IMG/VR virus record: IMGVR_UViG_3300037225_000467
Location: 1-37,053 of that record
DNA: 37,053 bases
From: a virus
Strand: one strand, 5' to 3'
Position numbers and translations under genes: made by a program. The notes beneath the pieces are model-generated. The model had not been told where the DNA came from, made no database searches, and saw only the letters and a list, made by a program, of their open reading frames with translations. How positions within the stretch are numbered: position 1 is the first letter of the stretch; the number at the start of each line of letters is the position of its first letter. Shown piece after piece: positions 1 through 37,053 of the stretch.

Positions 1-261
1 TCAGACGTATCTATTGCTAGTATAAATTTAGGTGTTTGGGCGCCAACTACTGGTACTGATTATAAAATAGCTGTTTATTGGGATATTAGTACTGGTAATA
101 ATTTTGTTTTGATTAATGATGTGCAATTCGGAACAACCGATACATCTACAGGAACAAGAAGTGCCGCAATAGGATTATTGCGCATTGGTAGTGGATATAA
201 TTCGGCTTCGGCAGAATTATCAAATTTCAAAATTAAACTTTTACATGTTTCAAGTCAATAA
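1..261 (+). CDS. Phage structural protein, C-terminal part (5' truncated)
   Basis: The frame is open from base 1 and stops with TAA at 259-261, leaving the last 86 residues of a protein that begins outside the window. The sequence is rich in Gly, Ser, Thr and aromatic residues in alternating beta pattern (KIAVYWDIS, FGTTDTSTGTRS, LLRIGSGYNS) and looks like a beta-sandwich domain of the LamG or carbohydrate-binding kind common in tail or decoration proteins. It lies 12 bases ahead of another structural gene on the same strand. The structural role is inferred from composition and position only. Confidence 0.6.
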   Translation, partial: SDVSIASINLGVWAPTTGTDYKIAVYWDISTGNNFVLINDVQFGTTDTSTGTRSAAIGLLRIGSGYNSASAELSNFKIKLLHVSSQ

Positions 262-273
262 GAGGATTTTATC

Positions 274-624
274 ATGGCAGAAAAAGGCGATTTTTCAACA
301 AATATAATTACACCATACAATGTAACAATTCCGGCTAATAGTACAACGAGCGGTATATTTGACTGCTGTGGCGTCACGCTTAAAACAATTATTATGCCAG
401 CAACATTTACAGGCACACAAATATCATTTCAAGTTTCGCCCGACGGCTCAACGTTTTATGATTATTACAATATAAATAATGCGCTTGTTTCAATAAGTTG
501 TACACAAAATAGAGCTTATGGAATAGGTGCTATAGATTTTTATTCCATTAAATATTTGAAAATAGTCAGCAATGCAACAGAGAGCGCGGACAGAGTATTT
601 ACATTTTTAACAAAACCAATTTAA
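274..624 (+). CDS. Small phage structural protein, beta-rich
   Basis: 116 residues, preceded by an AGAGGA ribosome site. It has no recognised domain name. Alternating hydrophobic/polar strands, few charges and a motif like FQVSPDGSTFYDYYN suggest a compact beta-sandwich, as in tail-associated or fibre-attachment proteins. It is sandwiched between a truncated structural gene and the large fibre gene, with short gaps, so it is probably co-transcribed with the late tail module. Function is not assigned. Confidence 0.65.
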   Translation: MAEKGDFSTNIITPYNVTIPANSTTSGIFDCCGVTLKTIIMPATFTGTQISFQVSPDGSTFYDYYNINNALVSISCTQNRAYGIGAIDFYSIKYLKIVSNATESADRVFTFLTKPI

Positions 625-634
625 AGAGGTCGTT

Positions 635-3070
635 ATGGGTAACCCAATTATTCCTTTATTAGATACACTTTTTAATAGCGGCGGCAATGAATATGACAAA
701 GGATTTATTTTTATTCCTTCCGATTTTCCTACCCTTGCCGCTGTACAAGTTGGATGGCAATATATAATTGCATCGGCAACAGTTACCGATAACGATATAA
801 CAAGGACGGATACAGGACAAACATTTACACAAGGACAACAAATTAAATGGAATGGGCATAACTGGACGGTAGTTGCAAGTGATATTTTGTGGGGAACCGA
901 TGGAGTAAATTTATTCCCGCTAGCATCTTTAGGATTAAAAATACCAACATTAAGCACAAGCAACGGCATTGTTACGACTAGTTCCGCTGGATTATTTGCA
1001 ACGAGTACGGCATTACCAAATGGCACGACAGCTACGACGCAAGCCGCAGCGGATAATTCTACAAAATTAGCTACAACAGCTTATGTCGATACCGCGGTTG
1101 GTGTTGAAAATTTGTGGGATAGGGCAGACCTTGGGGCTGGCAATTGGGTATTATATCCCCATACTTCGGGAGATAAGGCACAACTTCCGTATATCACTGC
1201 TACGACTGGCGCGATCCTATTTGGAGATGCGGCAGGAAACAAGACAATATCAGCTTCTCAATATTTATTCTGGACTGGGACTGGACTTATAAATGTTTCA
1301 TCTACTCCATATTTTAAAGCCAATATGGCTGGAAATGATGGAGCAAGCGGTTTGGTATGGGAAAATCTTGGCGACGGTTCTAGCCAAATTTATCACAATA
1401 ACCAGCTAGGAAATTCCGTCTTATATATTGATGCGAAAACGGCCACTACCGGGACATCGCTCGTTAATTTTGGCGCCAATACTACAGCATCAAGCATGAA
1501 TTTTGATTTTTATGGTAATGTAAATTCTCGCGCGTCTTTTATATCAAAGGCTTATACAACTACAACGCTTGACGCAACGATGACAGTAGATGTTAATCCA
1601 GTTAACCACGTCATAGGTCGATTAAGTTTTCAAAACTTAGTTGGTACACCTGCCTATATTGATATAGACGTTGACGGTATGGCGGGGTCATCATCTTATC
1701 TTCGCCTTTTTTATAATTCAGGCGCGACAAATAAATATCTTTACAATTACGCTTTGCAAAGGAATATAAGAACTGGCGCCGCCGGAGCAGAGTTAACGCT
1801 CTTAGAAATTTGGAATGAAAATACTTTACCGTTGAGCACGGATTTGACTAACACGTCTTCGTCCTTTTTAGCAATGCAACGGCGGTCTAGTGCAGGCATG
1901 GTTTCGTTAGGGAAATTATTTTGGAAATGCGAAGGTAGTTTTGCGGGAGATCCTGCAACTACTGAAATGTCAGGCGTTCATTTGCAAATTGTCAATGGTG
2001 GCGCATTAGTTGATGGATTGTATGTAGATTCTCTTAAGAAATCTTACCTATACAACTTAGAAACCATATCATTTTCTGGTACATTAGGAGCGGCTACCCC
2101 TTTTTTGACACTCGCTAATACCGTATATAACGCAAGTATGGCAGGGACCGGAACGCAAATTTTAAATACACAAAAAGCAAGTGATGGAGTGGCATATAAT
2201 TGTGGTGCAATATCGTGGGAGTGCGAAACAAACTGGACCGCAACGGCGTCGACAAGAAATAGCACCGCAAGAATTCAGGCTGTAATAAACGGAACGCTAA
2301 CAACTGTCGCGCTTTTGTCGCCTAGCCAAGGACTTTATTTTTATCATCCTATGTATAGCACTGCTAGCATTACTTCTTCAGCTGGAGATTTTATCGCGAC
2401 TGCTGGAGGGTATTATATAGGAACCCCCTCTAGTAGCGTTATTGGAAGTTGGCATCAATGCAAAACTGGAACCGTATTAAGAACGACATACAAAATACAG
2501 CATTACGAAGACGTGAGTGGCGATGGATCTGCGTATGGTTATGTTGATAAATTGACAATTGATTATTTGGGTAACGTATCGACGTTAAGTAGTTTGTCTG
2601 GGTTATACGGTAGTTTCTCGGCGGGAACGACAATTGCACAAAATGCAGCGGCAGTTAATTCGCCAACTTTATCCGTTATCAATACGGCCAATCGATCTAC
2701 ATTAACCATAACCGGAAATACAGCCGGTGAAGGAACTGATAAGATTTCTGGAAATATACATTTTCATGATAGTAATATCTCGGGAAATGATGCGTATATT
2801 TCTTGGCAGTCAGGGTTAACAGGTAAGCCAATAAGTTTCTTCAATGGTGGAAGTAGGGTAATGCAAATTTTTGACACCGGTAATGTGGATATTTATACTG
2901 ACGGTGCAATAGCAGCATTAACATTAACTCAATTAAATATTAGTCGTGGGCTAATTAATTTTGTAGCATCAGATCGCGGAGCTATTGTTTTACCCGTATC
3001 GTCAGTTGCATCAGTAAGGGGTGAGTTGAATGGCGTAGTGTATCGAATAGCTTTATTCGCAGATGCTTAA
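635..3070 (+). CDS. Tail fibre / receptor-binding protein
   Basis: 811 residues, preceded by AGAGGT six bases upstream of the ATG. Around residues 130-155 it carries a tail-fibre signature with TTATTQAAADNSTKLATTAY, of the type found in many phage collar or fibre proteins. The rest is a long Gly/Ser/Thr/Asn-rich, Cys- and Lys-poor chain with repeated short beta segments, as expected for a trimeric beta-helical fibre. I see no C-terminal chaperone serine-lysine peptidase motif. It would form the host-recognition part of the tail. This is the last large gene of the tail module before lysis. Confidence is high for a fibre, low for the receptor. Confidence 0.8.
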   Translation: MGNPIIPLLDTLFNSGGNEYDKGFIFIPSDFPTLAAVQVGWQYIIASATVTDNDITRTDTGQTFTQGQQIKWNGHNWTVVASDILWGTDGVNLFPLASLGLKIPTLSTSNGIVTTSSAGLFATSTALPNGTTATTQAAADNSTKLATTAYVDTAVGVENLWDRADLGAGNWVLYPHTSGDKAQLPYITATTGAILFGDAAGNKTISASQYLFWTGTGLINVSSTPYFKANMAGNDGASGLVWENLGDGSSQIYHNNQLGNSVLYIDAKTATTGTSLVNFGANTTASSMNFDFYGNVNSRASFISKAYTTTTLDATMTVDVNPVNHVIGRLSFQNLVGTPAYIDIDVDGMAGSSSYLRLFYNSGATNKYLYNYALQRNIRTGAAGAELTLLEIWNENTLPLSTDLTNTSSSFLAMQRRSSAGMVSLGKLFWKCEGSFAGDPATTEMSGVHLQIVNGGALVDGLYVDSLKKSYLYNLETISFSGTLGAATPFLTLANTVYNASMAGTGTQILNTQKASDGVAYNCGAISWECETNWTATASTRNSTARIQAVINGTLTTVALLSPSQGLYFYHPMYSTASITSSAGDFIATAGGYYIGTPSSSVIGSWHQCKTGTVLRTTYKIQHYEDVSGDGSAYGYVDKLTIDYLGNVSTLSSLSGLYGSFSAGTTIAQNAAAVNSPTLSVINTANRSTLTITGNTAGEGTDKISGNIHFHDSNISGNDAYISWQSGLTGKPISFFNGGSRVMQIFDTGNVDIYTDGAIAALTLTQLNISRGLINFVASDRGAIVLPVSSVASVRGELNGVVYRIALFADA

Positions 3071-3221
3071 TTAACTAGCCTGGGAATGTGCGCATGGTTA
3101 TCGTGGCCGGAAATCCGCGCGTACAAATTAGAACGGCGGGCGTGTGGACTGATACCGTGTGGAATGTTTAGTTTTACAATTTACAATAAGTATTTTTTTA
3201 ATTTAACTTAAAAGGTGAAAA

Positions 3222-3539
3222 ATGAAATTAAATTTTAATTTTCCGATTACCGATTTATCTGGCCAACCAATTGAACAAGCGATTGAAATGCCCGATAAAA
3301 GCATAAAAAAAGAAACGCTTTTTATGCATAAAATATTCGCTAATACAATGATTTCTCCTAACGTTAAAGAAGGAGACGTTATTAAAAAGAACGTCTTAGC
3401 AGAAGAGATTTATCAAAAAGGAGAAATAGAGGTTGATGAGGCAGATTTTATGTTGATAAAAAAAATTGCAGAGCTTCCTGATATTTTTGCGCCGAGAGTA
3501 AAATATCTTTTGTCGTCATATTTAAATACTGTGAAATAA
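3222..3539 (+). CDS. Hypothetical late protein
   Basis: 105 residues, preceded by AAAGGTGA. An N-terminal segment (NFPITDLSGQPIEQAIEMPDKS) is followed by helical, charged sequence. It lies 151 bases after the fibre gene. That gap holds only a possible 25-codon frame and no clear signal. The position at the end of the tail genes suggests a fibre-assembly or small structural accessory, but I do not recognise the family. Confidence 0.6.
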   Translation: MKLNFNFPITDLSGQPIEQAIEMPDKSIKKETLFMHKIFANTMISPNVKEGDVIKKNVLAEEIYQKGEIEVDEADFMLIKKIAELPDIFAPRVKYLLSSYLNTVK

Positions 3540-3654
3540 AAATAATCATTAAGTCGTTGAATGTAAGAATAAATTTTGTTTTAGAAAAATATAATTCACA
3601 TTAATTTTGTATTATGTGATAATATAGATTACTAAAGCATTAATAGAAAAAGTT

Positions 3655-3717
3655 TCTCTATGCGGCCGCTGAACAATCGGTCTCCTAAACCCTTCCTCGT
3701 TTGTGGCCGCATAGAGA
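3655..3717 (+). promoter_or_regulatory. Long stem-loop upstream of endolysin, loop complementary to phage ribosome sites
   Basis: A perfect 13-bp inverted repeat, TCTCTATGCGGCC at 3655-3667 and its complement at 3705-3717, can be extended by two inner pairs. The loop of about 33 bases contains ATCGGTCTCCTA (3676-3687) and CCCTTCCTC, both complementary to Shine-Dalgarno-type sequences. It ends 24 bases before the endolysin start, which itself has no visible ribosome site. It could be a leader element, an independent small RNA or a DNA site. The stem is certain; the function is unknown. Confidence 0.6.
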
Positions 3718-3741
3718 TTATTTTGAATGTGAATATAAAAT

Positions 3742-4086
3742 ATGAAGCTTTCCGAAAAACAATTTCTTTTTTCAAAAAATGTAGCCAAGCTAATTTTTTT
3801 TATATACGACAAAGGTTTCATGTGTACGCACGGCGAGGCATTCCGCACCCACGAACAAGCTGAAATTTACGCAGCGCAGGGAATAGGGATAATAAATAGC
3901 CGACATGGCCTTAGATTGGCCATAGATCTAAATATATTTTCCCCAGAAGGTCAATATCTAACTGCTACCGAATCTTATCAACAATTTGGCAAATATTGGG
4001 AAAGTCTAAACCCAGCTAATAAATGGGGTGGTAATTTTCAATTACCGACCCCTCCCGATGGTAACCATTTCGAGATGGAACCATAA
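3742..4086 (+). CDS. Endolysin, M15-type peptidoglycan endopeptidase
   Basis: 114 residues, the usual size for single-domain M15-type phage lysins that cut the peptide stem of peptidoglycan (L-alanyl-D-glutamate type). Zinc-site residues are visible: SRHGLRLAID gives H55 and D62, and the C-terminal DGNHFE gives H109, preceded by the conserved W95-G-G. The N-terminal region GEAFRTHEQAEIYAAQG matches the family pattern. There is no signal peptide, so release should need the membrane proteins downstream. The ATG at 3742 has no Shine-Dalgarno site; the region upstream is an AT stretch after a long hairpin, which suggests controlled translation. Its stop nearly abuts the next gene. Confidence 0.88.
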   Translation: MKLSEKQFLFSKNVAKLIFFIYDKGFMCTHGEAFRTHEQAEIYAAQGIGIINSRHGLRLAIDLNIFSPEGQYLTATESYQQFGKYWESLNPANKWGGNFQLPTPPDGNHFEMEP

Positions 4087-4087
4087 A

Positions 4088-4318
4088 ATGGAAATTTCTG
4101 AAATAATGAAAATAATTTTAACATCTATGGTGTTTGTAATCGCGTCACTTATTGGATGGGCATTTAGATTAGAAGGGAAAATAGCTAAATTAGATAAATA
4201 CAAATTAGATAACAAAGATCTGGACGAAAAATTAAAACCATTAAAAGAAAGATTGGATGAGATTAAAAATTTAATATACGATAAAATTATAACAATTTCG
4301 GTTAAAGAAAATAATTAA
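4088..4318 (+). CDS. Small membrane protein with coiled coil, holin candidate
   Basis: 76 residues from the ATG directly after the endolysin stop; the longer in-frame version starting at 4028 would lie wholly inside the endolysin gene and is less likely. One hydrophobic segment (about residues 7-25, ILTSMVFVIASLIGWAF) is followed by a Lys/Leu/Glu-rich coiled coil. This shape fits a type III holin or a spanin-like inner-membrane protein. The position between endolysin and spanins supports a lysis role. Confidence 0.6.
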   Translation: MEISEIMKIILTSMVFVIASLIGWAFRLEGKIAKLDKYKLDNKDLDEKLKPLKERLDEIKNLIYDKIITISVKENN

Positions 4319-4319
4319 C

Positions 4320-4568
4320 ATGCAATCACCGGCGAACGGGCATACAGTTTTACAGGATAAATACGGAAATTGGAGCTCCAAGCGCGTTATAGCCATGTCA
4401 TGTGTTTGCTCAGGGGTTTTAATGACGTGGATAGTTTTTATTATATCTGTATTTAAACCTATAGGCGACCCCACAACGGCAATAAAAATAATTGAATTAT
4501 TGCTTGGGTCAGGAACAGTGTCGGTAATAGCAACGCTGGGAGAGGGTATATTTGATGCTAAACATTAA
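4320..4568 (+). CDS. Probable holin, two membrane segments
   Basis: 82 residues with two hydrophobic stretches, about 24-46 (AMSCVCSGVLMTWIVFIISVF) and 55-73, separated by a short polar turn. The N-terminal part is polar. The size and topology fit a class II holin or antiholin that permeabilises the inner membrane at lysis. It starts two bases after the preceding stop and overlaps the next gene by 14 bases, so the lysis genes are translationally linked. The holin call rests on topology and neighbours, not on a family motif. Confidence 0.6.
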   Translation: MQSPANGHTVLQDKYGNWSSKRVIAMSCVCSGVLMTWIVFIISVFKPIGDPTTAIKIIELLLGSGTVSVIATLGEGIFDAKH

Positions 4569-4791
4569 AGCAATTTTAGCGGCTATGGGCGCATTGTTTA
4601 CTATGCTATTAGGTGTGGCATCCTATTTTTTTGGCAAATCTAATGCAAAAAAAGACGCGCAACTTGAAAACGCCCAATCTACGTTAGAGGATATTCAAAA
4701 TGTTAATAAAGAAATTAATTCCCACGCTACCGATAGTATTGCTGATGTTCGTAAACGGATGCGCAAATATACACGGCCAGAAGAAAATTGA
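4555..4791 (+). CDS. Inner-membrane spanin (Rz-like)
   Basis: 78 residues. The ATG at 4555 follows AGAGGG about nine bases upstream; a TTG one codon earlier is the only alternative. An N-terminal signal-anchor (residues 6-25) is followed by a periplasmic coiled coil (KSNAKKDAQLENAQSTLEDI). Its last 92 bases overlap the start of the lipoprotein gene in another frame, the classic Rz/Rz1 arrangement. It would bridge the envelope with the outer-membrane partner and fuse the membranes at the end of lysis. Confidence 0.75.
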   Translation: MLNIKAILAAMGALFTMLLGVASYFFGKSNAKKDAQLENAQSTLEDIQNVNKEINSHATDSIADVRKRMRKYTRPEEN

Positions 4792-4936
4792 TTCATTTTG
4801 CGGTTGGTATAAGCCGGTTACAGTAACGCCAACAGAAAGAGAATGTCCACCGAAATCTAAATATTGCATATCAAATAATACATTAACTCAAATTGATCAT
4901 ATAAACGGAATTTATGAGAAAAATTGCATGAAATGA
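4700..4936 (+). CDS. Outer-membrane spanin lipoprotein (Rz1-like)
   Basis: 78 residues with a lipoprotein signal: basic start MLIKK, hydrophobic core, and a lipobox-like FVNGC with Cys21 as the acylation site. The mature part is short and contains CGWYKPVTVTPTERE, similar to the CxWxKPI pattern of Rz1-type proteins. It begins inside the preceding spanin gene in another frame. A length of 78 is typical. Together with the preceding gene it indicates a Gram-negative host. Confidence 0.75.
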   Translation: MLIKKLIPTLPIVLLMFVNGCANIHGQKKIDSFCGWYKPVTVTPTERECPPKSKYCISNNTLTQIDHINGIYEKNCMK

Positions 4937-4942
4937 ATTTAA

Positions 4943-4996
4943 ATACATTGCCGCCGGGGAGTTAGACAATGCGAGAGGGTACCGGCGGCATTGTAT
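4943..4996. repeat. GC-rich stem-loop between convergent operons
   Basis: TGCCGCCGG (4949-4957) pairs with CCGGCGGCA (4982-4990); beyond one T:T mismatch a further five pairs follow. The 24-base loop contains GGGAG-like and GAGAGGG sequences that resemble ribosome sites. It lies seven bases after the spanin stop, between convergent transcription units. No T-run follows directly on either strand, so it is not a canonical intrinsic terminator. Confidence 0.6.
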
Positions 4997-5015
4997 CGAC
5001 CAGGATAAATTATAT

Positions 5016-5034
5016 GCTTTTTAAATAAAAAAGC
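5016..5034. terminator. Weak bidirectional terminator hairpin
   Basis: GCTTTTT (5016-5022) pairs with AAAAAGC (5028-5034) around a five-base loop, giving an A/T-rich stem readable in both directions between the convergent lysis operon and the reverse operon ending at 5057. With the GC-rich stem-loop just upstream it could end both units. The stem is short, so the call is tentative. Confidence 0.4.
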
Positions 5035-5056
5035 TATTCAGTTTTTAGATGGTTTT

Positions 5057-5341
5057 TCACGACATGAAAACGACATGAAAAGTAGGTTTGGTATTTAAAT
5101 ATACATTTACACCCTGTTCATGTAATAAATATATCAATTCTTCATCTCGGAAGTTATTCAATATTATTTCCAAGAATTTGGCGCCATTAATTGTTTTTTT
5201 GCCAATTTTTTTTTGCTCTTTTTTAAATAATTTTTCCATTTTAACGTGTATTTCAACCCTTTTTTCATAGGGTATGCCAATCGCTTTCCAATAGTATTTT
5301 TCTTTATGATTAAACTTAATATTTAATTGTGGTTTTTTCAT
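5057..5341 (-). CDS. Hypothetical protein, last gene of reverse operon
   Basis: 94 residues, strongly basic and helical (EKRVEIHVKMEKLFKKEQKKIGKKT), ending in a short beta-like tail. The ATG follows AAGGGGAAG, and the gene begins directly after the stop of the upstream HTH gene. It could be a small nucleic-acid-binding or partner protein of that neighbour. No family recognised. Confidence 0.6.
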   Translation of the reverse strand: MKKPQLNIKFNHKEKYYWKAIGIPYEKRVEIHVKMEKLFKKEQKKIGKKTINGAKFLEIILNNFRDEELIYLLHEQGVNVYLNTKPTFHVVFMS

Positions 5342-5800
5342 TTACTTCCCCTTTGTATTTAATAATCGATTTACTGATGATCTGCTGATATTTAAAGTTT
5401 TTGTAATTTTGGATTTACTAAAACCCTTTTTAAAAAGAGATTGTATTTTGTCAATTTGATTACCAACTGTTTTTGGTCTACCGGGTACTTTGCCAAGTTT
5501 TCTTGCGCGCGCAATGCCGGCCTTTATTTGTTTGCTTTGTCTTTTTTTAATTATATCGTTATATTTCTTAATTTCCTTATTATGCCAATCTTCTGGTTTT
5601 TTAATAAAAGTCTCCCATAGATCATGTTTTAATTCATTGCCAGAATCGGTTAACATTAATGAATCGCACAAATATTCTAATAAATCAAATAAGTCATCAG
5701 GTGAAATATTTGAATGATAATTAATAAACTCAATTGCTCTTGCTGGTGCAATTGTATGTGTAAATCTTATTTTTTTAATATCTTTTTTTGATTTCTTCAT
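5342..5800 (-). CDS. HTH DNA-binding protein with resolvase-type C-terminal helix-turn-helix
   Basis: 152 residues. The C-terminal 60 residues carry a linker and HTH typical of serine recombinases: GIARARKLGKVPGRPK, then IQSLFKKGFSKSKITKTLNI and SRSSVNRLL. The N-terminal part is not a serine-recombinase catalytic domain; it is an unrelated helical region (HTIAPARAIEFINYHSNIS). It therefore looks like a regulator that uses a Hin-like HTH rather than an active recombinase. The ATG follows GAGGATAATGC. It sits near the distal end of the early operon. Confidence 0.7.
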   Translation of the reverse strand: MKKSKKDIKKIRFTHTIAPARAIEFINYHSNISPDDLFDLLEYLCDSLMLTDSGNELKHDLWETFIKKPEDWHNKEIKKYNDIIKKRQSKQIKAGIARARKLGKVPGRPKTVGNQIDKIQSLFKKGFSKSKITKTLNISRSSVNRLLNTKGK

Positions 5801-5820
5801 GCATTATCCTCTTGTGTTGA

Positions 5821-6216
5821 TTATTGATTGGAAAATTCGTTTAATATATATGCTATCTTTTTTTGATCGTTATTTGTCATTAGTTTTAAAAAGATAAATA
5901 CAAATTGCAAATCAAATCCTATGCCTATGGGCACGCCAAATTGTAATCGATCAAGCTTTTCTAACATATATATTCGGCTTATCTTATTTTCTTCATTTAA
6001 TAATATTAACTTTAATTTATTATATTCCTCGTCAAGACTGTTAATGCAACTAAAATTACAAAACTCCATTTCTTCTTCGGTCTTATCGGAATTAAAATAA
6101 TTATCGCAAATAACTTTGGTTTTTTCATAAATAGCATCAATATTTCCTGCGTCTAAATTAAATTTTTCGACATTGTTAACACAAAAAAACATAATCGTTA
6201 ATAAGTCAATTTTCAT
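5821..6216 (-). CDS. Hypothetical protein
   Basis: 131 residues, acidic and helical, with several Cys (VICDNYF, FCNFSCIN) and a hydrophobic segment FDLQFVFIFLKLM near the end. Preceded by AAGGTGA and beginning one base after the preceding stop. I do not recognise it. Confidence 0.55.
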   Translation of the reverse strand: MKIDLLTIMFFCVNNVEKFNLDAGNIDAIYEKTKVICDNYFNSDKTEEEMEFCNFSCINSLDEEYNKLKLILLNEENKISRIYMLEKLDRLQFGVPIGIGFDLQFVFIFLKLMTNNDQKKIAYILNEFSNQ

Positions 6217-6444
6217 TTATTCACCTTGTTTATTAGTTGTGTATAGGGTAGGGCAGTCCTTCCAAAATCTCCAAAATTTCTTTTCATTATCATGGTCGGC
6301 TTTGCGTATTTTTTCTTCCACATATTTTCTTGTAATAAATTCCTTTATTTTATTTTTTGATTTTTTATGTCGCATAATTATTTCATGATTATTTGTTAAA
6401 TCACCATTCTCAAATAATATTGCCACTATGTCATTTGCATTCAT
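6217..6444 (-). CDS. Hypothetical protein, paralogue of the gene at 11949
   Basis: 75 residues from the ATG at 6444, chosen because AGGA lies seven bases upstream; an in-frame ATG nine codons earlier has no ribosome site. The start NANDIVAILFENGDLTNNHE and the following IKEFITRKYVEEK closely match DRDIVAILFGNGRLTSDR and IKQFVSRSYAKD in the protein at 11949-12218. The two are paralogues of a small unknown family in the same operon. Confidence 0.65.
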   Translation of the reverse strand: MNANDIVAILFENGDLTNNHEIIMRHKKSKNKIKEFITRKYVEEKIRKADHDNEKKFWRFWKDCPTLYTTNKQGE

Positions 6445-6452
6445 AATAAATC

Positions 6453-6746
6453 CTATTCTATAGATTCCCATTTGTTATTTTCATAATCCCAATGTCTATT
6501 ATCTTTAGTGCTTATTACAAAATTTAAGCCAAATAAACCGACTTCCAATTCAATTCCGGCGTGATCGCGTCCGGTAATTATTATATCGAAATTTATTTCT
6601 AATAAATTCATCATGCTATAAAAAACTTGGAATTCAAAGGTTTTGTTTTTTGATATTCCCTTATAGAAAAAGAATAAATCTTTTTGATTATTATTAAATT
6701 GTTTTAATTTAAAAGGATTCCTAATTATTAATGAAAATAATATCAT
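6453..6746 (-). CDS. Hypothetical protein
   Basis: 97 residues using the ATG at 6746, which has GGAGA about nine bases upstream; the frame stays open to 6785 without a ribosome site. It mixes beta strands and helices (FEFQVFYSMMNLLEINFDII, HAGIELEVGLFGLNFVIST) and ends with DNRHWDYENNKWESIE, a pattern common in short phage early proteins. Unknown function. Confidence 0.55.
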   Translation of the reverse strand: MILFSLIIRNPFKLKQFNNNQKDLFFFYKGISKNKTFEFQVFYSMMNLLEINFDIIITGRDHAGIELEVGLFGLNFVISTKDNRHWDYENNKWESIE

Positions 6747-6836
6747 ATATATTTTCTCCAAAAATATGAGCCAACAACGCAACAATGATTCTCCCGTTCA
6801 AGATGGGTATTGCATTGCTAGCCCATAACCTTTGTT

Positions 6837-7130
6837 TTATTCATATTCTTTAACGCGCCCGGCCTTAAGATCTTCCAATCCTTCTTTTATTCCTGCTATG
6901 TCTTCGTCGGATAAATCATTTAGCGCCTTATTCACGGCCGCCGATACTTCGTCTTTATCGGTATAAATATTGCATTCAGATTCCCACTCATTATCTATTA
7001 AATATTTTAATTCTGTAGAATCTTTTTTTATTCCCTTAATTTCAAAAGATTTTTTCCACACCATGATACGGCGAGCCCCCGATGATATTCTAGCAATATA
7101 AACCATATCGCCAATGTTAAATTTATTCAT
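6837..7130 (-). CDS. Hypothetical protein with KOW-like beta start
   Basis: 97 residues. The first part, FNIGDMVYIARIS, has the look of a small SH3/KOW-type beta domain often found in short phage proteins, followed by an acidic helical tail (LSDEDIAGIKEGLEDLKAG). It is preceded by GAGGGACTT. About 90 bases without a gene separate it from the next gene downstream. Function not assigned. Confidence 0.55.
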   Translation of the reverse strand: MNKFNIGDMVYIARISSGARRIMVWKKSFEIKGIKKDSTELKYLIDNEWESECNIYTDKDEVSAAVNKALNDLSDEDIAGIKEGLEDLKAGRVKEYE

Positions 7131-7249
7131 TTTAAGTCCCTCTGTCGATGGTTGATAATTATCACAAGCAATAGTTTCTTTCCATTGTTGAATTTTTAAT
7201 TTTGGAAAAATGTATTTGCTAGTACAATATATACAATCAAATAGCGTTT

Positions 7250-7354
7250 CTATCGTAGGAAAATGCTTACAACTTCAATAAAGTATATTGCAAAAAATAT
7301 GTTTGCTGCAAAAAGCAGATAATTTATTAGAGAACCTATTGGCAATATCGTCAT
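7250..7354 (-). CDS. Very short hydrophobic membrane peptide
   Basis: A 34-residue frame whose ATG (7352-7354) overlaps the preceding stop in an ATGA arrangement and is preceded by AAAGGTGG. The peptide MTILPIGSLINYLLFAANIF, continuing FAIYFIEVVSIFLR, is almost entirely one membrane helix. The strong ribosome site and coupling argue that it is translated. It could be a membrane-active early peptide. The 119 bases from its stop to 7131 hold nothing I recognise. Confidence 0.5.
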   Translation of the reverse strand: MTILPIGSLINYLLFAANIFFAIYFIEVVSIFLR

Positions 7355-7635
7355 TTTCCACCTTTATTTTCCCACAATTTTTTAAATTCTCCGTGATACC
7401 AAAATTGTTTATATGTCCATTTATCAATCATAAACATTTGTCTATAATAAGAATCGCTTCGATCAAATAAAGCAAATAATGCCATTATTTCTTGATGTGA
7501 TAATTTTGAATCATGAATTTCTTCTATAACCCTAATTCTCGACCTATAAACTATTTGATTTCTAATTAAAATAATCATATTTAAAGCTAGAATAACACAA
7601 AAAAATATAAATAATATGTGGCATATTGTTTGCAT
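7351..7635 (-). CDS. Single-pass membrane protein, hypothetical
   Basis: 94 residues with an N-terminal hydrophobic helix (about 5-25, CHILFIFFCVILALNMIILI) and a polar C-terminal region rich in aromatic residues (QMFMIDKWTYKQFWYHGEFKK). No catalytic motif. It is coupled by ATGA overlap to the 34-residue hydrophobic peptide downstream, which may be a partner. Confidence 0.55.
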   Translation of the reverse strand: MQTICHILFIFFCVILALNMIILIRNQIVYRSRIRVIEEIHDSKLSHQEIMALFALFDRSDSYYRQMFMIDKWTYKQFWYHGEFKKLWENKGGK

Positions 7636-7663
7636 TATTTTTTACCTATAATTAATGTCTTTT

Positions 7664-7807
7664 TCACGCAAGTAGCTCCCAAAAATGTTCACGAAAGATT
7701 TTCTCAAATTCTAATGGCATATCTATTTGATTTTCGATAAGTTTTTTAGAGAAATCTTGTAATATTTTTTCTTTATCTTCGTCGGAATGCTTTGTTTCTG
7801 CTGTCAT
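7664..7807 (-). CDS. Short phage early protein ending in FWELL
   Basis: 47 residues: an acidic/helical peptide with the ending PLEFEKIFREHFWELLA. Short phage and plasmid proteins with a terminal FWDLL/FWELL helix are common, which supports a real gene. No ribosome site is evident ahead of the ATG, so confidence is moderate. Confidence 0.45.
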   Translation of the reverse strand: MTAETKHSDEDKEKILQDFSKKLIENQIDMPLEFEKIFREHFWELLA

Positions 7808-7827
7808 ATTATTATCGGTAAGGAAAA

Positions 7828-8112
7828 TTATTTATAATCCTCAGCTTCTAAACTAATTATTTTCCGCTCAAGAATCTTATTTTCAGGGAAAAGCCAAAGC
7901 ATTCCCGACAAACCAGAGGTTTGCAATGATCCTTGATAGTTAATTAATTGATCAATCCTTTCTTCGCCGTCTGAGACTAAATAATAGTTACGTCCGTAGT
8001 TATATTTTAATCTATTCCCAATGTCAAACCATTCGTTGTGCAATTTAATATGTTTTTCAATTGTCCCATGATTAGATGCTAATTCTTTCATTTGTTCGTA
8101 AATTTGCGCCAT
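7828..8112 (-). CDS. Hypothetical protein
   Basis: 94 residues. The N-terminal half is helical (IYEQMKELASNHGTIEKHIK); the C-terminal part is beta-like with YYLVSDGEERID. Ahead of the ATG there is only a weak GA-rich region. It is in line with the other early genes. Family not recognised. Confidence 0.5.
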   Translation of the reverse strand: MAQIYEQMKELASNHGTIEKHIKLHNEWFDIGNRLKYNYGRNYYLVSDGEERIDQLINYQGSLQTSGLSGMLWLFPENKILERKIISLEAEDYK

Positions 8113-8139
8113 TTTAGCCTATTTCTCTTGCGTTTTCGC

Positions 8140-8169
8140 TATTTCCAGTAACAATAATTACTGGAAATA
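8140..8169. repeat. Inverted repeat; third copy of the unit at 8411-8421
   Basis: TATTTCCAGTA (8140-8150) and its exact complement TACTGGAAATA (8159-8169) form an 11-bp stem with an eight-base loop. The same 11-mer occurs again at 8411-8421, so copies flank the zinc-finger gene between them. The two direct copies each sit just 3' of a coding region and continue with similar AT sequence, which suggests a small duplication or shared mRNA 3'-end element. Confidence 0.6.
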
Positions 8170-8173
8170 ACTA

Positions 8174-8398
8174 TTATTTTTGTTCTTGCTTCGATAAATG
8201 ATCAATCATTACTTTACACAAGCAATCATCGCAAATATCCCTATCATCAGTATAAGCAATGTAAAACCGGACCTCCTTCCCTTTTTTCGTATTGGAATAA
8301 CCAATATCATGTGCGAATAAATTAGGGTATCCACTGCGACCTCGTGGTTCAAAGTCCTTATTGCAAATATCACATGTATATATTTTCTTTATGCTCAT
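8174..8398 (-). CDS. Small zinc-finger protein
   Basis: 74 residues with two Cys pairs, CDICNKDFEPRG near the start and CDDCLCK near the end, spaced like a treble-clef or zinc-ribbon fold, with a basic middle (NTKKGKEVRFYIAYTDD). Likely binds nucleic acid or a protein partner. The ATG follows GAGGTGAGAG, a good ribosome site. It is flanked by copies of an 11-bp repeat. Confidence 0.6.
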   Translation of the reverse strand: MSIKKIYTCDICNKDFEPRGRSGYPNLFAHDIGYSNTKKGKEVRFYIAYTDDRDICDDCLCKVMIDHLSKQEQK

Positions 8399-8422
8399 CT
8401 CTCACCTCGTTACTGGAAATAG

Positions 8423-8806
8423 TTATTTATTGTCAATTTGTTTTATAAGCATTTTTATCATATTTTGCGCATCTTCGCTTAGTTTTTCTATTCCGTACCA
8501 CTCCACATAAAAATCATTCGCAAGTTGTTGGCATTTTTTATGAAAGTCCTCATCGTTAAAATGATTAGCGTCTGACATTCCGACAACAAATTGAAATTTA
8601 GGCCATTCTCTATAGACAAAGACATTCCATGTATCCCATCCTATGCGTGGATCATAAATATGATCCTCACTAAATTTTATTTTCCAAATACCTGGCGAAA
8701 GATAGCCTTCTTTATCAAGAAGGCGCGCTAATTCTCCTTCGCTATTAACTTCTACGCATGTTTTCATACTTTCATCTAATGATCCTTTGTGAAATCTAAA
8801 TTTCAT
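8423..8806 (-). CDS. Hypothetical phage protein
   Basis: 127 residues, preceded by GGAAGG. Aromatic-rich core (YLSPGIWKIKFSEDHIYDPR, GWDTWNVFVYREW) and an acidic helical end. The composition and the pattern 'GIWKI...GWDTW..V' look like a widespread class of small phage early proteins of unknown function. It is two bases downstream of the preceding gene, so co-translated. No catalytic motif. Confidence 0.55.
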   Translation of the reverse strand: MKFRFHKGSLDESMKTCVEVNSEGELARLLDKEGYLSPGIWKIKFSEDHIYDPRIGWDTWNVFVYREWPKFQFVVGMSDANHFNDEDFHKKCQQLANDFYVEWYGIEKLSEDAQNMIKMLIKQIDNK

Positions 8807-8808
8807 AT

Positions 8809-9093
8809 TTAACCTTCCCTATTCCCAGTAAATATTGATAATTCTCCAATCCCAATACATTCGCTCAAATATCCTACTAAATAATATTTATAGCGTTTAT
8901 CATCTTTGTATTCTGCCATTAAAAGAATTTGCCCAAAACTTTTGCTAATTGAATATCTCCAAAAAGGAAATTTGTTAGGTTGTTTAAATGCTTTAACAAA
9001 ATCAATATTCAACAAATCATTTATATCCTTATATTCTACAATTTTAGAAATTCCTATACAAAAAGTTGGAATATGTTGTGTTATTTTAGCCAT
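8809..9093 (-). CDS. Hypothetical protein
   Basis: 94 residues, mixed alpha/beta, with FPFWRYSISKSFGQILLMAE in the centre. No clear ribosome site; the upstream region is AT-rich, and the gene follows ten bases after the RNA ligase gene. Not recognised. Confidence 0.5.
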   Translation of the reverse strand: MAKITQHIPTFCIGISKIVEYKDINDLLNIDFVKAFKQPNKFPFWRYSISKSFGQILLMAEYKDDKRYKYYLVGYLSECIGIGELSIFTGNREG

Positions 9094-9103
9094 ATTTTAT
9101 CTA

Positions 9104-9727
9104 TTATAAAAAATCTTTATGTTTAATTTTAGTTATAATTCTCCTTCCATTGCGTGCAAATAATTCGGTTTTAGGGCGCAATACAAGACCTTCAGCTTGA
9201 AATTCTCCAAAATAGGATTTAATTTTATTATTTATTTCTTCTATCGCTTCTAAAAGCGTTCCTTCAAAAAGAACAGGAACTGCATGAATTTTTAATTTAG
9301 ATGCTATATCGAAAACCGCCCTACGCTCTAACCACCATCGACCTATTAAAACATCAAATAAATCAAATTTAATTTCATATCCGTAATACTTTCCCATGCC
9401 TTGAATTTTTCCACCATATCCTTCGCCAAATAATAATACTGAATTATCTGGAAATACTGTTTGCAATAATTCTATTGGAAACAATTCTTGCATTCTCGTT
9501 AAAATTTCCTTTGGTATTTGATTGTCAATGGTCTGTCTTCCGCCAAAAGTAATGATTTGTTTTTCATGATCCCAAAATATACGCAAATTGGTACCATCTA
9601 TTTTTTCCGTCCCTTGCCAAATATTATCTGCTAAATATTCAAATTCAGGCAATGAAAATTCAGCCATAAATTTATGCGTCTTCTCGTCACGTTTAAAAAT
9701 AGAATGTATTTTAGGATATTCAATCAT
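9104..9727 (-). CDS. RNA ligase, Rnl2/DRB0094-like nucleotidyltransferase
   Basis: 207 residues. Covalent nucleotidyltransferase motifs are present in order: motif I K-I-D-G-T-N at residues 42-47 (Lys42 would carry AMP), motif III-like LLFGEGYGGK, motif IV AEGLVLRP, and motif V ITKIKHKDF at the C-terminus. The length fits the catalytic core without an added domain. Such enzymes seal RNA ends, and phages use them to repair tRNA cleaved by host anticodon nucleases. I see no polynucleotide kinase/phosphatase in the window. It abuts the next upstream gene. The initiator-like tRNA in the same genome is a possible link. Confidence 0.85.
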   Translation of the reverse strand: MIEYPKIHSIFKRDEKTHKFMAEFSLPEFEYLADNIWQGTEKIDGTNLRIFWDHEKQIITFGGRQTIDNQIPKEILTRMQELFPIELLQTVFPDNSVLLFGEGYGGKIQGMGKYYGYEIKFDLFDVLIGRWWLERRAVFDIASKLKIHAVPVLFEGTLLEAIEEINNKIKSYFGEFQAEGLVLRPKTELFARNGRRIITKIKHKDFL

Positions 9728-10042
9728 TTATATTTCCATTATTCTTTTTATACTTTTAACCGTATAAATTAACATTCTTATTATAGCTTTTTTCATTTTC
9801 TTTTTTTCATGTCTTTCTTTCTTTACTCCAGTCATCCTTCCACTGTTATACAACGCGAATAACAATTCTTCATTATCAAACAATTCAAATAACTTTGGGA
9901 TAAACTCTTGATCGCAATTGGATTGTTCCCAGCTTTCCGTACAATAATCGGCAACTTTATTGCCTGCAATTTCATCCATTCCAAAAAGTTCATAGAGATA
10001 ATCAGTCTTTGGATTTAATTTAATATTAGTCTTTATTGACAT
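9728..10042 (-). CDS. Hypothetical protein
   Basis: 104 residues, ending with a very basic helix (KKERHEKKKMKKAIIRMLIY). The N-terminal part is acidic. It lies between the SPFH protein gene and the RNA ligase gene with gaps of three and zero bases. The ribosome site is AAGGAGTAGG. Possibly a small RNA- or membrane-interacting partner; not recognised. Confidence 0.55.
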   Translation of the reverse strand: MSIKTNIKLNPKTDYLYELFGMDEIAGNKVADYCTESWEQSNCDQEFIPKLFELFDNEELLFALYNSGRMTGVKKERHEKKKMKKAIIRMLIYTVKSIKRIMEI

Positions 10043-10045
10043 ATC

Positions 10046-10909
10046 CTACTCCTTGGAAATGTTAAGTATTGGCATTGCATTTCCAGTAACCTTTGGTAGT
10101 TCACCATTCCACCGTTCTATTTTTTTATTTTCGATTAGCATTTGCGTTAATGTTTTATTCAATAAATCATTAGCTTGTGATTGCGCCTTTGCTTGCACTA
10201 ATGTTGCTTCCGCAATACCTTCAGCTTTAGCAACATTGGCTTTTGCTAACATTTGTTGTTTTTGTAATTCATATTCCGCCTTCATCGCATCTTGTTGTGC
10301 GGCCATTTTTTGTTGCATTTGCGCTTCAATTGCCTCGGGTAAATGACTGGCTCCAAGATTGACTTTATCTAAAAGAAAGCCCATTTTTAATAATTCTTTT
10401 CCCAAATTAGTTTGGATTGCATCTTGTAATTTACCTCTATCCGATGAGATAAGCTCTGATAAAGACATTGAACCAGCTATATTTTGCGCTACAGTTATTA
10501 CCGTTCGGCGTATAAACGTGTTTTCAATATCCTCGATATCAGCGCCCTTGAAAGATTTAAAAACATTAGCCGCTTGTTCAGGCGAGGTGTTATAAGTTAT
10601 CGATAAATCTTGTTTTATATGCTGCCCTTCTTTTGTTGGTAAATCAATGCTGTCATCTTCTTTGTTTGTGTTTATCATTGAATAAGTGCGTAATGCCACG
10701 GGATAGCTTGTAACGCTTGTAATAAACGCCGTCTTAAATGTTAATCCCTGCCCTGTAGTCCTTAAATTACCTGTAACTTGATTGAACATAACGCCCGTAT
10801 AGCCCGGAGATATTATTGCAAAACTACCAAAAAACCCCATTAAAACAATTAAACCTACCGCTATTCCACCAACTAACTTACCTATATTCAATGCGCTTTC
10901 ATCGCTCAT
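10046..10909 (-). CDS. SPFH/band-7 (prohibitin/HflKC-like) membrane protein
   Basis: 287 residues from the ATG at 10909, preceded by TTGGAGAAAA; a longer frame to 10990 lies over another small gene. One N-terminal membrane helix (about 11-35, LVGGIAVGLIVLMGFFGSFA), then the band-7 domain beginning IISPGYTGVMFN, with the usual VNLGASHLPEAIEAQMQQK and a long Ala/Glu/Lys coiled coil (about 200-260). SPFH proteins form large rings on membranes and control proteases such as FtsH. A phage copy could alter host membrane physiology, the lysis/lysogeny decision or superinfection; that part is inference. The adjoining upstream gene is a tiny membrane protein. Confidence 0.85.
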   Translation of the reverse strand: MSDESALNIGKLVGGIAVGLIVLMGFFGSFAIISPGYTGVMFNQVTGNLRTTGQGLTFKTAFITSVTSYPVALRTYSMINTNKEDDSIDLPTKEGQHIKQDLSITYNTSPEQAANVFKSFKGADIEDIENTFIRRTVITVAQNIAGSMSLSELISSDRGKLQDAIQTNLGKELLKMGFLLDKVNLGASHLPEAIEAQMQQKMAAQQDAMKAEYELQKQQMLAKANVAKAEGIAEATLVQAKAQSQANDLLNKTLTQMLIENKKIERWNGELPKVTGNAMPILNISKE

Positions 10910-11027
10910 TTTTGTTTTCTCCAAAAGTTTTAATAAACCATTTATAAAATTTAATACTGTAAGGCAAACAAAGCTTTCCAAAAAATACAACTAACAATAC
11001 AAATAATATCAATTCTAATAGGGTCAT
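10899..11027 (-). CDS. Small membrane peptide upstream of SPFH protein
   Basis: A 42-residue frame, ATG at 11027, preceded by AGGAGTAAAAC, a strong ribosome site. One hydrophobic helix (LLELILFVLLVVFFGKLCL) followed by a basic/aromatic tail. It overlaps the SPFH start by 11 bases and supplies the ribosome site region for it. Its position suggests a partner of the SPFH ring. Function unknown. Confidence 0.6.
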   Translation of the reverse strand: MTLLELILFVLLVVFFGKLCLPYSIKFYKWFIKTFGENKNER

Positions 11028-11030
11028 GTT

Positions 11031-11552
11031 TTACTCCTGTATTTCTTTATAATCATTAAATTTGTCGACCAATCTTTCAACTTCCTTTAATATATAGTCA
11101 TAATCGCGATAAGTTCCCCTTCTTGGAATTCTTGGGCATATCGGATATATCCCGTCATCACCGTAATGATTTGCGTCAAAGCCAAACCACCATTTATCAG
11201 GAAATATTTTTTCCTCAATCATTGGGCAATGTGGTTCGCTATAAGTCAAGCCGCCGTGCGCCTCGCTCCACGCGCTTACGGATATAAGGCTTTCTTTAAG
11301 CGCCTTTTCTTTATTGCAAAGAAATATATCCATATAATTATGATTCATTTTTAATGAACCTATGTCCTTTACCTTAATAAGGTCATTATATTGTTTCCCA
11401 GATAACGGATGTTGATTACCAATTGCAACATAAGCATTATATGACCCAGTAAATCTAAATCTTTGGATACAACACAAAAACCCTTTATACTTAAACAAAA
11501 CAAACATCGGTTCATTTTTTAATTTTTCCGCCATTTCTGATTCGATAATCAT
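11031..11552 (-). CDS. Conserved-type phage protein of unknown function
   Basis: 173 residues, preceded by AAAGGAGGCC. It carries features of a phage family I have seen often but cannot name: YVAIGNQHPLSGKQY, EAHGGLTYSE, a WWFGFDANHYGDDG segment and a final YRDYDYILKEVERLVDKF. The conserved His/Asp/Trp cluster suggests an enzyme or metal-binding fold, but no role is established here. It sits in the middle of the early operon, four bases from the small membrane gene. Confidence 0.65.
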   Translation of the reverse strand: MIIESEMAEKLKNEPMFVLFKYKGFLCCIQRFRFTGSYNAYVAIGNQHPLSGKQYNDLIKVKDIGSLKMNHNYMDIFLCNKEKALKESLISVSAWSEAHGGLTYSEPHCPMIEEKIFPDKWWFGFDANHYGDDGIYPICPRIPRRGTYRDYDYILKEVERLVDKFNDYKEIQE

Positions 11553-11573
11553 AATATTGGCCTCCTTTAAAAT

Positions 11574-11927
11574 TTATATTGGAATATCATTTATTTTATG
11601 CGTATTTGAATTTAATATTTCCTTACTTTCCGTTTTTATTTCCATGCGCATTTTTTTTAGAACATCTCTCATTTCTTCCATCTTTTCATATAATTCGTTT
11701 CCCAGTTTTGATGCTGCTATAAAGCATTTCGCCATCAAATATGCGGCTTCCTGAATATCAAAATCATTAAATATAATTTTGAATACATCTTGCTCGGTTA
11801 TTCTATTGTTTTTTTTAAATAGCTCCATTAATTTACAATATTGTTTCTCTATTCTTTCGGCTTGTTCTTCTGTTAAATAAAAAGTTTCATTAAGATTCGC
11901 TGTATTTCCGTTAAAATTTATCTTCAT
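11574..11927 (-). CDS. Hypothetical helical protein
   Basis: 117 residues, mostly helical with heptad-like spacing (EEQAERIEKQYCKLMELFKK, EMRDVLKKMRMEIKTESKE). The ATG follows the AGGAGACCGAT motif, the exact complement of the loop at 3676-3687, with 12 matching bases. No family recognised. That ribosome site makes it a candidate target of the endolysin-leader hairpin. Confidence 0.6.
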   Translation of the reverse strand: MKINFNGNTANLNETFYLTEEQAERIEKQYCKLMELFKKNNRITEQDVFKIIFNDFDIQEAAYLMAKCFIAASKLGNELYEKMEEMRDVLKKMRMEIKTESKEILNSNTHKINDIPI

Positions 11928-11948
11928 AATATCGGTCTCCTATATATA

Positions 11949-12218
11949 TTATTGATGTTTCTTTAAACTATCGGTTTTAACTATTTTTAATTTTTGCCAT
12001 TGCTTGATATCTTCATTGCCGCCCCATAATTTGGGCGCATTAATATAACCCTTCCAATTTTCATCAAAAATAGACATGTCCTTAGCGTAAGATCTTGAAA
12101 CAAATTGCTTTATACGTACTCCATTATTTATATTGTGGTTGATAGTTATTCTATCTGAAGTTAATCTTCCGTTTCCAAACAATATTGCAACTATATCTCT
12201 ATCGCTATGTTCGCTCAT
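11949..12218 (-). CDS. Hypothetical protein, paralogue of the gene at 6217
   Basis: 89 residues. DRDIVAILFGNGRLTSDR followed by IKQFVSRSYAKD matches the protein at 6217-6444 along the first half; the C-terminal half (LWGGNEDIKQWQKLK) is different. The ATG lies inside the 3' end of the small upstream membrane gene; the ribosome site there is weak. Unknown function. Confidence 0.6.
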   Translation of the reverse strand: MSEHSDRDIVAILFGNGRLTSDRITINHNINNGVRIKQFVSRSYAKDMSIFDENWKGYINAPKLWGGNEDIKQWQKLKIVKTDSLKKHQ

Positions 12219-12351
12219 GTTGATGCCCCAAGGCTTTTTGCAATTCCGAAATTTCCCGATTTTTTATTTTGACTTTAGCATATAGCCATCCAATAATAGC
12301 ACCTTGTATAATAAAAAGGATTTCTATGGGTATAAATTGAATCCAAGTCAT
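12205..12351 (-). CDS. Small membrane protein
   Basis: A 48-residue frame from the ATG at 12351, preceded by GAGGAAAAGCC. One membrane helix (IQFIPIEILFIIQGAIIGWL) followed by a basic coiled tail (KVKIKNREISELQKALG). It overlaps the PLD nuclease gene by an ATGA junction and the next gene by 14 bases, so it is built into the operon. Function unknown. Confidence 0.6.
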   Translation of the reverse strand: MTWIQFIPIEILFIIQGAIIGWLYAKVKIKNREISELQKALGHQHERT

Positions 12352-12869
12352 GGCTTTTCCTCATTAATTAATTTTCTATAAACAAAATTACCATAATATT
12401 TAGCGGCAATAATTTTATCTTTTATGATGATAATATTTTCCGCATTATATAGCTGCGCTGATGTTGTATAGTTAAAAGATCCTGTTATAGTCGTTTCGGC
12501 ATCAACAATAATAACTTTGTTATGTGCTATTCGAGCTTTATAATCAATATAAATAGGAATATCTTTTCTGCTTAAATATCCATAAGTTGAGTAGGCATTA
12601 TTCCTTTGCGTTTTATCCAAAATAATTTCTATTTTGACGCCTCTATTTTTTGCGTCTATTAATGCGTTGGCTATGTTGATATCAGTAAAATAATAGCCCT
12701 GCAAAAATATTGTTTTTTTTGCTGAATCTATTGTATTGATTATTTTTTCCGTGCAATCTTGTCTCGGGGTAAAGCAAATATCATAAGTTGCTTGCGGTAA
12801 GAAATTATCACAATATACGATGCATGGATAGATTAATATCAGAAAAAATATAGATTTTAATTTAAGCAT
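12348..12869 (-). CDS. Secreted phospholipase-D-family nuclease, Nuc-like
   Basis: 173 residues from the ATG at 12869, chosen because it gives a clean signal peptide (LKLKSIFFLILIYPCIVYC, Cys20 as possible cleavage or lipid site). One HKD motif is present: H116-N-K118 followed by D123 and GSFN (130-133), as in the single-motif Nuc endonucleases that act as dimers. The upstream LQGYYFTDINIANALIDAKN is also typical. A periplasmic nuclease could degrade DNA of competing phages or of the environment; that is inference. It overlaps the upstream nuclease gene by eight bases. Confidence 0.8.
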   Translation of the reverse strand: MLKLKSIFFLILIYPCIVYCDNFLPQATYDICFTPRQDCTEKIINTIDSAKKTIFLQGYYFTDINIANALIDAKNRGVKIEIILDKTQRNNAYSTYGYLSRKDIPIYIDYKARIAHNKVIIVDAETTITGSFNYTTSAQLYNAENIIIIKDKIIAAKYYGNFVYRKLINEEKP

Positions 12870-13182
12870 TCTTATATACTCTAATGATTTGGTCGTAATC
12901 AATTTTATTTGGTAAATATCGAAACAATTTCCATCCCATTTCTGTTAATGCATTATATTTTTTCATATCATTAATAAATCCCTGCGGTCTATTATGTCTT
13001 CCCCCTCTCTGCCCGTCCTTTCCTTTTTTATAGACGCCTCCTTCTTTTTCTAACGCAATCCTTTTCTCTGGCCATGCATAATCTGCCTTCCATTTGCGTG
13101 CTGGATGAAATTTATATTCTGGTATCGGCTTGGGTAATCCTAATGCTTTAAAAGTAGCTATAATAATATCCATATTTTCCAT
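12862..13182 (-). CDS. PD-(D/E)XK-like endonuclease domain protein
   Basis: 106 residues from the ATG that overlaps the preceding stop (TAATG); an in-frame ATG 12 codons upstream is also possible. The core pattern is EYKFHPARKWKADYAWPEKR, then ALEKEGG, GGRHNRPQGF, and GWKLFRYLP. This resembles small phage nucleases of the VRR/Vsr kind, where Asp in 'ADYAWP' and Glu in 'EKEGG' would be the metal ligands. It is probably a Holliday-junction or recombination nuclease, but only the fold-level call is supported. It overlaps the secreted nuclease gene downstream. Confidence 0.7.
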   Translation of the reverse strand: MENMDIIIATFKALGLPKPIPEYKFHPARKWKADYAWPEKRIALEKEGGVYKKGKDGQRGGRHNRPQGFINDMKKYNALTEMGWKLFRYLPNKIDYDQIIRVYKNA

Positions 13183-13565
13183 TATTTGTGAATAGATTTT
13201 AGATAAGATATTATACATTTTAAATTAAATTTCCGTTTTTTCAAAGATTTTTTCTTTTTTTCATATTGATAAAAAACTATACTACTTATCGTATTGTTGT
13301 TTTCGGCAGTATAGATACGCATATTTTTAGCTTTCCTAAGCATTTCTAATAGACTATAATCATTTGCGGAGGCCGCATTTGCATTATGAAGGTCTATTCT
13401 TATTCTTATCTTCTTAAATACCCCATAATGTGGGCTTATTTTTTTAAAAACATCAATTACGGTCTCCGTTAATGACTCTTCACGAATCTTTGCTTTTTGT
13501 AACGGCAATTCAAATTCTGGATCAACTAAATAAACAGGTAATTCATCATCTGATTTATTTTCCAT
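13182..13565 (-). CDS. Hypothetical basic protein
   Basis: 127 residues. The middle shows FKKIRIRIDLHNANAASAND, and the C-terminus is very basic (YEKKKKSLKKRKFNLK). Its stop shares bases with the nuclease start (TAATG), so the two may be co-translated. It may contact nucleic acid, but no family is recognised. Confidence 0.5.
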   Translation of the reverse strand: MENKSDDELPVYLVDPEFELPLQKAKIREESLTETVIDVFKKISPHYGVFKKIRIRIDLHNANAASANDYSLLEMLRKAKNMRIYTAENNNTISSIVFYQYEKKKKSLKKRKFNLKCIISYLKSIHK

Positions 13566-13627
13566 GTATATCCTATTTTAAAAATTTGATTTTTCCTCCG
13601 CGCTTAGAATATCATAATTTTTTATAC

Positions 13628-14614
13628 TCATGGCAGTATTTTTTTTATATTGTTTATAACTATTGATGCTTCAGATACTTGCAGATCATCAATATTTTTT
13701 ATTTCCCTAGATAATAACTTGCTTTCATTAATAAGATGTACAAGCATGTCTCTTTCAATTGTTTTTTTAATCGCTAATCCTAATAACATATTTTTTTGAC
13801 TTTCTGTGATTAATCCGCCCGCCCCCGCCGTTTGTGTGGTCGTTGATTTAGCTTGCGTTGTATTGCCGTTACTATATGTAGTTGGTTCCGGCGTATAATC
13901 TTTGCCGTTTGATTCAGCCGCGGAATTTTCATTTACATGTGGAACCCCTTCAATATCTGTCATATCTTCCAGGTCTTGCGTAAAAATATCACCGGCGGCA
14001 GTTGCATAAATCATTGCTGCAATATGCGAACGCTTGATTGCCATTTTTAAAACTGTGTTACGATAATCGTAAGGGTTTTCATATTCTATTTTCCCAGTCT
14101 TTTGATTTTCTATTTCTGGCGCACCAGCTCCCCATTTAGTTCCACATCCACCTTTTGATTTAAAGCATAACCACCCGCCCCCGTATTCTTTTTTACCAGG
14201 TATAATTGTTTCTTTTCCACAATTTGGGCATTTCCGGTTGGAATTTCGATAACGAAACTTAGTTTCCATGGTCGTGCAACTACCCTCTCCCTCTCCATAA
14301 ATTTGACCGTTTGAAATATGCCTCAATTCCGTTGTTACCCTGACTGAATAATGGCCATTTGGCAAATTCTCTTCGTATAACGTAAATTTTGGACATAATC
14401 TAAAAACCAAACCCAGTTTTTCTGCACCAGGTTTCAATAATACTTTTTTTGTTCCGCACCCTGGTACGACCCCGTAGTGCTCCCCGTCTTTCATTACCTC
14501 TGTCATAATTTGTTGTATGCGCTGCACTTGATCTTTAACTTGCGCTAAAGTTAAAGAGGTTTGTTGTTGTTCCATTGTTTCGTTTCTTGCTACAATTGCG
14601 ATTTCGTTGCTCAT
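13628..14614 (-). CDS. Phage recombination-module protein with zinc ribbon
   Basis: 328 residues using the ATG at 14614, which has GGGAGACC eight bases upstream. An N-terminal part has VMKDGEHYGVVPGCGTKKVL and LKPGAEKLGLVFRL, a pattern common to a phage family found beside single-strand annealing or replication genes. A zinc ribbon follows with C129, C132, C150 and C157. The C-terminal third has a low-complexity Thr/Gln linker and a helical end (ITESQKNMLLGLAIKK). The role is probably single-stranded-DNA handling in recombination; that is inference from the typical neighbourhood. It is paired with the coiled-coil gene directly upstream. Confidence 0.65.
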   Translation of the reverse strand: MSNEIAIVARNETMEQQQTSLTLAQVKDQVQRIQQIMTEVMKDGEHYGVVPGCGTKKVLLKPGAEKLGLVFRLCPKFTLYEENLPNGHYSVRVTTELRHISNGQIYGEGEGSCTTMETKFRYRNSNRKCPNCGKETIIPGKKEYGGGWLCFKSKGGCGTKWGAGAPEIENQKTGKIEYENPYDYRNTVLKMAIKRSHIAAMIYATAAGDIFTQDLEDMTDIEGVPHVNENSAAESNGKDYTPEPTTYSNGNTTQAKSTTTQTAGAGGLITESQKNMLLGLAIKKTIERDMLVHLINESKLLSREIKNIDDLQVSEASIVINNIKKILP

Positions 14615-14630
14615 TTTTTGGTCTCCCATT

Positions 14631-15320
14631 TTATCTTGATATTATTAAATTTTCTTCGTAAACTTCTATCCCACCAACTATTTTTTCAGCGGTTTTTTTC
14701 ATATTTGTAACCACTTTTTTTATAGCTGCATCGTTCGGTATTAGAAATTCTTGGTTGATTTTGCTTGCATCAACTATTCTATATTTAAAAACTTTTCTTG
14801 CTGATATATTTTCGGGAATTACCGGTTTTAAATAATACTCTTCCATGCATTTTATTTGCCCCTTTGTTATATCTTCTTGCCGCAAAAGATTTAATTCAGT
14901 GTTTATTAAAATCTCATCAGCTTTTCCAGCGCCTGATTCCAAAATTTGATTAACCGCTTCTTCCTCAATTTTCTTTTTGCGTTCTAACTCTTGTTGTTCA
15001 AGTAGTTTTCGTTCTTTTTCTAATTCTATTTCCCTTATTTTTTGTTGTTCAAAAGTATATTGACTTATTTTCTGCTTTGTTAATTTTTCAGCGTTATCCA
15101 ACGGATCAAGATATTCATTGCGTTGTTTAACGGCTTCTTTGTGCGCCTGATGCGCTTTATCTATGATCGGATTAAACGACTTTTCAACCATCCCTTTTAT
15201 AGTTTTTATCTGTTTTAAAAATTGCGCTGCCTTTCCTAGATCCGCATCATTAGTTATAGTAACGGATTGCGCTAAAACATCATTGTATGAATCAATATTT
15301 ATTATATTTTGCGCGTGCAT
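14631..15320 (-). CDS. Coiled-coil phage protein of the recombination module
   Basis: 229 residues from the ATG at 15320, preceded by AAAGGAGGGG; a start six codons earlier lacks such a site. The first 60 residues are globular (SVTITNDADLGKAAQFLKQI). A long Glu/Lys/Gln coiled coil spans about 75-130. A C-terminal domain (KVFKYRIVDASKINQEFLIP, then AAIKKVVTNMKKTAEKIVGG) follows. Proteins of this shape lie next to recombinases in many phages. It may bind DNA or the downstream zinc-ribbon protein. Not firmly assigned. Confidence 0.6.
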   Translation of the reverse strand: MHAQNIINIDSYNDVLAQSVTITNDADLGKAAQFLKQIKTIKGMVEKSFNPIIDKAHQAHKEAVKQRNEYLDPLDNAEKLTKQKISQYTFEQQKIREIELEKERKLLEQQELERKKKIEEEAVNQILESGAGKADEILINTELNLLRQEDITKGQIKCMEEYYLKPVIPENISARKVFKYRIVDASKINQEFLIPNDAAIKKVVTNMKKTAEKIVGGIEVYEENLIISR

Positions 15321-15519
15321 ATTTCCCCTCCTTTGCAACTATTAATTGAAAACAGCTTTTTGCTGTAAATAAAAACGTTAATAAATTTAGCGCGGCAAGC
15401 GAAAATAAACCAATTGAAAATATAGTATAATTTAAATTTTCACTTACTTTAAGAAATGCGCACAAAAACAACATTGATAATAATTGTAGTGCAAAATGCA
15501 TAGTATGCTTGTCTGACAT
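15292..15519 (-). CDS. Small two-helix membrane protein
   Basis: 75 residues, preceded by GGAGGTCATT. Two hydrophobic helices, about 8-26 (HFALQLLSMLFLCAFLKVS) and 30-52 (YTIFSIGLFSLAALNLLTFL), with a basic C-terminal tail. It overlaps the next gene by 29 bases. Early phage membrane peptides of this type can affect superinfection or host physiology; no specific role can be assigned. Confidence 0.6.
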   Translation of the reverse strand: MSDKHTMHFALQLLSMLFLCAFLKVSENLNYTIFSIGLFSLAALNLLTFLFTAKSCFQLIVAKEGKYARAKYNKY

Positions 15520-15543
15520 AATGACCTCCCACAGGTCGTTAAA

Positions 15544-15753
15544 TTAATTTAAAGTGTTTTGTTGATTAAAATTACCTTTTTCAAATTCTAAAACTGTTTG
15601 TGCAAAATTCAATAATCCAATTTTCAAATTTTGCAATACCGGCAGGTATTTATAGTTATCGTTATTCTTGATGTGAAAAGCGATTGCCGCATCAATAACT
15701 ATTAATAACTCCCGCGCTTCTTGTAAAACATCCATCATTAGTTGTTTGTCCAT
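15544..15753 (-). CDS. Hypothetical helical protein, first gene of the left early operon
   Basis: 69 residues, helical (MMDVLQEARELLIVIDAAIA). The ATG follows AGGAGAGCG. It is the first gene after the promoter at 15917-15945 and a structured leader of about 155 bases. Not recognised. Confidence 0.6.
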   Translation of the reverse strand: MDKQLMMDVLQEARELLIVIDAAIAFHIKNNDNYKYLPVLQNLKIGLLNFAQTVLEFEKGNFNQQNTLN

Positions 15754-15910
15754 AACGCTCTCCTGTATAATTGTTTACTCCTATTTACTACTTACCGTTT
15801 TGTTGCCTGCTCGGTCTCGTCGCGTCAGCGGTACACCTTGCAGCCCTACTTTGCTGGCCTGTCTCAGCGCTAGTCTAGCTAGTTTGTCAGGCGAACAGTT
15901 ATTTACTGTT
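15754..15910 (-). promoter_or_regulatory. Structured, GC-rich 5' leader of the left early operon
   Basis: Read on the reverse strand from the predicted start near 15910, this leader is clearly richer in G+C than its surroundings and holds several stems: AACAGT/ACTGTT at its start, GCCTG/CAGGC enclosing GCTAG/CTAGC, CAGC/GCTG and others. It runs up to the ribosome site of the gene at 15753. No open reading frame explains the base composition. It may be an attenuator or a folded regulatory RNA. Confidence 0.5.
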
Positions 15911-15916
15911 AAAACC

Positions 15917-15945
15917 ATTATATACTAATTTTTTATAAAAAACAA
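15917..15945 (-). promoter_or_regulatory. Promoter of the left early operon
   Basis: On the reverse strand TTGTTT (15945-15940) and TATAAT (15922-15917) are separated by 17 bases. It faces the operon that runs from 15753 to 5057. A 33-bp element shared with the second early promoter begins two bases upstream of the -35 box. Confidence 0.65.
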
Positions 15946-15946
15946 T

Positions 15947-15979
15947 AATATTTTACATTAAAATGTAATATATTATATG
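15947..15979. promoter_or_regulatory. Shared 33-bp control element, copy 1
   Basis: AATATTTTACA, nine variable bases, then AATATATTATATG. The same flanks recur at 21331-21363, also two bases upstream of a reverse-strand -35 box. This copy contains the palindrome TTACATTAAAATGTAA (15953-15968), a plausible operator for the divergently encoded Cro-like protein at 16066. Confidence 0.6.
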
Positions 15980-15992
15980 TATAACAAAAAAG

Positions 15993-16021
15993 TTGCTTAT
16001 TTATGCAAAATGTGGTATTCT
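15993..16021 (+). promoter_or_regulatory. Promoter of the Cro-like regulator and rep unit
   Basis: TTGCTT (15993-15998) and TATTCT (16016-16021) with a 17-base spacer, facing the gene at 16066. It is divergent from the early promoter 50 bases away, with the palindromic operator candidate between them. Together with leader 15754-15910 this accounts for the 312-base region without a gene. Confidence 0.5.
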
Positions 16022-16065
16022 ATCTGTAGCAGTCCTATTTTTAATAAAAAAGGCTAAAAACAACT

Positions 16066-16317
16066 ATGGAATTATACAAACAGTCAATCATACAGCGCAT
16101 TAGAAAGACTTTAGGGCTAACCTTGGATGAATATTCCTTGGAAATCAAAATAAGCAAAACCGCGCTTTTTTTATACGAACACAGAGAAAGTATGCCGGCA
16201 TTTCAAGTCATGAAGAAAATTATTGAACATGCTAAAAAACACGATATAAAAGTAACCTTAGATGAATTGGTTAACGATTATCCAGATAATGAAGCCGTTG
16301 ACAATAACAAAAAATAG
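16066..16317 (+). CDS. Small XRE/Cro-like HTH regulator
   Basis: 83 residues. The N-terminal 60 residues resemble an XRE-type five-helix domain: IIQRIRKTLGLTLDEYSLEI followed by the recognition-helix candidate KISKTALFLYEHRESMPAF. The last 20 residues are acidic. Ahead of the ATG there is only a GGCTAAAAAC stretch, so the ribosome site is weak. The divergent position beside the early promoter, as for Cro or CII-type genes, and the palindrome in the shared control region suggest it regulates the early operons. The regulation is inference. Confidence 0.7.
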   Translation: MELYKQSIIQRIRKTLGLTLDEYSLEIKISKTALFLYEHRESMPAFQVMKKIIEHAKKHDIKVTLDELVNDYPDNEAVDNNKK

Positions 16318-16333
16318 TATATATTTGTTTACT

Positions 16334-16520
16334 CAATTCAGTTTTGTTGAATTGAAACGGGGAGGTGGGACTCCTACGAAGACAATAAGCGAATTTCCAA
16401 TACATCATTAAATCGTATCTATCAATAGATACGTGGATTAAACGTAATAGTAGCATTTGATGGGCTGGAGAAGCTTGCTTGTTGGCTATCCCACACTTCA
16501 GCCTTTCAAATGCGATTATT
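16334..16520 (+). ncRNA. Candidate structured RNA or leader upstream of rep
   Basis: No gene occupies 16318-16707. Its first part holds three clear stems on the + strand: CAATTCA/TGAATTG (16334-16354), CGTATCTA/TAGATACG (16414-16433), and a long hairpin from 16446 to 16520 whose arms pair over about 12 of 15 positions, with an inner GGCTG/CAGCC stem (16463-16467 with 16499-16503). A strong terminator follows at 16562. The arrangement resembles either a small RNA with its own terminator or an attenuated leader controlling the initiator gene. The promoter is unknown; it may be the one at 15993. Confidence 0.5.
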
Positions 16521-16561
16521 AAATAAATTATCATGATGAGTGATGTGGTTGTTTGTGTGTC

Positions 16562-16605
16562 AAGCGCGTTTGTGAGGTCAAATTCACAAACGCGCTTTTT
16601 TTTTG
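16562..16605 (+). terminator. Strong intrinsic terminator
   Basis: AAGCGCGTTTGTGA (16562-16575) pairs perfectly with its complement at 16584-16597 over 14 bp, with an eight-base loop, followed by an uninterrupted T run. It lies 103 bases before the replication initiator gene and after the regulator gene, so it either ends a separate RNA or attenuates transcription into rep. Confidence 0.85.
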
Positions 16606-16707
16606 TTTTTGTTTTTGTTTTATTCCGATTCTGGGGTAAAATTAAAACTAGAAAAAGGAGACCGTTTTAATTAACAAATAATTATCATAATAATAGGATG
16701 TTTTGCT

Positions 16708-17982
16708 ATGGATGCAGATAGTGCAAATAGTGCTTTAAACAAGCGATATAATCCTTGTGATGTTTTCTATGGCTGCTTTATACCGGACTGGTTGATGTGT
16801 CGCGAGGAGGTTTCGGACGGTGCCAAATTATGTTTCGGAAAACTTGCACAATATGCCGGAAAAAATGGATTTTGTTTTCCTTTCCGTTCAACTCTTGCAA
16901 AAAATCTTGGCACTACCGAACGCCAAATTGCCCGTTATTTATCCGATCTTAAAACTCACAAACTCATTGAGGTTGTTCGCACCGGTAGATCAAGCAACTA
17001 TTATTTCTTAAAACACCCTTGGGCAGATGAGAATATTTTAGATAAATCCTCTAATGGTTCCGATGGCAATTCTGGCCAAGGCGTGTCTAATTGTTTGCGC
17101 GATAGGCAAGATGCTGCCTATCCGGTTACGTGTTCCATTCCTGATAGGACAAATACAGCCTATCTCAATGAATCGAAAACGTCCTATCATACCTCCGATA
17201 GGACAAAAATGTCCTATCACACTCCAGATAAACCCAAAATGTCCTATCGTGATAGGCCAAACCCGTCCTATCACGATAGGCAGGATTTGTCCTATCACCA
17301 AAACGGGGGAAACCCAATACCAGAGCCACCGAAACCCCCGATTTTTGCGCCTGAATATATAAATATTAATATTTTAAATAAAAAACAAGATTTAACTACT
17401 GCTAGAGATCTAAGTAAAGTAGAGGGAAAAAAGGAAGCAGCAGAAAAATATTTTGAAATTGAAAAACAAAAAACCGTAAACATCGCACCGCTTAAAAAAA
17501 TTGGATTAACGCAAGAGCATTTACGGCAATTGCTAATGCAAAAAAACCTAACGTTGGAGGATATTCAAAATTCGATTGATTACTTTGCACATGATTTGCA
17601 GCACAATAAAACCAAAAAAATCACGACTACGCCGTTAAATTATTTCATGGGAATACTACGCAAGGGGCAGGCATATTCGCGGCCAATGGGTTATAAATCG
17701 CCGGAAGACGTAATGCGGGAAAAAGAAAACGAAATAAAATCGCTTCAGGAAAAAGCGCGGGAAAAAGAACGGGAGAAAACTGAAAAAAGTGAAAAAAAGA
17801 AAAAACTCGAAATATTCAATACGAAATTTACCGCATGGATGAATTCTCTAACGGGGGCGGAAATACAAACATTACTTCCGCCGGATGTTAAGCATGGAAC
17901 TACTCTGGCTAAATTTTATTTGCGCGATATTTTTATCAAACAATTGGAACGAATAGAAAATGACGCAAAAATTATTCACTAG
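16708..17982 (+). CDS. Replication initiator (phage replisome-organiser type) with internal iterons
   Basis: 424 residues. An N-terminal winged-helix domain (about 20-105) includes SDGAKLCFGKLAQYAGKNGF, FPFRSTLAKNLGTTERQIAR and YLSDLKTHKLIEVVRTGRSS, as in phage replication initiators and plasmid Rep proteins. Residues about 130-200 are a low-complexity stretch with repeats such as SYHTSDRTKMSYHTPDKPKM, encoded by a dense array of GTCCTATC iterons (17101-17296). This places the origin within the initiator gene, as in lambda O. The C-terminal half has a replisome-loader-like helical region and a charged coiled coil (about 335-375). The ATG follows AGGATG about nine bases upstream. It should melt the origin and recruit helicase; no helicase gene is in the window. 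Confidence 0.75.
   Translation: MDADSANSALNKRYNPCDVFYGCFIPDWLMCREEVSDGAKLCFGKLAQYAGKNGFCFPFRSTLAKNLGTTERQIARYLSDLKTHKLIEVVRTGRSSNYYFLKHPWADENILDKSSNGSDGNSGQGVSNCLRDRQDAAYPVTCSIPDRTNTAYLNESKTSYHTSDRTKMSYHTPDKPKMSYRDRPNPSYHDRQDLSYHQNGGNPIPEPPKPPIFAPEYININILNKKQDLTTARDLSKVEGKKEAAEKYFEIEKQKTVNIAPLKKIGLTQEHLRQLLMQKNLTLEDIQNSIDYFAHDLQHNKTKKITTTPLNYFMGILRKGQAYSRPMGYKSPEDVMREKENEIKSLQEKAREKEREKTEKSEKKKKLEIFNTKFTAWMNSLTGAEIQTLLPPDVKHGTTLAKFYLRDIFIKQLERIENDAKIIH
17101..17296. repeat. Iteron array inside the initiator gene, candidate replication origin
   Basis: At least 12 copies of GTCCTATC or its complement, allowing GCCTATC variants, occur in 196 bases. Forward copies lie at 17181, 17211, 17241, 17265 and 17289; reverse copies at 17143, 17197, 17251 and 17275; variants at 17101, 17116 and 17158. 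Spacing between same-orientation units is 24 or 30 bases for much of the array, near whole helical turns. The paired orientations form palindromes. It is the likely binding site for the encoded initiator. Confidence 0.75.
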
Positions 17983-18142
17983 GTTTTTTTTCCAAGTCAT
18001 CTTCGAGGCGCACAAAAACAGTGGCTTCACGATTATCCGCTTTAATTCCCGCAATTATACGTTCCGCTAGTTTGTCTGAAGAACAAGAAAACACTTTTTT
18101 ATCCTCACCATCAATGCGGTGATATATTTGAAAAATTTCCAT
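17972..18142 (-). CDS. Small hypothetical protein
   Basis: A 56-residue frame. The ATG at 18142 follows AGGAGACCG, a ribosome motif shared with several phage genes. The peptide (MEIFQIYHRIDGEDKKVFSC, then SSDKLAERIIAGIKADNREA and TVFVRLEDDLEKKPSE) is a small alpha/beta unit. It is the last gene of the right early operon and overlaps the 3' end of the initiator gene by 11 bases, tail to tail. Unknown function. Confidence 0.65.
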   Translation of the reverse strand: MEIFQIYHRIDGEDKKVFSCSSDKLAERIIAGIKADNREATVFVRLEDDLEKKPSE

Positions 18143-18221
18143 AACGGTCTCCTATTAAAGTTATAATAAAAAATAAAGTAAAATTATTATCAAAAAACAA
18201 ATTAAAATAAATATATGCCAA

Positions 18222-18491
18222 TTATTCATCATCACTTTCAATAATTTCAGTTACATCAATGCTGAGAACATTTATTGCTTGTTTTAGTGCATTCAAAAAC
18301 AATAACCTAGTCTTATCGTCATTTTTTTTAGTACAGAATTGGCAAATCATCGAAGAATAAAAACTAGTTAATATTGACACAAATTGATCGGCAGAAAGCT
18401 TATTATCAATAACAAACTTCATCCAATGATCTTTCATATGATCTATGCCTTTCGATGATAGTTTTATTTTTTCATTTCTGTTTGAATTCAT
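18222..18491 (-). CDS. Hypothetical helical protein
   Basis: 89 residues, helical, with a QFCTKK segment and an acidic end (EIIESDDE). Preceded by GAGGAAAATAATC. Not recognised; part of the right early operon. Confidence 0.55.
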   Translation of the reverse strand: MNSNRNEKIKLSSKGIDHMKDHWMKFVIDNKLSADQFVSILTSFYSSMICQFCTKKNDDKTRLLFLNALKQAINVLSIDVTEIIESDDE

Positions 18492-18505
18492 GATTATTTT
18501 CCTCG

Positions 18506-18730
18506 TTAAATTTGTTTAAAATGAATGCAACCGAAATTTTGCCCTACTTCTAAAGATGCGTCATTATCCAAACCGCCAATTGATACATAAAAAACCATAT
18601 TGTCAGGATCATCTTCCTGAGAGTATCCATATTGAATTTTTGGACAAAAACATTCTCCGAAATTTGATGGCTTAGAATAGCGATTATCTAACCTTTTCCA
18701 ATATCTACAGTTTTTACAAGTATTATCCAT
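18506..18730 (-). CDS. Small Cys-rich (zinc-binding) protein
   Basis: 74 residues from the ATG at 18730, the in-frame start that just overlaps the previous gene; the frame itself is open to 18757. CKNCRYW near the start, then GECFCPK and a final GCIHF give a set of Cys/His residues that fits a small zinc-binding domain seen in many phage proteins of the 'CxxCxYW' type. Probably a structural zinc site. Function unknown. Confidence 0.6.
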   Translation of the reverse strand: MDNTCKNCRYWKRLDNRYSKPSNFGECFCPKIQYGYSQEDDPDNMVFYVSIGGLDNDASLEVGQNFGCIHFKQI

Positions 18731-19043
18731 TTGCTTCCGCCAATTTGATATTATCATTTATAGTATCATAATCCGGCTCTAATTCTGCCCTAGCCTCTGG
18801 ATAAATCCTATAATAATCCTCAATATTATCATATGCTCGATTGCTACTAGAATCAAAAAAGGAATGATCGTCGCATTCATAGACATGCTTGCAAATTTCC
18901 TCATATCCAGAATTATCTAATGCCCCCAATCCCGCCCCTTTTTCGGCGTGATTAAATAGCCATTCCAAACGCTTTGCTTGCGTCATTGAATGATAAAGCG
19001 CATCCAATTGTGTAAATACGGAATTCTTTTGTTGTCGATTCAT
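18723..19043 (-). CDS. Hypothetical acidic protein
   Basis: 106 residues from the ATG at 19043, which has AGGAGGTCG eight bases upstream; the longer frame to 19088 has none. Helical first half (LDALYHSMTQAKRLEWLFNH), acidic second half with many Tyr and Asp (DNIEDYYRIYPEARAELEPD). Overlaps the Cys-rich gene by eight bases. Not recognised. Confidence 0.6.
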   Translation of the reverse strand: MNRQQKNSVFTQLDALYHSMTQAKRLEWLFNHAEKGAGLGALDNSGYEEICKHVYECDDHSFFDSSSNRAYDNIEDYYRIYPEARAELEPDYDTINDNIKLAEANG

Positions 19044-19053
19044 TTTCGACCTC

Positions 19054-19350
19054 CTATCTATATTTTGATTTTGCAGCATTTCTGCCACGATTTGCTGACC
19101 CGTTTTGATTTTGGATTGCTATGCGCACATTGTCTAGCTGCGTCAGCAAGTCCAGCCCAAACATGTTCAACGTGATTTTGAATTTTGTCATAGTGGGTGG
19201 TGTGATTTTTTTAAAAAATGAGCTTTGCGGATTGCATTCTATAAATTTTAGGCGCAATAATTCAGCTTTGACAATTTTTAACAATTGTAGCGTTACTTTT
19301 TCGATGCGCTTTAATTCGTTTGAAGCCGTGATTTCGTTGAACGGAAACAT
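19054..19350 (-). CDS. Hypothetical protein
   Basis: 98 residues, preceded by AGGAGGTCT. An N-terminal helix with heptads (NELKRIEKVTLQLLKIVKAE) is followed by a beta-like segment and a basic Asn/Arg tail. Its ATG shares bases with the previous stop (TAATG). Not recognised. Confidence 0.55.
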   Translation of the reverse strand: MFPFNEITASNELKRIEKVTLQLLKIVKAELLRLKFIECNPQSSFFKKITPPTMTKFKITLNMFGLDLLTQLDNVRIAIQNQNGSANRGRNAAKSKYR

Positions 19351-19550
19351 TATTTAGACCTCCTATTAGTGATCCAAAATAGATAATCTTGTGGATCAGA
19401 AAAAGGCAAATAAGCTTTCCCCTCTTCAATCGTTGCCATTATCACCGCATCGCCGTAATATTTTTTAAAAGCTTCTTGCGTCGATGTCGCGTATATTATG
19501 TCGGCGTGCGCATCGTAATGGCAGCCGGCTATTTTGTATGATGTGTTCAT
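19350..19550 (-). CDS. Small hypothetical protein
   Basis: 66 residues, with IAGCHYDAHADIIYATSTQE and YLPFSDPQDYLFWITNR. It is coupled by TAATG junctions at both ends, so it depends on ribosomes from the gene upstream. The HYDAH pattern is not enough to propose metal binding. Not recognised. Confidence 0.55.
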   Translation of the reverse strand: MNTSYKIAGCHYDAHADIIYATSTQEAFKKYYGDAVIMATIEEGKAYLPFSDPQDYLFWITNRRSK

Positions 19551-19750
19551 TATTTTTTCTCCTCTATTTTTCTATTACGCAACATTTGTTTTAAAAAATT
19601 TAATTTAAGATTTATTCTTTCATTGGTTAAATATGTTCGTCGCAATGTTTTCGTAAATTGAATTTGCCGGCGTAACTCGTCGACAGATTTTGTAATATTT
19701 TCCTCGCAAACCTTTTCGAGAAATTTAATTTGTTCTTCATGGGTCATCAT
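19550..19750 (-). CDS. Small helical basic protein
   Basis: 66 residues, entirely helical and basic at the end (LRRTYLTNERINLKLNFLKQ). Two consecutive ATG codons at the start; an AGGAA sequence lies upstream in the end of the previous gene. Possibly a DNA-binding or coiled-coil adaptor. Not recognised. Confidence 0.55.
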   Translation of the reverse strand: MMTHEEQIKFLEKVCEENITKSVDELRRQIQFTKTLRRTYLTNERINLKLNFLKQMLRNRKIEEKK

Positions 19751-19756
19751 AATTTT

Positions 19757-20065
19757 TTATTCCTCAGGATCTATATCAAAATTTTCCATTTCCATTATTT
19801 CGTCAAAATTTTCTTGCGAAAATCCTAGATATAATTTCCGCAATTCTTTTAACGTTTTTTCTTCTCTACGGCCACCCCCCAAGCCGCATGGGCTCGTTAA
19901 TTTTTCTTTATCTAACCACGCGTTTAATTTTTCACGATTAGAAAAAACTCTCGTTTCACCAGCGATCGAAAGGCGTCCGGTCTTCGGATTTGGCTCGCCA
20001 GTTGTTGTTGAATGGCCGGAATAATATCGAAAACCGTAATATAATTTTTTAGATTCAGTGTTCAT
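19757..20065 (-). CDS. Partner gene of the first LPD29-like copy
   Basis: 102 residues from the ATG at 20065, with AGGAGG upstream; longer in-frame versions run through the neighbour and are not real. A YYGFRYYSGHSTTTGEPNPK start, then a segment FSNREKLNAWLDKEKLTS of the type found in short proteins that describe 'reading and labelling' small phage domains, and an acidic end. The ATG overlaps the stop of the LPD29-like gene (ATGA). The corresponding position after the second copy holds an unrelated gene. Function unknown. Confidence 0.6.
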   Translation of the reverse strand: MNTESKKLYYGFRYYSGHSTTTGEPNPKTGRLSIAGETRVFSNREKLNAWLDKEKLTSPCGLGGGRREEKTLKELRKLYLGFSQENFDEIMEMENFDIDPEE

Positions 20066-20484
20066 AAAGCCTCCTGCATAATTTGTGATTGTTGCCAAAT
20101 AAATTGATCTAAACATAAATGAAATTTTTCGCGGCATTCTTCATTTGTCCAAACATTATTTTTTTTGCAAATGATTTGCGTCAACTCTTCCTTTTTCTCC
20201 GGAGACCGCGAAAACATTAATTGTACATATTTTGTTTGGGGGATATCGTCCCTTCGGTTATTAATTTCGTATAAATCTTGGCTGCCGTCAAAAGATCCGT
20301 ACTCATATTTATCGATAATCACTTTTACTGCTTTACAAAATGGAAAATCTTTCCAACGGATGTTTACAGAATTTCCCATGCTATAATTTTGATTAGTCAC
20401 TTCAAATTTTGTATTAGGAAAAGCTGATTTCAATTCGGCGCGTATGGCTTTTGCTGCTTTTGCTGATTCTGTTAATGTTCTCAT
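20062..20484 (-). CDS. LPD29-like protein, copy 1
   Basis: 140 residues. AKAIRAELKSAFPNTKFEVT followed by SMGNSVNIRWKDFP, YEYGSFDGSQDLYE and PQTKYVQLMFSR matches my memory of the large-polyvalent-protein-associated domain 29, which occurs in phage and mobile-element proteins of unknown biochemical role. The C-terminal helical region follows. The protein is identical to the copy at 20839-21261. Preceded by AAGGAGAGC. The family assignment is by pattern only. Confidence 0.65.
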   Translation of the reverse strand: MRTLTESAKAAKAIRAELKSAFPNTKFEVTNQNYSMGNSVNIRWKDFPFCKAVKVIIDKYEYGSFDGSQDLYEINNRRDDIPQTKYVQLMFSRSPEKKEELTQIICKKNNVWTNEECREKFHLCLDQFIWQQSQIMQEAL

Positions 20485-20486
20485 TT
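20069..20486. repeat. Exact 418-bp direct repeat, copy 1
   Basis: Bases 20069-20486 and 20846-21263 (offset 777) appear identical base for base, covering the whole LPD29-like gene and its downstream ribosome site for the partner. No terminal inverted repeats or transposase accompany them. Confidence 0.85.
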
Positions 20487-20518
20487 TGTGCTCTCCTTGA
20501 TTTAATTAATATTAATTA

Positions 20519-20842
20519 TTACAATACGCGCACAGACATTGGTTTACCCCAGTCACAAGCTGTGCTCTCGTCCCAATCACCGGCGGCATCATCATCAGAG
20601 TGTGCGGCAATGTAACTATCTAAGATCTCCCATGTTACCAGATAGGTATCATAATATTTGCCATCATCGCGTTGTTGCAGATCGTAGTCGTCGTAGTTAT
20701 CTTGATCTTGTATGTAATCGCTTAACAATACCGCCACTGCCGCATAGCTAACATTGTTTAAATATGCCGCGTCTTGCAATAGTGCATATGCGATACCGTT
20801 ATAGCTAACAATACCGTATTTTGGATTTTTTCTGGTGTTCAT
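20519..20842 (-). CDS. Partner gene of the second LPD29-like copy
   Basis: 107 residues from the ATG at 20842 with AGGAGG upstream. An acidic Asp/Tyr-rich protein (YIQDQDNYDDYDLQQRDDGK) with an N-terminal beta-like segment (YGIVSYNGIAYALLQDAAYL). Not similar to the partner of the first copy beyond the first residues and the shared ribosome site. Coupled to the LPD29-like gene by ATGA. Its strong negative charge could suit a DNA-mimic or inhibitor, which is speculative. Confidence 0.6.
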   Translation of the reverse strand: MNTRKNPKYGIVSYNGIAYALLQDAAYLNNVSYAAVAVLLSDYIQDQDNYDDYDLQQRDDGKYYDTYLVTWEILDSYIAAHSDDDAAGDWDESTACDWGKPMSVRVL

Positions 20843-21261
20843 AATGCCTCCTGCATAATTTGTGATTGTTGCCAAATAAATTGATCTAAACATAAATGAA
20901 ATTTTTCGCGGCATTCTTCATTTGTCCAAACATTATTTTTTTTGCAAATGATTTGCGTCAACTCTTCCTTTTTCTCCGGAGACCGCGAAAACATTAATTG
21001 TACATATTTTGTTTGGGGGATATCGTCCCTTCGGTTATTAATTTCGTATAAATCTTGGCTGCCGTCAAAAGATCCGTACTCATATTTATCGATAATCACT
21101 TTTACTGCTTTACAAAATGGAAAATCTTTCCAACGGATGTTTACAGAATTTCCCATGCTATAATTTTGATTAGTCACTTCAAATTTTGTATTAGGAAAAG
21201 CTGATTTCAATTCGGCGCGTATGGCTTTTGCTGCTTTTGCTGATTCTGTTAATGTTCTCAT
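20839..21261 (-). CDS. LPD29-like protein, copy 2 (first gene of right early operon)
   Basis: 140 residues, identical in sequence to copy 1. It is the first gene after the strong promoter at 21302-21329. The ribosome site is AGGAGACCG. The 418-bp identity stops just inside the differing ribosome sites and partner genes, which suggests a recent duplication of this gene with a different cargo behind it. Confidence 0.65.
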   Translation of the reverse strand: MRTLTESAKAAKAIRAELKSAFPNTKFEVTNQNYSMGNSVNIRWKDFPFCKAVKVIIDKYEYGSFDGSQDLYEINNRRDDIPQTKYVQLMFSRSPEKKEELTQIICKKNNVWTNEECREKFHLCLDQFIWQQSQIMQEAL

Positions 21262-21263
21262 TT
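20846..21263. repeat. Exact 418-bp direct repeat, copy 2
   Basis: Second copy of the repeat described at 20069. The sequences diverge at once on both sides, so the duplication unit is one gene plus its translational junction. Confidence 0.85.
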
Positions 21264-21301
21264 CGGTCTCCTAAAAATTGATTAATATTAAATACACTTA
21301 T

Positions 21302-21329
21302 ATTATATATCAAATATTACGATTGTCAA
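21302..21329 (-). promoter_or_regulatory. Strong promoter of the right early operon
   Basis: Reverse-strand TTGACA (21329-21324) and TATAAT (21307-21302), both perfect consensus, with a 16-base spacer. It drives the operon from 21261 to 17972. The 33-bp shared element starts two bases upstream of the -35 box. Confidence 0.85.
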
Positions 21330-21330
21330 C

Positions 21331-21363
21331 AATATTTTACACAAATATACAATATATTATATG
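21331..21363. promoter_or_regulatory. Shared 33-bp control element, copy 2
   Basis: AATATTTTACA, nine variable bases, AATATATTATATG: the 24 flanking bases equal those of 15947-15979, and placement relative to the -35 box is identical. It is probably a binding site for a common regulator or an upstream element for polymerase. Confidence 0.6.
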
Positions 21364-21450
21364 GAGAAAGGAATTATAGTTAATGGCCTATGCCATAATT
21401 AGACTATATAGTTAATAAATGTACCAATATGGCTAATTAATTTGCTGAGC

Positions 21451-21456
21451 TATAAT
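21451..21456 (+). promoter_or_regulatory. -10 box of the tRNA gene
   Basis: A perfect TATAAT ends five bases before the first base of the tRNA (21462), so transcription would start at or within a few bases of the mature 5' end. No good -35 box is visible. Bases 21262-21661 hold this unit and the promoter upstream; 21541-21661 shows nothing else. Confidence 0.6.
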
Positions 21457-21461
21457 AGCGA

Positions 21462-21535
21462 CGCGGGGTGACGCAATCTGACAGCGTGCTTGGCTCATAA
21501 TCAAGTTGTTGTGGGTTTAAATCCCACCCCCGCAA
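21462..21535 (+). tRNA. tRNA with CAU anticodon, initiator-like
   Basis: A full cloverleaf of 74 bases can be drawn: acceptor CGCGGGG (21462-21468) with CCCCGCA (21528-21534), D stem ACGC/GCGT, anticodon stem CTTGG/TCAAG with loop CTCATAA (anticodon CAT at 21496-21498), T stem GTGGG/CCCAC, and A73. The first pair is a C1:A72 mismatch, the mark of bacterial initiator tRNA, and the acceptor equals that of E. coli tRNA-fMet. Departures: the three G:C pairs of the initiator anticodon stem are absent, the T loop is TTTAAAT instead of TTCAAAT, and the D loop has a single G. CCA is not encoded; CTTTTTT follows and could end transcription. It may be a functional divergent initiator or a decoy. Confidence 0.8.
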
Positions 21536-21661
21536 CTTTTTTAGATGCCATTACAAAATTTGCAACAATGGCTCGCATTTTGTACAGGATAATTAATCCA
21601 TACAAGCAATTCGTCTATGGTTTTTATAATTTTATAAATTTCATCACTTGGTTTCACTTTT

Positions 21662-22042
21662 TTAGCTCTCCTGTTTTGGTCTGCCCTGCTTTACTTCGAC
21701 AATAGATTCTAATGCGGATAGAAAAACCATATTATTTGATTTGTCTAATAGAATTAAAGCCGCGCGCAAAATTTCTGATTTATTTATCGAGAACTTAAAT
21801 TCTAACGCCCGGTCTTTGCATTTTTTGATCAATAAATAATCATTTTGAGGAAAAGTAAAAGTATCTTTTTTAACGCCCTGCCCCACCCTCTTTTTTTTCA
21901 ATCTAAATTTTTCCTGTGGATTATCTTCAAAAATAGTTTCGGCTTTTTCTAAACGTTCCGCCAGGGTAGTTTGTTTATTAGCAATAGTGTCTCGTTCATT
22001 TGCGAGGCTAGATTTTAATGCGGCACCTAAATTTTTTTTCAT
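21662..22042 (-). CDS. Ribbon-helix-helix partition partner of ParA
   Basis: 126 residues from the ATG at 22042; an in-frame ATG 13 codons earlier at 22081 is also possible and neither has a good ribosome site. The N-terminal half is helical and charged (ALKSSLANERDTIANKQTTL). The C-terminal part contains DTFTFPQNDYLLIKKCKDRA and FSINKSEILRAALILLDKSN, the beta-strand plus two helices of a ribbon-helix-helix fold. It directly follows parA, as centromere-binding ParB/ParR-type partners do. Repeats TTAATAGTTAATA overlap the start, which suggests self-regulation. Confidence 0.7.
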   Translation of the reverse strand: MKKNLGAALKSSLANERDTIANKQTTLAERLEKAETIFEDNPQEKFRLKKKRVGQGVKKDTFTFPQNDYLLIKKCKDRALEFKFSINKSEILRAALILLDKSNNMVFLSALESIVEVKQGRPKQES

Positions 22043-22080
22043 AATAGTATTTATAATATTAATAGTTAATATAGTTTGCA

Positions 22081-22140
22081 TAATTTACTTTTGGTAATTA
22101 AGGAATTTCTTATTTTCCTTTAATTACGAGAAGTAAATTA
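22081..22140. repeat. 60-bp near-perfect palindrome between parA and its partner
   Basis: TAATTTACTT at 22081-22090 is complementary to AAGTAAATTA at 22131-22140, and TAATTAAGGAA pairs with TTCCTTTAATTA around a nine-base centre. The whole intergenic space is a single imperfect dyad. It may be the partition site (centromere), an operator or an RNA hairpin. Confidence 0.7.
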
Positions 22141-22148
22141 TAAATAAT

Positions 22149-22802
22149 TTAATTAGATAAAATAGTTAATACCTCATCTCGCAAGCGCGTTACTTCAAAT
22201 ATAGCTTTTTCCGCATCTTTAAGATCATAAACAGTACCGCCAAAAACCGCTGATTGTCTATAAGCGGTACGCAAATACAAAGTATTTTGTAAGCGAGGGA
22301 TTCCAAAATCATCTAATACATCTAAAGCTTCTTTGTTTAGATTGGTATTTGGTTGGCACATATTAGCAACTAATCGCGCCTGTAATGATTCATTGATATC
22401 TTTGGTTTGTTCTATTAGTTTTTGGATTCCTACGGCGGCCCATAGATCGGCCGGGCTTGGAATAACTGGCACGATAACTAAATCAGAAACTAATAGCGCG
22501 GATTGAGGGGTTGCACTATCAACGGCTGGCGGGCAATCGATTAATATAAAACCATATTGTCCCACGTATTTTTTGATTTCTCGATGTACTTTACTTCCTG
22601 CCGCACTAAGACCTGCTATTGTAGCAGGAAAAGGTTTTGTATCTTCGGCATTAGCTGCCCAACGGGTTGCCGTGCCCTGAGGATCTGCATCAACCACAAG
22701 CACCTTATGGCCGGCAATACCTAACGATCCGGCTAGTTGCATTGTAATAGTAGTTTTACCGCAACCGCCTTTTTGATTGGCGAGCGAAATAATCTTAGTC
22801 AT
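22149..22802 (-). CDS. parA: ParA partition ATPase
   Basis: 217 residues, the small type without an N-terminal HTH. Deviant Walker A KGGCGKTT (residues 11-18), ADPQGTATRW after it, and LIDCPPAVD as Walker B region identify a ParA/MinD-type ATPase. The chain continues with PVIPSPADLWAAVGIQKLIE. It should position plasmid copies on the nucleoid together with the small ribbon-helix-helix partner downstream. The ATG follows AGGAGACC. Repeated AT-rich motifs lie in the 380 bases upstream. Its presence is the main evidence for plasmid-type prophage maintenance. Confidence 0.92.
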   Translation of the reverse strand: MTKIISLANQKGGCGKTTITMQLAGSLGIAGHKVLVVDADPQGTATRWAANAEDTKPFPATIAGLSAAGSKVHREIKKYVGQYGFILIDCPPAVDSATPQSALLVSDLVIVPVIPSPADLWAAVGIQKLIEQTKDINESLQARLVANMCQPNTNLNKEALDVLDDFGIPRLQNTLYLRTAYRQSAVFGGTVYDLKDAEKAIFEVTRLRDEVLTILSN

Positions 22803-22819
22803 TATGGTCTCCTGGATAA

Positions 22820-23180
22820 TGATATTAATAGTTCATAATATATTAACAATATTAATAGTTAATATGATTTGGATGATTACTATAGTTTATAATTGTTTAA
22901 TTGTAAATACTGTTTTTACTATTTGTTGCAAATAGTATTAATAGTAATAACCGTTAATAGATTAATAACAGTATTGTTAGTTTATTCTGTATAAGAATCA
23001 AAGAGTTATCCACAATGTTATTAACAGTATCAATAGTAATAACTATTAATATCGTATTGATTATTGTTGGGTTATTTATCTATATGTATAGTTATGCCAA
23101 TTTTATACCTGATTTATAACTATTTTTGGAATACTATTAATACCGTTAATATGATTAATATTATTAATAGTTAATACGAT
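22820..23180. repeat. AT-rich repeat region with DnaA box, candidate second origin or centromere
   Basis: The gene-free stretch 22803-23180 holds many copies of ATTAATAGT(T/A)A-type units on both strands, for example at 22823, 22850, 22937 and 23160. Two 26-base direct repeats, 22934-22959 and 23026-23051, differ at three positions and flank a perfect DnaA box. More units lie at about 23507-23555 and at 22040-22070. Such an array upstream of parA fits a partition site or replication origin. Confidence 0.65.
23006..23014 (+). promoter_or_regulatory. DnaA box TTATCCACA
   Basis: A perfect consensus DnaA-binding nonamer, placed between two 26-base direct repeats in the AT-rich region ahead of parA. 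Single occurrence noticed here. Confidence 0.7.
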
Positions 23181-23351
23181 TTAATGGAATAACGCGAGAA
23201 GGAAAAATATAACAAGTATCACGGCCGCTATACTAGAAATCATTTTACAGACTTCCCATAAAACATCTGGTTTTTTAAATCCGCAATGTGGACATAACTT
23301 TGCAGAGCTCGACATCTCTTTCTGACATTCTTTACATTTAATCAAAGCCAT
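23181..23351 (-). CDS. Small zinc-ribbon membrane protein
   Basis: A 56-residue frame, ATG at 23351, with GAGGAAAATT upstream. The first half is a zinc ribbon (CKECQKEM then CPHCGF), the second a membrane helix (MISSIAAVILVIFFLLALF). Small ribbon-plus-helix proteins of this kind are common in phages and bacteria; the role is unknown. It lies upstream of parA on the same strand, separated by the repeat region. Confidence 0.7.
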   Translation of the reverse strand: MALIKCKECQKEMSSSAKLCPHCGFKKPDVLWEVCKMISSIAAVILVIFFLLALFH

Positions 23352-23506
23352 AATTTTCCTCGTTTATATTAAGTATAAAAGCTCCCATTTTAACGAAATC
23401 TCTATAATAATCAATATGTTGCAAAAAAACGTGGGATCTTTAGCGTTTTGCCCACCTTATTTATCTATAGCGCCCGCAATCTTCCTCTTTGACTCCCTAT
23501 TAATAG

Positions 23507-23571
23507 TATTAACAGTATGTATGGCATTAATAGTTAAGATAGTTAATATCGTTAATAATTAGTGATATACT
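23507..23571 (+). promoter_or_regulatory. Repeat cluster and possible ferritin promoter
   Basis: Several ATTAATAGT-like units lie in 23507-23555. TTAATA at 23543-23548 and TATACT at 23566-23571 are spaced by 17 bases and face the ferritin gene, so the repeats overlap the promoter. Bases 23352-23506 show nothing recognisable. Confidence 0.4.
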
Positions 23572-23594
23572 ATAAGCCTATCTCTATCCCAGTA

Positions 23595-23611
23595 ATTCGG
23601 AAATTCCGAAT
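23595..23611. promoter_or_regulatory. 17-bp palindrome just ahead of the ferritin ribosome site
   Basis: ATTCGGAA-A-TTCCGAAT is a perfect dyad ten bases ahead of the ferritin start. In RNA it can form a six-pair hairpin with a five-base loop directly before AGGTG. It could be an operator or a translational control hairpin. Confidence 0.6.
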
Positions 23612-23621
23612 AGGTGCCAAT

Positions 23622-24152
23622 ATGCAAACATCAAACGCGTTAACAATTCTTTTAAATAATCAAATAACTGCTGAACTTTTTTCATCCAATCTATATTTAG
23701 GAATGGCCATTCAATTCAAAAAAAATAATTATCTTGGATTTGCTGCTTACATGCTTGATAAAGCAGAAGAGGAGAGGGGACATGCGCTAAGATTTATAGA
23801 CTTTATGGGTAAAGCGAATATTGTTATAACTTTAGAAGAGATTGAATCGCCGGAATCAATGTTAAGCCAAATTAAAACCTGTGTTGATGCTTTTATGGCG
23901 GCCTATTATCATGAAGTAAAGATAACGGGAACAATACACATGCTTATTAAACAAGCAACGTTAGATGGCAATTATCCGGTATTATCTTTTTTGCGAGAGT
24001 TTGTAGATGAGCAAGTAGAGGAAGAAGACGAAGCATTGACAGTATATGAAAAAAGTCAAGGGATTATTTCTGATATTGGTGCTATGCAGGCCATGGATTG
24101 TCATTTTAGTAAAATTTATGGCAACTTGGCCAAAATAAAATTAGAGCTGTAA
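23622..24152 (+). CDS. Ferritin (non-haem, FtnA-like)
   Basis: 176 residues from the ATG at 23622, with AGGTG upstream; a longer frame to 23562 includes the promoter region. Alignment by eye to bacterial ferritin gives all ferroxidase ligands: E18, E51, H54, E98, Q131 and E134. The motifs are TAELFSSNLYL, AEEERGHALRF, YYHEVKIT and DEQVEEEDE. The length is normal for a 24-subunit cage that oxidises and stores iron. An intact ferritin is unusual cargo for a phage or phage-plasmid. It is followed at once by a small metal-binding-type protein and an acetyltransferase in the same unit. It could give the host an advantage under iron or oxidative stress; that is inference. Confidence 0.9.
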   Translation: MQTSNALTILLNNQITAELFSSNLYLGMAIQFKKNNYLGFAAYMLDKAEEERGHALRFIDFMGKANIVITLEEIESPESMLSQIKTCVDAFMAAYYHEVKITGTIHMLIKQATLDGNYPVLSFLREFVDEQVEEEDEALTVYEKSQGIISDIGAMQAMDCHFSKIYGNLAKIKLEL

Positions 24153-24155
24153 TGC

Positions 24156-24458
24156 GTGAAAACCCTTTCTTATAAAATAATTTTTGTGCCATCTAATATC
24201 ATCGCTGGCTATGATGGTATGAATTATTATGCTGCTCAAGAACTTGGTTTTGATTATTCTTTTGATAAAGATCAGATATTAGTAAACAAAGAATTAAGTT
24301 TTTTGTTTAAAATACAAACCATAATCCATGAAATTACAGAAATTAATTATATGAAACAAGGAGTGCATTACTGGCGCGCGCATAAACACGCTTACGAAGC
24401 AGAAAATGATAAAAATAAAATAAAATTATTTGAAACTGCACTAAAAGGCAAGATATGA
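24156..24458 (+). CDS. Small zincin-like protein with HExxE motif
   Basis: 100 residues. The start is GTG at 24156, three bases after the ferritin stop; an overlapping ATG is in a frame that closes at once. IIHEITEINYMKQGVHYWRA followed by HKHAYEAEN gives a set of His/Glu residues similar to short phage proteins with HExxE...HxxxxE that look like metallopeptidase remnants. No secretion signal. The neighbouring genes overlap it. A role in metal handling would match the ferritin, but this is speculation. Confidence 0.65.
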   Translation: MKTLSYKIIFVPSNIIAGYDGMNYYAAQELGFDYSFDKDQILVNKELSFLFKIQTIIHEITEINYMKQGVHYWRAHKHAYEAENDKNKIKLFETALKGKI

Positions 24459-24934
24459 ACGATCTAAGAATTTGGCAAGCAATCTCGGAAGACATCCAGG
24501 AAATATGCGGTTTAAGCAAGGAACTAACGGAATATGACCGGCAATTTGATTCTACTATTAGCTTAAACTGGAACATTGAAGATTATATAAAAAAGTCAAT
24601 ACATGAAAATTTTGTAGTAGTAGCAGAAAAAAATGATGAAATAATTGGATATCTTATTTGTTCACAAGGAAACATTGAAGATTATCGAAATAATCACATT
24701 TTAGAAATTGAAGAATTATTTGTAAAAGATGGGTTTCGATCTCTCGGAGTCGGAAAAAGATTAATCAATTATGCGCTTGATTGGTTAAAAGAAGCCATTA
24801 AAGAGCAGGGCATAACAAGCGACGGGATTAGGGTTTCGGTTAAAGTATTAGCTAAAAACAATAGGGCAATTAGATTTTACCGAGAGATGGGTTTTGTCGA
24901 TTACGATCTAATAATGGAAATGGAGATTAAGTAA
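24455..24934 (+). CDS. GNAT N-acetyltransferase
   Basis: 159 residues of the GNAT fold. The acetyl-CoA site is EIEELFVKDGFRSLGVGKRL, with R-S-L-G-V-G-K as the P-loop-like motif A, and the closing AKNNRAIRFYREMGFVDYDL is motif B. The substrate is unknown; candidates are aminoglycosides, polyamines or proteins. The ATG overlaps the preceding gene by four bases. It belongs to the ferritin cargo unit. Confidence 0.88.
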   Translation: MNDLRIWQAISEDIQEICGLSKELTEYDRQFDSTISLNWNIEDYIKKSIHENFVVVAEKNDEIIGYLICSQGNIEDYRNNHILEIEELFVKDGFRSLGVGKRLINYALDWLKEAIKEQGITSDGIRVSVKVLAKNNRAIRFYREMGFVDYDLIMEMEIK

Positions 24935-25105
24935 ATGTTATTTAAAAAGATAATATGTTGGCTATTTGGACATAAAAAATATAATCCTAAAGTATTAAAA
25001 GGAGGTGATTTTTTATGGATGGAAGACGAGTTAAATCAAAAACTAATAAGCATTAATATTTGCAAACGATGCGGGGAATTGTATACGGATCTATGCAGAA
25101 AATAA
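24935..25105 (+). CDS. Small zinc-ribbon-type phage protein
   Basis: A 56-residue frame starting at the base after the GNAT stop. MLFKKIICWLFGHKK followed later by CKRCGELYTDLC is the typical arrangement of tiny phage proteins with a hydrophobic, basic start and a Cys pair at the end. Coupled to the GNAT gene. Function unknown. Confidence 0.6.
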   Translation: MLFKKIICWLFGHKKYNPKVLKGGDFLWMEDELNQKLISINICKRCGELYTDLCRK

Positions 25106-25109
25106 CTTA

Positions 25110-25118
25110 TGTTATAAT
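25110..25118 (+). promoter_or_regulatory. Extended -10 promoter ahead of terminase genes
   Basis: TGTTATAAT is a consensus extended -10 (TGnTATAAT) 39 bases before the small terminase gene. There is no good -35 box, which fits an activated late promoter or a stand-alone extended -10. Confidence 0.45.
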
Positions 25119-25156
25119 TAATTCTATTATTAAAAGCAGAACAAAAGCTGATTGAT

Positions 25157-25618
25157 ATGTCGCAGCATCCAAATTCGTTAAAAAATCTTGTACCTTTTGT
25201 TAAAGGGGGTGACATTCCAAAATCACCTGGCAGACCCAAGGGTTTAGTACCCGTATCGCTTTCGCTTAAAAGGCTTTTAAAAACAAATTTAGATAATTTG
25301 CCGTTAGAAGGCGAATTAAAGATGTTGGTAGATAAATTAGGCTTAAAAAGTGTATCAGAAATGATGGCGTTAAAATTAGTTCTTTTGACTTTCTCGCAAA
25401 ACCCCACCGCTTCATTGTCTGCCATTAAAGAAGCAATGGATAGAACCGAGGGGCAGTCAACACAAAATATAAATATTACGCAAACAGATGACGCAACAGA
25501 ACTCACAACGGAACAGTTGGAAGCAATCTACGAAGGCCGAGCAAATTTTGAAGATGTCCTCGGAACAGCAGAGAGCGTTAGCGGGCCTGATGCTAGCGGA
25601 AAGGAAGGTGCAAAGTAA
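25157..25618 (+). CDS. terS: Terminase small subunit
   Basis: 153 residues. The start NSLKNLVPFVKGGDIPKSPG continuing RPKG is the typical 'gRPKG' beginning of many small phage terminase proteins; helical DNA-binding region follows, then AIKEAMDRTEGQ and an acidic C-terminal tail for contact with the large subunit. The 3' end overlaps the large-subunit gene. It should recognise the packaging site. Assigned by pattern and position. Confidence 0.7.
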   Translation: MSQHPNSLKNLVPFVKGGDIPKSPGRPKGLVPVSLSLKRLLKTNLDNLPLEGELKMLVDKLGLKSVSEMMALKLVLLTFSQNPTASLSAIKEAMDRTEGQSTQNINITQTDDATELTTEQLEAIYEGRANFEDVLGTAESVSGPDASGKEGAK

Positions 25619-26930
25619 AACAGGAACGTTTGAAGATTGGCTAAAAACTGTTTCTCCTGATTATAATTGGGATTTGCCATATTTAATCAAAATCCGTGAA
25701 TGCCTTGATAGAATTATTAATGGAGAGAACCTTAAGCTATTGATTATAGCGCCCCCTAGACATGGAAAGAGTTTGCATACCACTATTCATTTTCCTGCAT
25801 TTTTCCTTGAAAAACTTCCTACAAAAAAAGTAATTATTGCAGCATATAATCAAGATTTCTCTAGCGATTTTTCCACGGATATAAGGAGAATCGTAGCATC
25901 AAGAGTAGGAATTGGTGATAAATGCACAATTAAAGCATGGAATACTAAGCAAGGAGGGGGTTTAAGGTCTGTTAGCGTACAGGCTGGAGCAACCGGAAAA
26001 GGAGCGAATCTTTTTATTATTGATGATCCAATTCGCGGTAATGATGATGCAGACAGCCAATTAAAGCGAGACAAAATCTGGAAAACATATTTACGCGATT
26101 TAAGGTCAAGGGTTTTACCTGATGGAACCTCGTTTATTTTAATACAAACCGCATGGCATTATGATGATCTAGCTCACAGAATAATGAATAGTAATGATGC
26201 TGAAAATTGGATTGTTTTAAAATTTCCCGCATTGGCTACCGAAGGGGATATGTTGGGACGCATGCCCGGCCAAGCTCTATGGCCGGAAAAATTCAATGAA
26301 AAATTTTTACTTGACCTAAGAAAAGACGATCCATCGGGTTTTGCGGCCTTATATCAAGGCAGCCCAGAAATAGATGGAGGAAATATTTTCAAACGTGATG
26401 ACTGGCAAAGATATACTTCTTTGCCTGCTTCTTTTGATTATAAATTACAGTCTATTGATACTGCGTGGGAAACAAAAAAACAAAACGATTATTCGGTATG
26501 TACTACATGGGGGGTAAAAGATAGTAATATTTATTTAATCGATCTATGGCGTGAGAAAGTTGAATATCCCGAATTAAAACAACAAATAGAAAATTTATTT
26601 AATTATTACAAACCTAATGTGCAATTAATTGAAAATGAACAATCGGGACGCGGAGCTATTCAAGAGCTTAGACGCAATACAAACATACCCTTAATGGCCA
26701 TTGATCCCAAACAATTTGGCGCCAAAGATGTAAGGGCTAGGGCTTGCGCTATTTTGGTTAGAAATAAAAAAGTTTTTATTCCGGCAAATGTCAATAATGG
26801 ATTTGTATTAGATTTTTTGGACGAAACCGCGGCCTTTCCAAAAGGGAAACATGATGATATAGTGGACACGGTTAGTATGGCATTAAATTACATTATATAT
26901 AATAGCAATGATCCAATCTCAATAATTTAG
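25554..26930 (+). CDS. terL: Terminase large subunit
   Basis: 458 residues from the ATG at 25554; in-frame starts at 25488 and 25590 are possible because the gene overlaps terS and no site is decisive. The ATPase has Walker A APPRHGKS (66-73) and Walker B LFIIDD (153-158). The C-terminal RNase-H-like nuclease shows SIDTAWETKKQNDYS, LIENEQSG and KHDDIVD, with acidic residues for two metals. It packages DNA into the prohead through the portal. The stop codon is already part of the conserved RNA element ahead of portal. Confidence 0.93.
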   Translation: MSSEQQRALAGLMLAERKVQSKTGTFEDWLKTVSPDYNWDLPYLIKIRECLDRIINGENLKLLIIAPPRHGKSLHTTIHFPAFFLEKLPTKKVIIAAYNQDFSSDFSTDIRRIVASRVGIGDKCTIKAWNTKQGGGLRSVSVQAGATGKGANLFIIDDPIRGNDDADSQLKRDKIWKTYLRDLRSRVLPDGTSFILIQTAWHYDDLAHRIMNSNDAENWIVLKFPALATEGDMLGRMPGQALWPEKFNEKFLLDLRKDDPSGFAALYQGSPEIDGGNIFKRDDWQRYTSLPASFDYKLQSIDTAWETKKQNDYSVCTTWGVKDSNIYLIDLWREKVEYPELKQQIENLFNYYKPNVQLIENEQSGRGAIQELRRNTNIPLMAIDPKQFGAKDVRARACAILVRNKKVFIPANVNNGFVLDFLDETAAFPKGKHDDIVDTVSMALNYIIYNSNDPISII

Positions 26931-27022
26931 CGGCGCATACCGCTTGTCATTTATCGGGCTAATCCCGATACTTCAACTGTTTCTACAGTTAAATAAGTCT
27001 ATCTATGGCGATTTTATTTAAC
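26929..27022 (+). ncRNA. Conserved four-stem RNA element, copy A (portal leader)
   Basis: Stems on the + strand: AGCGG/CCGCT (26929-26944), TATCGGG/CCCGATA (26952-26970), AACTGT/ACAGTT (26975-26990), and GTTAAATAA/TTATTTAAC (26988-27022) whose 5' arm overlaps the third stem. The sequence TCTATCTATGGCG lies in the last loop. Most of the bases recur at 34866-34979, upstream of the major capsid gene. It ends a few bases before the portal ribosome site. Confidence 0.75.
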
Positions 27023-27036
27023 AAATAGGAACACGT

Positions 27037-28530
27037 ATGGCCAGTTCAATTTTAGATATCATCACAAAAATACTCCCTTTCAGCTTAGAATATAAAGTAA
27101 ACAATCCAAGTGTTCCAACTGGATTACCGTTATATCCAACCGGCGATAAACCAATATTATTTTCACCAGAAGCAATTTTATTTTGGTTAGAATGCGCCCC
27201 CGTAGCCACGGCAGTAGATAAAATAGCTTTAGAAGTATCGTCAATTAAACCATTAATTTTTGATACGCAAACTGAAAAATATATTGATAATCATCCGATT
27301 TTTGATTTGCTAGAAAAGCCCGACGCCGATATAACATATAAAGAATTCATACATAGCATAATTACTTTTTATTTAATCACTGGAAATGTTTTTTTACGTG
27401 CGATAGGGCACATAGATAACCCACCAAAAACACTTCGTGTTGTGCCGTCGCAAGGTGTAACTATTGTTGCAGATTTTGATGGATATGCGCGCAATATAAC
27501 TACTAGGATTTTGGCATTAATTGATTTATTCAATCGTGTAGAGGTGAAAGAACAGAATCAAGTTAGGCATAGATATTATGCTAACGATTTTAAAGAATGT
27601 TATCACATTCGTACGTTCAACCCTTATATTGGTTCCAATATGGTCTATGGGGTAAGCCCGCTTAACCATGTCTTTTACGAAATGAAACAATACGTTGATA
27701 GCTCAAAACATAATCTCTCAACCCTTCAGCGTGGCACTAGATTTAGCGGTATTTTTTCTATTAAAAATAGAATGCTGCCGAAAGAACAGCGACAAAGAAT
27801 GGAAGAACAAATCAATGTTGCTATGGGTGGTTCTAATAATGCCGGTCGCACTATGCTTATTGATGACGACGTCCAATTCCAAGATCTAATCAAAAATATT
27901 CGTGATATGGATTATGCGGTTATGAAACAACAAGTAACAACAGCTATTTATAATGCACTTAAAATTCCATTGCCGCTAATCAATCCTGAACATATGACTT
28001 TGGCAAACATGGATGCTGCAAAATTGCTACTCTATGATAATGCCGTTTTGCCTATTACCAATAGAATTTTTGAAGAATTAACTAATTTTCTAATGCCGCG
28101 ATATGGCGATAAAGAAGGGCGGTACATATTGACTTATCGGCAAGATGATATACCAGCATTATTGCCACGCAAAAACGAACAAATACAAATTCAGCAAAAA
28201 AGTCAAATGTTCACGATTAATGAATTACGTAATGAATACGGCGCCGACCCGATTGATGGCGGTAATAATCTTTATGGTAATGCGACACTTGTTCCGATCG
28301 CCGAGGATTCATCGGGAACGTATAAGGTTGATGATTTAGAAAAAGACGATGTCAATACCGAAAATGTACCACGTGGAACAACTGAAGATGAGGAAGCGGA
28401 CAAAGAAGCTATTGCGGTCACAAAAGAAAAGTTTGTAACGGTTTTAGCTCAGCAAAAAGATACTGACGGAACCCGCAGATTTACCGATGACGACATAAAA
28501 GAAATGGCTGGAAGGCATTATGGCGATTGA
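27037..28530 (+). CDS. Portal protein, HK97 gp3-like
   Basis: 497 residues. The order of conserved segments is that of siphovirus-type portals: ATAVDKIALEVSSIKPLIFD near the start, HPIFDLLEKPDADIT, then a fold with LITGNVFLRAIG, the central VYGVSPL (membrane-facing wing region) and a helical stem (MEEQINVAMGGSNNAGRT). The C-terminal part is acidic. It forms the dodecameric ring for DNA entry. The ATG has a TAGGAAC site and stands 15 bases after the conserved RNA element. It overlaps the MuF gene by 11 bases. Confidence 0.9.
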   Translation: MASSILDIITKILPFSLEYKVNNPSVPTGLPLYPTGDKPILFSPEAILFWLECAPVATAVDKIALEVSSIKPLIFDTQTEKYIDNHPIFDLLEKPDADITYKEFIHSIITFYLITGNVFLRAIGHIDNPPKTLRVVPSQGVTIVADFDGYARNITTRILALIDLFNRVEVKEQNQVRHRYYANDFKECYHIRTFNPYIGSNMVYGVSPLNHVFYEMKQYVDSSKHNLSTLQRGTRFSGIFSIKNRMLPKEQRQRMEEQINVAMGGSNNAGRTMLIDDDVQFQDLIKNIRDMDYAVMKQQVTTAIYNALKIPLPLINPEHMTLANMDAAKLLLYDNAVLPITNRIFEELTNFLMPRYGDKEGRYILTYRQDDIPALLPRKNEQIQIQQKSQMFTINELRNEYGADPIDGGNNLYGNATLVPIAEDSSGTYKVDDLEKDDVNTENVPRGTTEDEEADKEAIAVTKEKFVTVLAQQKDTDGTRRFTDDDIKEMAGRHYGD

Positions 28531-29332
28531 TCGAAAAACAGCGCAAATATTATATAGGCGTGCGGCTGAAAGTTATGCGCAAAAACTTAAAGCTGAAGTT
28601 AAAAATATCAAGCCAATTAAAACTATATTCAATGGGATATTATCCGACTTTGAAAAGACATACAAAAAATATGGGCACGTTATAAGCTTGGATGGACATA
28701 GAAACAAACTAGAAAATCACCTTAAGTCTATTCATGAAAATACTGCCTACAATTTTTCCGATAAAATTCGTGAGGTATTGGGAAAGCCAAGTAATGAGGC
28801 ATACGTAAATAGAAAATTAGAAGCGCACATAAAAGGCTTTGCTGCTCATCGCAGCAATTTGATGAGTCATAAAATAATAGATACAACTAGAGATAATTTA
28901 GCTTCGTCGATTAAGTATGCTCATGAATATGCGGTAAAGGAGGGGATGGATATAACCCATAAAGTTATAGCGCAAATAGCAACGGATCATTTAAAGAATA
29001 AATTCATTGGTCGCAGCAATACTATAGCAATAACCGAAACTCAATCAGGGGCAGAGAAGGGTAAAAGCTTAGAATATAAAACATTGTCCGAATCAAATTC
29101 TGAATTTGATGGCCGCAACATTAATGAAATGAAAGCGCAAAAGATGTGGGCGACTATATTAGATGACCATACGCGAGAATGGCACGCAGACGCGGATAGC
29201 GATACTGTTGACATAGATGAGCCGTACGAAGTTAATGGGGAAGAGCTAATGGAGCCTGGAGATGATAGCTTGGGGGCGAGTGAAGATAATATAATTAATT
29301 GTCGATGTAGTTCGGAACCATTCTTTGAATAA
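28520..29332 (+). CDS. Minor head protein, MuF-like
   Basis: 270 residues. The N-terminal half is a long helical region (QILYRRAAESYAQKLKAEVK). The C-terminal region KMWATILDDHTREWHADADS, with the closing DNIINCRCSSEPFF, is the MuF/SPP1 gp7 signature (WxxxxDxxxxxxH ... NCRC). Such proteins sit near the portal inside the head. It overlaps the portal gene end. It ends on the very base before the reverse-strand island. Confidence 0.85.
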   Translation: MAIDRKTAQILYRRAAESYAQKLKAEVKNIKPIKTIFNGILSDFEKTYKKYGHVISLDGHRNKLENHLKSIHENTAYNFSDKIREVLGKPSNEAYVNRKLEAHIKGFAAHRSNLMSHKIIDTTRDNLASSIKYAHEYAVKEGMDITHKVIAQIATDHLKNKFIGRSNTIAITETQSGAEKGKSLEYKTLSESNSEFDGRNINEMKAQKMWATILDDHTREWHADADSDTVDIDEPYEVNGEELMEPGDDSLGASEDNIINCRCSSEPFFE

Positions 29333-29569
29333 TTATTGTTCAAATGATTTAAATTCAATTTCAACTGAAATCTCTTCATATAAGTACGGCTTAAAAAATG
29401 GTTCAGGTCTTATATTTGCTATATCTAATGGAAGAATTTTGCAATTTATAAATTTATTGAGTGTATAGAGATTTTTATTAATCCTTATCCTCGTTCCTTC
29501 GTATAAATAAAAAACCCCTTCGACCAATTGTTTAGATTGAGAGACAGGGATTATGTTATTATTTTCCAT
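29333..29569 (-). CDS. Hypothetical protein, end of reverse island
   Basis: 78 residues. NNNIIPVSQSKQLVEGVFYL then beta-rich sequence to a final ISVEIEFKSFEQ. It overlaps the upstream gene by 11 bases and stops directly against the MuF stop, tail to tail, with no terminator between. No ribosome site. Not recognised. Confidence 0.5.
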   Translation of the reverse strand: MENNNIIPVSQSKQLVEGVFYLYEGTRIRINKNLYTLNKFINCKILPLDIANIRPEPFFKPYLYEEISVEIEFKSFEQ

Positions 29570-30188
29570 CAGAAGTTATATTTTTAATCGATAAAATATT
29601 TTTCTTTTCCATATAGCAATCATTTGAACAACTTCTTTCATGTTCTTCTTTAGAAAGAAAATCGATGTCTTTAAAATAAAATTTATCTTCAGTTATATTA
29701 ACGAGCCTTCCCGTATAAAAATAATCCTTTGTTTCAAAAAAATATCTATGTCCCATCATCATCCATAAAGTGCTATTATTGTCAATGGAAAAACTATGTT
29801 CCAACATCGTAATTCGTTTTTTTAATGATTTATTTTCTTCTACTAATTCCTTCATTTTGTTTTGAAAATTTGGAGGAATTATAGCTATCTTATCTAAATC
29901 TTCTATAGTAGCGGCTTTATTTATGGAATCAAGCACATTAGAAAAACCATATTTACGAAAAGAATCAATTGATTGTAGATTACATGGCTTTGTGTTTACA
30001 TAATCTATTAATATTTGGTCTTCTTCTTGTCTTATATTTTGCTCTTCATGTATAGCGTCAATAAGCTTATTAACTTTGTTTTTTATGCCTACAACATCAT
30101 TCCATAAATTAATTAAAGCGACACCATCGATTCGTTCTTCGCGACTAAAACTTTTTATTCTATCAAGTTTTTCGATTTTATTTGTCAT
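29559..30188 (-). CDS. Hypothetical coiled-coil protein
   Basis: 209 residues. The first 140 are helical, with a coiled coil (KMKELVEENKSLKKRITMLE). The C-terminal part is a small beta unit, HRYFFETKDYFYTGRLVNIT then EDKFYFKD, followed by a Cys pair. The beta pattern resembles Sm-like or short phage 'GRLVxIxxD' domains. The ATG overlaps the previous stop (ATGA). No function assigned. Confidence 0.55.
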   Translation of the reverse strand: MTNKIEKLDRIKSFSREERIDGVALINLWNDVVGIKNKVNKLIDAIHEEQNIRQEEDQILIDYVNTKPCNLQSIDSFRKYGFSNVLDSINKAATIEDLDKIAIIPPNFQNKMKELVEENKSLKKRITMLEHSFSIDNNSTLWMMMGHRYFFETKDYFYTGRLVNITEDKFYFKDIDFLSKEEHERSCSNDCYMEKKNILSIKNITSDGK

Positions 30189-30367
30189 AATCTTGGATAA
30201 TCTCTCATTTTTTGTTGCAATTTAATTTCCATGAACATTCTTTTTCTGAATTCTTCTTCTGATTCATAATATCTACGAACAATGCCAGCTAATTTGAATG
30301 CCCATTTATCCAGATATTCTCCGGTAGCGGTTGAAGGATCAAATTGTTGTTTGTCTTCGGTATTCAT
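30185..30367 (-). CDS. Small hypothetical protein with LDxWA..LG-like motif
   Basis: 60 residues from the ATG at 30367; a start five codons earlier is possible. FDPSTATGEYLDKWAFKLAG followed by IVRRYYESEEEFRKRMF matches a motif seen in phage baseplate and other proteins (G..LD..A...G..R...ES..E.R.R). The function of this motif is unknown to me. Starts with ATAATTATG, no ribosome site. Confidence 0.55.
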   Translation of the reverse strand: MNTEDKQQFDPSTATGEYLDKWAFKLAGIVRRYYESEEEFRKRMFMEIKLQQKMRDYPRL

Positions 30368-30369
30368 AA

Positions 30370-30672
30370 TTATGTATTCCATTCATTAAAATAATTATAT
30401 ATGAACATTCTGAAATCAATATCTTTATCAGCATCAATATATTTATCATAATCAATTGGTTTCCGTGTATCAATAATATGGGAAAGTGTTTTTAATGTAT
30501 TTATAGCGCAATCTTTGCATTGTGTTGGACGATTAATTAAAAATGTTCCTTTGCAATCTTTTAACATACAAAGGTTAATAGGAAATGTAATCATATCTGT
30601 ATTATTTACAATTGCACCACAACTTAAACATACATATTTATCTGGATTGCATAATGATTTTTTGTTATTCAT
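30370..30672 (-). CDS. Zinc-binding small protein
   Basis: 100 residues. Cys pairs CLSCG (about 15-19), CMLKDC and CKDC are spaced to bind zinc, like a double ribbon. The C-terminal part (DKYIDADKDIDFRMFIYNYF) is acidic and aromatic. It is one of several zinc-ribbon proteins in this island. Function unknown. Confidence 0.6.
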   Translation of the reverse strand: MNNKKSLCNPDKYVCLSCGAIVNNTDMITFPINLCMLKDCKGTFLINRPTQCKDCAINTLKTLSHIIDTRKPIDYDKYIDADKDIDFRMFIYNYFNEWNT

Positions 30673-30674
30673 AA

Positions 30675-30911
30675 TTATTTAACCTTTTTCAATGCGGTCA
30701 ATTGTTTTTTGGTTGGACGCCCGTATCTTTTGATAAAATCATTTAAAGATAATGTGTAATCTTCAAAAGAACGCTCTAAATCTTTTTTAAATTCTTCCGT
30801 TCTAAATTTAATATAGTCTTTTTTGGTAATATCTGTAAAAATAAAATCATCAACAATTGTTGACCAAATAGCAAGGTTACCATTATCTTTTTTAATTATC
30901 GCTCTTCCCAT
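30675..30911 (-). CDS. Hypothetical small protein
   Basis: 78 residues: a beta start (NGNLAIWSTIVDDFIFTDIT) and a basic helix with RYGRPTKKQLTALKKVK at the end, as in short DNA-binding proteins. Starts after AAATAATT with no ribosome site. Not recognised. Confidence 0.55.
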   Translation of the reverse strand: MGRAIIKKDNGNLAIWSTIVDDFIFTDITKKDYIKFRTEEFKKDLERSFEDYTLSLNDFIKRYGRPTKKQLTALKKVK

Positions 30912-30913
30912 AA

Positions 30914-31153
30914 TTATTTACACAATGGATTTAAACAATGATATTTTATCGATTTCGCCATGGGACATTTACAGAATGGGCAAATGAGATCCGCTTTTTG
31001 TGATTCGCAATCCGCATTACCGCAAGACCAGTAATATTCAATGGGATACCCGTGTTCTTGGGAGAGGGCATATAAACCCATAGGCTCTTTGCAAAAGGGG
31101 CAGGGCGGCCTTTCGATTGTGCCATTTTTTAATTTATCAGGCTTGGTCATCAT
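30914..31153 (-). CDS. Double zinc-ribbon protein
   Basis: 79 residues from the ATG at 31153 (an alternative TTG two codons upstream is closer to AAAGGA). Four Cys pairs: CPFCKEPM, CGNADC, CPFCKCPM and a final CLNPLCK. The arrangement fits two tandem zinc ribbons, likely for nucleic-acid or protein binding. Unknown role. Confidence 0.65.
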   Translation of the reverse strand: MMTKPDKLKNGTIERPPCPFCKEPMGLYALSQEHGYPIEYYWSCGNADCESQKADLICPFCKCPMAKSIKYHCLNPLCK

Positions 31154-31355
31154 TGGCAATTATCCTTTCGTAATTTTCTAAATAATATTTAAATGCACCT
31201 TCATTGCTAAGAAAAACCACTCCATTTAATATATGTACTTTGCGACTGCAAAATTTACATGTGCTATTTTTCATGTTCTGATTATATTTAGTGCATCTAG
31301 AATATACGCAATCGAATGTTGTTCGCTCATAAAAATCTTCTACTGATTTTGGCAT
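31137..31355 (-). CDS. Small zinc-binding protein
   Basis: 72 residues. Cys residues at CVYSRC, then CKFC, followed by a basic and aromatic tail (KYYLENYERIIANDD). Overlaps the double zinc-ribbon gene by 17 bases. No ribosome site. Unknown. Confidence 0.55.
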   Translation of the reverse strand: MPKSVEDFYERTTFDCVYSRCTKYNQNMKNSTCKFCSRKVHILNGVVFLSNEGAFKYYLENYERIIANDDQA

Positions 31356-31358
31356 GGT

Positions 31359-31565
31359 TTATTTTGTGTCTCTTTCAAATGTTATTGGTAATTCTTTTTT
31401 CAAAAATTCCAAATAACATCTTGAACAAAAACGATATTCTTGTCCTTCAAAATCAATTAAGAATGTTTTTGCGCTAATATATCCGCAGTCGGGGCATTCA
31501 TAAAATTTCTTGCCAGGATTTGAAGCTTTTTTTGCAACTACTTTTGCTTTTATTTGTTTAGCCAT
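31359..31565 (-). CDS. Zinc-ribbon protein
   Basis: 68 residues. A basic start (KQIKAKVVAKKASNPGKKFY) leads to CPDCGYIS and CSRCYLEF, one zinc ribbon. The ATG follows AAAGGTGA. It is the first gene after the folded RNA at 31598-31735, which makes that RNA its 5' leader on the reverse strand. Confidence 0.6.
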   Translation of the reverse strand: MAKQIKAKVVAKKASNPGKKFYECPDCGYISAKTFLIDFEGQEYRFCSRCYLEFLKKELPITFERDTK

Positions 31566-31597
31566 AAGTCACCTTTGATTAAGTTAAAATAAATTAA

Positions 31598-31735
31598 TAT
31601 ATTTATGCCGTGAGTATCGTTGGTCACCAGTTATTCCCCAGCCAGGGTGACTCCACGGCGTGCTGGGCTAGATGTTGCAGGACGATACTCAATTATTTCG
31701 CCGGACTTTGCTTAGCAACCCACGGCATAAATATA
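31598..31735 (-). ncRNA. Compact folded, pseudoknot-capable RNA element
   Basis: A perfect 15-bp outer stem joins 31598-31612 and 31721-31735. Inside, GAGTATCGT (31612-31620) pairs with 31682-31690; GTCACC (31623-31628) with 31646-31651; CCCAGC (31637-31642) with GCTGGG (31662-31667), a pseudoknot; CGGCG (31656-31660) with 31699-31703; and GTTGC (31674-31678) with 31715-31719. GC content is clearly above its surroundings. It lies in the gap between two reverse-strand genes, so I place it on the reverse strand, though either strand can fold. No known ribozyme or riboswitch motif was recognised. Confidence 0.65.
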
Positions 31736-31760
31736 CTATTTTTTATTATACCTATTTAAA

Positions 31761-31958
31761 TTAAAATTGTTTGGATTGATTTTTATCATAAAGAAACAAT
31801 GCTTTAAAACCTACATATATTGAAAATATAATTGAAATTATTCTTAGCCATATATTCCATTCGGTTGGATCAAATGATAGAGCAATAAAACTAACAATAA
31901 GATATATTATAGTTATTAAAAAAATAAAGCCAAAAAAATAATGGATAGGTTTTTTCAT
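31761..31958 (-). CDS. Small two-helix membrane protein
   Basis: 65 residues. Two hydrophobic helices, about 6-28 (HYFFGFIFLITIIYLIVSFI) and 36-55 (WLRIISIIFSIYVGFKALFL), basic ends. The ATG overlaps the previous stop (ATGA), with GAGG nine bases upstream. Function unknown. Confidence 0.6.
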   Translation of the reverse strand: MKKPIHYFFGFIFLITIIYLIVSFIALSFDPTEWNIWLRIISIIFSIYVGFKALFLYDKNQSKQF

Positions 31959-32116
31959 AACTTTTCCTCTTTCATATTTTCCAATATTTCGACCGCCTCA
32001 TCAATTGCATCGTGGAAAGCATCCCAATCACTTTTACTTTCATTGCCAAAACTTTCATCAACAAATAATTCTATTCCTTGTATACAATTGATAGCTTGAT
32101 CTATTTTATTGTTCAT
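31955..32116 (-). CDS. Small acidic helical protein
   Basis: A 53-residue frame (NNKIDQAINCIQGIELFVDE ... WDAFHDAIDEAVEILENM), ending in an ATGA junction with the membrane protein gene. Typical of short phage early peptides with amphipathic helices. No ribosome site. Unknown. Confidence 0.55.
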   Translation of the reverse strand: MNNKIDQAINCIQGIELFVDESFGNESKSDWDAFHDAIDEAVEILENMKEEKL

Positions 32117-32119
32117 AAC

Positions 32120-32500
32120 TTATTTTATCTTTCTAAATTTTTCTAAATCATCTTGATCAAAAGATAAAGTTTGAGCAAATGCAACGCCTACGCAATTTGT
32201 AACTGGTATGTGGCAATGCTTCATTATTTTTATAATATCAATTATTTCGGATCTAGTTAAGGTTTGTCGTATATCATCAAAAAGTAAAATGACTATATAG
32301 CCCGGACGATCTTCTATTATTCGAAAATTTATTAAACCTTTATTACTCAGATAATCGTCTATTCCTTTTAACGTAAAAAGTGTATCACTTAAGTTGTTAC
32401 ATATTCCCTTAGGCAATGTGCATTTTGGCGTTGGAGATATCGGTAAAAAAGTAGGCAGTCCTTTATTAGTTATTATATTGCGTGACTTTGATTTTTTCAT
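32120..32500 (-). CDS. Hypothetical protein
   Basis: 126 residues. Low-complexity start with Pro (LPTFLPISPTPKCTLPKGIC), then an alpha/beta region (IEDRPGYIVILLFDDIRQTL). It overlaps the upstream gene by four bases. It may work with the primase-like protein. Not recognised. Confidence 0.5.
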   Translation of the reverse strand: MKKSKSRNIITNKGLPTFLPISPTPKCTLPKGICNNLSDTLFTLKGIDDYLSNKGLINFRIIEDRPGYIVILLFDDIRQTLTRSEIIDIIKIMKHCHIPVTNCVGVAFAQTLSFDQDDLEKFRKIK

Positions 32501-33114
32501 AATTTATTTATCCTTTGAAAGGGAATATATAATATAGTAGGATTATCCTTATGAATGTCTAATAATATTTTACCTAATCTTTCATCGATTATAGCATTTT
32601 GTTTCAATGTATTCATAAATTCTTCTTGGCTAAACGGATGAGCTATAAGATGTATTCCATTTTTTGTTGGAATTTGGGCTATAATACAAGGGATAAGTTG
32701 TTTAATTTCTTCTTGTATTGTTATATCGTGAGTATCAATATCAATAATCCATTTACGCTTATTTTCCTTACTATAATAGCCGCACGCACTATGATAGGCT
32801 TTTTTTGCGGCTTTAGATACGCCATTGGCTATATATTCTGCTGTTTTACGCAACGATTCTAAAGCTATTCTTCTATAACTTCTACGATTTAAATTAATAT
32901 AAGCCCTAGCGTTTAATGCTTCACAAATTTCTATGATTTCAGGGCGTAATTCATTTAATTGTTCAATCGAATCAATATAATAAGATCTAATCAAACGGAC
33001 GCTAGATAGCAGGCTTAGATTTTCCTTTTTTCGTCTAATTATTTGTAAATGATAAAAATCATCATCAGAGTTGAATTTTAATAGGCCGGATATTTGTTCA
33101 AAATTATCGATCAT
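32497..33114 (-). CDS. Possible primase-polymerase-fold (AEP-like) protein
   Basis: 205 residues. LNARAYINLNRRSYRRIALE is followed by KRKWIIDIDTHD, then IPTKNGIHLIAHPFSQEEF. The DxD in WIIDIDT and the His in GIHLIAHP recall the first two metal/nucleotide motifs of archaeo-eukaryotic primase-type proteins, but I do not see a clear third acidic motif, so an inactive or divergent form is possible. It is smaller than normal PrimPol proteins. It overlaps its neighbours by four bases at both ends. The fold call is tentative. Confidence 0.45.
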   Translation of the reverse strand: MIDNFEQISGLLKFNSDDDFYHLQIIRRKKENLSLLSSVRLIRSYYIDSIEQLNELRPEIIEICEALNARAYINLNRRSYRRIALESLRKTAEYIANGVSKAAKKAYHSACGYYSKENKRKWIIDIDTHDITIQEEIKQLIPCIIAQIPTKNGIHLIAHPFSQEEFMNTLKQNAIIDERLGKILLDIHKDNPTILYIPFQRINKL

Positions 33115-33269
33115 AAGTTTGGATTATTCCCTACATGCTCATCTAATATGCATTCTTCCCAAAATAAATCGTAATCACCTATATATTCTATCATAGCTTC
33201 TTTTGTGGAAAACACGCCGTAAATAATATTCGATTCATCATAGACTACATATACCTTTTCATTTTCCAT
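33111..33269 (-). CDS. Small hypothetical protein
   Basis: A 52-residue frame, MENEKVYVVYDESNIIYGVF then STKEAMIEYIGDYDLFWEEC. It reads like a short protein with a beta-hairpin and helix of the 'VYVVxDE..I.GVF.T.E.A' type, common in phages. It overlaps both neighbours and thus fits the operon. Unknown function. Confidence 0.6.
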   Translation of the reverse strand: MENEKVYVVYDESNIIYGVFSTKEAMIEYIGDYDLFWEECILDEHVGNNPNL

Positions 33270-33459
33270 CTGTTATTTCTCCGTTCACTTTAATGAAACC
33301 ATCCAAATCTATCTTTTTATAAAGCACTTTCTTACTACCGACTTTATAAAATGGTAATTTGTAGCGCTTACTAAATCGCCATTCTCTGAGTGTCATTTCT
33401 TTTATGCGTAAATATTCAGCCGCTTCTTTGCTCGTCAAAAATATTTCATTGGCCAACAT
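33259..33459 (-). CDS. MerR/excisionase-type HTH protein, first gene of reverse island
   Basis: 66 residues. LTSKEAAEYLRIKEMTLREW, then FYKVGSKKVLYKKIDLDGFI, is the winged helix typical of excisionase-family and MerR-like domains ('HTH_17'). It is the first gene of the reverse-strand island, so it probably regulates that island or acts as recombination directionality factor; no integrase is seen. GGAG lies ten bases ahead of the start. Confidence 0.75.
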   Translation of the reverse strand: MLANEIFLTSKEAAEYLRIKEMTLREWRFSKRYKLPFYKVGSKKVLYKKIDLDGFIKVNGEITDGK

Positions 33460-33559
33460 AGTTTAATTTCTCCAGTCGATTGGCCTCCTAATTTTCAATT
33501 ATATATTACATTTTTTTGATTATTTAGCAATTAATATTGTGCTTTATCGTATGTCAGCA

Positions 33560-33587
33560 TTGTTTTAAGGTGGTCATAGTATATAGC
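33560..33587 (+). promoter_or_regulatory. Possible promoter for the protease/capsid genes
   Basis: TTGTTT (33560-33565) and TATAGC (33582-33587) with a 16-base spacer, facing the protease gene in the AT-rich divergent region 33460-33695. Nothing else is recognised there. Confidence 0.35.
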
Positions 33588-33695
33588 TGTTAATGTTAAT
33601 TATAGATATATTTTTGTATCTTTTGTGTAGTAAGCAATGTATTTTAGTGATAACATTCAAAATATTATTAATCCCTAGTGAAATGGGAAAATTAT

Positions 33696-34856
33696 ATGCC
33701 GTTTAAACACGAACATTCCGCAAGAATTTCTGATCCCAGTAAATATACAAAATTCCGCCGTAAGAATGATGAATTTGGGGCGGGAATTGATGTTATTTAT
33801 GGGGTGACTAAAGCCGGCAAAGCTGAAGTGCAGGCCATTCATTTTGATGCAGATAAATTCACTACTGAAGACGCTAAAAAATGGTTAAAAGATCATGATT
33901 ATAAGCCTACTGAATTTGTTGCGGCCACAGGTGATAAAGGCGAAGAAGATGAAAAATACTGGGACGATGAAGACGAGAGCGATGAAGACGAAGAAGAAGA
34001 GGAAGACGATGACGACGAAGAGGAAATGAGTAAGGCCAAGCTTAATGTTGAAATAGAACATAAGAATTTATCTTTTAAAATCATAGAAATAAAAGAAGCG
34101 ACTATCAAGGGTGTTAAAACCGGCATCATAGAAGGCTATGCGGCCACTTACGGTGATATAGACCGTGGGGGCGATGTTATTTTGCAAGGCGCTTTTAAAG
34201 AATGCCTAGCCAAATATTTGGCTGAAGGCCGCCCCGTCAAAATGCATTATCAACATTCTACTATGGACATCATCGGTCATTTCCCGGTAGAAAAAATTAT
34301 TGATGATGAAAAGGGCTTATATTGTCGCGGCGAAATTAATTTAGAAGTACAACGCGGACGTGAAGTTTATGCGTTGGCCAAACAAGGCGCGATAAGCGAT
34401 CTGTCAATTGGATATAGTGTTGATGATTTTGATTATATTAAAAATCCATCGACTAATGCGGTACCAATTCGGCAATTGAAAAAATTGACATTATGGGAAA
34501 TTTCAACAGTAGGCGAACCAATGAATCCTAATGCGAAAATTACCGAAGTTAAAATGTCTGTAAAGGATGTTACGCAATTAGTGGGCGCTGAAAAGATTAC
34601 TAAAAAATCGCAGCTCGCACGCATTCTGAGAAAGAGCAAAGGTTTCACAAAGCGTGCAGCAGAATACTTGGTCAATTTAATTTGTTTAGAAAATAAAGAA
34701 TTCAATCTTGATGTTAACATTAAAACTAATATTGATAATTCTTTAATAGATAATTTACAAGCTCTTCATAATGATTTGAAAAAATCTATAGTTCAAAAAG
34801 AACAAGATAAGATCATTAAAGACTTGCAAAACATTAAAGATATTTTCAAAAAGTAA
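33696..34856 (+). CDS. Prohead protease with extra N-terminal domain
   Basis: 386 residues from the ATG at 33696; a GTG six codons earlier is possible. Residues 1-75 form a separate domain (IDVIYGVTKAGKAEVQAIHF, KKWLKDHDYKPTEF) found at the start of some phage proteases. A very acidic linker (81-110) follows, then the S78 HK97 gp4-type protease (about 118-270): H187 in QHST and S237 in SDLSIGY are the catalytic candidates. The C-terminal 100 residues are helical and may act as scaffold. It cleaves the capsid delta domain and itself during head maturation. Its 3' end is just ahead of the second RNA element. Confidence 0.88.
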   Translation: MPFKHEHSARISDPSKYTKFRRKNDEFGAGIDVIYGVTKAGKAEVQAIHFDADKFTTEDAKKWLKDHDYKPTEFVAATGDKGEEDEKYWDDEDESDEDEEEEEDDDDEEEMSKAKLNVEIEHKNLSFKIIEIKEATIKGVKTGIIEGYAATYGDIDRGGDVILQGAFKECLAKYLAEGRPVKMHYQHSTMDIIGHFPVEKIIDDEKGLYCRGEINLEVQRGREVYALAKQGAISDLSIGYSVDDFDYIKNPSTNAVPIRQLKKLTLWEISTVGEPMNPNAKITEVKMSVKDVTQLVGAEKITKKSQLARILRKSKGFTKRAAEYLVNLICLENKEFNLDVNIKTNIDNSLIDNLQALHNDLKKSIVQKEQDKIIKDLQNIKDIFKK

Positions 34857-34865
34857 GATCACCTT

Positions 34866-34979
34866 AGCGGTGTATACCGCTTGTCACTTATCGGGTTAGC
34901 TCGATATCTCAACTGTTTCTCACAGTTAAATAAGTCTATCTACGGCGTATGCATTTGTTTTGCATATATTTTATTTAAC
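34866..34979 (+). ncRNA. Conserved four-stem RNA element, copy B (major capsid leader)
   Basis: Stems: AGCGGT/ACCGCT (34866-34881), TATCGGG/CTCGATA with a G:U pair (34889-34906), AACTGT/ACAGTT (34911-34927), and GTTAAATAA/TTATTTAAC (34925-34979). The last loop has GTCTATCTACGGCG and an added hairpin TATGCA/TGCATA (34948-34966). It matches copy A over most of its length, and base changes keep the stems. It ends seven bases before the capsid ribosome site. Confidence 0.75.
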
Positions 34980-34997
34980 AAAAATGAGGTTATTAAA

Positions 34998-36320
34998 ATG
35001 ACTGACGTTCAAATTGTTACTTCACCAAATCCGAATGTGGAGTTGGGAGTATTAGTAAAAGATATTCGCGAATCAATGGCGAAAATGGAAAAAGAGAAAA
35101 TTACCTACGGAGAATTAGAAACTAAAATTGACAAAATGGAAAAAGATTTAAATTCAGCGCATGGAAAAGTATCAGAATTAGAAACCAAAACTGCTAAACA
35201 AGAAAAGATTATTGATTCGTTGGAAAGAGCGCAGGGTTCTAAACAGGTTATTGCCACCGCTGGTATTCCAGCTTTAAATCCTGAATTGCAATCGGTTTAT
35301 GAAAAAGCTTTTGCTACAAGAAATCTTAAGATGGCACTTAATACCGATGATACGATGAAAAAGTATTATGCTATGACTGAAGGCGATGGCTCAGTAACTA
35401 TTCCAAAAATCAATAAGATAAGCGGGCAGTATGAACAAAGAGATTTGAAATATGTCCGCTCTGATGTTGCAGATGCCGGTGGTTTGTTAGTTCCTCCTGA
35501 ATTCATGCCGGAATTAATTCGTAACTTAACTGAAATAAGCCCGGTTAGAAAATACGCGCGCGCAATGACAACGTATTCTAATATTTTGCAATTACCATTG
35601 CGTAATGTGCTTTTAACTTCTTCATGGGGATATGAAGGTCAAGACCCTTTAAATAAGAGCCAATCACAATATAACCGTCCAGAAATTCACATGAAACGTC
35701 TTTCTGTAAGCGTTCCGATTACTATCGAAGAATTGATGGATAGTCCTATTGATATGCAAGCTGAAATTGCAAACGATGTAAACGAAGAGTTTGCGCAGCG
35801 CGAAGGTTATGGCTTTATCAAAGGCAACGGCACTAATCAGGTTGAAGGTTTGATGTCAGATACGACCGGCATTTCATCTATTAATAGCGGAAGTGGAACA
35901 AACGTTACTGCTGATGCAATTCTGCAAATGTTCGGTGAAATCAAATGGGAAAGTTATGGAAACCAAAACTACGACCGTATTTATACTTTTAATCGTCGTA
36001 CTTGGATCAAAATTTTACAATTGAAAGATGGTGTTGGCCGTTATATTTGGGCGCAAGGCAATATTGCTGCTGGTATTCCTAATTCAGTTTTGGGTGCTCA
36101 ATATTTTATATCTCCAGATATGGATGATATTTCTGCCGGAACTTACCCGATTTTAATGGGCGACTTCAAACAAGGCTATGTAGTTGCAGACCGTATGTTG
36201 ATGTACATGGTTCGCGATGAAGTAACCAAACCTGGCTATATTATTTTTACATTCATTCGTCGCTTAGGCGCAATGGTTGTCAAAAAAGAAGCCTTTGTAA
36301 AAATGAAAGTTTCTGCTTAA
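34998..36320 (+). CDS. Major capsid protein, HK97 gp5-like
   Basis: 440 residues from the ATG at 34998, with TGAGGTT upstream; the longer frame back to 34881 is the RNA element. Residues 15-85 are a coiled-coil delta (scaffold) domain removed by the protease. The mature HK97 fold follows: DAGGLLVPPEFMPELIRNLT, RAMTTYSNILQLPLRNVL, SVSVPITIEELMDSPIDMQA and the closing IIFTFIRRLGAMVVKKEAF. The length is typical. It should be one of the most expressed late genes, in keeping with the special leader ahead of it. Confidence 0.93.
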   Translation: MTDVQIVTSPNPNVELGVLVKDIRESMAKMEKEKITYGELETKIDKMEKDLNSAHGKVSELETKTAKQEKIIDSLERAQGSKQVIATAGIPALNPELQSVYEKAFATRNLKMALNTDDTMKKYYAMTEGDGSVTIPKINKISGQYEQRDLKYVRSDVADAGGLLVPPEFMPELIRNLTEISPVRKYARAMTTYSNILQLPLRNVLLTSSWGYEGQDPLNKSQSQYNRPEIHMKRLSVSVPITIEELMDSPIDMQAEIANDVNEEFAQREGYGFIKGNGTNQVEGLMSDTTGISSINSGSGTNVTADAILQMFGEIKWESYGNQNYDRIYTFNRRTWIKILQLKDGVGRYIWAQGNIAAGIPNSVLGAQYFISPDMDDISAGTYPILMGDFKQGYVVADRMLMYMVRDEVTKPGYIIFTFIRRLGAMVVKKEAFVKMKVSA

Positions 36321-36346
36321 TCAACTAAATTATTGAGGTTATAAAT

Positions 36347-36820
36347 ATGGCTAAGTTAGATTTACACAATGAAATTAAAGATGTTAATGCATTAAATATT
36401 GGAACTATATCATCCAGCACTACAACCAATGGAAACATTATTGATACATTGGGCTTTGAAGCAACTGAGTTTGTTATTCATGCCGGAACTATTACTGATG
36501 GCGTTTATGTTCCGTCAATTTATGAAAGCGATGATTCGGGTCTTGCAAGCGCAACAGTTATAACTAGTGATTTCTTAATTGGCACCACTAATGTTACAGG
36601 TGAACGCCCAGATTATGCGGCAATCCCTGTGGCTCCTATAACTGATGCTACTTTTTCGCTGTCTGCCGATTCTAATAAAGTTGCACGCATTGGTTGTTTA
36701 AATAAAAAACGATATACGCAATTAAGATTAACTAGTTCTGGCGTAAGTTCTGGAGGTATTTTTGGTGCAGTAGCTACATTAGGCTATCCGGAACATAAAC
36801 CAACAGCGAAAGACAAATAA
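36347..36820 (+). CDS. Structural protein after the capsid gene, decoration/connector type
   Basis: 157 residues, preceded by GAGGTTATAA. Beta-rich, with few charged residues; pattern VIHAGTITDGVYVPSIYESD and ARIGCLNKKRYTQLRLTSSG is common in small phage proteins directly after the major capsid gene. Probably a head decoration or minor structural protein. Its stop shares bases with the next ATG (TAATG). Confidence 0.65.
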   Translation: MAKLDLHNEIKDVNALNIGTISSSTTTNGNIIDTLGFEATEFVIHAGTITDGVYVPSIYESDDSGLASATVITSDFLIGTTNVTGERPDYAAIPVAPITDATFSLSADSNKVARIGCLNKKRYTQLRLTSSGVSSGGIFGAVATLGYPEHKPTAKDK

Positions 36821-37020
36821 TGAAAATATTAATGCTTGTTTCTTTGAATTATAAAGAAAAAGTATTTAATCAAGGTCAAATATATGTTGTTGATAATGAC
36901 ACTGCACGCGTTCTTCTAAGAAAGCGTGCAGCCGTTATTGCCAAAGAAAATAACATTGTAAAAAAATTTTACAATAAGATGATGAATTTAAAATATGAGG
37001 TAAAAAATTATGACAGCTGA
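36820..37020 (+). CDS. Small hypothetical head-region protein
   Basis: 66 residues. KILMLVSLNYKEKVFNQGQI and YVVDNDTARVLLRKRAAVI: a small beta unit like the N-terminal parts of phage proteins following the capsid gene. Basic overall. Coupled to the previous gene by TAATG and overlapping the next by 11 bases. Confidence 0.6.
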   Translation: MKILMLVSLNYKEKVFNQGQIYVVDNDTARVLLRKRAAVIAKENNIVKKFYNKMMNLKYEVKNYDS

Positions 37021-37053
37021 AGCAAATGTATTAAATCATTTTGGACAGGCTGG
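37010..37053 (+). CDS. Start of a probable head-tail connector protein (3' truncated)
   Basis: ATG at 37010 with TGAGG about ten bases ahead; the 14 visible codons read MTAEANVLNHFGQA. The position after the capsid gene suits an adaptor or head-tail connector. Cut by the window end, so nothing more can be said. Confidence 0.5.
   Translation, partial: MTAEANVLNHFGQA

Follow-up and report, generated by a model that had tools for sequence, protein, structure and literature searches.

A phage-borne initiator-type tRNA with a relaxed anticodon stem and a compensated A19:U56 pair

A single tRNA gene in a phage genome

The window, the whole stretch of DNA analysed here, is a complete virus record of 37,053 bases. 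Its sole tRNA gene (ARAGORN, Rfam) was called as tRNA-Met(CAU) by ARAGORN and scored 55 bits against Rfam RF00005 (threshold 29, E 2.4e-9), and its cloverleaf folded at -26.8 kcal/mol (z -2.2 vs shuffles). The gene, on the + strand, sits between two - strand genes that lie about 400 bases apart, and it therefore needs a promoter of its own (Table 1).

Table 1 Features of the tRNA locus and of the phage genome around it
Feature	Position	Strand	Evidence or remark
Initiator-type tRNA gene, tRNA positions 1-73	21462-21535	+	ARAGORN, Rfam RF00005, fold, class score
5' acceptor strand CGCGGGG, C1 facing A72 (21534) unpaired	21462-21468	+	Sequence; Rfam alignment, 1:72 non-standard
D arm: A10:U25, C11:G24, G12:C23, C13:G22; G18-A19 replacing GG (A19 = 21481)	21471-21487	+	Sequence; D-arm score
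Anticodon arm CTTGG-CTCATAA-TCAAG	21489-21505	+	Sequence; comparison with viral and cellular CAU tRNAs
T loop TTTAAAT; U56 (21518) with tertiary partner A19 (21481), replacing G19:C56	21516-21522	+	Covariation
TATAAT, possible -10 element, five bases before the tRNA	21451-21456	+	Sequence; promoter scan
T6 run just 3' of the tRNA, where transcription may end or 3' processing occur	21537-21542	+	Sequence
RNA ligase (PF09414)	9104-9727	-	Nearest named relative 49.5%, Manatee Spring phage (MW202615)
SPFH/Band 7 protein, ParA-like partition protein	10046-10990 and 22149-22802	-	
GNAT acetyltransferase	24455-24934	+	
Large terminase	25488		Phage head gene
Portal	27037		Phage head gene
Head morphogenesis	28520		Phage head gene
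Protease	33678		Phage head gene
Major capsid	34881		Phage head gene

The acceptor (CGCGGGG/CCCCGCA) has C1 opposite A72 followed by six G:C pairs, and the anticodon is CAU (21496-21498), exactly as a preliminary description of this DNA had it. G2:C71 and C3:G70 next to the 1:72 mismatch and the loop CTCATAA are those of canonical tRNA-fMet. The discriminator is A73 and CCA is not encoded; the T stem is GTGGG/CCCAC and the Levitt pair is A15:U48. The anticodon stem consists of C27:G43, U28:A42, U29:A41 (21491:21503), G30:C40 (21492:21502) and G31:U39 (21493:21501). Canonical tRNA-fMet carries three consecutive G:C pairs at 29:41, 30:40 and 31:39, which the preliminary description reported as missing; that is true of the two outer ones, now U:A and a G:U wobble, but the central pair is intact, so that one of the three is kept. 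In the D stem an elongator-like C11:G24 stands in place of the canonical A11:U24, a feature absent from that description.

A blastn search with the 74-base tRNA matched no E. coli gene, so the comparison with E. coli metY/metZ tRNA-fMet uses its known sequence. It shares CAU, C1:A72, the acceptor, G2:C71, C3:G70, A73, CTCATAA and G30:C40 with the window tRNA, and it differs in having all three G:C pairs (vs the U29:A41 and G31:U39 flanks), A11:U24 (vs C11:G24), G19:C56 (vs A19:U56), G15:C48 (vs A15:U48) and an encoded CCA (vs none).

The upstream TATAAT and the downstream T run had been read as signs of a self-contained minimal gene. Both elements are present, but the promoter evidence is weak, because the promoter scan found no -35 element for this TATAAT and the same strand of the window holds 47 copies of the motif; no canonical terminator was called after the tRNA, T6 run included. 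Cellular tRNA genes in the loci examined have TATAAT mostly 9-11 bases upstream, vs five here. A leaderless promoter was considered and rejected, since viral tRNAs show diffuse upstream TATAAT without a peak at a gap of five. A direct duplication of 461 bases (20058-20518 and 20835-21294, 97.6% identical), either recent or an effect of assembly, contains 140-aa genes (phrog_15549, - strand) that differ by one base in 423, and a perfect TTGACA-16-TATAAT promoter lies upstream of the second duplicate gene (21329-21302, - strand).

Megablast of the window against 50,697 phages gave no match. The capsid protein was most similar to Pseudomonadota prophages (35%, E 1e-40, 77 of 349 genomes), followed by Bacillota (best E 6e-29, 44 of 299 genomes); matches were few in Patescibacteria (3 of 239 genomes, best 3e-16) and also weak in Bacteroidota. 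Among named phages, those of Staphylococcus and Bacillus gave the best terminase matches, with about 33% identity or similarity, which points loosely to Firmicute phages. Because terminase and capsid conflict, the host was left unassigned; strong ribosome-binding sites, present in 22 of 32 window genes, are evidence against a Bacteroidota host. The sister phages L475 (capsid 72%) and L474 have head genes in common with the window, and no such tRNA was found in their partial contigs, so within the partial sequence examined the tRNA gene is accessory at best. The RNA ligase of the window phage is possibly a tRNA repair enzyme.

Initiator class and the compensated tertiary pair

Position tables were built from 225 CAU tRNAs with unpaired 1:72 and R11:Y24 and from 135 with paired 1:72 and Y11:R24. 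The window tRNA scored +32.9, compared with medians of +52 for the initiator set and -57 for the elongator set, 95% of which fell below -37. The acceptor contributed +19.7, the anticodon stem +7.6 and the D arm +3.9, the last falling between the two sets. Some of the sequences behind the tables had been selected for CGC at 69-71, which inflates the acceptor score; without the acceptor the score was +13.2 vs an elongator limit (95%) of -29.5. These scores bear out the initiator ancestry proposed earlier, and by sequence class the tRNA is of initiator type with a hybrid D arm. Since it lacks the three G:C pairs and A11:U24, both of them defining features of canonical tRNA-fMet, it was not classed as one, though it would most likely work like one.

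One alternative is a divergent elongator tRNA-Met, or a tRNA-Ile2 read through lysidine, that supplements AUG or AUA decoding. Its C11:G24 is elongator-like, a tolerant EF-Tu could in principle use the acceptor, and Ile2-type CAU tRNAs are common in phages. Paired 1:72, the elongator tRNA-Met feature that allows EF-Tu binding, is nevertheless replaced by C1:A72, unpaired as in initiators, and both the class score and the anticodon-stem score lie on the initiator side. The sequence class also argues against tRNA-Ile2 identity, and we regard an elongator role as quite unlikely.

The D loop and T loop had been described as departing from consensus, and G18-A19 and TTTAAAT with U56 are indeed there; they are, however, a single compensated change, A19:U56 for G19:C56, rather than separate departures. 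ARAGORN identified 2293 distinct tRNAs across all the loci retrieved. In this covariation sample U56 occurred in 26; GG was absent from the D loop in 24 of these, every one of which had GA, vs only 46 of 2263 C56 tRNAs (Fisher p 1.8e-36). All but one of the 26 U56 tRNAs were viral (25, window included). The swap is thus recurrent and, in this sample, almost confined to viral sequences, which speaks for a folded window tRNA that selection maintains, and against a decayed gene. A functionless relic of a captured host initiator gene would fit the divergence of several arms, the lack of CCA and the solitary position between genes of the other strand; random decay would not spare fully paired stems or make the D-loop and T-loop changes compensate each other, and a relic is highly improbable. 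On each of three single viral contigs (L269, L342 and L408), several isotypes all had U56 with D-loop GA, as if the swap had spread through the tRNA set.

Anticodon stems of viral and cellular initiators

An exact viral search with the window anticodon arm returned 11 matches, mostly CAU tRNAs with weak 1:72 ends, and the wider viral pattern U29 G30 G31 returned many, of which only the matches listed were taken. For stem counts we used patterns without stem constraint, parsed by ARAGORN; the counts pool two pattern scans, one of which sampled tRNAs with a six-base variable region. Among the matches listed, viral CAU tRNAs with a 1:72 mismatch and R11:Y24 had G30:C40 in 73 of 77 cases and all three G:C pairs in 14 of 77; those with a 1:72 mismatch and Y11:R24, the window type, had them in 28/31 and 6/31, and the elongator type (paired 1:72, Y11:R24) in 23/54 and 0/54, all these patterns fixing CTCATAA, CGC at 69-71 and a regular T arm, the sequences being related and IMG/VR including proviruses. 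Judged by these counts, a wide set of viral initiator-type tRNAs appears to keep G30:C40 and to relax the other two pairs, and viruses seem to hold less strictly than most bacteria to the textbook rule of three G:C pairs.

The window tRNA belongs to this viral relaxed-stem initiator set (CAU, unpaired 1:72, G30:C40 kept, at least one flanking G:C lost), which was defined within this analysis and is descriptive rather than an outside standard. Its anticodon-stem score is near the viral initiator-type median of +9.9. The earlier characterization of the stem as non-initiator thus holds for the loss of two G:C pairs, but among viral initiator-type tRNAs the stem is ordinary, and it retains the most important pair.

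No close relative of the window tRNA was found among the viral and cellular CAU tRNAs compared. The viral initiator-type tRNAs with CTTGG/TCAAG or TGG/CCA stems (L002, L004-L006, L010-L012, L020, L025 and the U29:A41 CAU tRNAs of the named phages CcrColossus, RB23 and PegLeg) have in common with it CAU, a weak or unpaired 1:72 and U29:A41 with G30:C40; L025 also has A19:U56, and L002 also has the C1:A72 acceptor and C11:G24. They differ from the window tRNA in that G31:C39 and A11:U24 are present in most and CCA is encoded in many. A tRNA of Microbacterium phage A3Wally (L525), annotated as fMet(CAU), has the stem GAAGT/GCTTT (A29:U41, G30:C40, U31:G39), in which only the middle pair is kept. 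Four viral CAU tRNAs (L374, L382, L429 and L432) combine the C1:A72 initiator acceptor with an elongator-like D arm (GCTC/GAGC or GCGC/GAGC), and three of them have A31:U39 stems. In the open-access literature we found no account of phage or Patescibacteria initiators whose three-G:C stem is relaxed.

Among 100 Pseudomonadota genomes, the initiators listed had CCC or CCT at 39-41, that is, three G:C pairs or A29:U41, and those of Bacillota and Bacteroidota had CCC almost throughout. The U29 pattern matched one of 299 Pseudomonadota genomes, a Neorhizobium that is the seed (centre) genome itself; this copy shows 81-90% similarity with an IMG/VR phage (L020) across several hundred bases and adjoins phage terminase and portal genes. 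Of seven 'cellular' U29:A41 copies checked outside Patescibacteria, five (L153, L161, L167, L187, L205) adjoin phage-type proteins and two (L164, L206) have one neighbouring protein each. Outside Patescibacteria, U29:A41 can serve as a marker for phage-derived initiator genes in bacterial genomes.

The preliminary description would have been contradicted by host initiators with the same anticodon stem. The window triplet U29:A41/G30:C40/G31:U39 occurred in no cell among the matches listed for the phyla covered in this comparison. All genome-collection matches listed have C39, and every G31:U39 wobble among the matches listed came from a viral record. The closest cellular type is that of the chromosomal initiators of Patescibacteria (Saccharibacteria, Moranbacteria and others), which resemble the window tRNA in U29:A41, G30:C40 and a C1:A72-type acceptor and differ in keeping G31:C39, A11:U24 and G19:C56. 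In Patescibacteria records (L132-L211) the U29:A41 initiator was often the only one matched.

With a patescibacterium as host, relaxed initiator stems would be normal and the tRNA an ordinary captured host gene, as the frequent sole initiators of Saccharibacteria, Moranbacteria and related groups could suggest. The capsid, matching Pseudomonadota best and then Bacillota, the strong ribosome-binding sites and the confinement of G31:U39 to viral records among the matches listed all speak against such a host, which we consider very unlikely.

A proposed role in initiation

Unpaired 1:72 with G2:C71 and C3:G70 permits formylation, with A11:U24 as a secondary determinant (PMC7949028), and a chimera of initiator acceptor and elongator anticodon arm is fully formylated (PMC4611024); stem-swapped initiators likewise retain charging and formylation (PMC10486304; PMC2268962). 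Pairs 30:40 and 29:41 are read in the P site by A1339 and G1338 of 16S rRNA, and initiation in vivo falls about 20-fold when G30:C40 is changed to C:G (PMC11497404). The E. coli 3GC mutant (U29:A41, C30:G40, A31:U39) is charged and formylated and inactive in initiation (PMC10486304), but gains activity under a shortage of host initiators or of formylation (PMC10486304; PMC7949028).

The window tRNA is probably a phage initiator-type tRNA that is charged and formylated by the host and enters the P site on a minimal determinant. A host enzyme would add CCA, MetRS would charge the tRNA with methionine through CAU and A73, and methionyl-tRNA formyltransferase would act on the unpaired 1:72, G2:C71 and C3:G70, while the open 1:72 would also keep the tRNA off EF-Tu. 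Initiation would then proceed through the A-minor contact of G30:C40 with A1339, U29:A41 and G31:U39 replacing the flanking G:C pairs. Since both the formylation end and the A1339 contact are kept, the tRNA should start proteins. Against this stands C11:G24 in place of a secondary formylation determinant, and the loss of the outer pairs may also cost activity, because the 3GC mutant does not initiate. In a healthy cell the window tRNA would perhaps initiate less well than the host's own, and it would do better once host initiators run short.

This initiator role is preferred over a decoy, an elongator or a gene captured from a patescibacterial host, each of which is less likely. As a decoy or poison, the tRNA would be charged and formylated, fail late in initiation and tie up IF2, formyltransferase or immature 30S subunits, slowing host translation. 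Precedent comes from the E. coli 3GC mutants, which besides their inactivity disturb 30S maturation (PMC10486304; PMC7949028). Those mutants, however, also lost G30:C40, which is kept in the window and in 95% of viral initiator-type tRNAs among the matches listed; a decoy would not need to retain the A1339 contact, and the phage depends on the same ribosomes. We think a decoy unlikely.

For a phage initiator, the likely benefit would be a stock of initiator that the phage itself controls and that perhaps escapes cutting by host anticodon nucleases. VapC-type toxins cleave tRNA-fMet where the anticodon loop meets the stem (PMC8522696; PMC7180214). Phage tRNAs have been proposed to escape anticodon nucleases, with VapC raised as a case; the same study reports that phages as a rule do without a tRNA-fMet gene of their own where this tRNA is a VapC target (van den Berg et al. 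2023, PMC10264068). The window tRNA resembles the escape tRNAs of that study in being phage-borne with a changed anticodon arm; the change there is in the loop, whereas here it is in the stem, including the first pair below the loop (G31:U39), next to the VapC cutting site. It is speculation that the changed stem could let the phage initiator survive VapC-type cutting; an RNA ligase is also encoded.

Phages as a group may have escaped the three-G:C rule, keeping G30:C40 for A1339 and varying its flanks, so that the host ribosome would accept their initiators and nucleases or stem proofreading aimed at the host stem would miss them; we offer this only tentatively, as a possibility with the odds somewhat against it. 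The wider viral pattern is a more interesting result than the single tRNA. A question that follows is why phages should have initiators of their own at all, whether for supply or for outlasting host tRNA-cutting defences. With all three G:C pairs in 14/77 and the middle pair in 73/77 of the matches listed, the pattern also amounts to a natural mutagenesis experiment on P-site requirements, and it agrees with the structural view, in which the signal comes mostly from G30:C40 and A1339.

Follow-up and report, generated by a model that had tools for sequence, protein, structure and literature searches.

The stretch of DNA analyzed here (the window) is IMG/VR record IMGVR_UViG_3300037225_000467, 37,053 bases from a tailed-phage virus, and it is apparently a fragment, as its left end cuts through an open reading frame. 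Two leaders in the window are considered. Copy A is flanked by the stop codon of the terminase large-subunit gene (26930) and the portal ATG (27037), and copy B by the stop codon of an S78 prohead protease gene (34856) and the ATG at 34998 of the gene for an HK97-type major capsid protein (MCP; Table 1). A first-pass annotation made from the sequence alone had described both leaders as gene-free. The neighboring genes are indeed placed as it reported, but the first bases of stem-loop P1 of copy A are inside the terminase stop codon.

The two copies are 85% identical across a 62-nt core. The 37-kb window contains a 20-nt block (AAATAAGTCTATCTAYGGCG) exactly two times, against 0.01 occurrences expected by chance (up to 3 mismatches). 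A MAFFT alignment of copies A and B contains long conserved blocks and one hairpin found only in copy B, which the annotation had already noticed. The RNA fold z-scores of the copies are -3.2 and -3.3, and both strands fold better than shuffles. Thus, the proposal of two similar leaders at these positions is confirmed. As likewise claimed, CCCGATA in copy A and CTCGATA in copy B give a G-C and a G-U pair, respectively, in P2. The accompanying statement that differences fall in loops or leave pairing intact holds for this wobble; we add that differences are also present in the P1 and P3 loops.

Table 1. Coordinates of the leader copies, their predicted RNA features and the adjacent genes (window coordinates unless L004 is given)
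Feature	Position	Strand	Basis or remark
Leader A, before portal gene	26929-27022
Copy A stem-loop P1, AGCGG-CGCAUA-CCGCU	26929-26944	+	sequence, covariation; overlaps terminase stop codon at start
Copy A conserved junction, UGUCAUU	26945-26951	+	invariant columns; UUGKCAYU in 6/6 copies
Copy A stem-loop P2, UAUCGGG-CUAAU-CCCGAUA	26952-26970	+	covariation
Copy A local hairpin P3, AACUG-UUUCUA-CAGUU	26975-26990	+	SD-free alternative; stem invariant in 6/6 copies
Copy A long alternative stem (P4 and P5)	26978-27033	+	MFE and centroid
Copy A P5, UGUUUCUA pairing with UAGGAACA	26978-26985 with 27026-27033		3' strand includes SD
Copy A P4, GUUAAAUAA pairing with UUAUUUAAC	26988-26996 with 27014-27022
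Portal gene SD (AGGAA) and start codon	27026-27039	+
Portal protein gene, 3' of copy A	27037-28530	+	PF04860
Leader B, before MCP gene	34866-34979
Copy B stem-loop P1, AGCGGU-GUAU-ACCGCU	34866-34881	+
Copy B conserved junction, UGUCACU	34882-34888	+
Copy B stem-loop P2, UAUCGGG-UUAG-CUCGAUA	34889-34906	+	one G-U pair
Copy B local hairpin P3, AACUG-UUUCUCA-CAGUU	34911-34927	+
Copy B alternative stem	34918-34989	+	weak; energy nearly equal to P3 state
Copy B alternative stem, UCUCA pairing with UGAGG	34918-34922 with 34985-34989		3' strand is SD
Copy B P4	34925-34933 with 34971-34979
Copy B extra hairpin, UAUGCAU...GCAUAUA	34948-34968	+	apical part of P4
MCP gene, 3' of copy B	34998-36320	+	PF05065
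L004 copy before portal gene	from 4185
L004 copy before protease gene	from 8599
L004 copy before MCP gene	from 9888
L004 copy before tail-sheath gene	from 15166		sheath identity by phrog_165

Because two copies alone cannot show covariation, homologues were needed. Searches with the MCP and portal proteins identified IMGVR_UViG_3300012931_000066 (L004) as the one close relative (MCP 74%, portal 69-70% and terminase 51-52% identical), the remaining matches being distant fragments. The 27-kb L004 contig carries four copies, all in sense orientation. Among themselves these are 60-82% identical with pairing kept, and copies A and B resemble each other more than either resembles any L004 copy. In both phages, all six copies are in sense orientation within the late head-tail region, each in the interval that separates the end of one gene from the start of a virion gene, and none occurs elsewhere in either contig.

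Covariation was examined across this set of six copies from two phages. In P1 and P2, 93.5% of the cells are paired, and both partners have changed in seven pairs (14 cells). No shuffle out of 500 did as well, and the structure exceeds all six slid controls. RNAalifold recovered the same three stems unaided from the MAFFT alignment. Among the P2 variants, one pair occurs as C-G or U-A and another as G-C, A-U, C-G or U-G. Conservation is highest in the UUGKCAYU junction that links P1 to P2 and in the strand UCAACUG, whereas stem sequences and loops vary. Wobble pairs, namely the G-U pair in P2 of copy B and others in other copies, best fit the sense strand, with the exception of one site in P1 of copy A that fits the antisense strand better. 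A conserved junction flanked by varying stems is what a folded recognition core, not a DNA operator, would be expected to show, and the sequence comparison supports a structured RNA under selection. The earlier view that a selected RNA without a name precedes head genes is thus upheld, by covariation in a homologous phage, by the same gene context extended to protease and tail sheath and by the lack of an Rfam match.

The strands UCAACUG and CAGUU, which contain the two arms of P3 (AACUG/CAGUU), are unchanged in all six copies. Covariation therefore neither supports nor refutes P3. The invariance of AACUG, which several models of the long stem described below leave bulged or unpaired, is best explained by P3. 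The annotation had counted four preserved stems. Covariation bears this out for P1 and P2; for the remainder the description needs revision, since the invariant P3 competes with a longer predicted pairing, P4/P5, that engages the ribosome-binding region.

This alternative stem is a model-based feature newly found here, beyond the two leaders first noticed. When the 3' half alone (UCAACUG to AUG) is folded, the MFE structure of all six copies is one long irregular hairpin ending near or over the Shine-Dalgarno sequence (SD), with z-scores of -3.5, -1.9, -4.9, -2.0, -3.9 and -5.6. In full-length folds of copies A, C and E the SD region is in a long stem with the UCAACUG...CAGUUAA strand, and in copy F the long stem has up to about 20 pairs. 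Coverage of the SD by the predicted P4/P5 is clear for copies A, C, E and F but weak or partial for B and D; in copy D the alternative stem leaves the SD uncovered in the full fold. P3 and P4/P5 share bases and are mutually exclusive in the prediction. For A, C, E and F, the state that excludes P3 is the more stable one, with an energy 4 to 12.5 kcal/mol below that of the P3 state; for B and D, it is the less stable, by about 1 kcal/mol.

The specificity of this pairing was addressed by permuting 5' and 3' halves among the six copies, a comparison of related sequences that was devised after the folds had been seen. Matched halves ranked 1-10 of 720 permutations over 24 segment choices, 1-8 of 120 after removal of any single copy, 2-4 of 720 by cofold and 1-4 of 48 when swaps stayed within a genome. 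SD accessibility was lower in the six copies than in 67 control open reading frames (Mann-Whitney p=0.003). Over the set of six, these results suggest that a predicted P4/P5 stem specific to each copy pairs with the initiation region, weakly so in B and D.

With filters off, the covariance model R1 found only copies A and B in the window (70-74 bits, everything else scoring at most 10.2 bits); true copies overall score 63-76 bits. A search of this kind had been suggested together with the initial description. In viral_contigs, the core pattern matched only the L004 contig, apart from one chance match (L009) that was discarded because it is inside a gene on the opposite strand. A looser pattern matched at least 119 stretches of viral_contigs, and outside the L004 contig all of these scored below 22 bits with R1. 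There was no match to the exact core pattern in genome_contigs (GTDB genomes), and none by blastn against the 50,697 phage records of INPHARED. At Rfam gathering thresholds, the window yielded only a tRNA and the relatives yielded nothing; relaxed Rfam scans of the window copies gave matches far below threshold. Given this absence from Rfam, from INPHARED, from GTDB genomes (exact core pattern) and from the rest of IMG/VR searched, the family is, on present data, real but narrow and known from two phages. In the open-access literature we found no description of structured RNAs ahead of phage capsid or portal genes; within that literature and the databases searched, the folded element is previously undescribed. 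The window phage, unlike L004, has no copy (window 33460-33696) before its own protease gene. The element is thus not obligatory there, and the window gene that follows the minus-strand cassette without a copy must be expressed in another way.

From the structure and genomic context, which are well supported, we infer the function. Each copy takes up the space that precedes a single virion gene or a block of them. The shared strand would alternate between the short P3, with the SD free and translation on, and the long P4/P5, with the SD hidden and translation off. Since P3 is without covariation, it is the on-state in particular that we infer. P1, the junction, P2 and P3 may constitute a sensor, and one of the two states would be stabilized in trans, most probably by an RNA-binding protein of the phage or its host. 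Translation of portal, protease, capsid and sheath could thereby be timed or coordinated. We judge it about an even chance that these are bistable cis-acting translational control elements of late mRNA, in which a sensor, an SD-sequestering stem and a trans factor coordinate virion translation. Among the functions offered by the first-pass annotation (autoregulatory protein binding, processing and translational enhancement), translational control fits best.

Copies precede portal, protease (after a minus-strand cassette), capsid and sheath, so a shared response would set the timing and proportions of virion proteins. It is conceivable, though in our view rather doubtful, that the copies form a riboswitch-like regulon: one factor of phage or host origin would open the ribosome-binding sites of all these virion genes in concert, so that timing and proportions are set at translation. 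The prevailing view is that tailed phages time their late virion genes chiefly through transcription. If the proposal is true, a tailed phage coordinates its virion proteins at translation, by means of a compact multi-gene translational switch. The window phage and L004 have in common structural genes, terminase, a ferritin-like protein and an HTH_17 protein, the last two being the clearest common ones outside virion and packaging genes; no regulator is apparent among the common genes. The ferritin-like protein gene is upstream of the terminase genes in both phages (window 23562-24152; L004 777-1268).

Translational riboswitches and ribosomal-protein leaders combine a conserved sensor with alternative helices that exclude each other, the SD being hidden in one of them. 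The element may be alike in its putative sensor and its predicted exclusive helices, but it has no Rfam match and is present in multiple copies before phage virion genes. T7 RNase III intercistronic sites are repeated structured RNAs that share shape rather than a junction sequence, and in lambda cIII alternative structures set SD access for a single early gene. The element resembles the former as a repeated intercistronic RNA and the latter in its predicted alternative structures, which would set SD access. In its proposed action, it is most like SD-sequestering leader elements. Translational operators of the T4 type (gene 32 pseudoknot, gene 43 hairpin and RegA sites) are likewise leader RNAs at phage initiation regions. 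However, these overlap or directly precede the SD or AUG, and RegA sites are without structure, whereas here a 60-nt folded module lies upstream of a separate stem predicted to hide the SD and the genes that follow encode virion proteins. RegA serves about 30 mRNAs (PMC3014915), and by analogy the element may resemble the RegA regulon of T4 in scope, with one factor acting on many genes.

The main rival to translational switching is an intercistronic RNA-processing site, for example for RNase III within P4/P5, where cleavage would cut the late mRNA, stabilize the new ends and perhaps free the downstream SD. The position of each copy in a late-region intergenic gap and the RNase III-like size of the long irregular stem, up to about 20 pairs in copy F, agree with this reading. 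RNase III substrates, however, need neither the invariant junction nor the covarying P1 and P2, and the stem is weak in B and D. We consider processing unlikely as the main role, although it could act together with SD occlusion and may belong to the same mechanism. A put- or nut-type transcription signal, in which the emerging transcript would prevent termination by binding RNA polymerase or a phage factor, is quite unlikely. HK022 put is an RNA of about 70 nt with two stem-loops, present as two sequence-related copies in one phage (PMC9378689). The element is about that size, has two main stem-loops and occurs in several related copies per phage, and read-through could matter in a late region interrupted by a minus-strand cassette. 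But put follows early promoters, where it acts on RNA polymerase over at least 10 kb, and a signal with that reach would not have to stand immediately ahead of every one of several late genes. In the present phages, late genes are preceded by up to four copies that are complementary to the initiation region, and this copy-specific complementarity would be left unexplained. By location, with all copies in the late head-tail region and not after early promoters, the element is not put RNA.

Read as DNA, the element might be a late promoter or operator, with TTGTCA similar to a -35 box and GATAYT to a -10 box, and copy A contains the match TTGTCA-17-GATACT (26944-26972). No such match was reported for copy B, though, the match count is near the shuffled mean and the equivalent spacing varies from 14 to 18 across copies. 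A DNA operator would have no need of the complementarity that the arms retain as their sequences change, and the wobble pairs favor the sense strand; we regard this explanation as very unlikely. A self-cleaving ribozyme or other structured RNA, with the junction as a catalytic or small-ligand core, would account by analogy for invariant junction nucleotides amid freely varying stems. There is no match to an Rfam ribozyme or riboswitch (window copies at relaxed thresholds, relatives at gathering thresholds) and no known catalytic core was seen, which makes it highly improbable. We give scarcely any credence to a mobile or recently duplicated DNA repeat without a role in expression. The 85% identity of A and B, higher than to any L004 copy, fits such a repeat, but it is disfavored by covariation, and the L004 copies have diverged with pairing kept. 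Moreover, all six copies precede virion genes, no copy was found away from such genes and no terminal features of mobile elements were seen. Absence of covariation in homologues and copies without neighboring head genes had been named in advance as refuting observations; neither was observed.

Several further readings were considered and dropped. By inspection, a pseudoknot between UUGUC and the P4 loop is possible in A and F only and thus inconsistent across copies, and leader reading frames are not conserved, which disfavors an upstream open reading frame. The junction UUGKCAYU can pair with the start-codon region over 7 bp in E and F, but this pairing is essentially absent in D, ranks 36 of 720 overall and is a hint only. 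A general anti-SD role for the P3 loop fits no copies beyond those of the window, the boxA-like UUUAACA that ends copies A and B is not kept in the L004 copies, and an intrinsic terminator has one weak match in A and none in B.

A different possible shared leader (TAGCNTCA...GYGACGYTG) was seen before portal and MCP genes of the cousins L015 (4015-4075), L016 (4215-4275) and L003 (625-710). The similarity of the cousin MCP leader is near chance, and folding gives no clear support for SD occlusion in these three leaders.

Other features of the window may be of separate interest. A ParA-like partition ATPase (phrog_164, PF13614; 22149-22802) is accompanied by many ATTAATAGTTAA-type repeats (22029-23558), which together look like a partition locus with a centromere array; on account of this apparent locus, the virus is a possible phage-plasmid. 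Within a lambda-O/DnaD-like replication initiator gene, five tandem iteron-like repeats (GATAGG...CCTATC; 17142-17298) are likely a replication origin. An exact 300-nt duplication (20058-20357 and 20835-21134), with copies 777 nt apart, is within minus-strand genes. An RNA ligase gene (PF09414; 9104-9727) belongs to the same minus-strand block as Band_7 and PLD-like proteins. Finally, the gene-free segment 3655-3720 contains a long inverted repeat, CTCTATGCGGCC...GGCCGCATAGAG, with GGTCTCCTAAACCC in its loop, and is a candidate small RNA or terminator.
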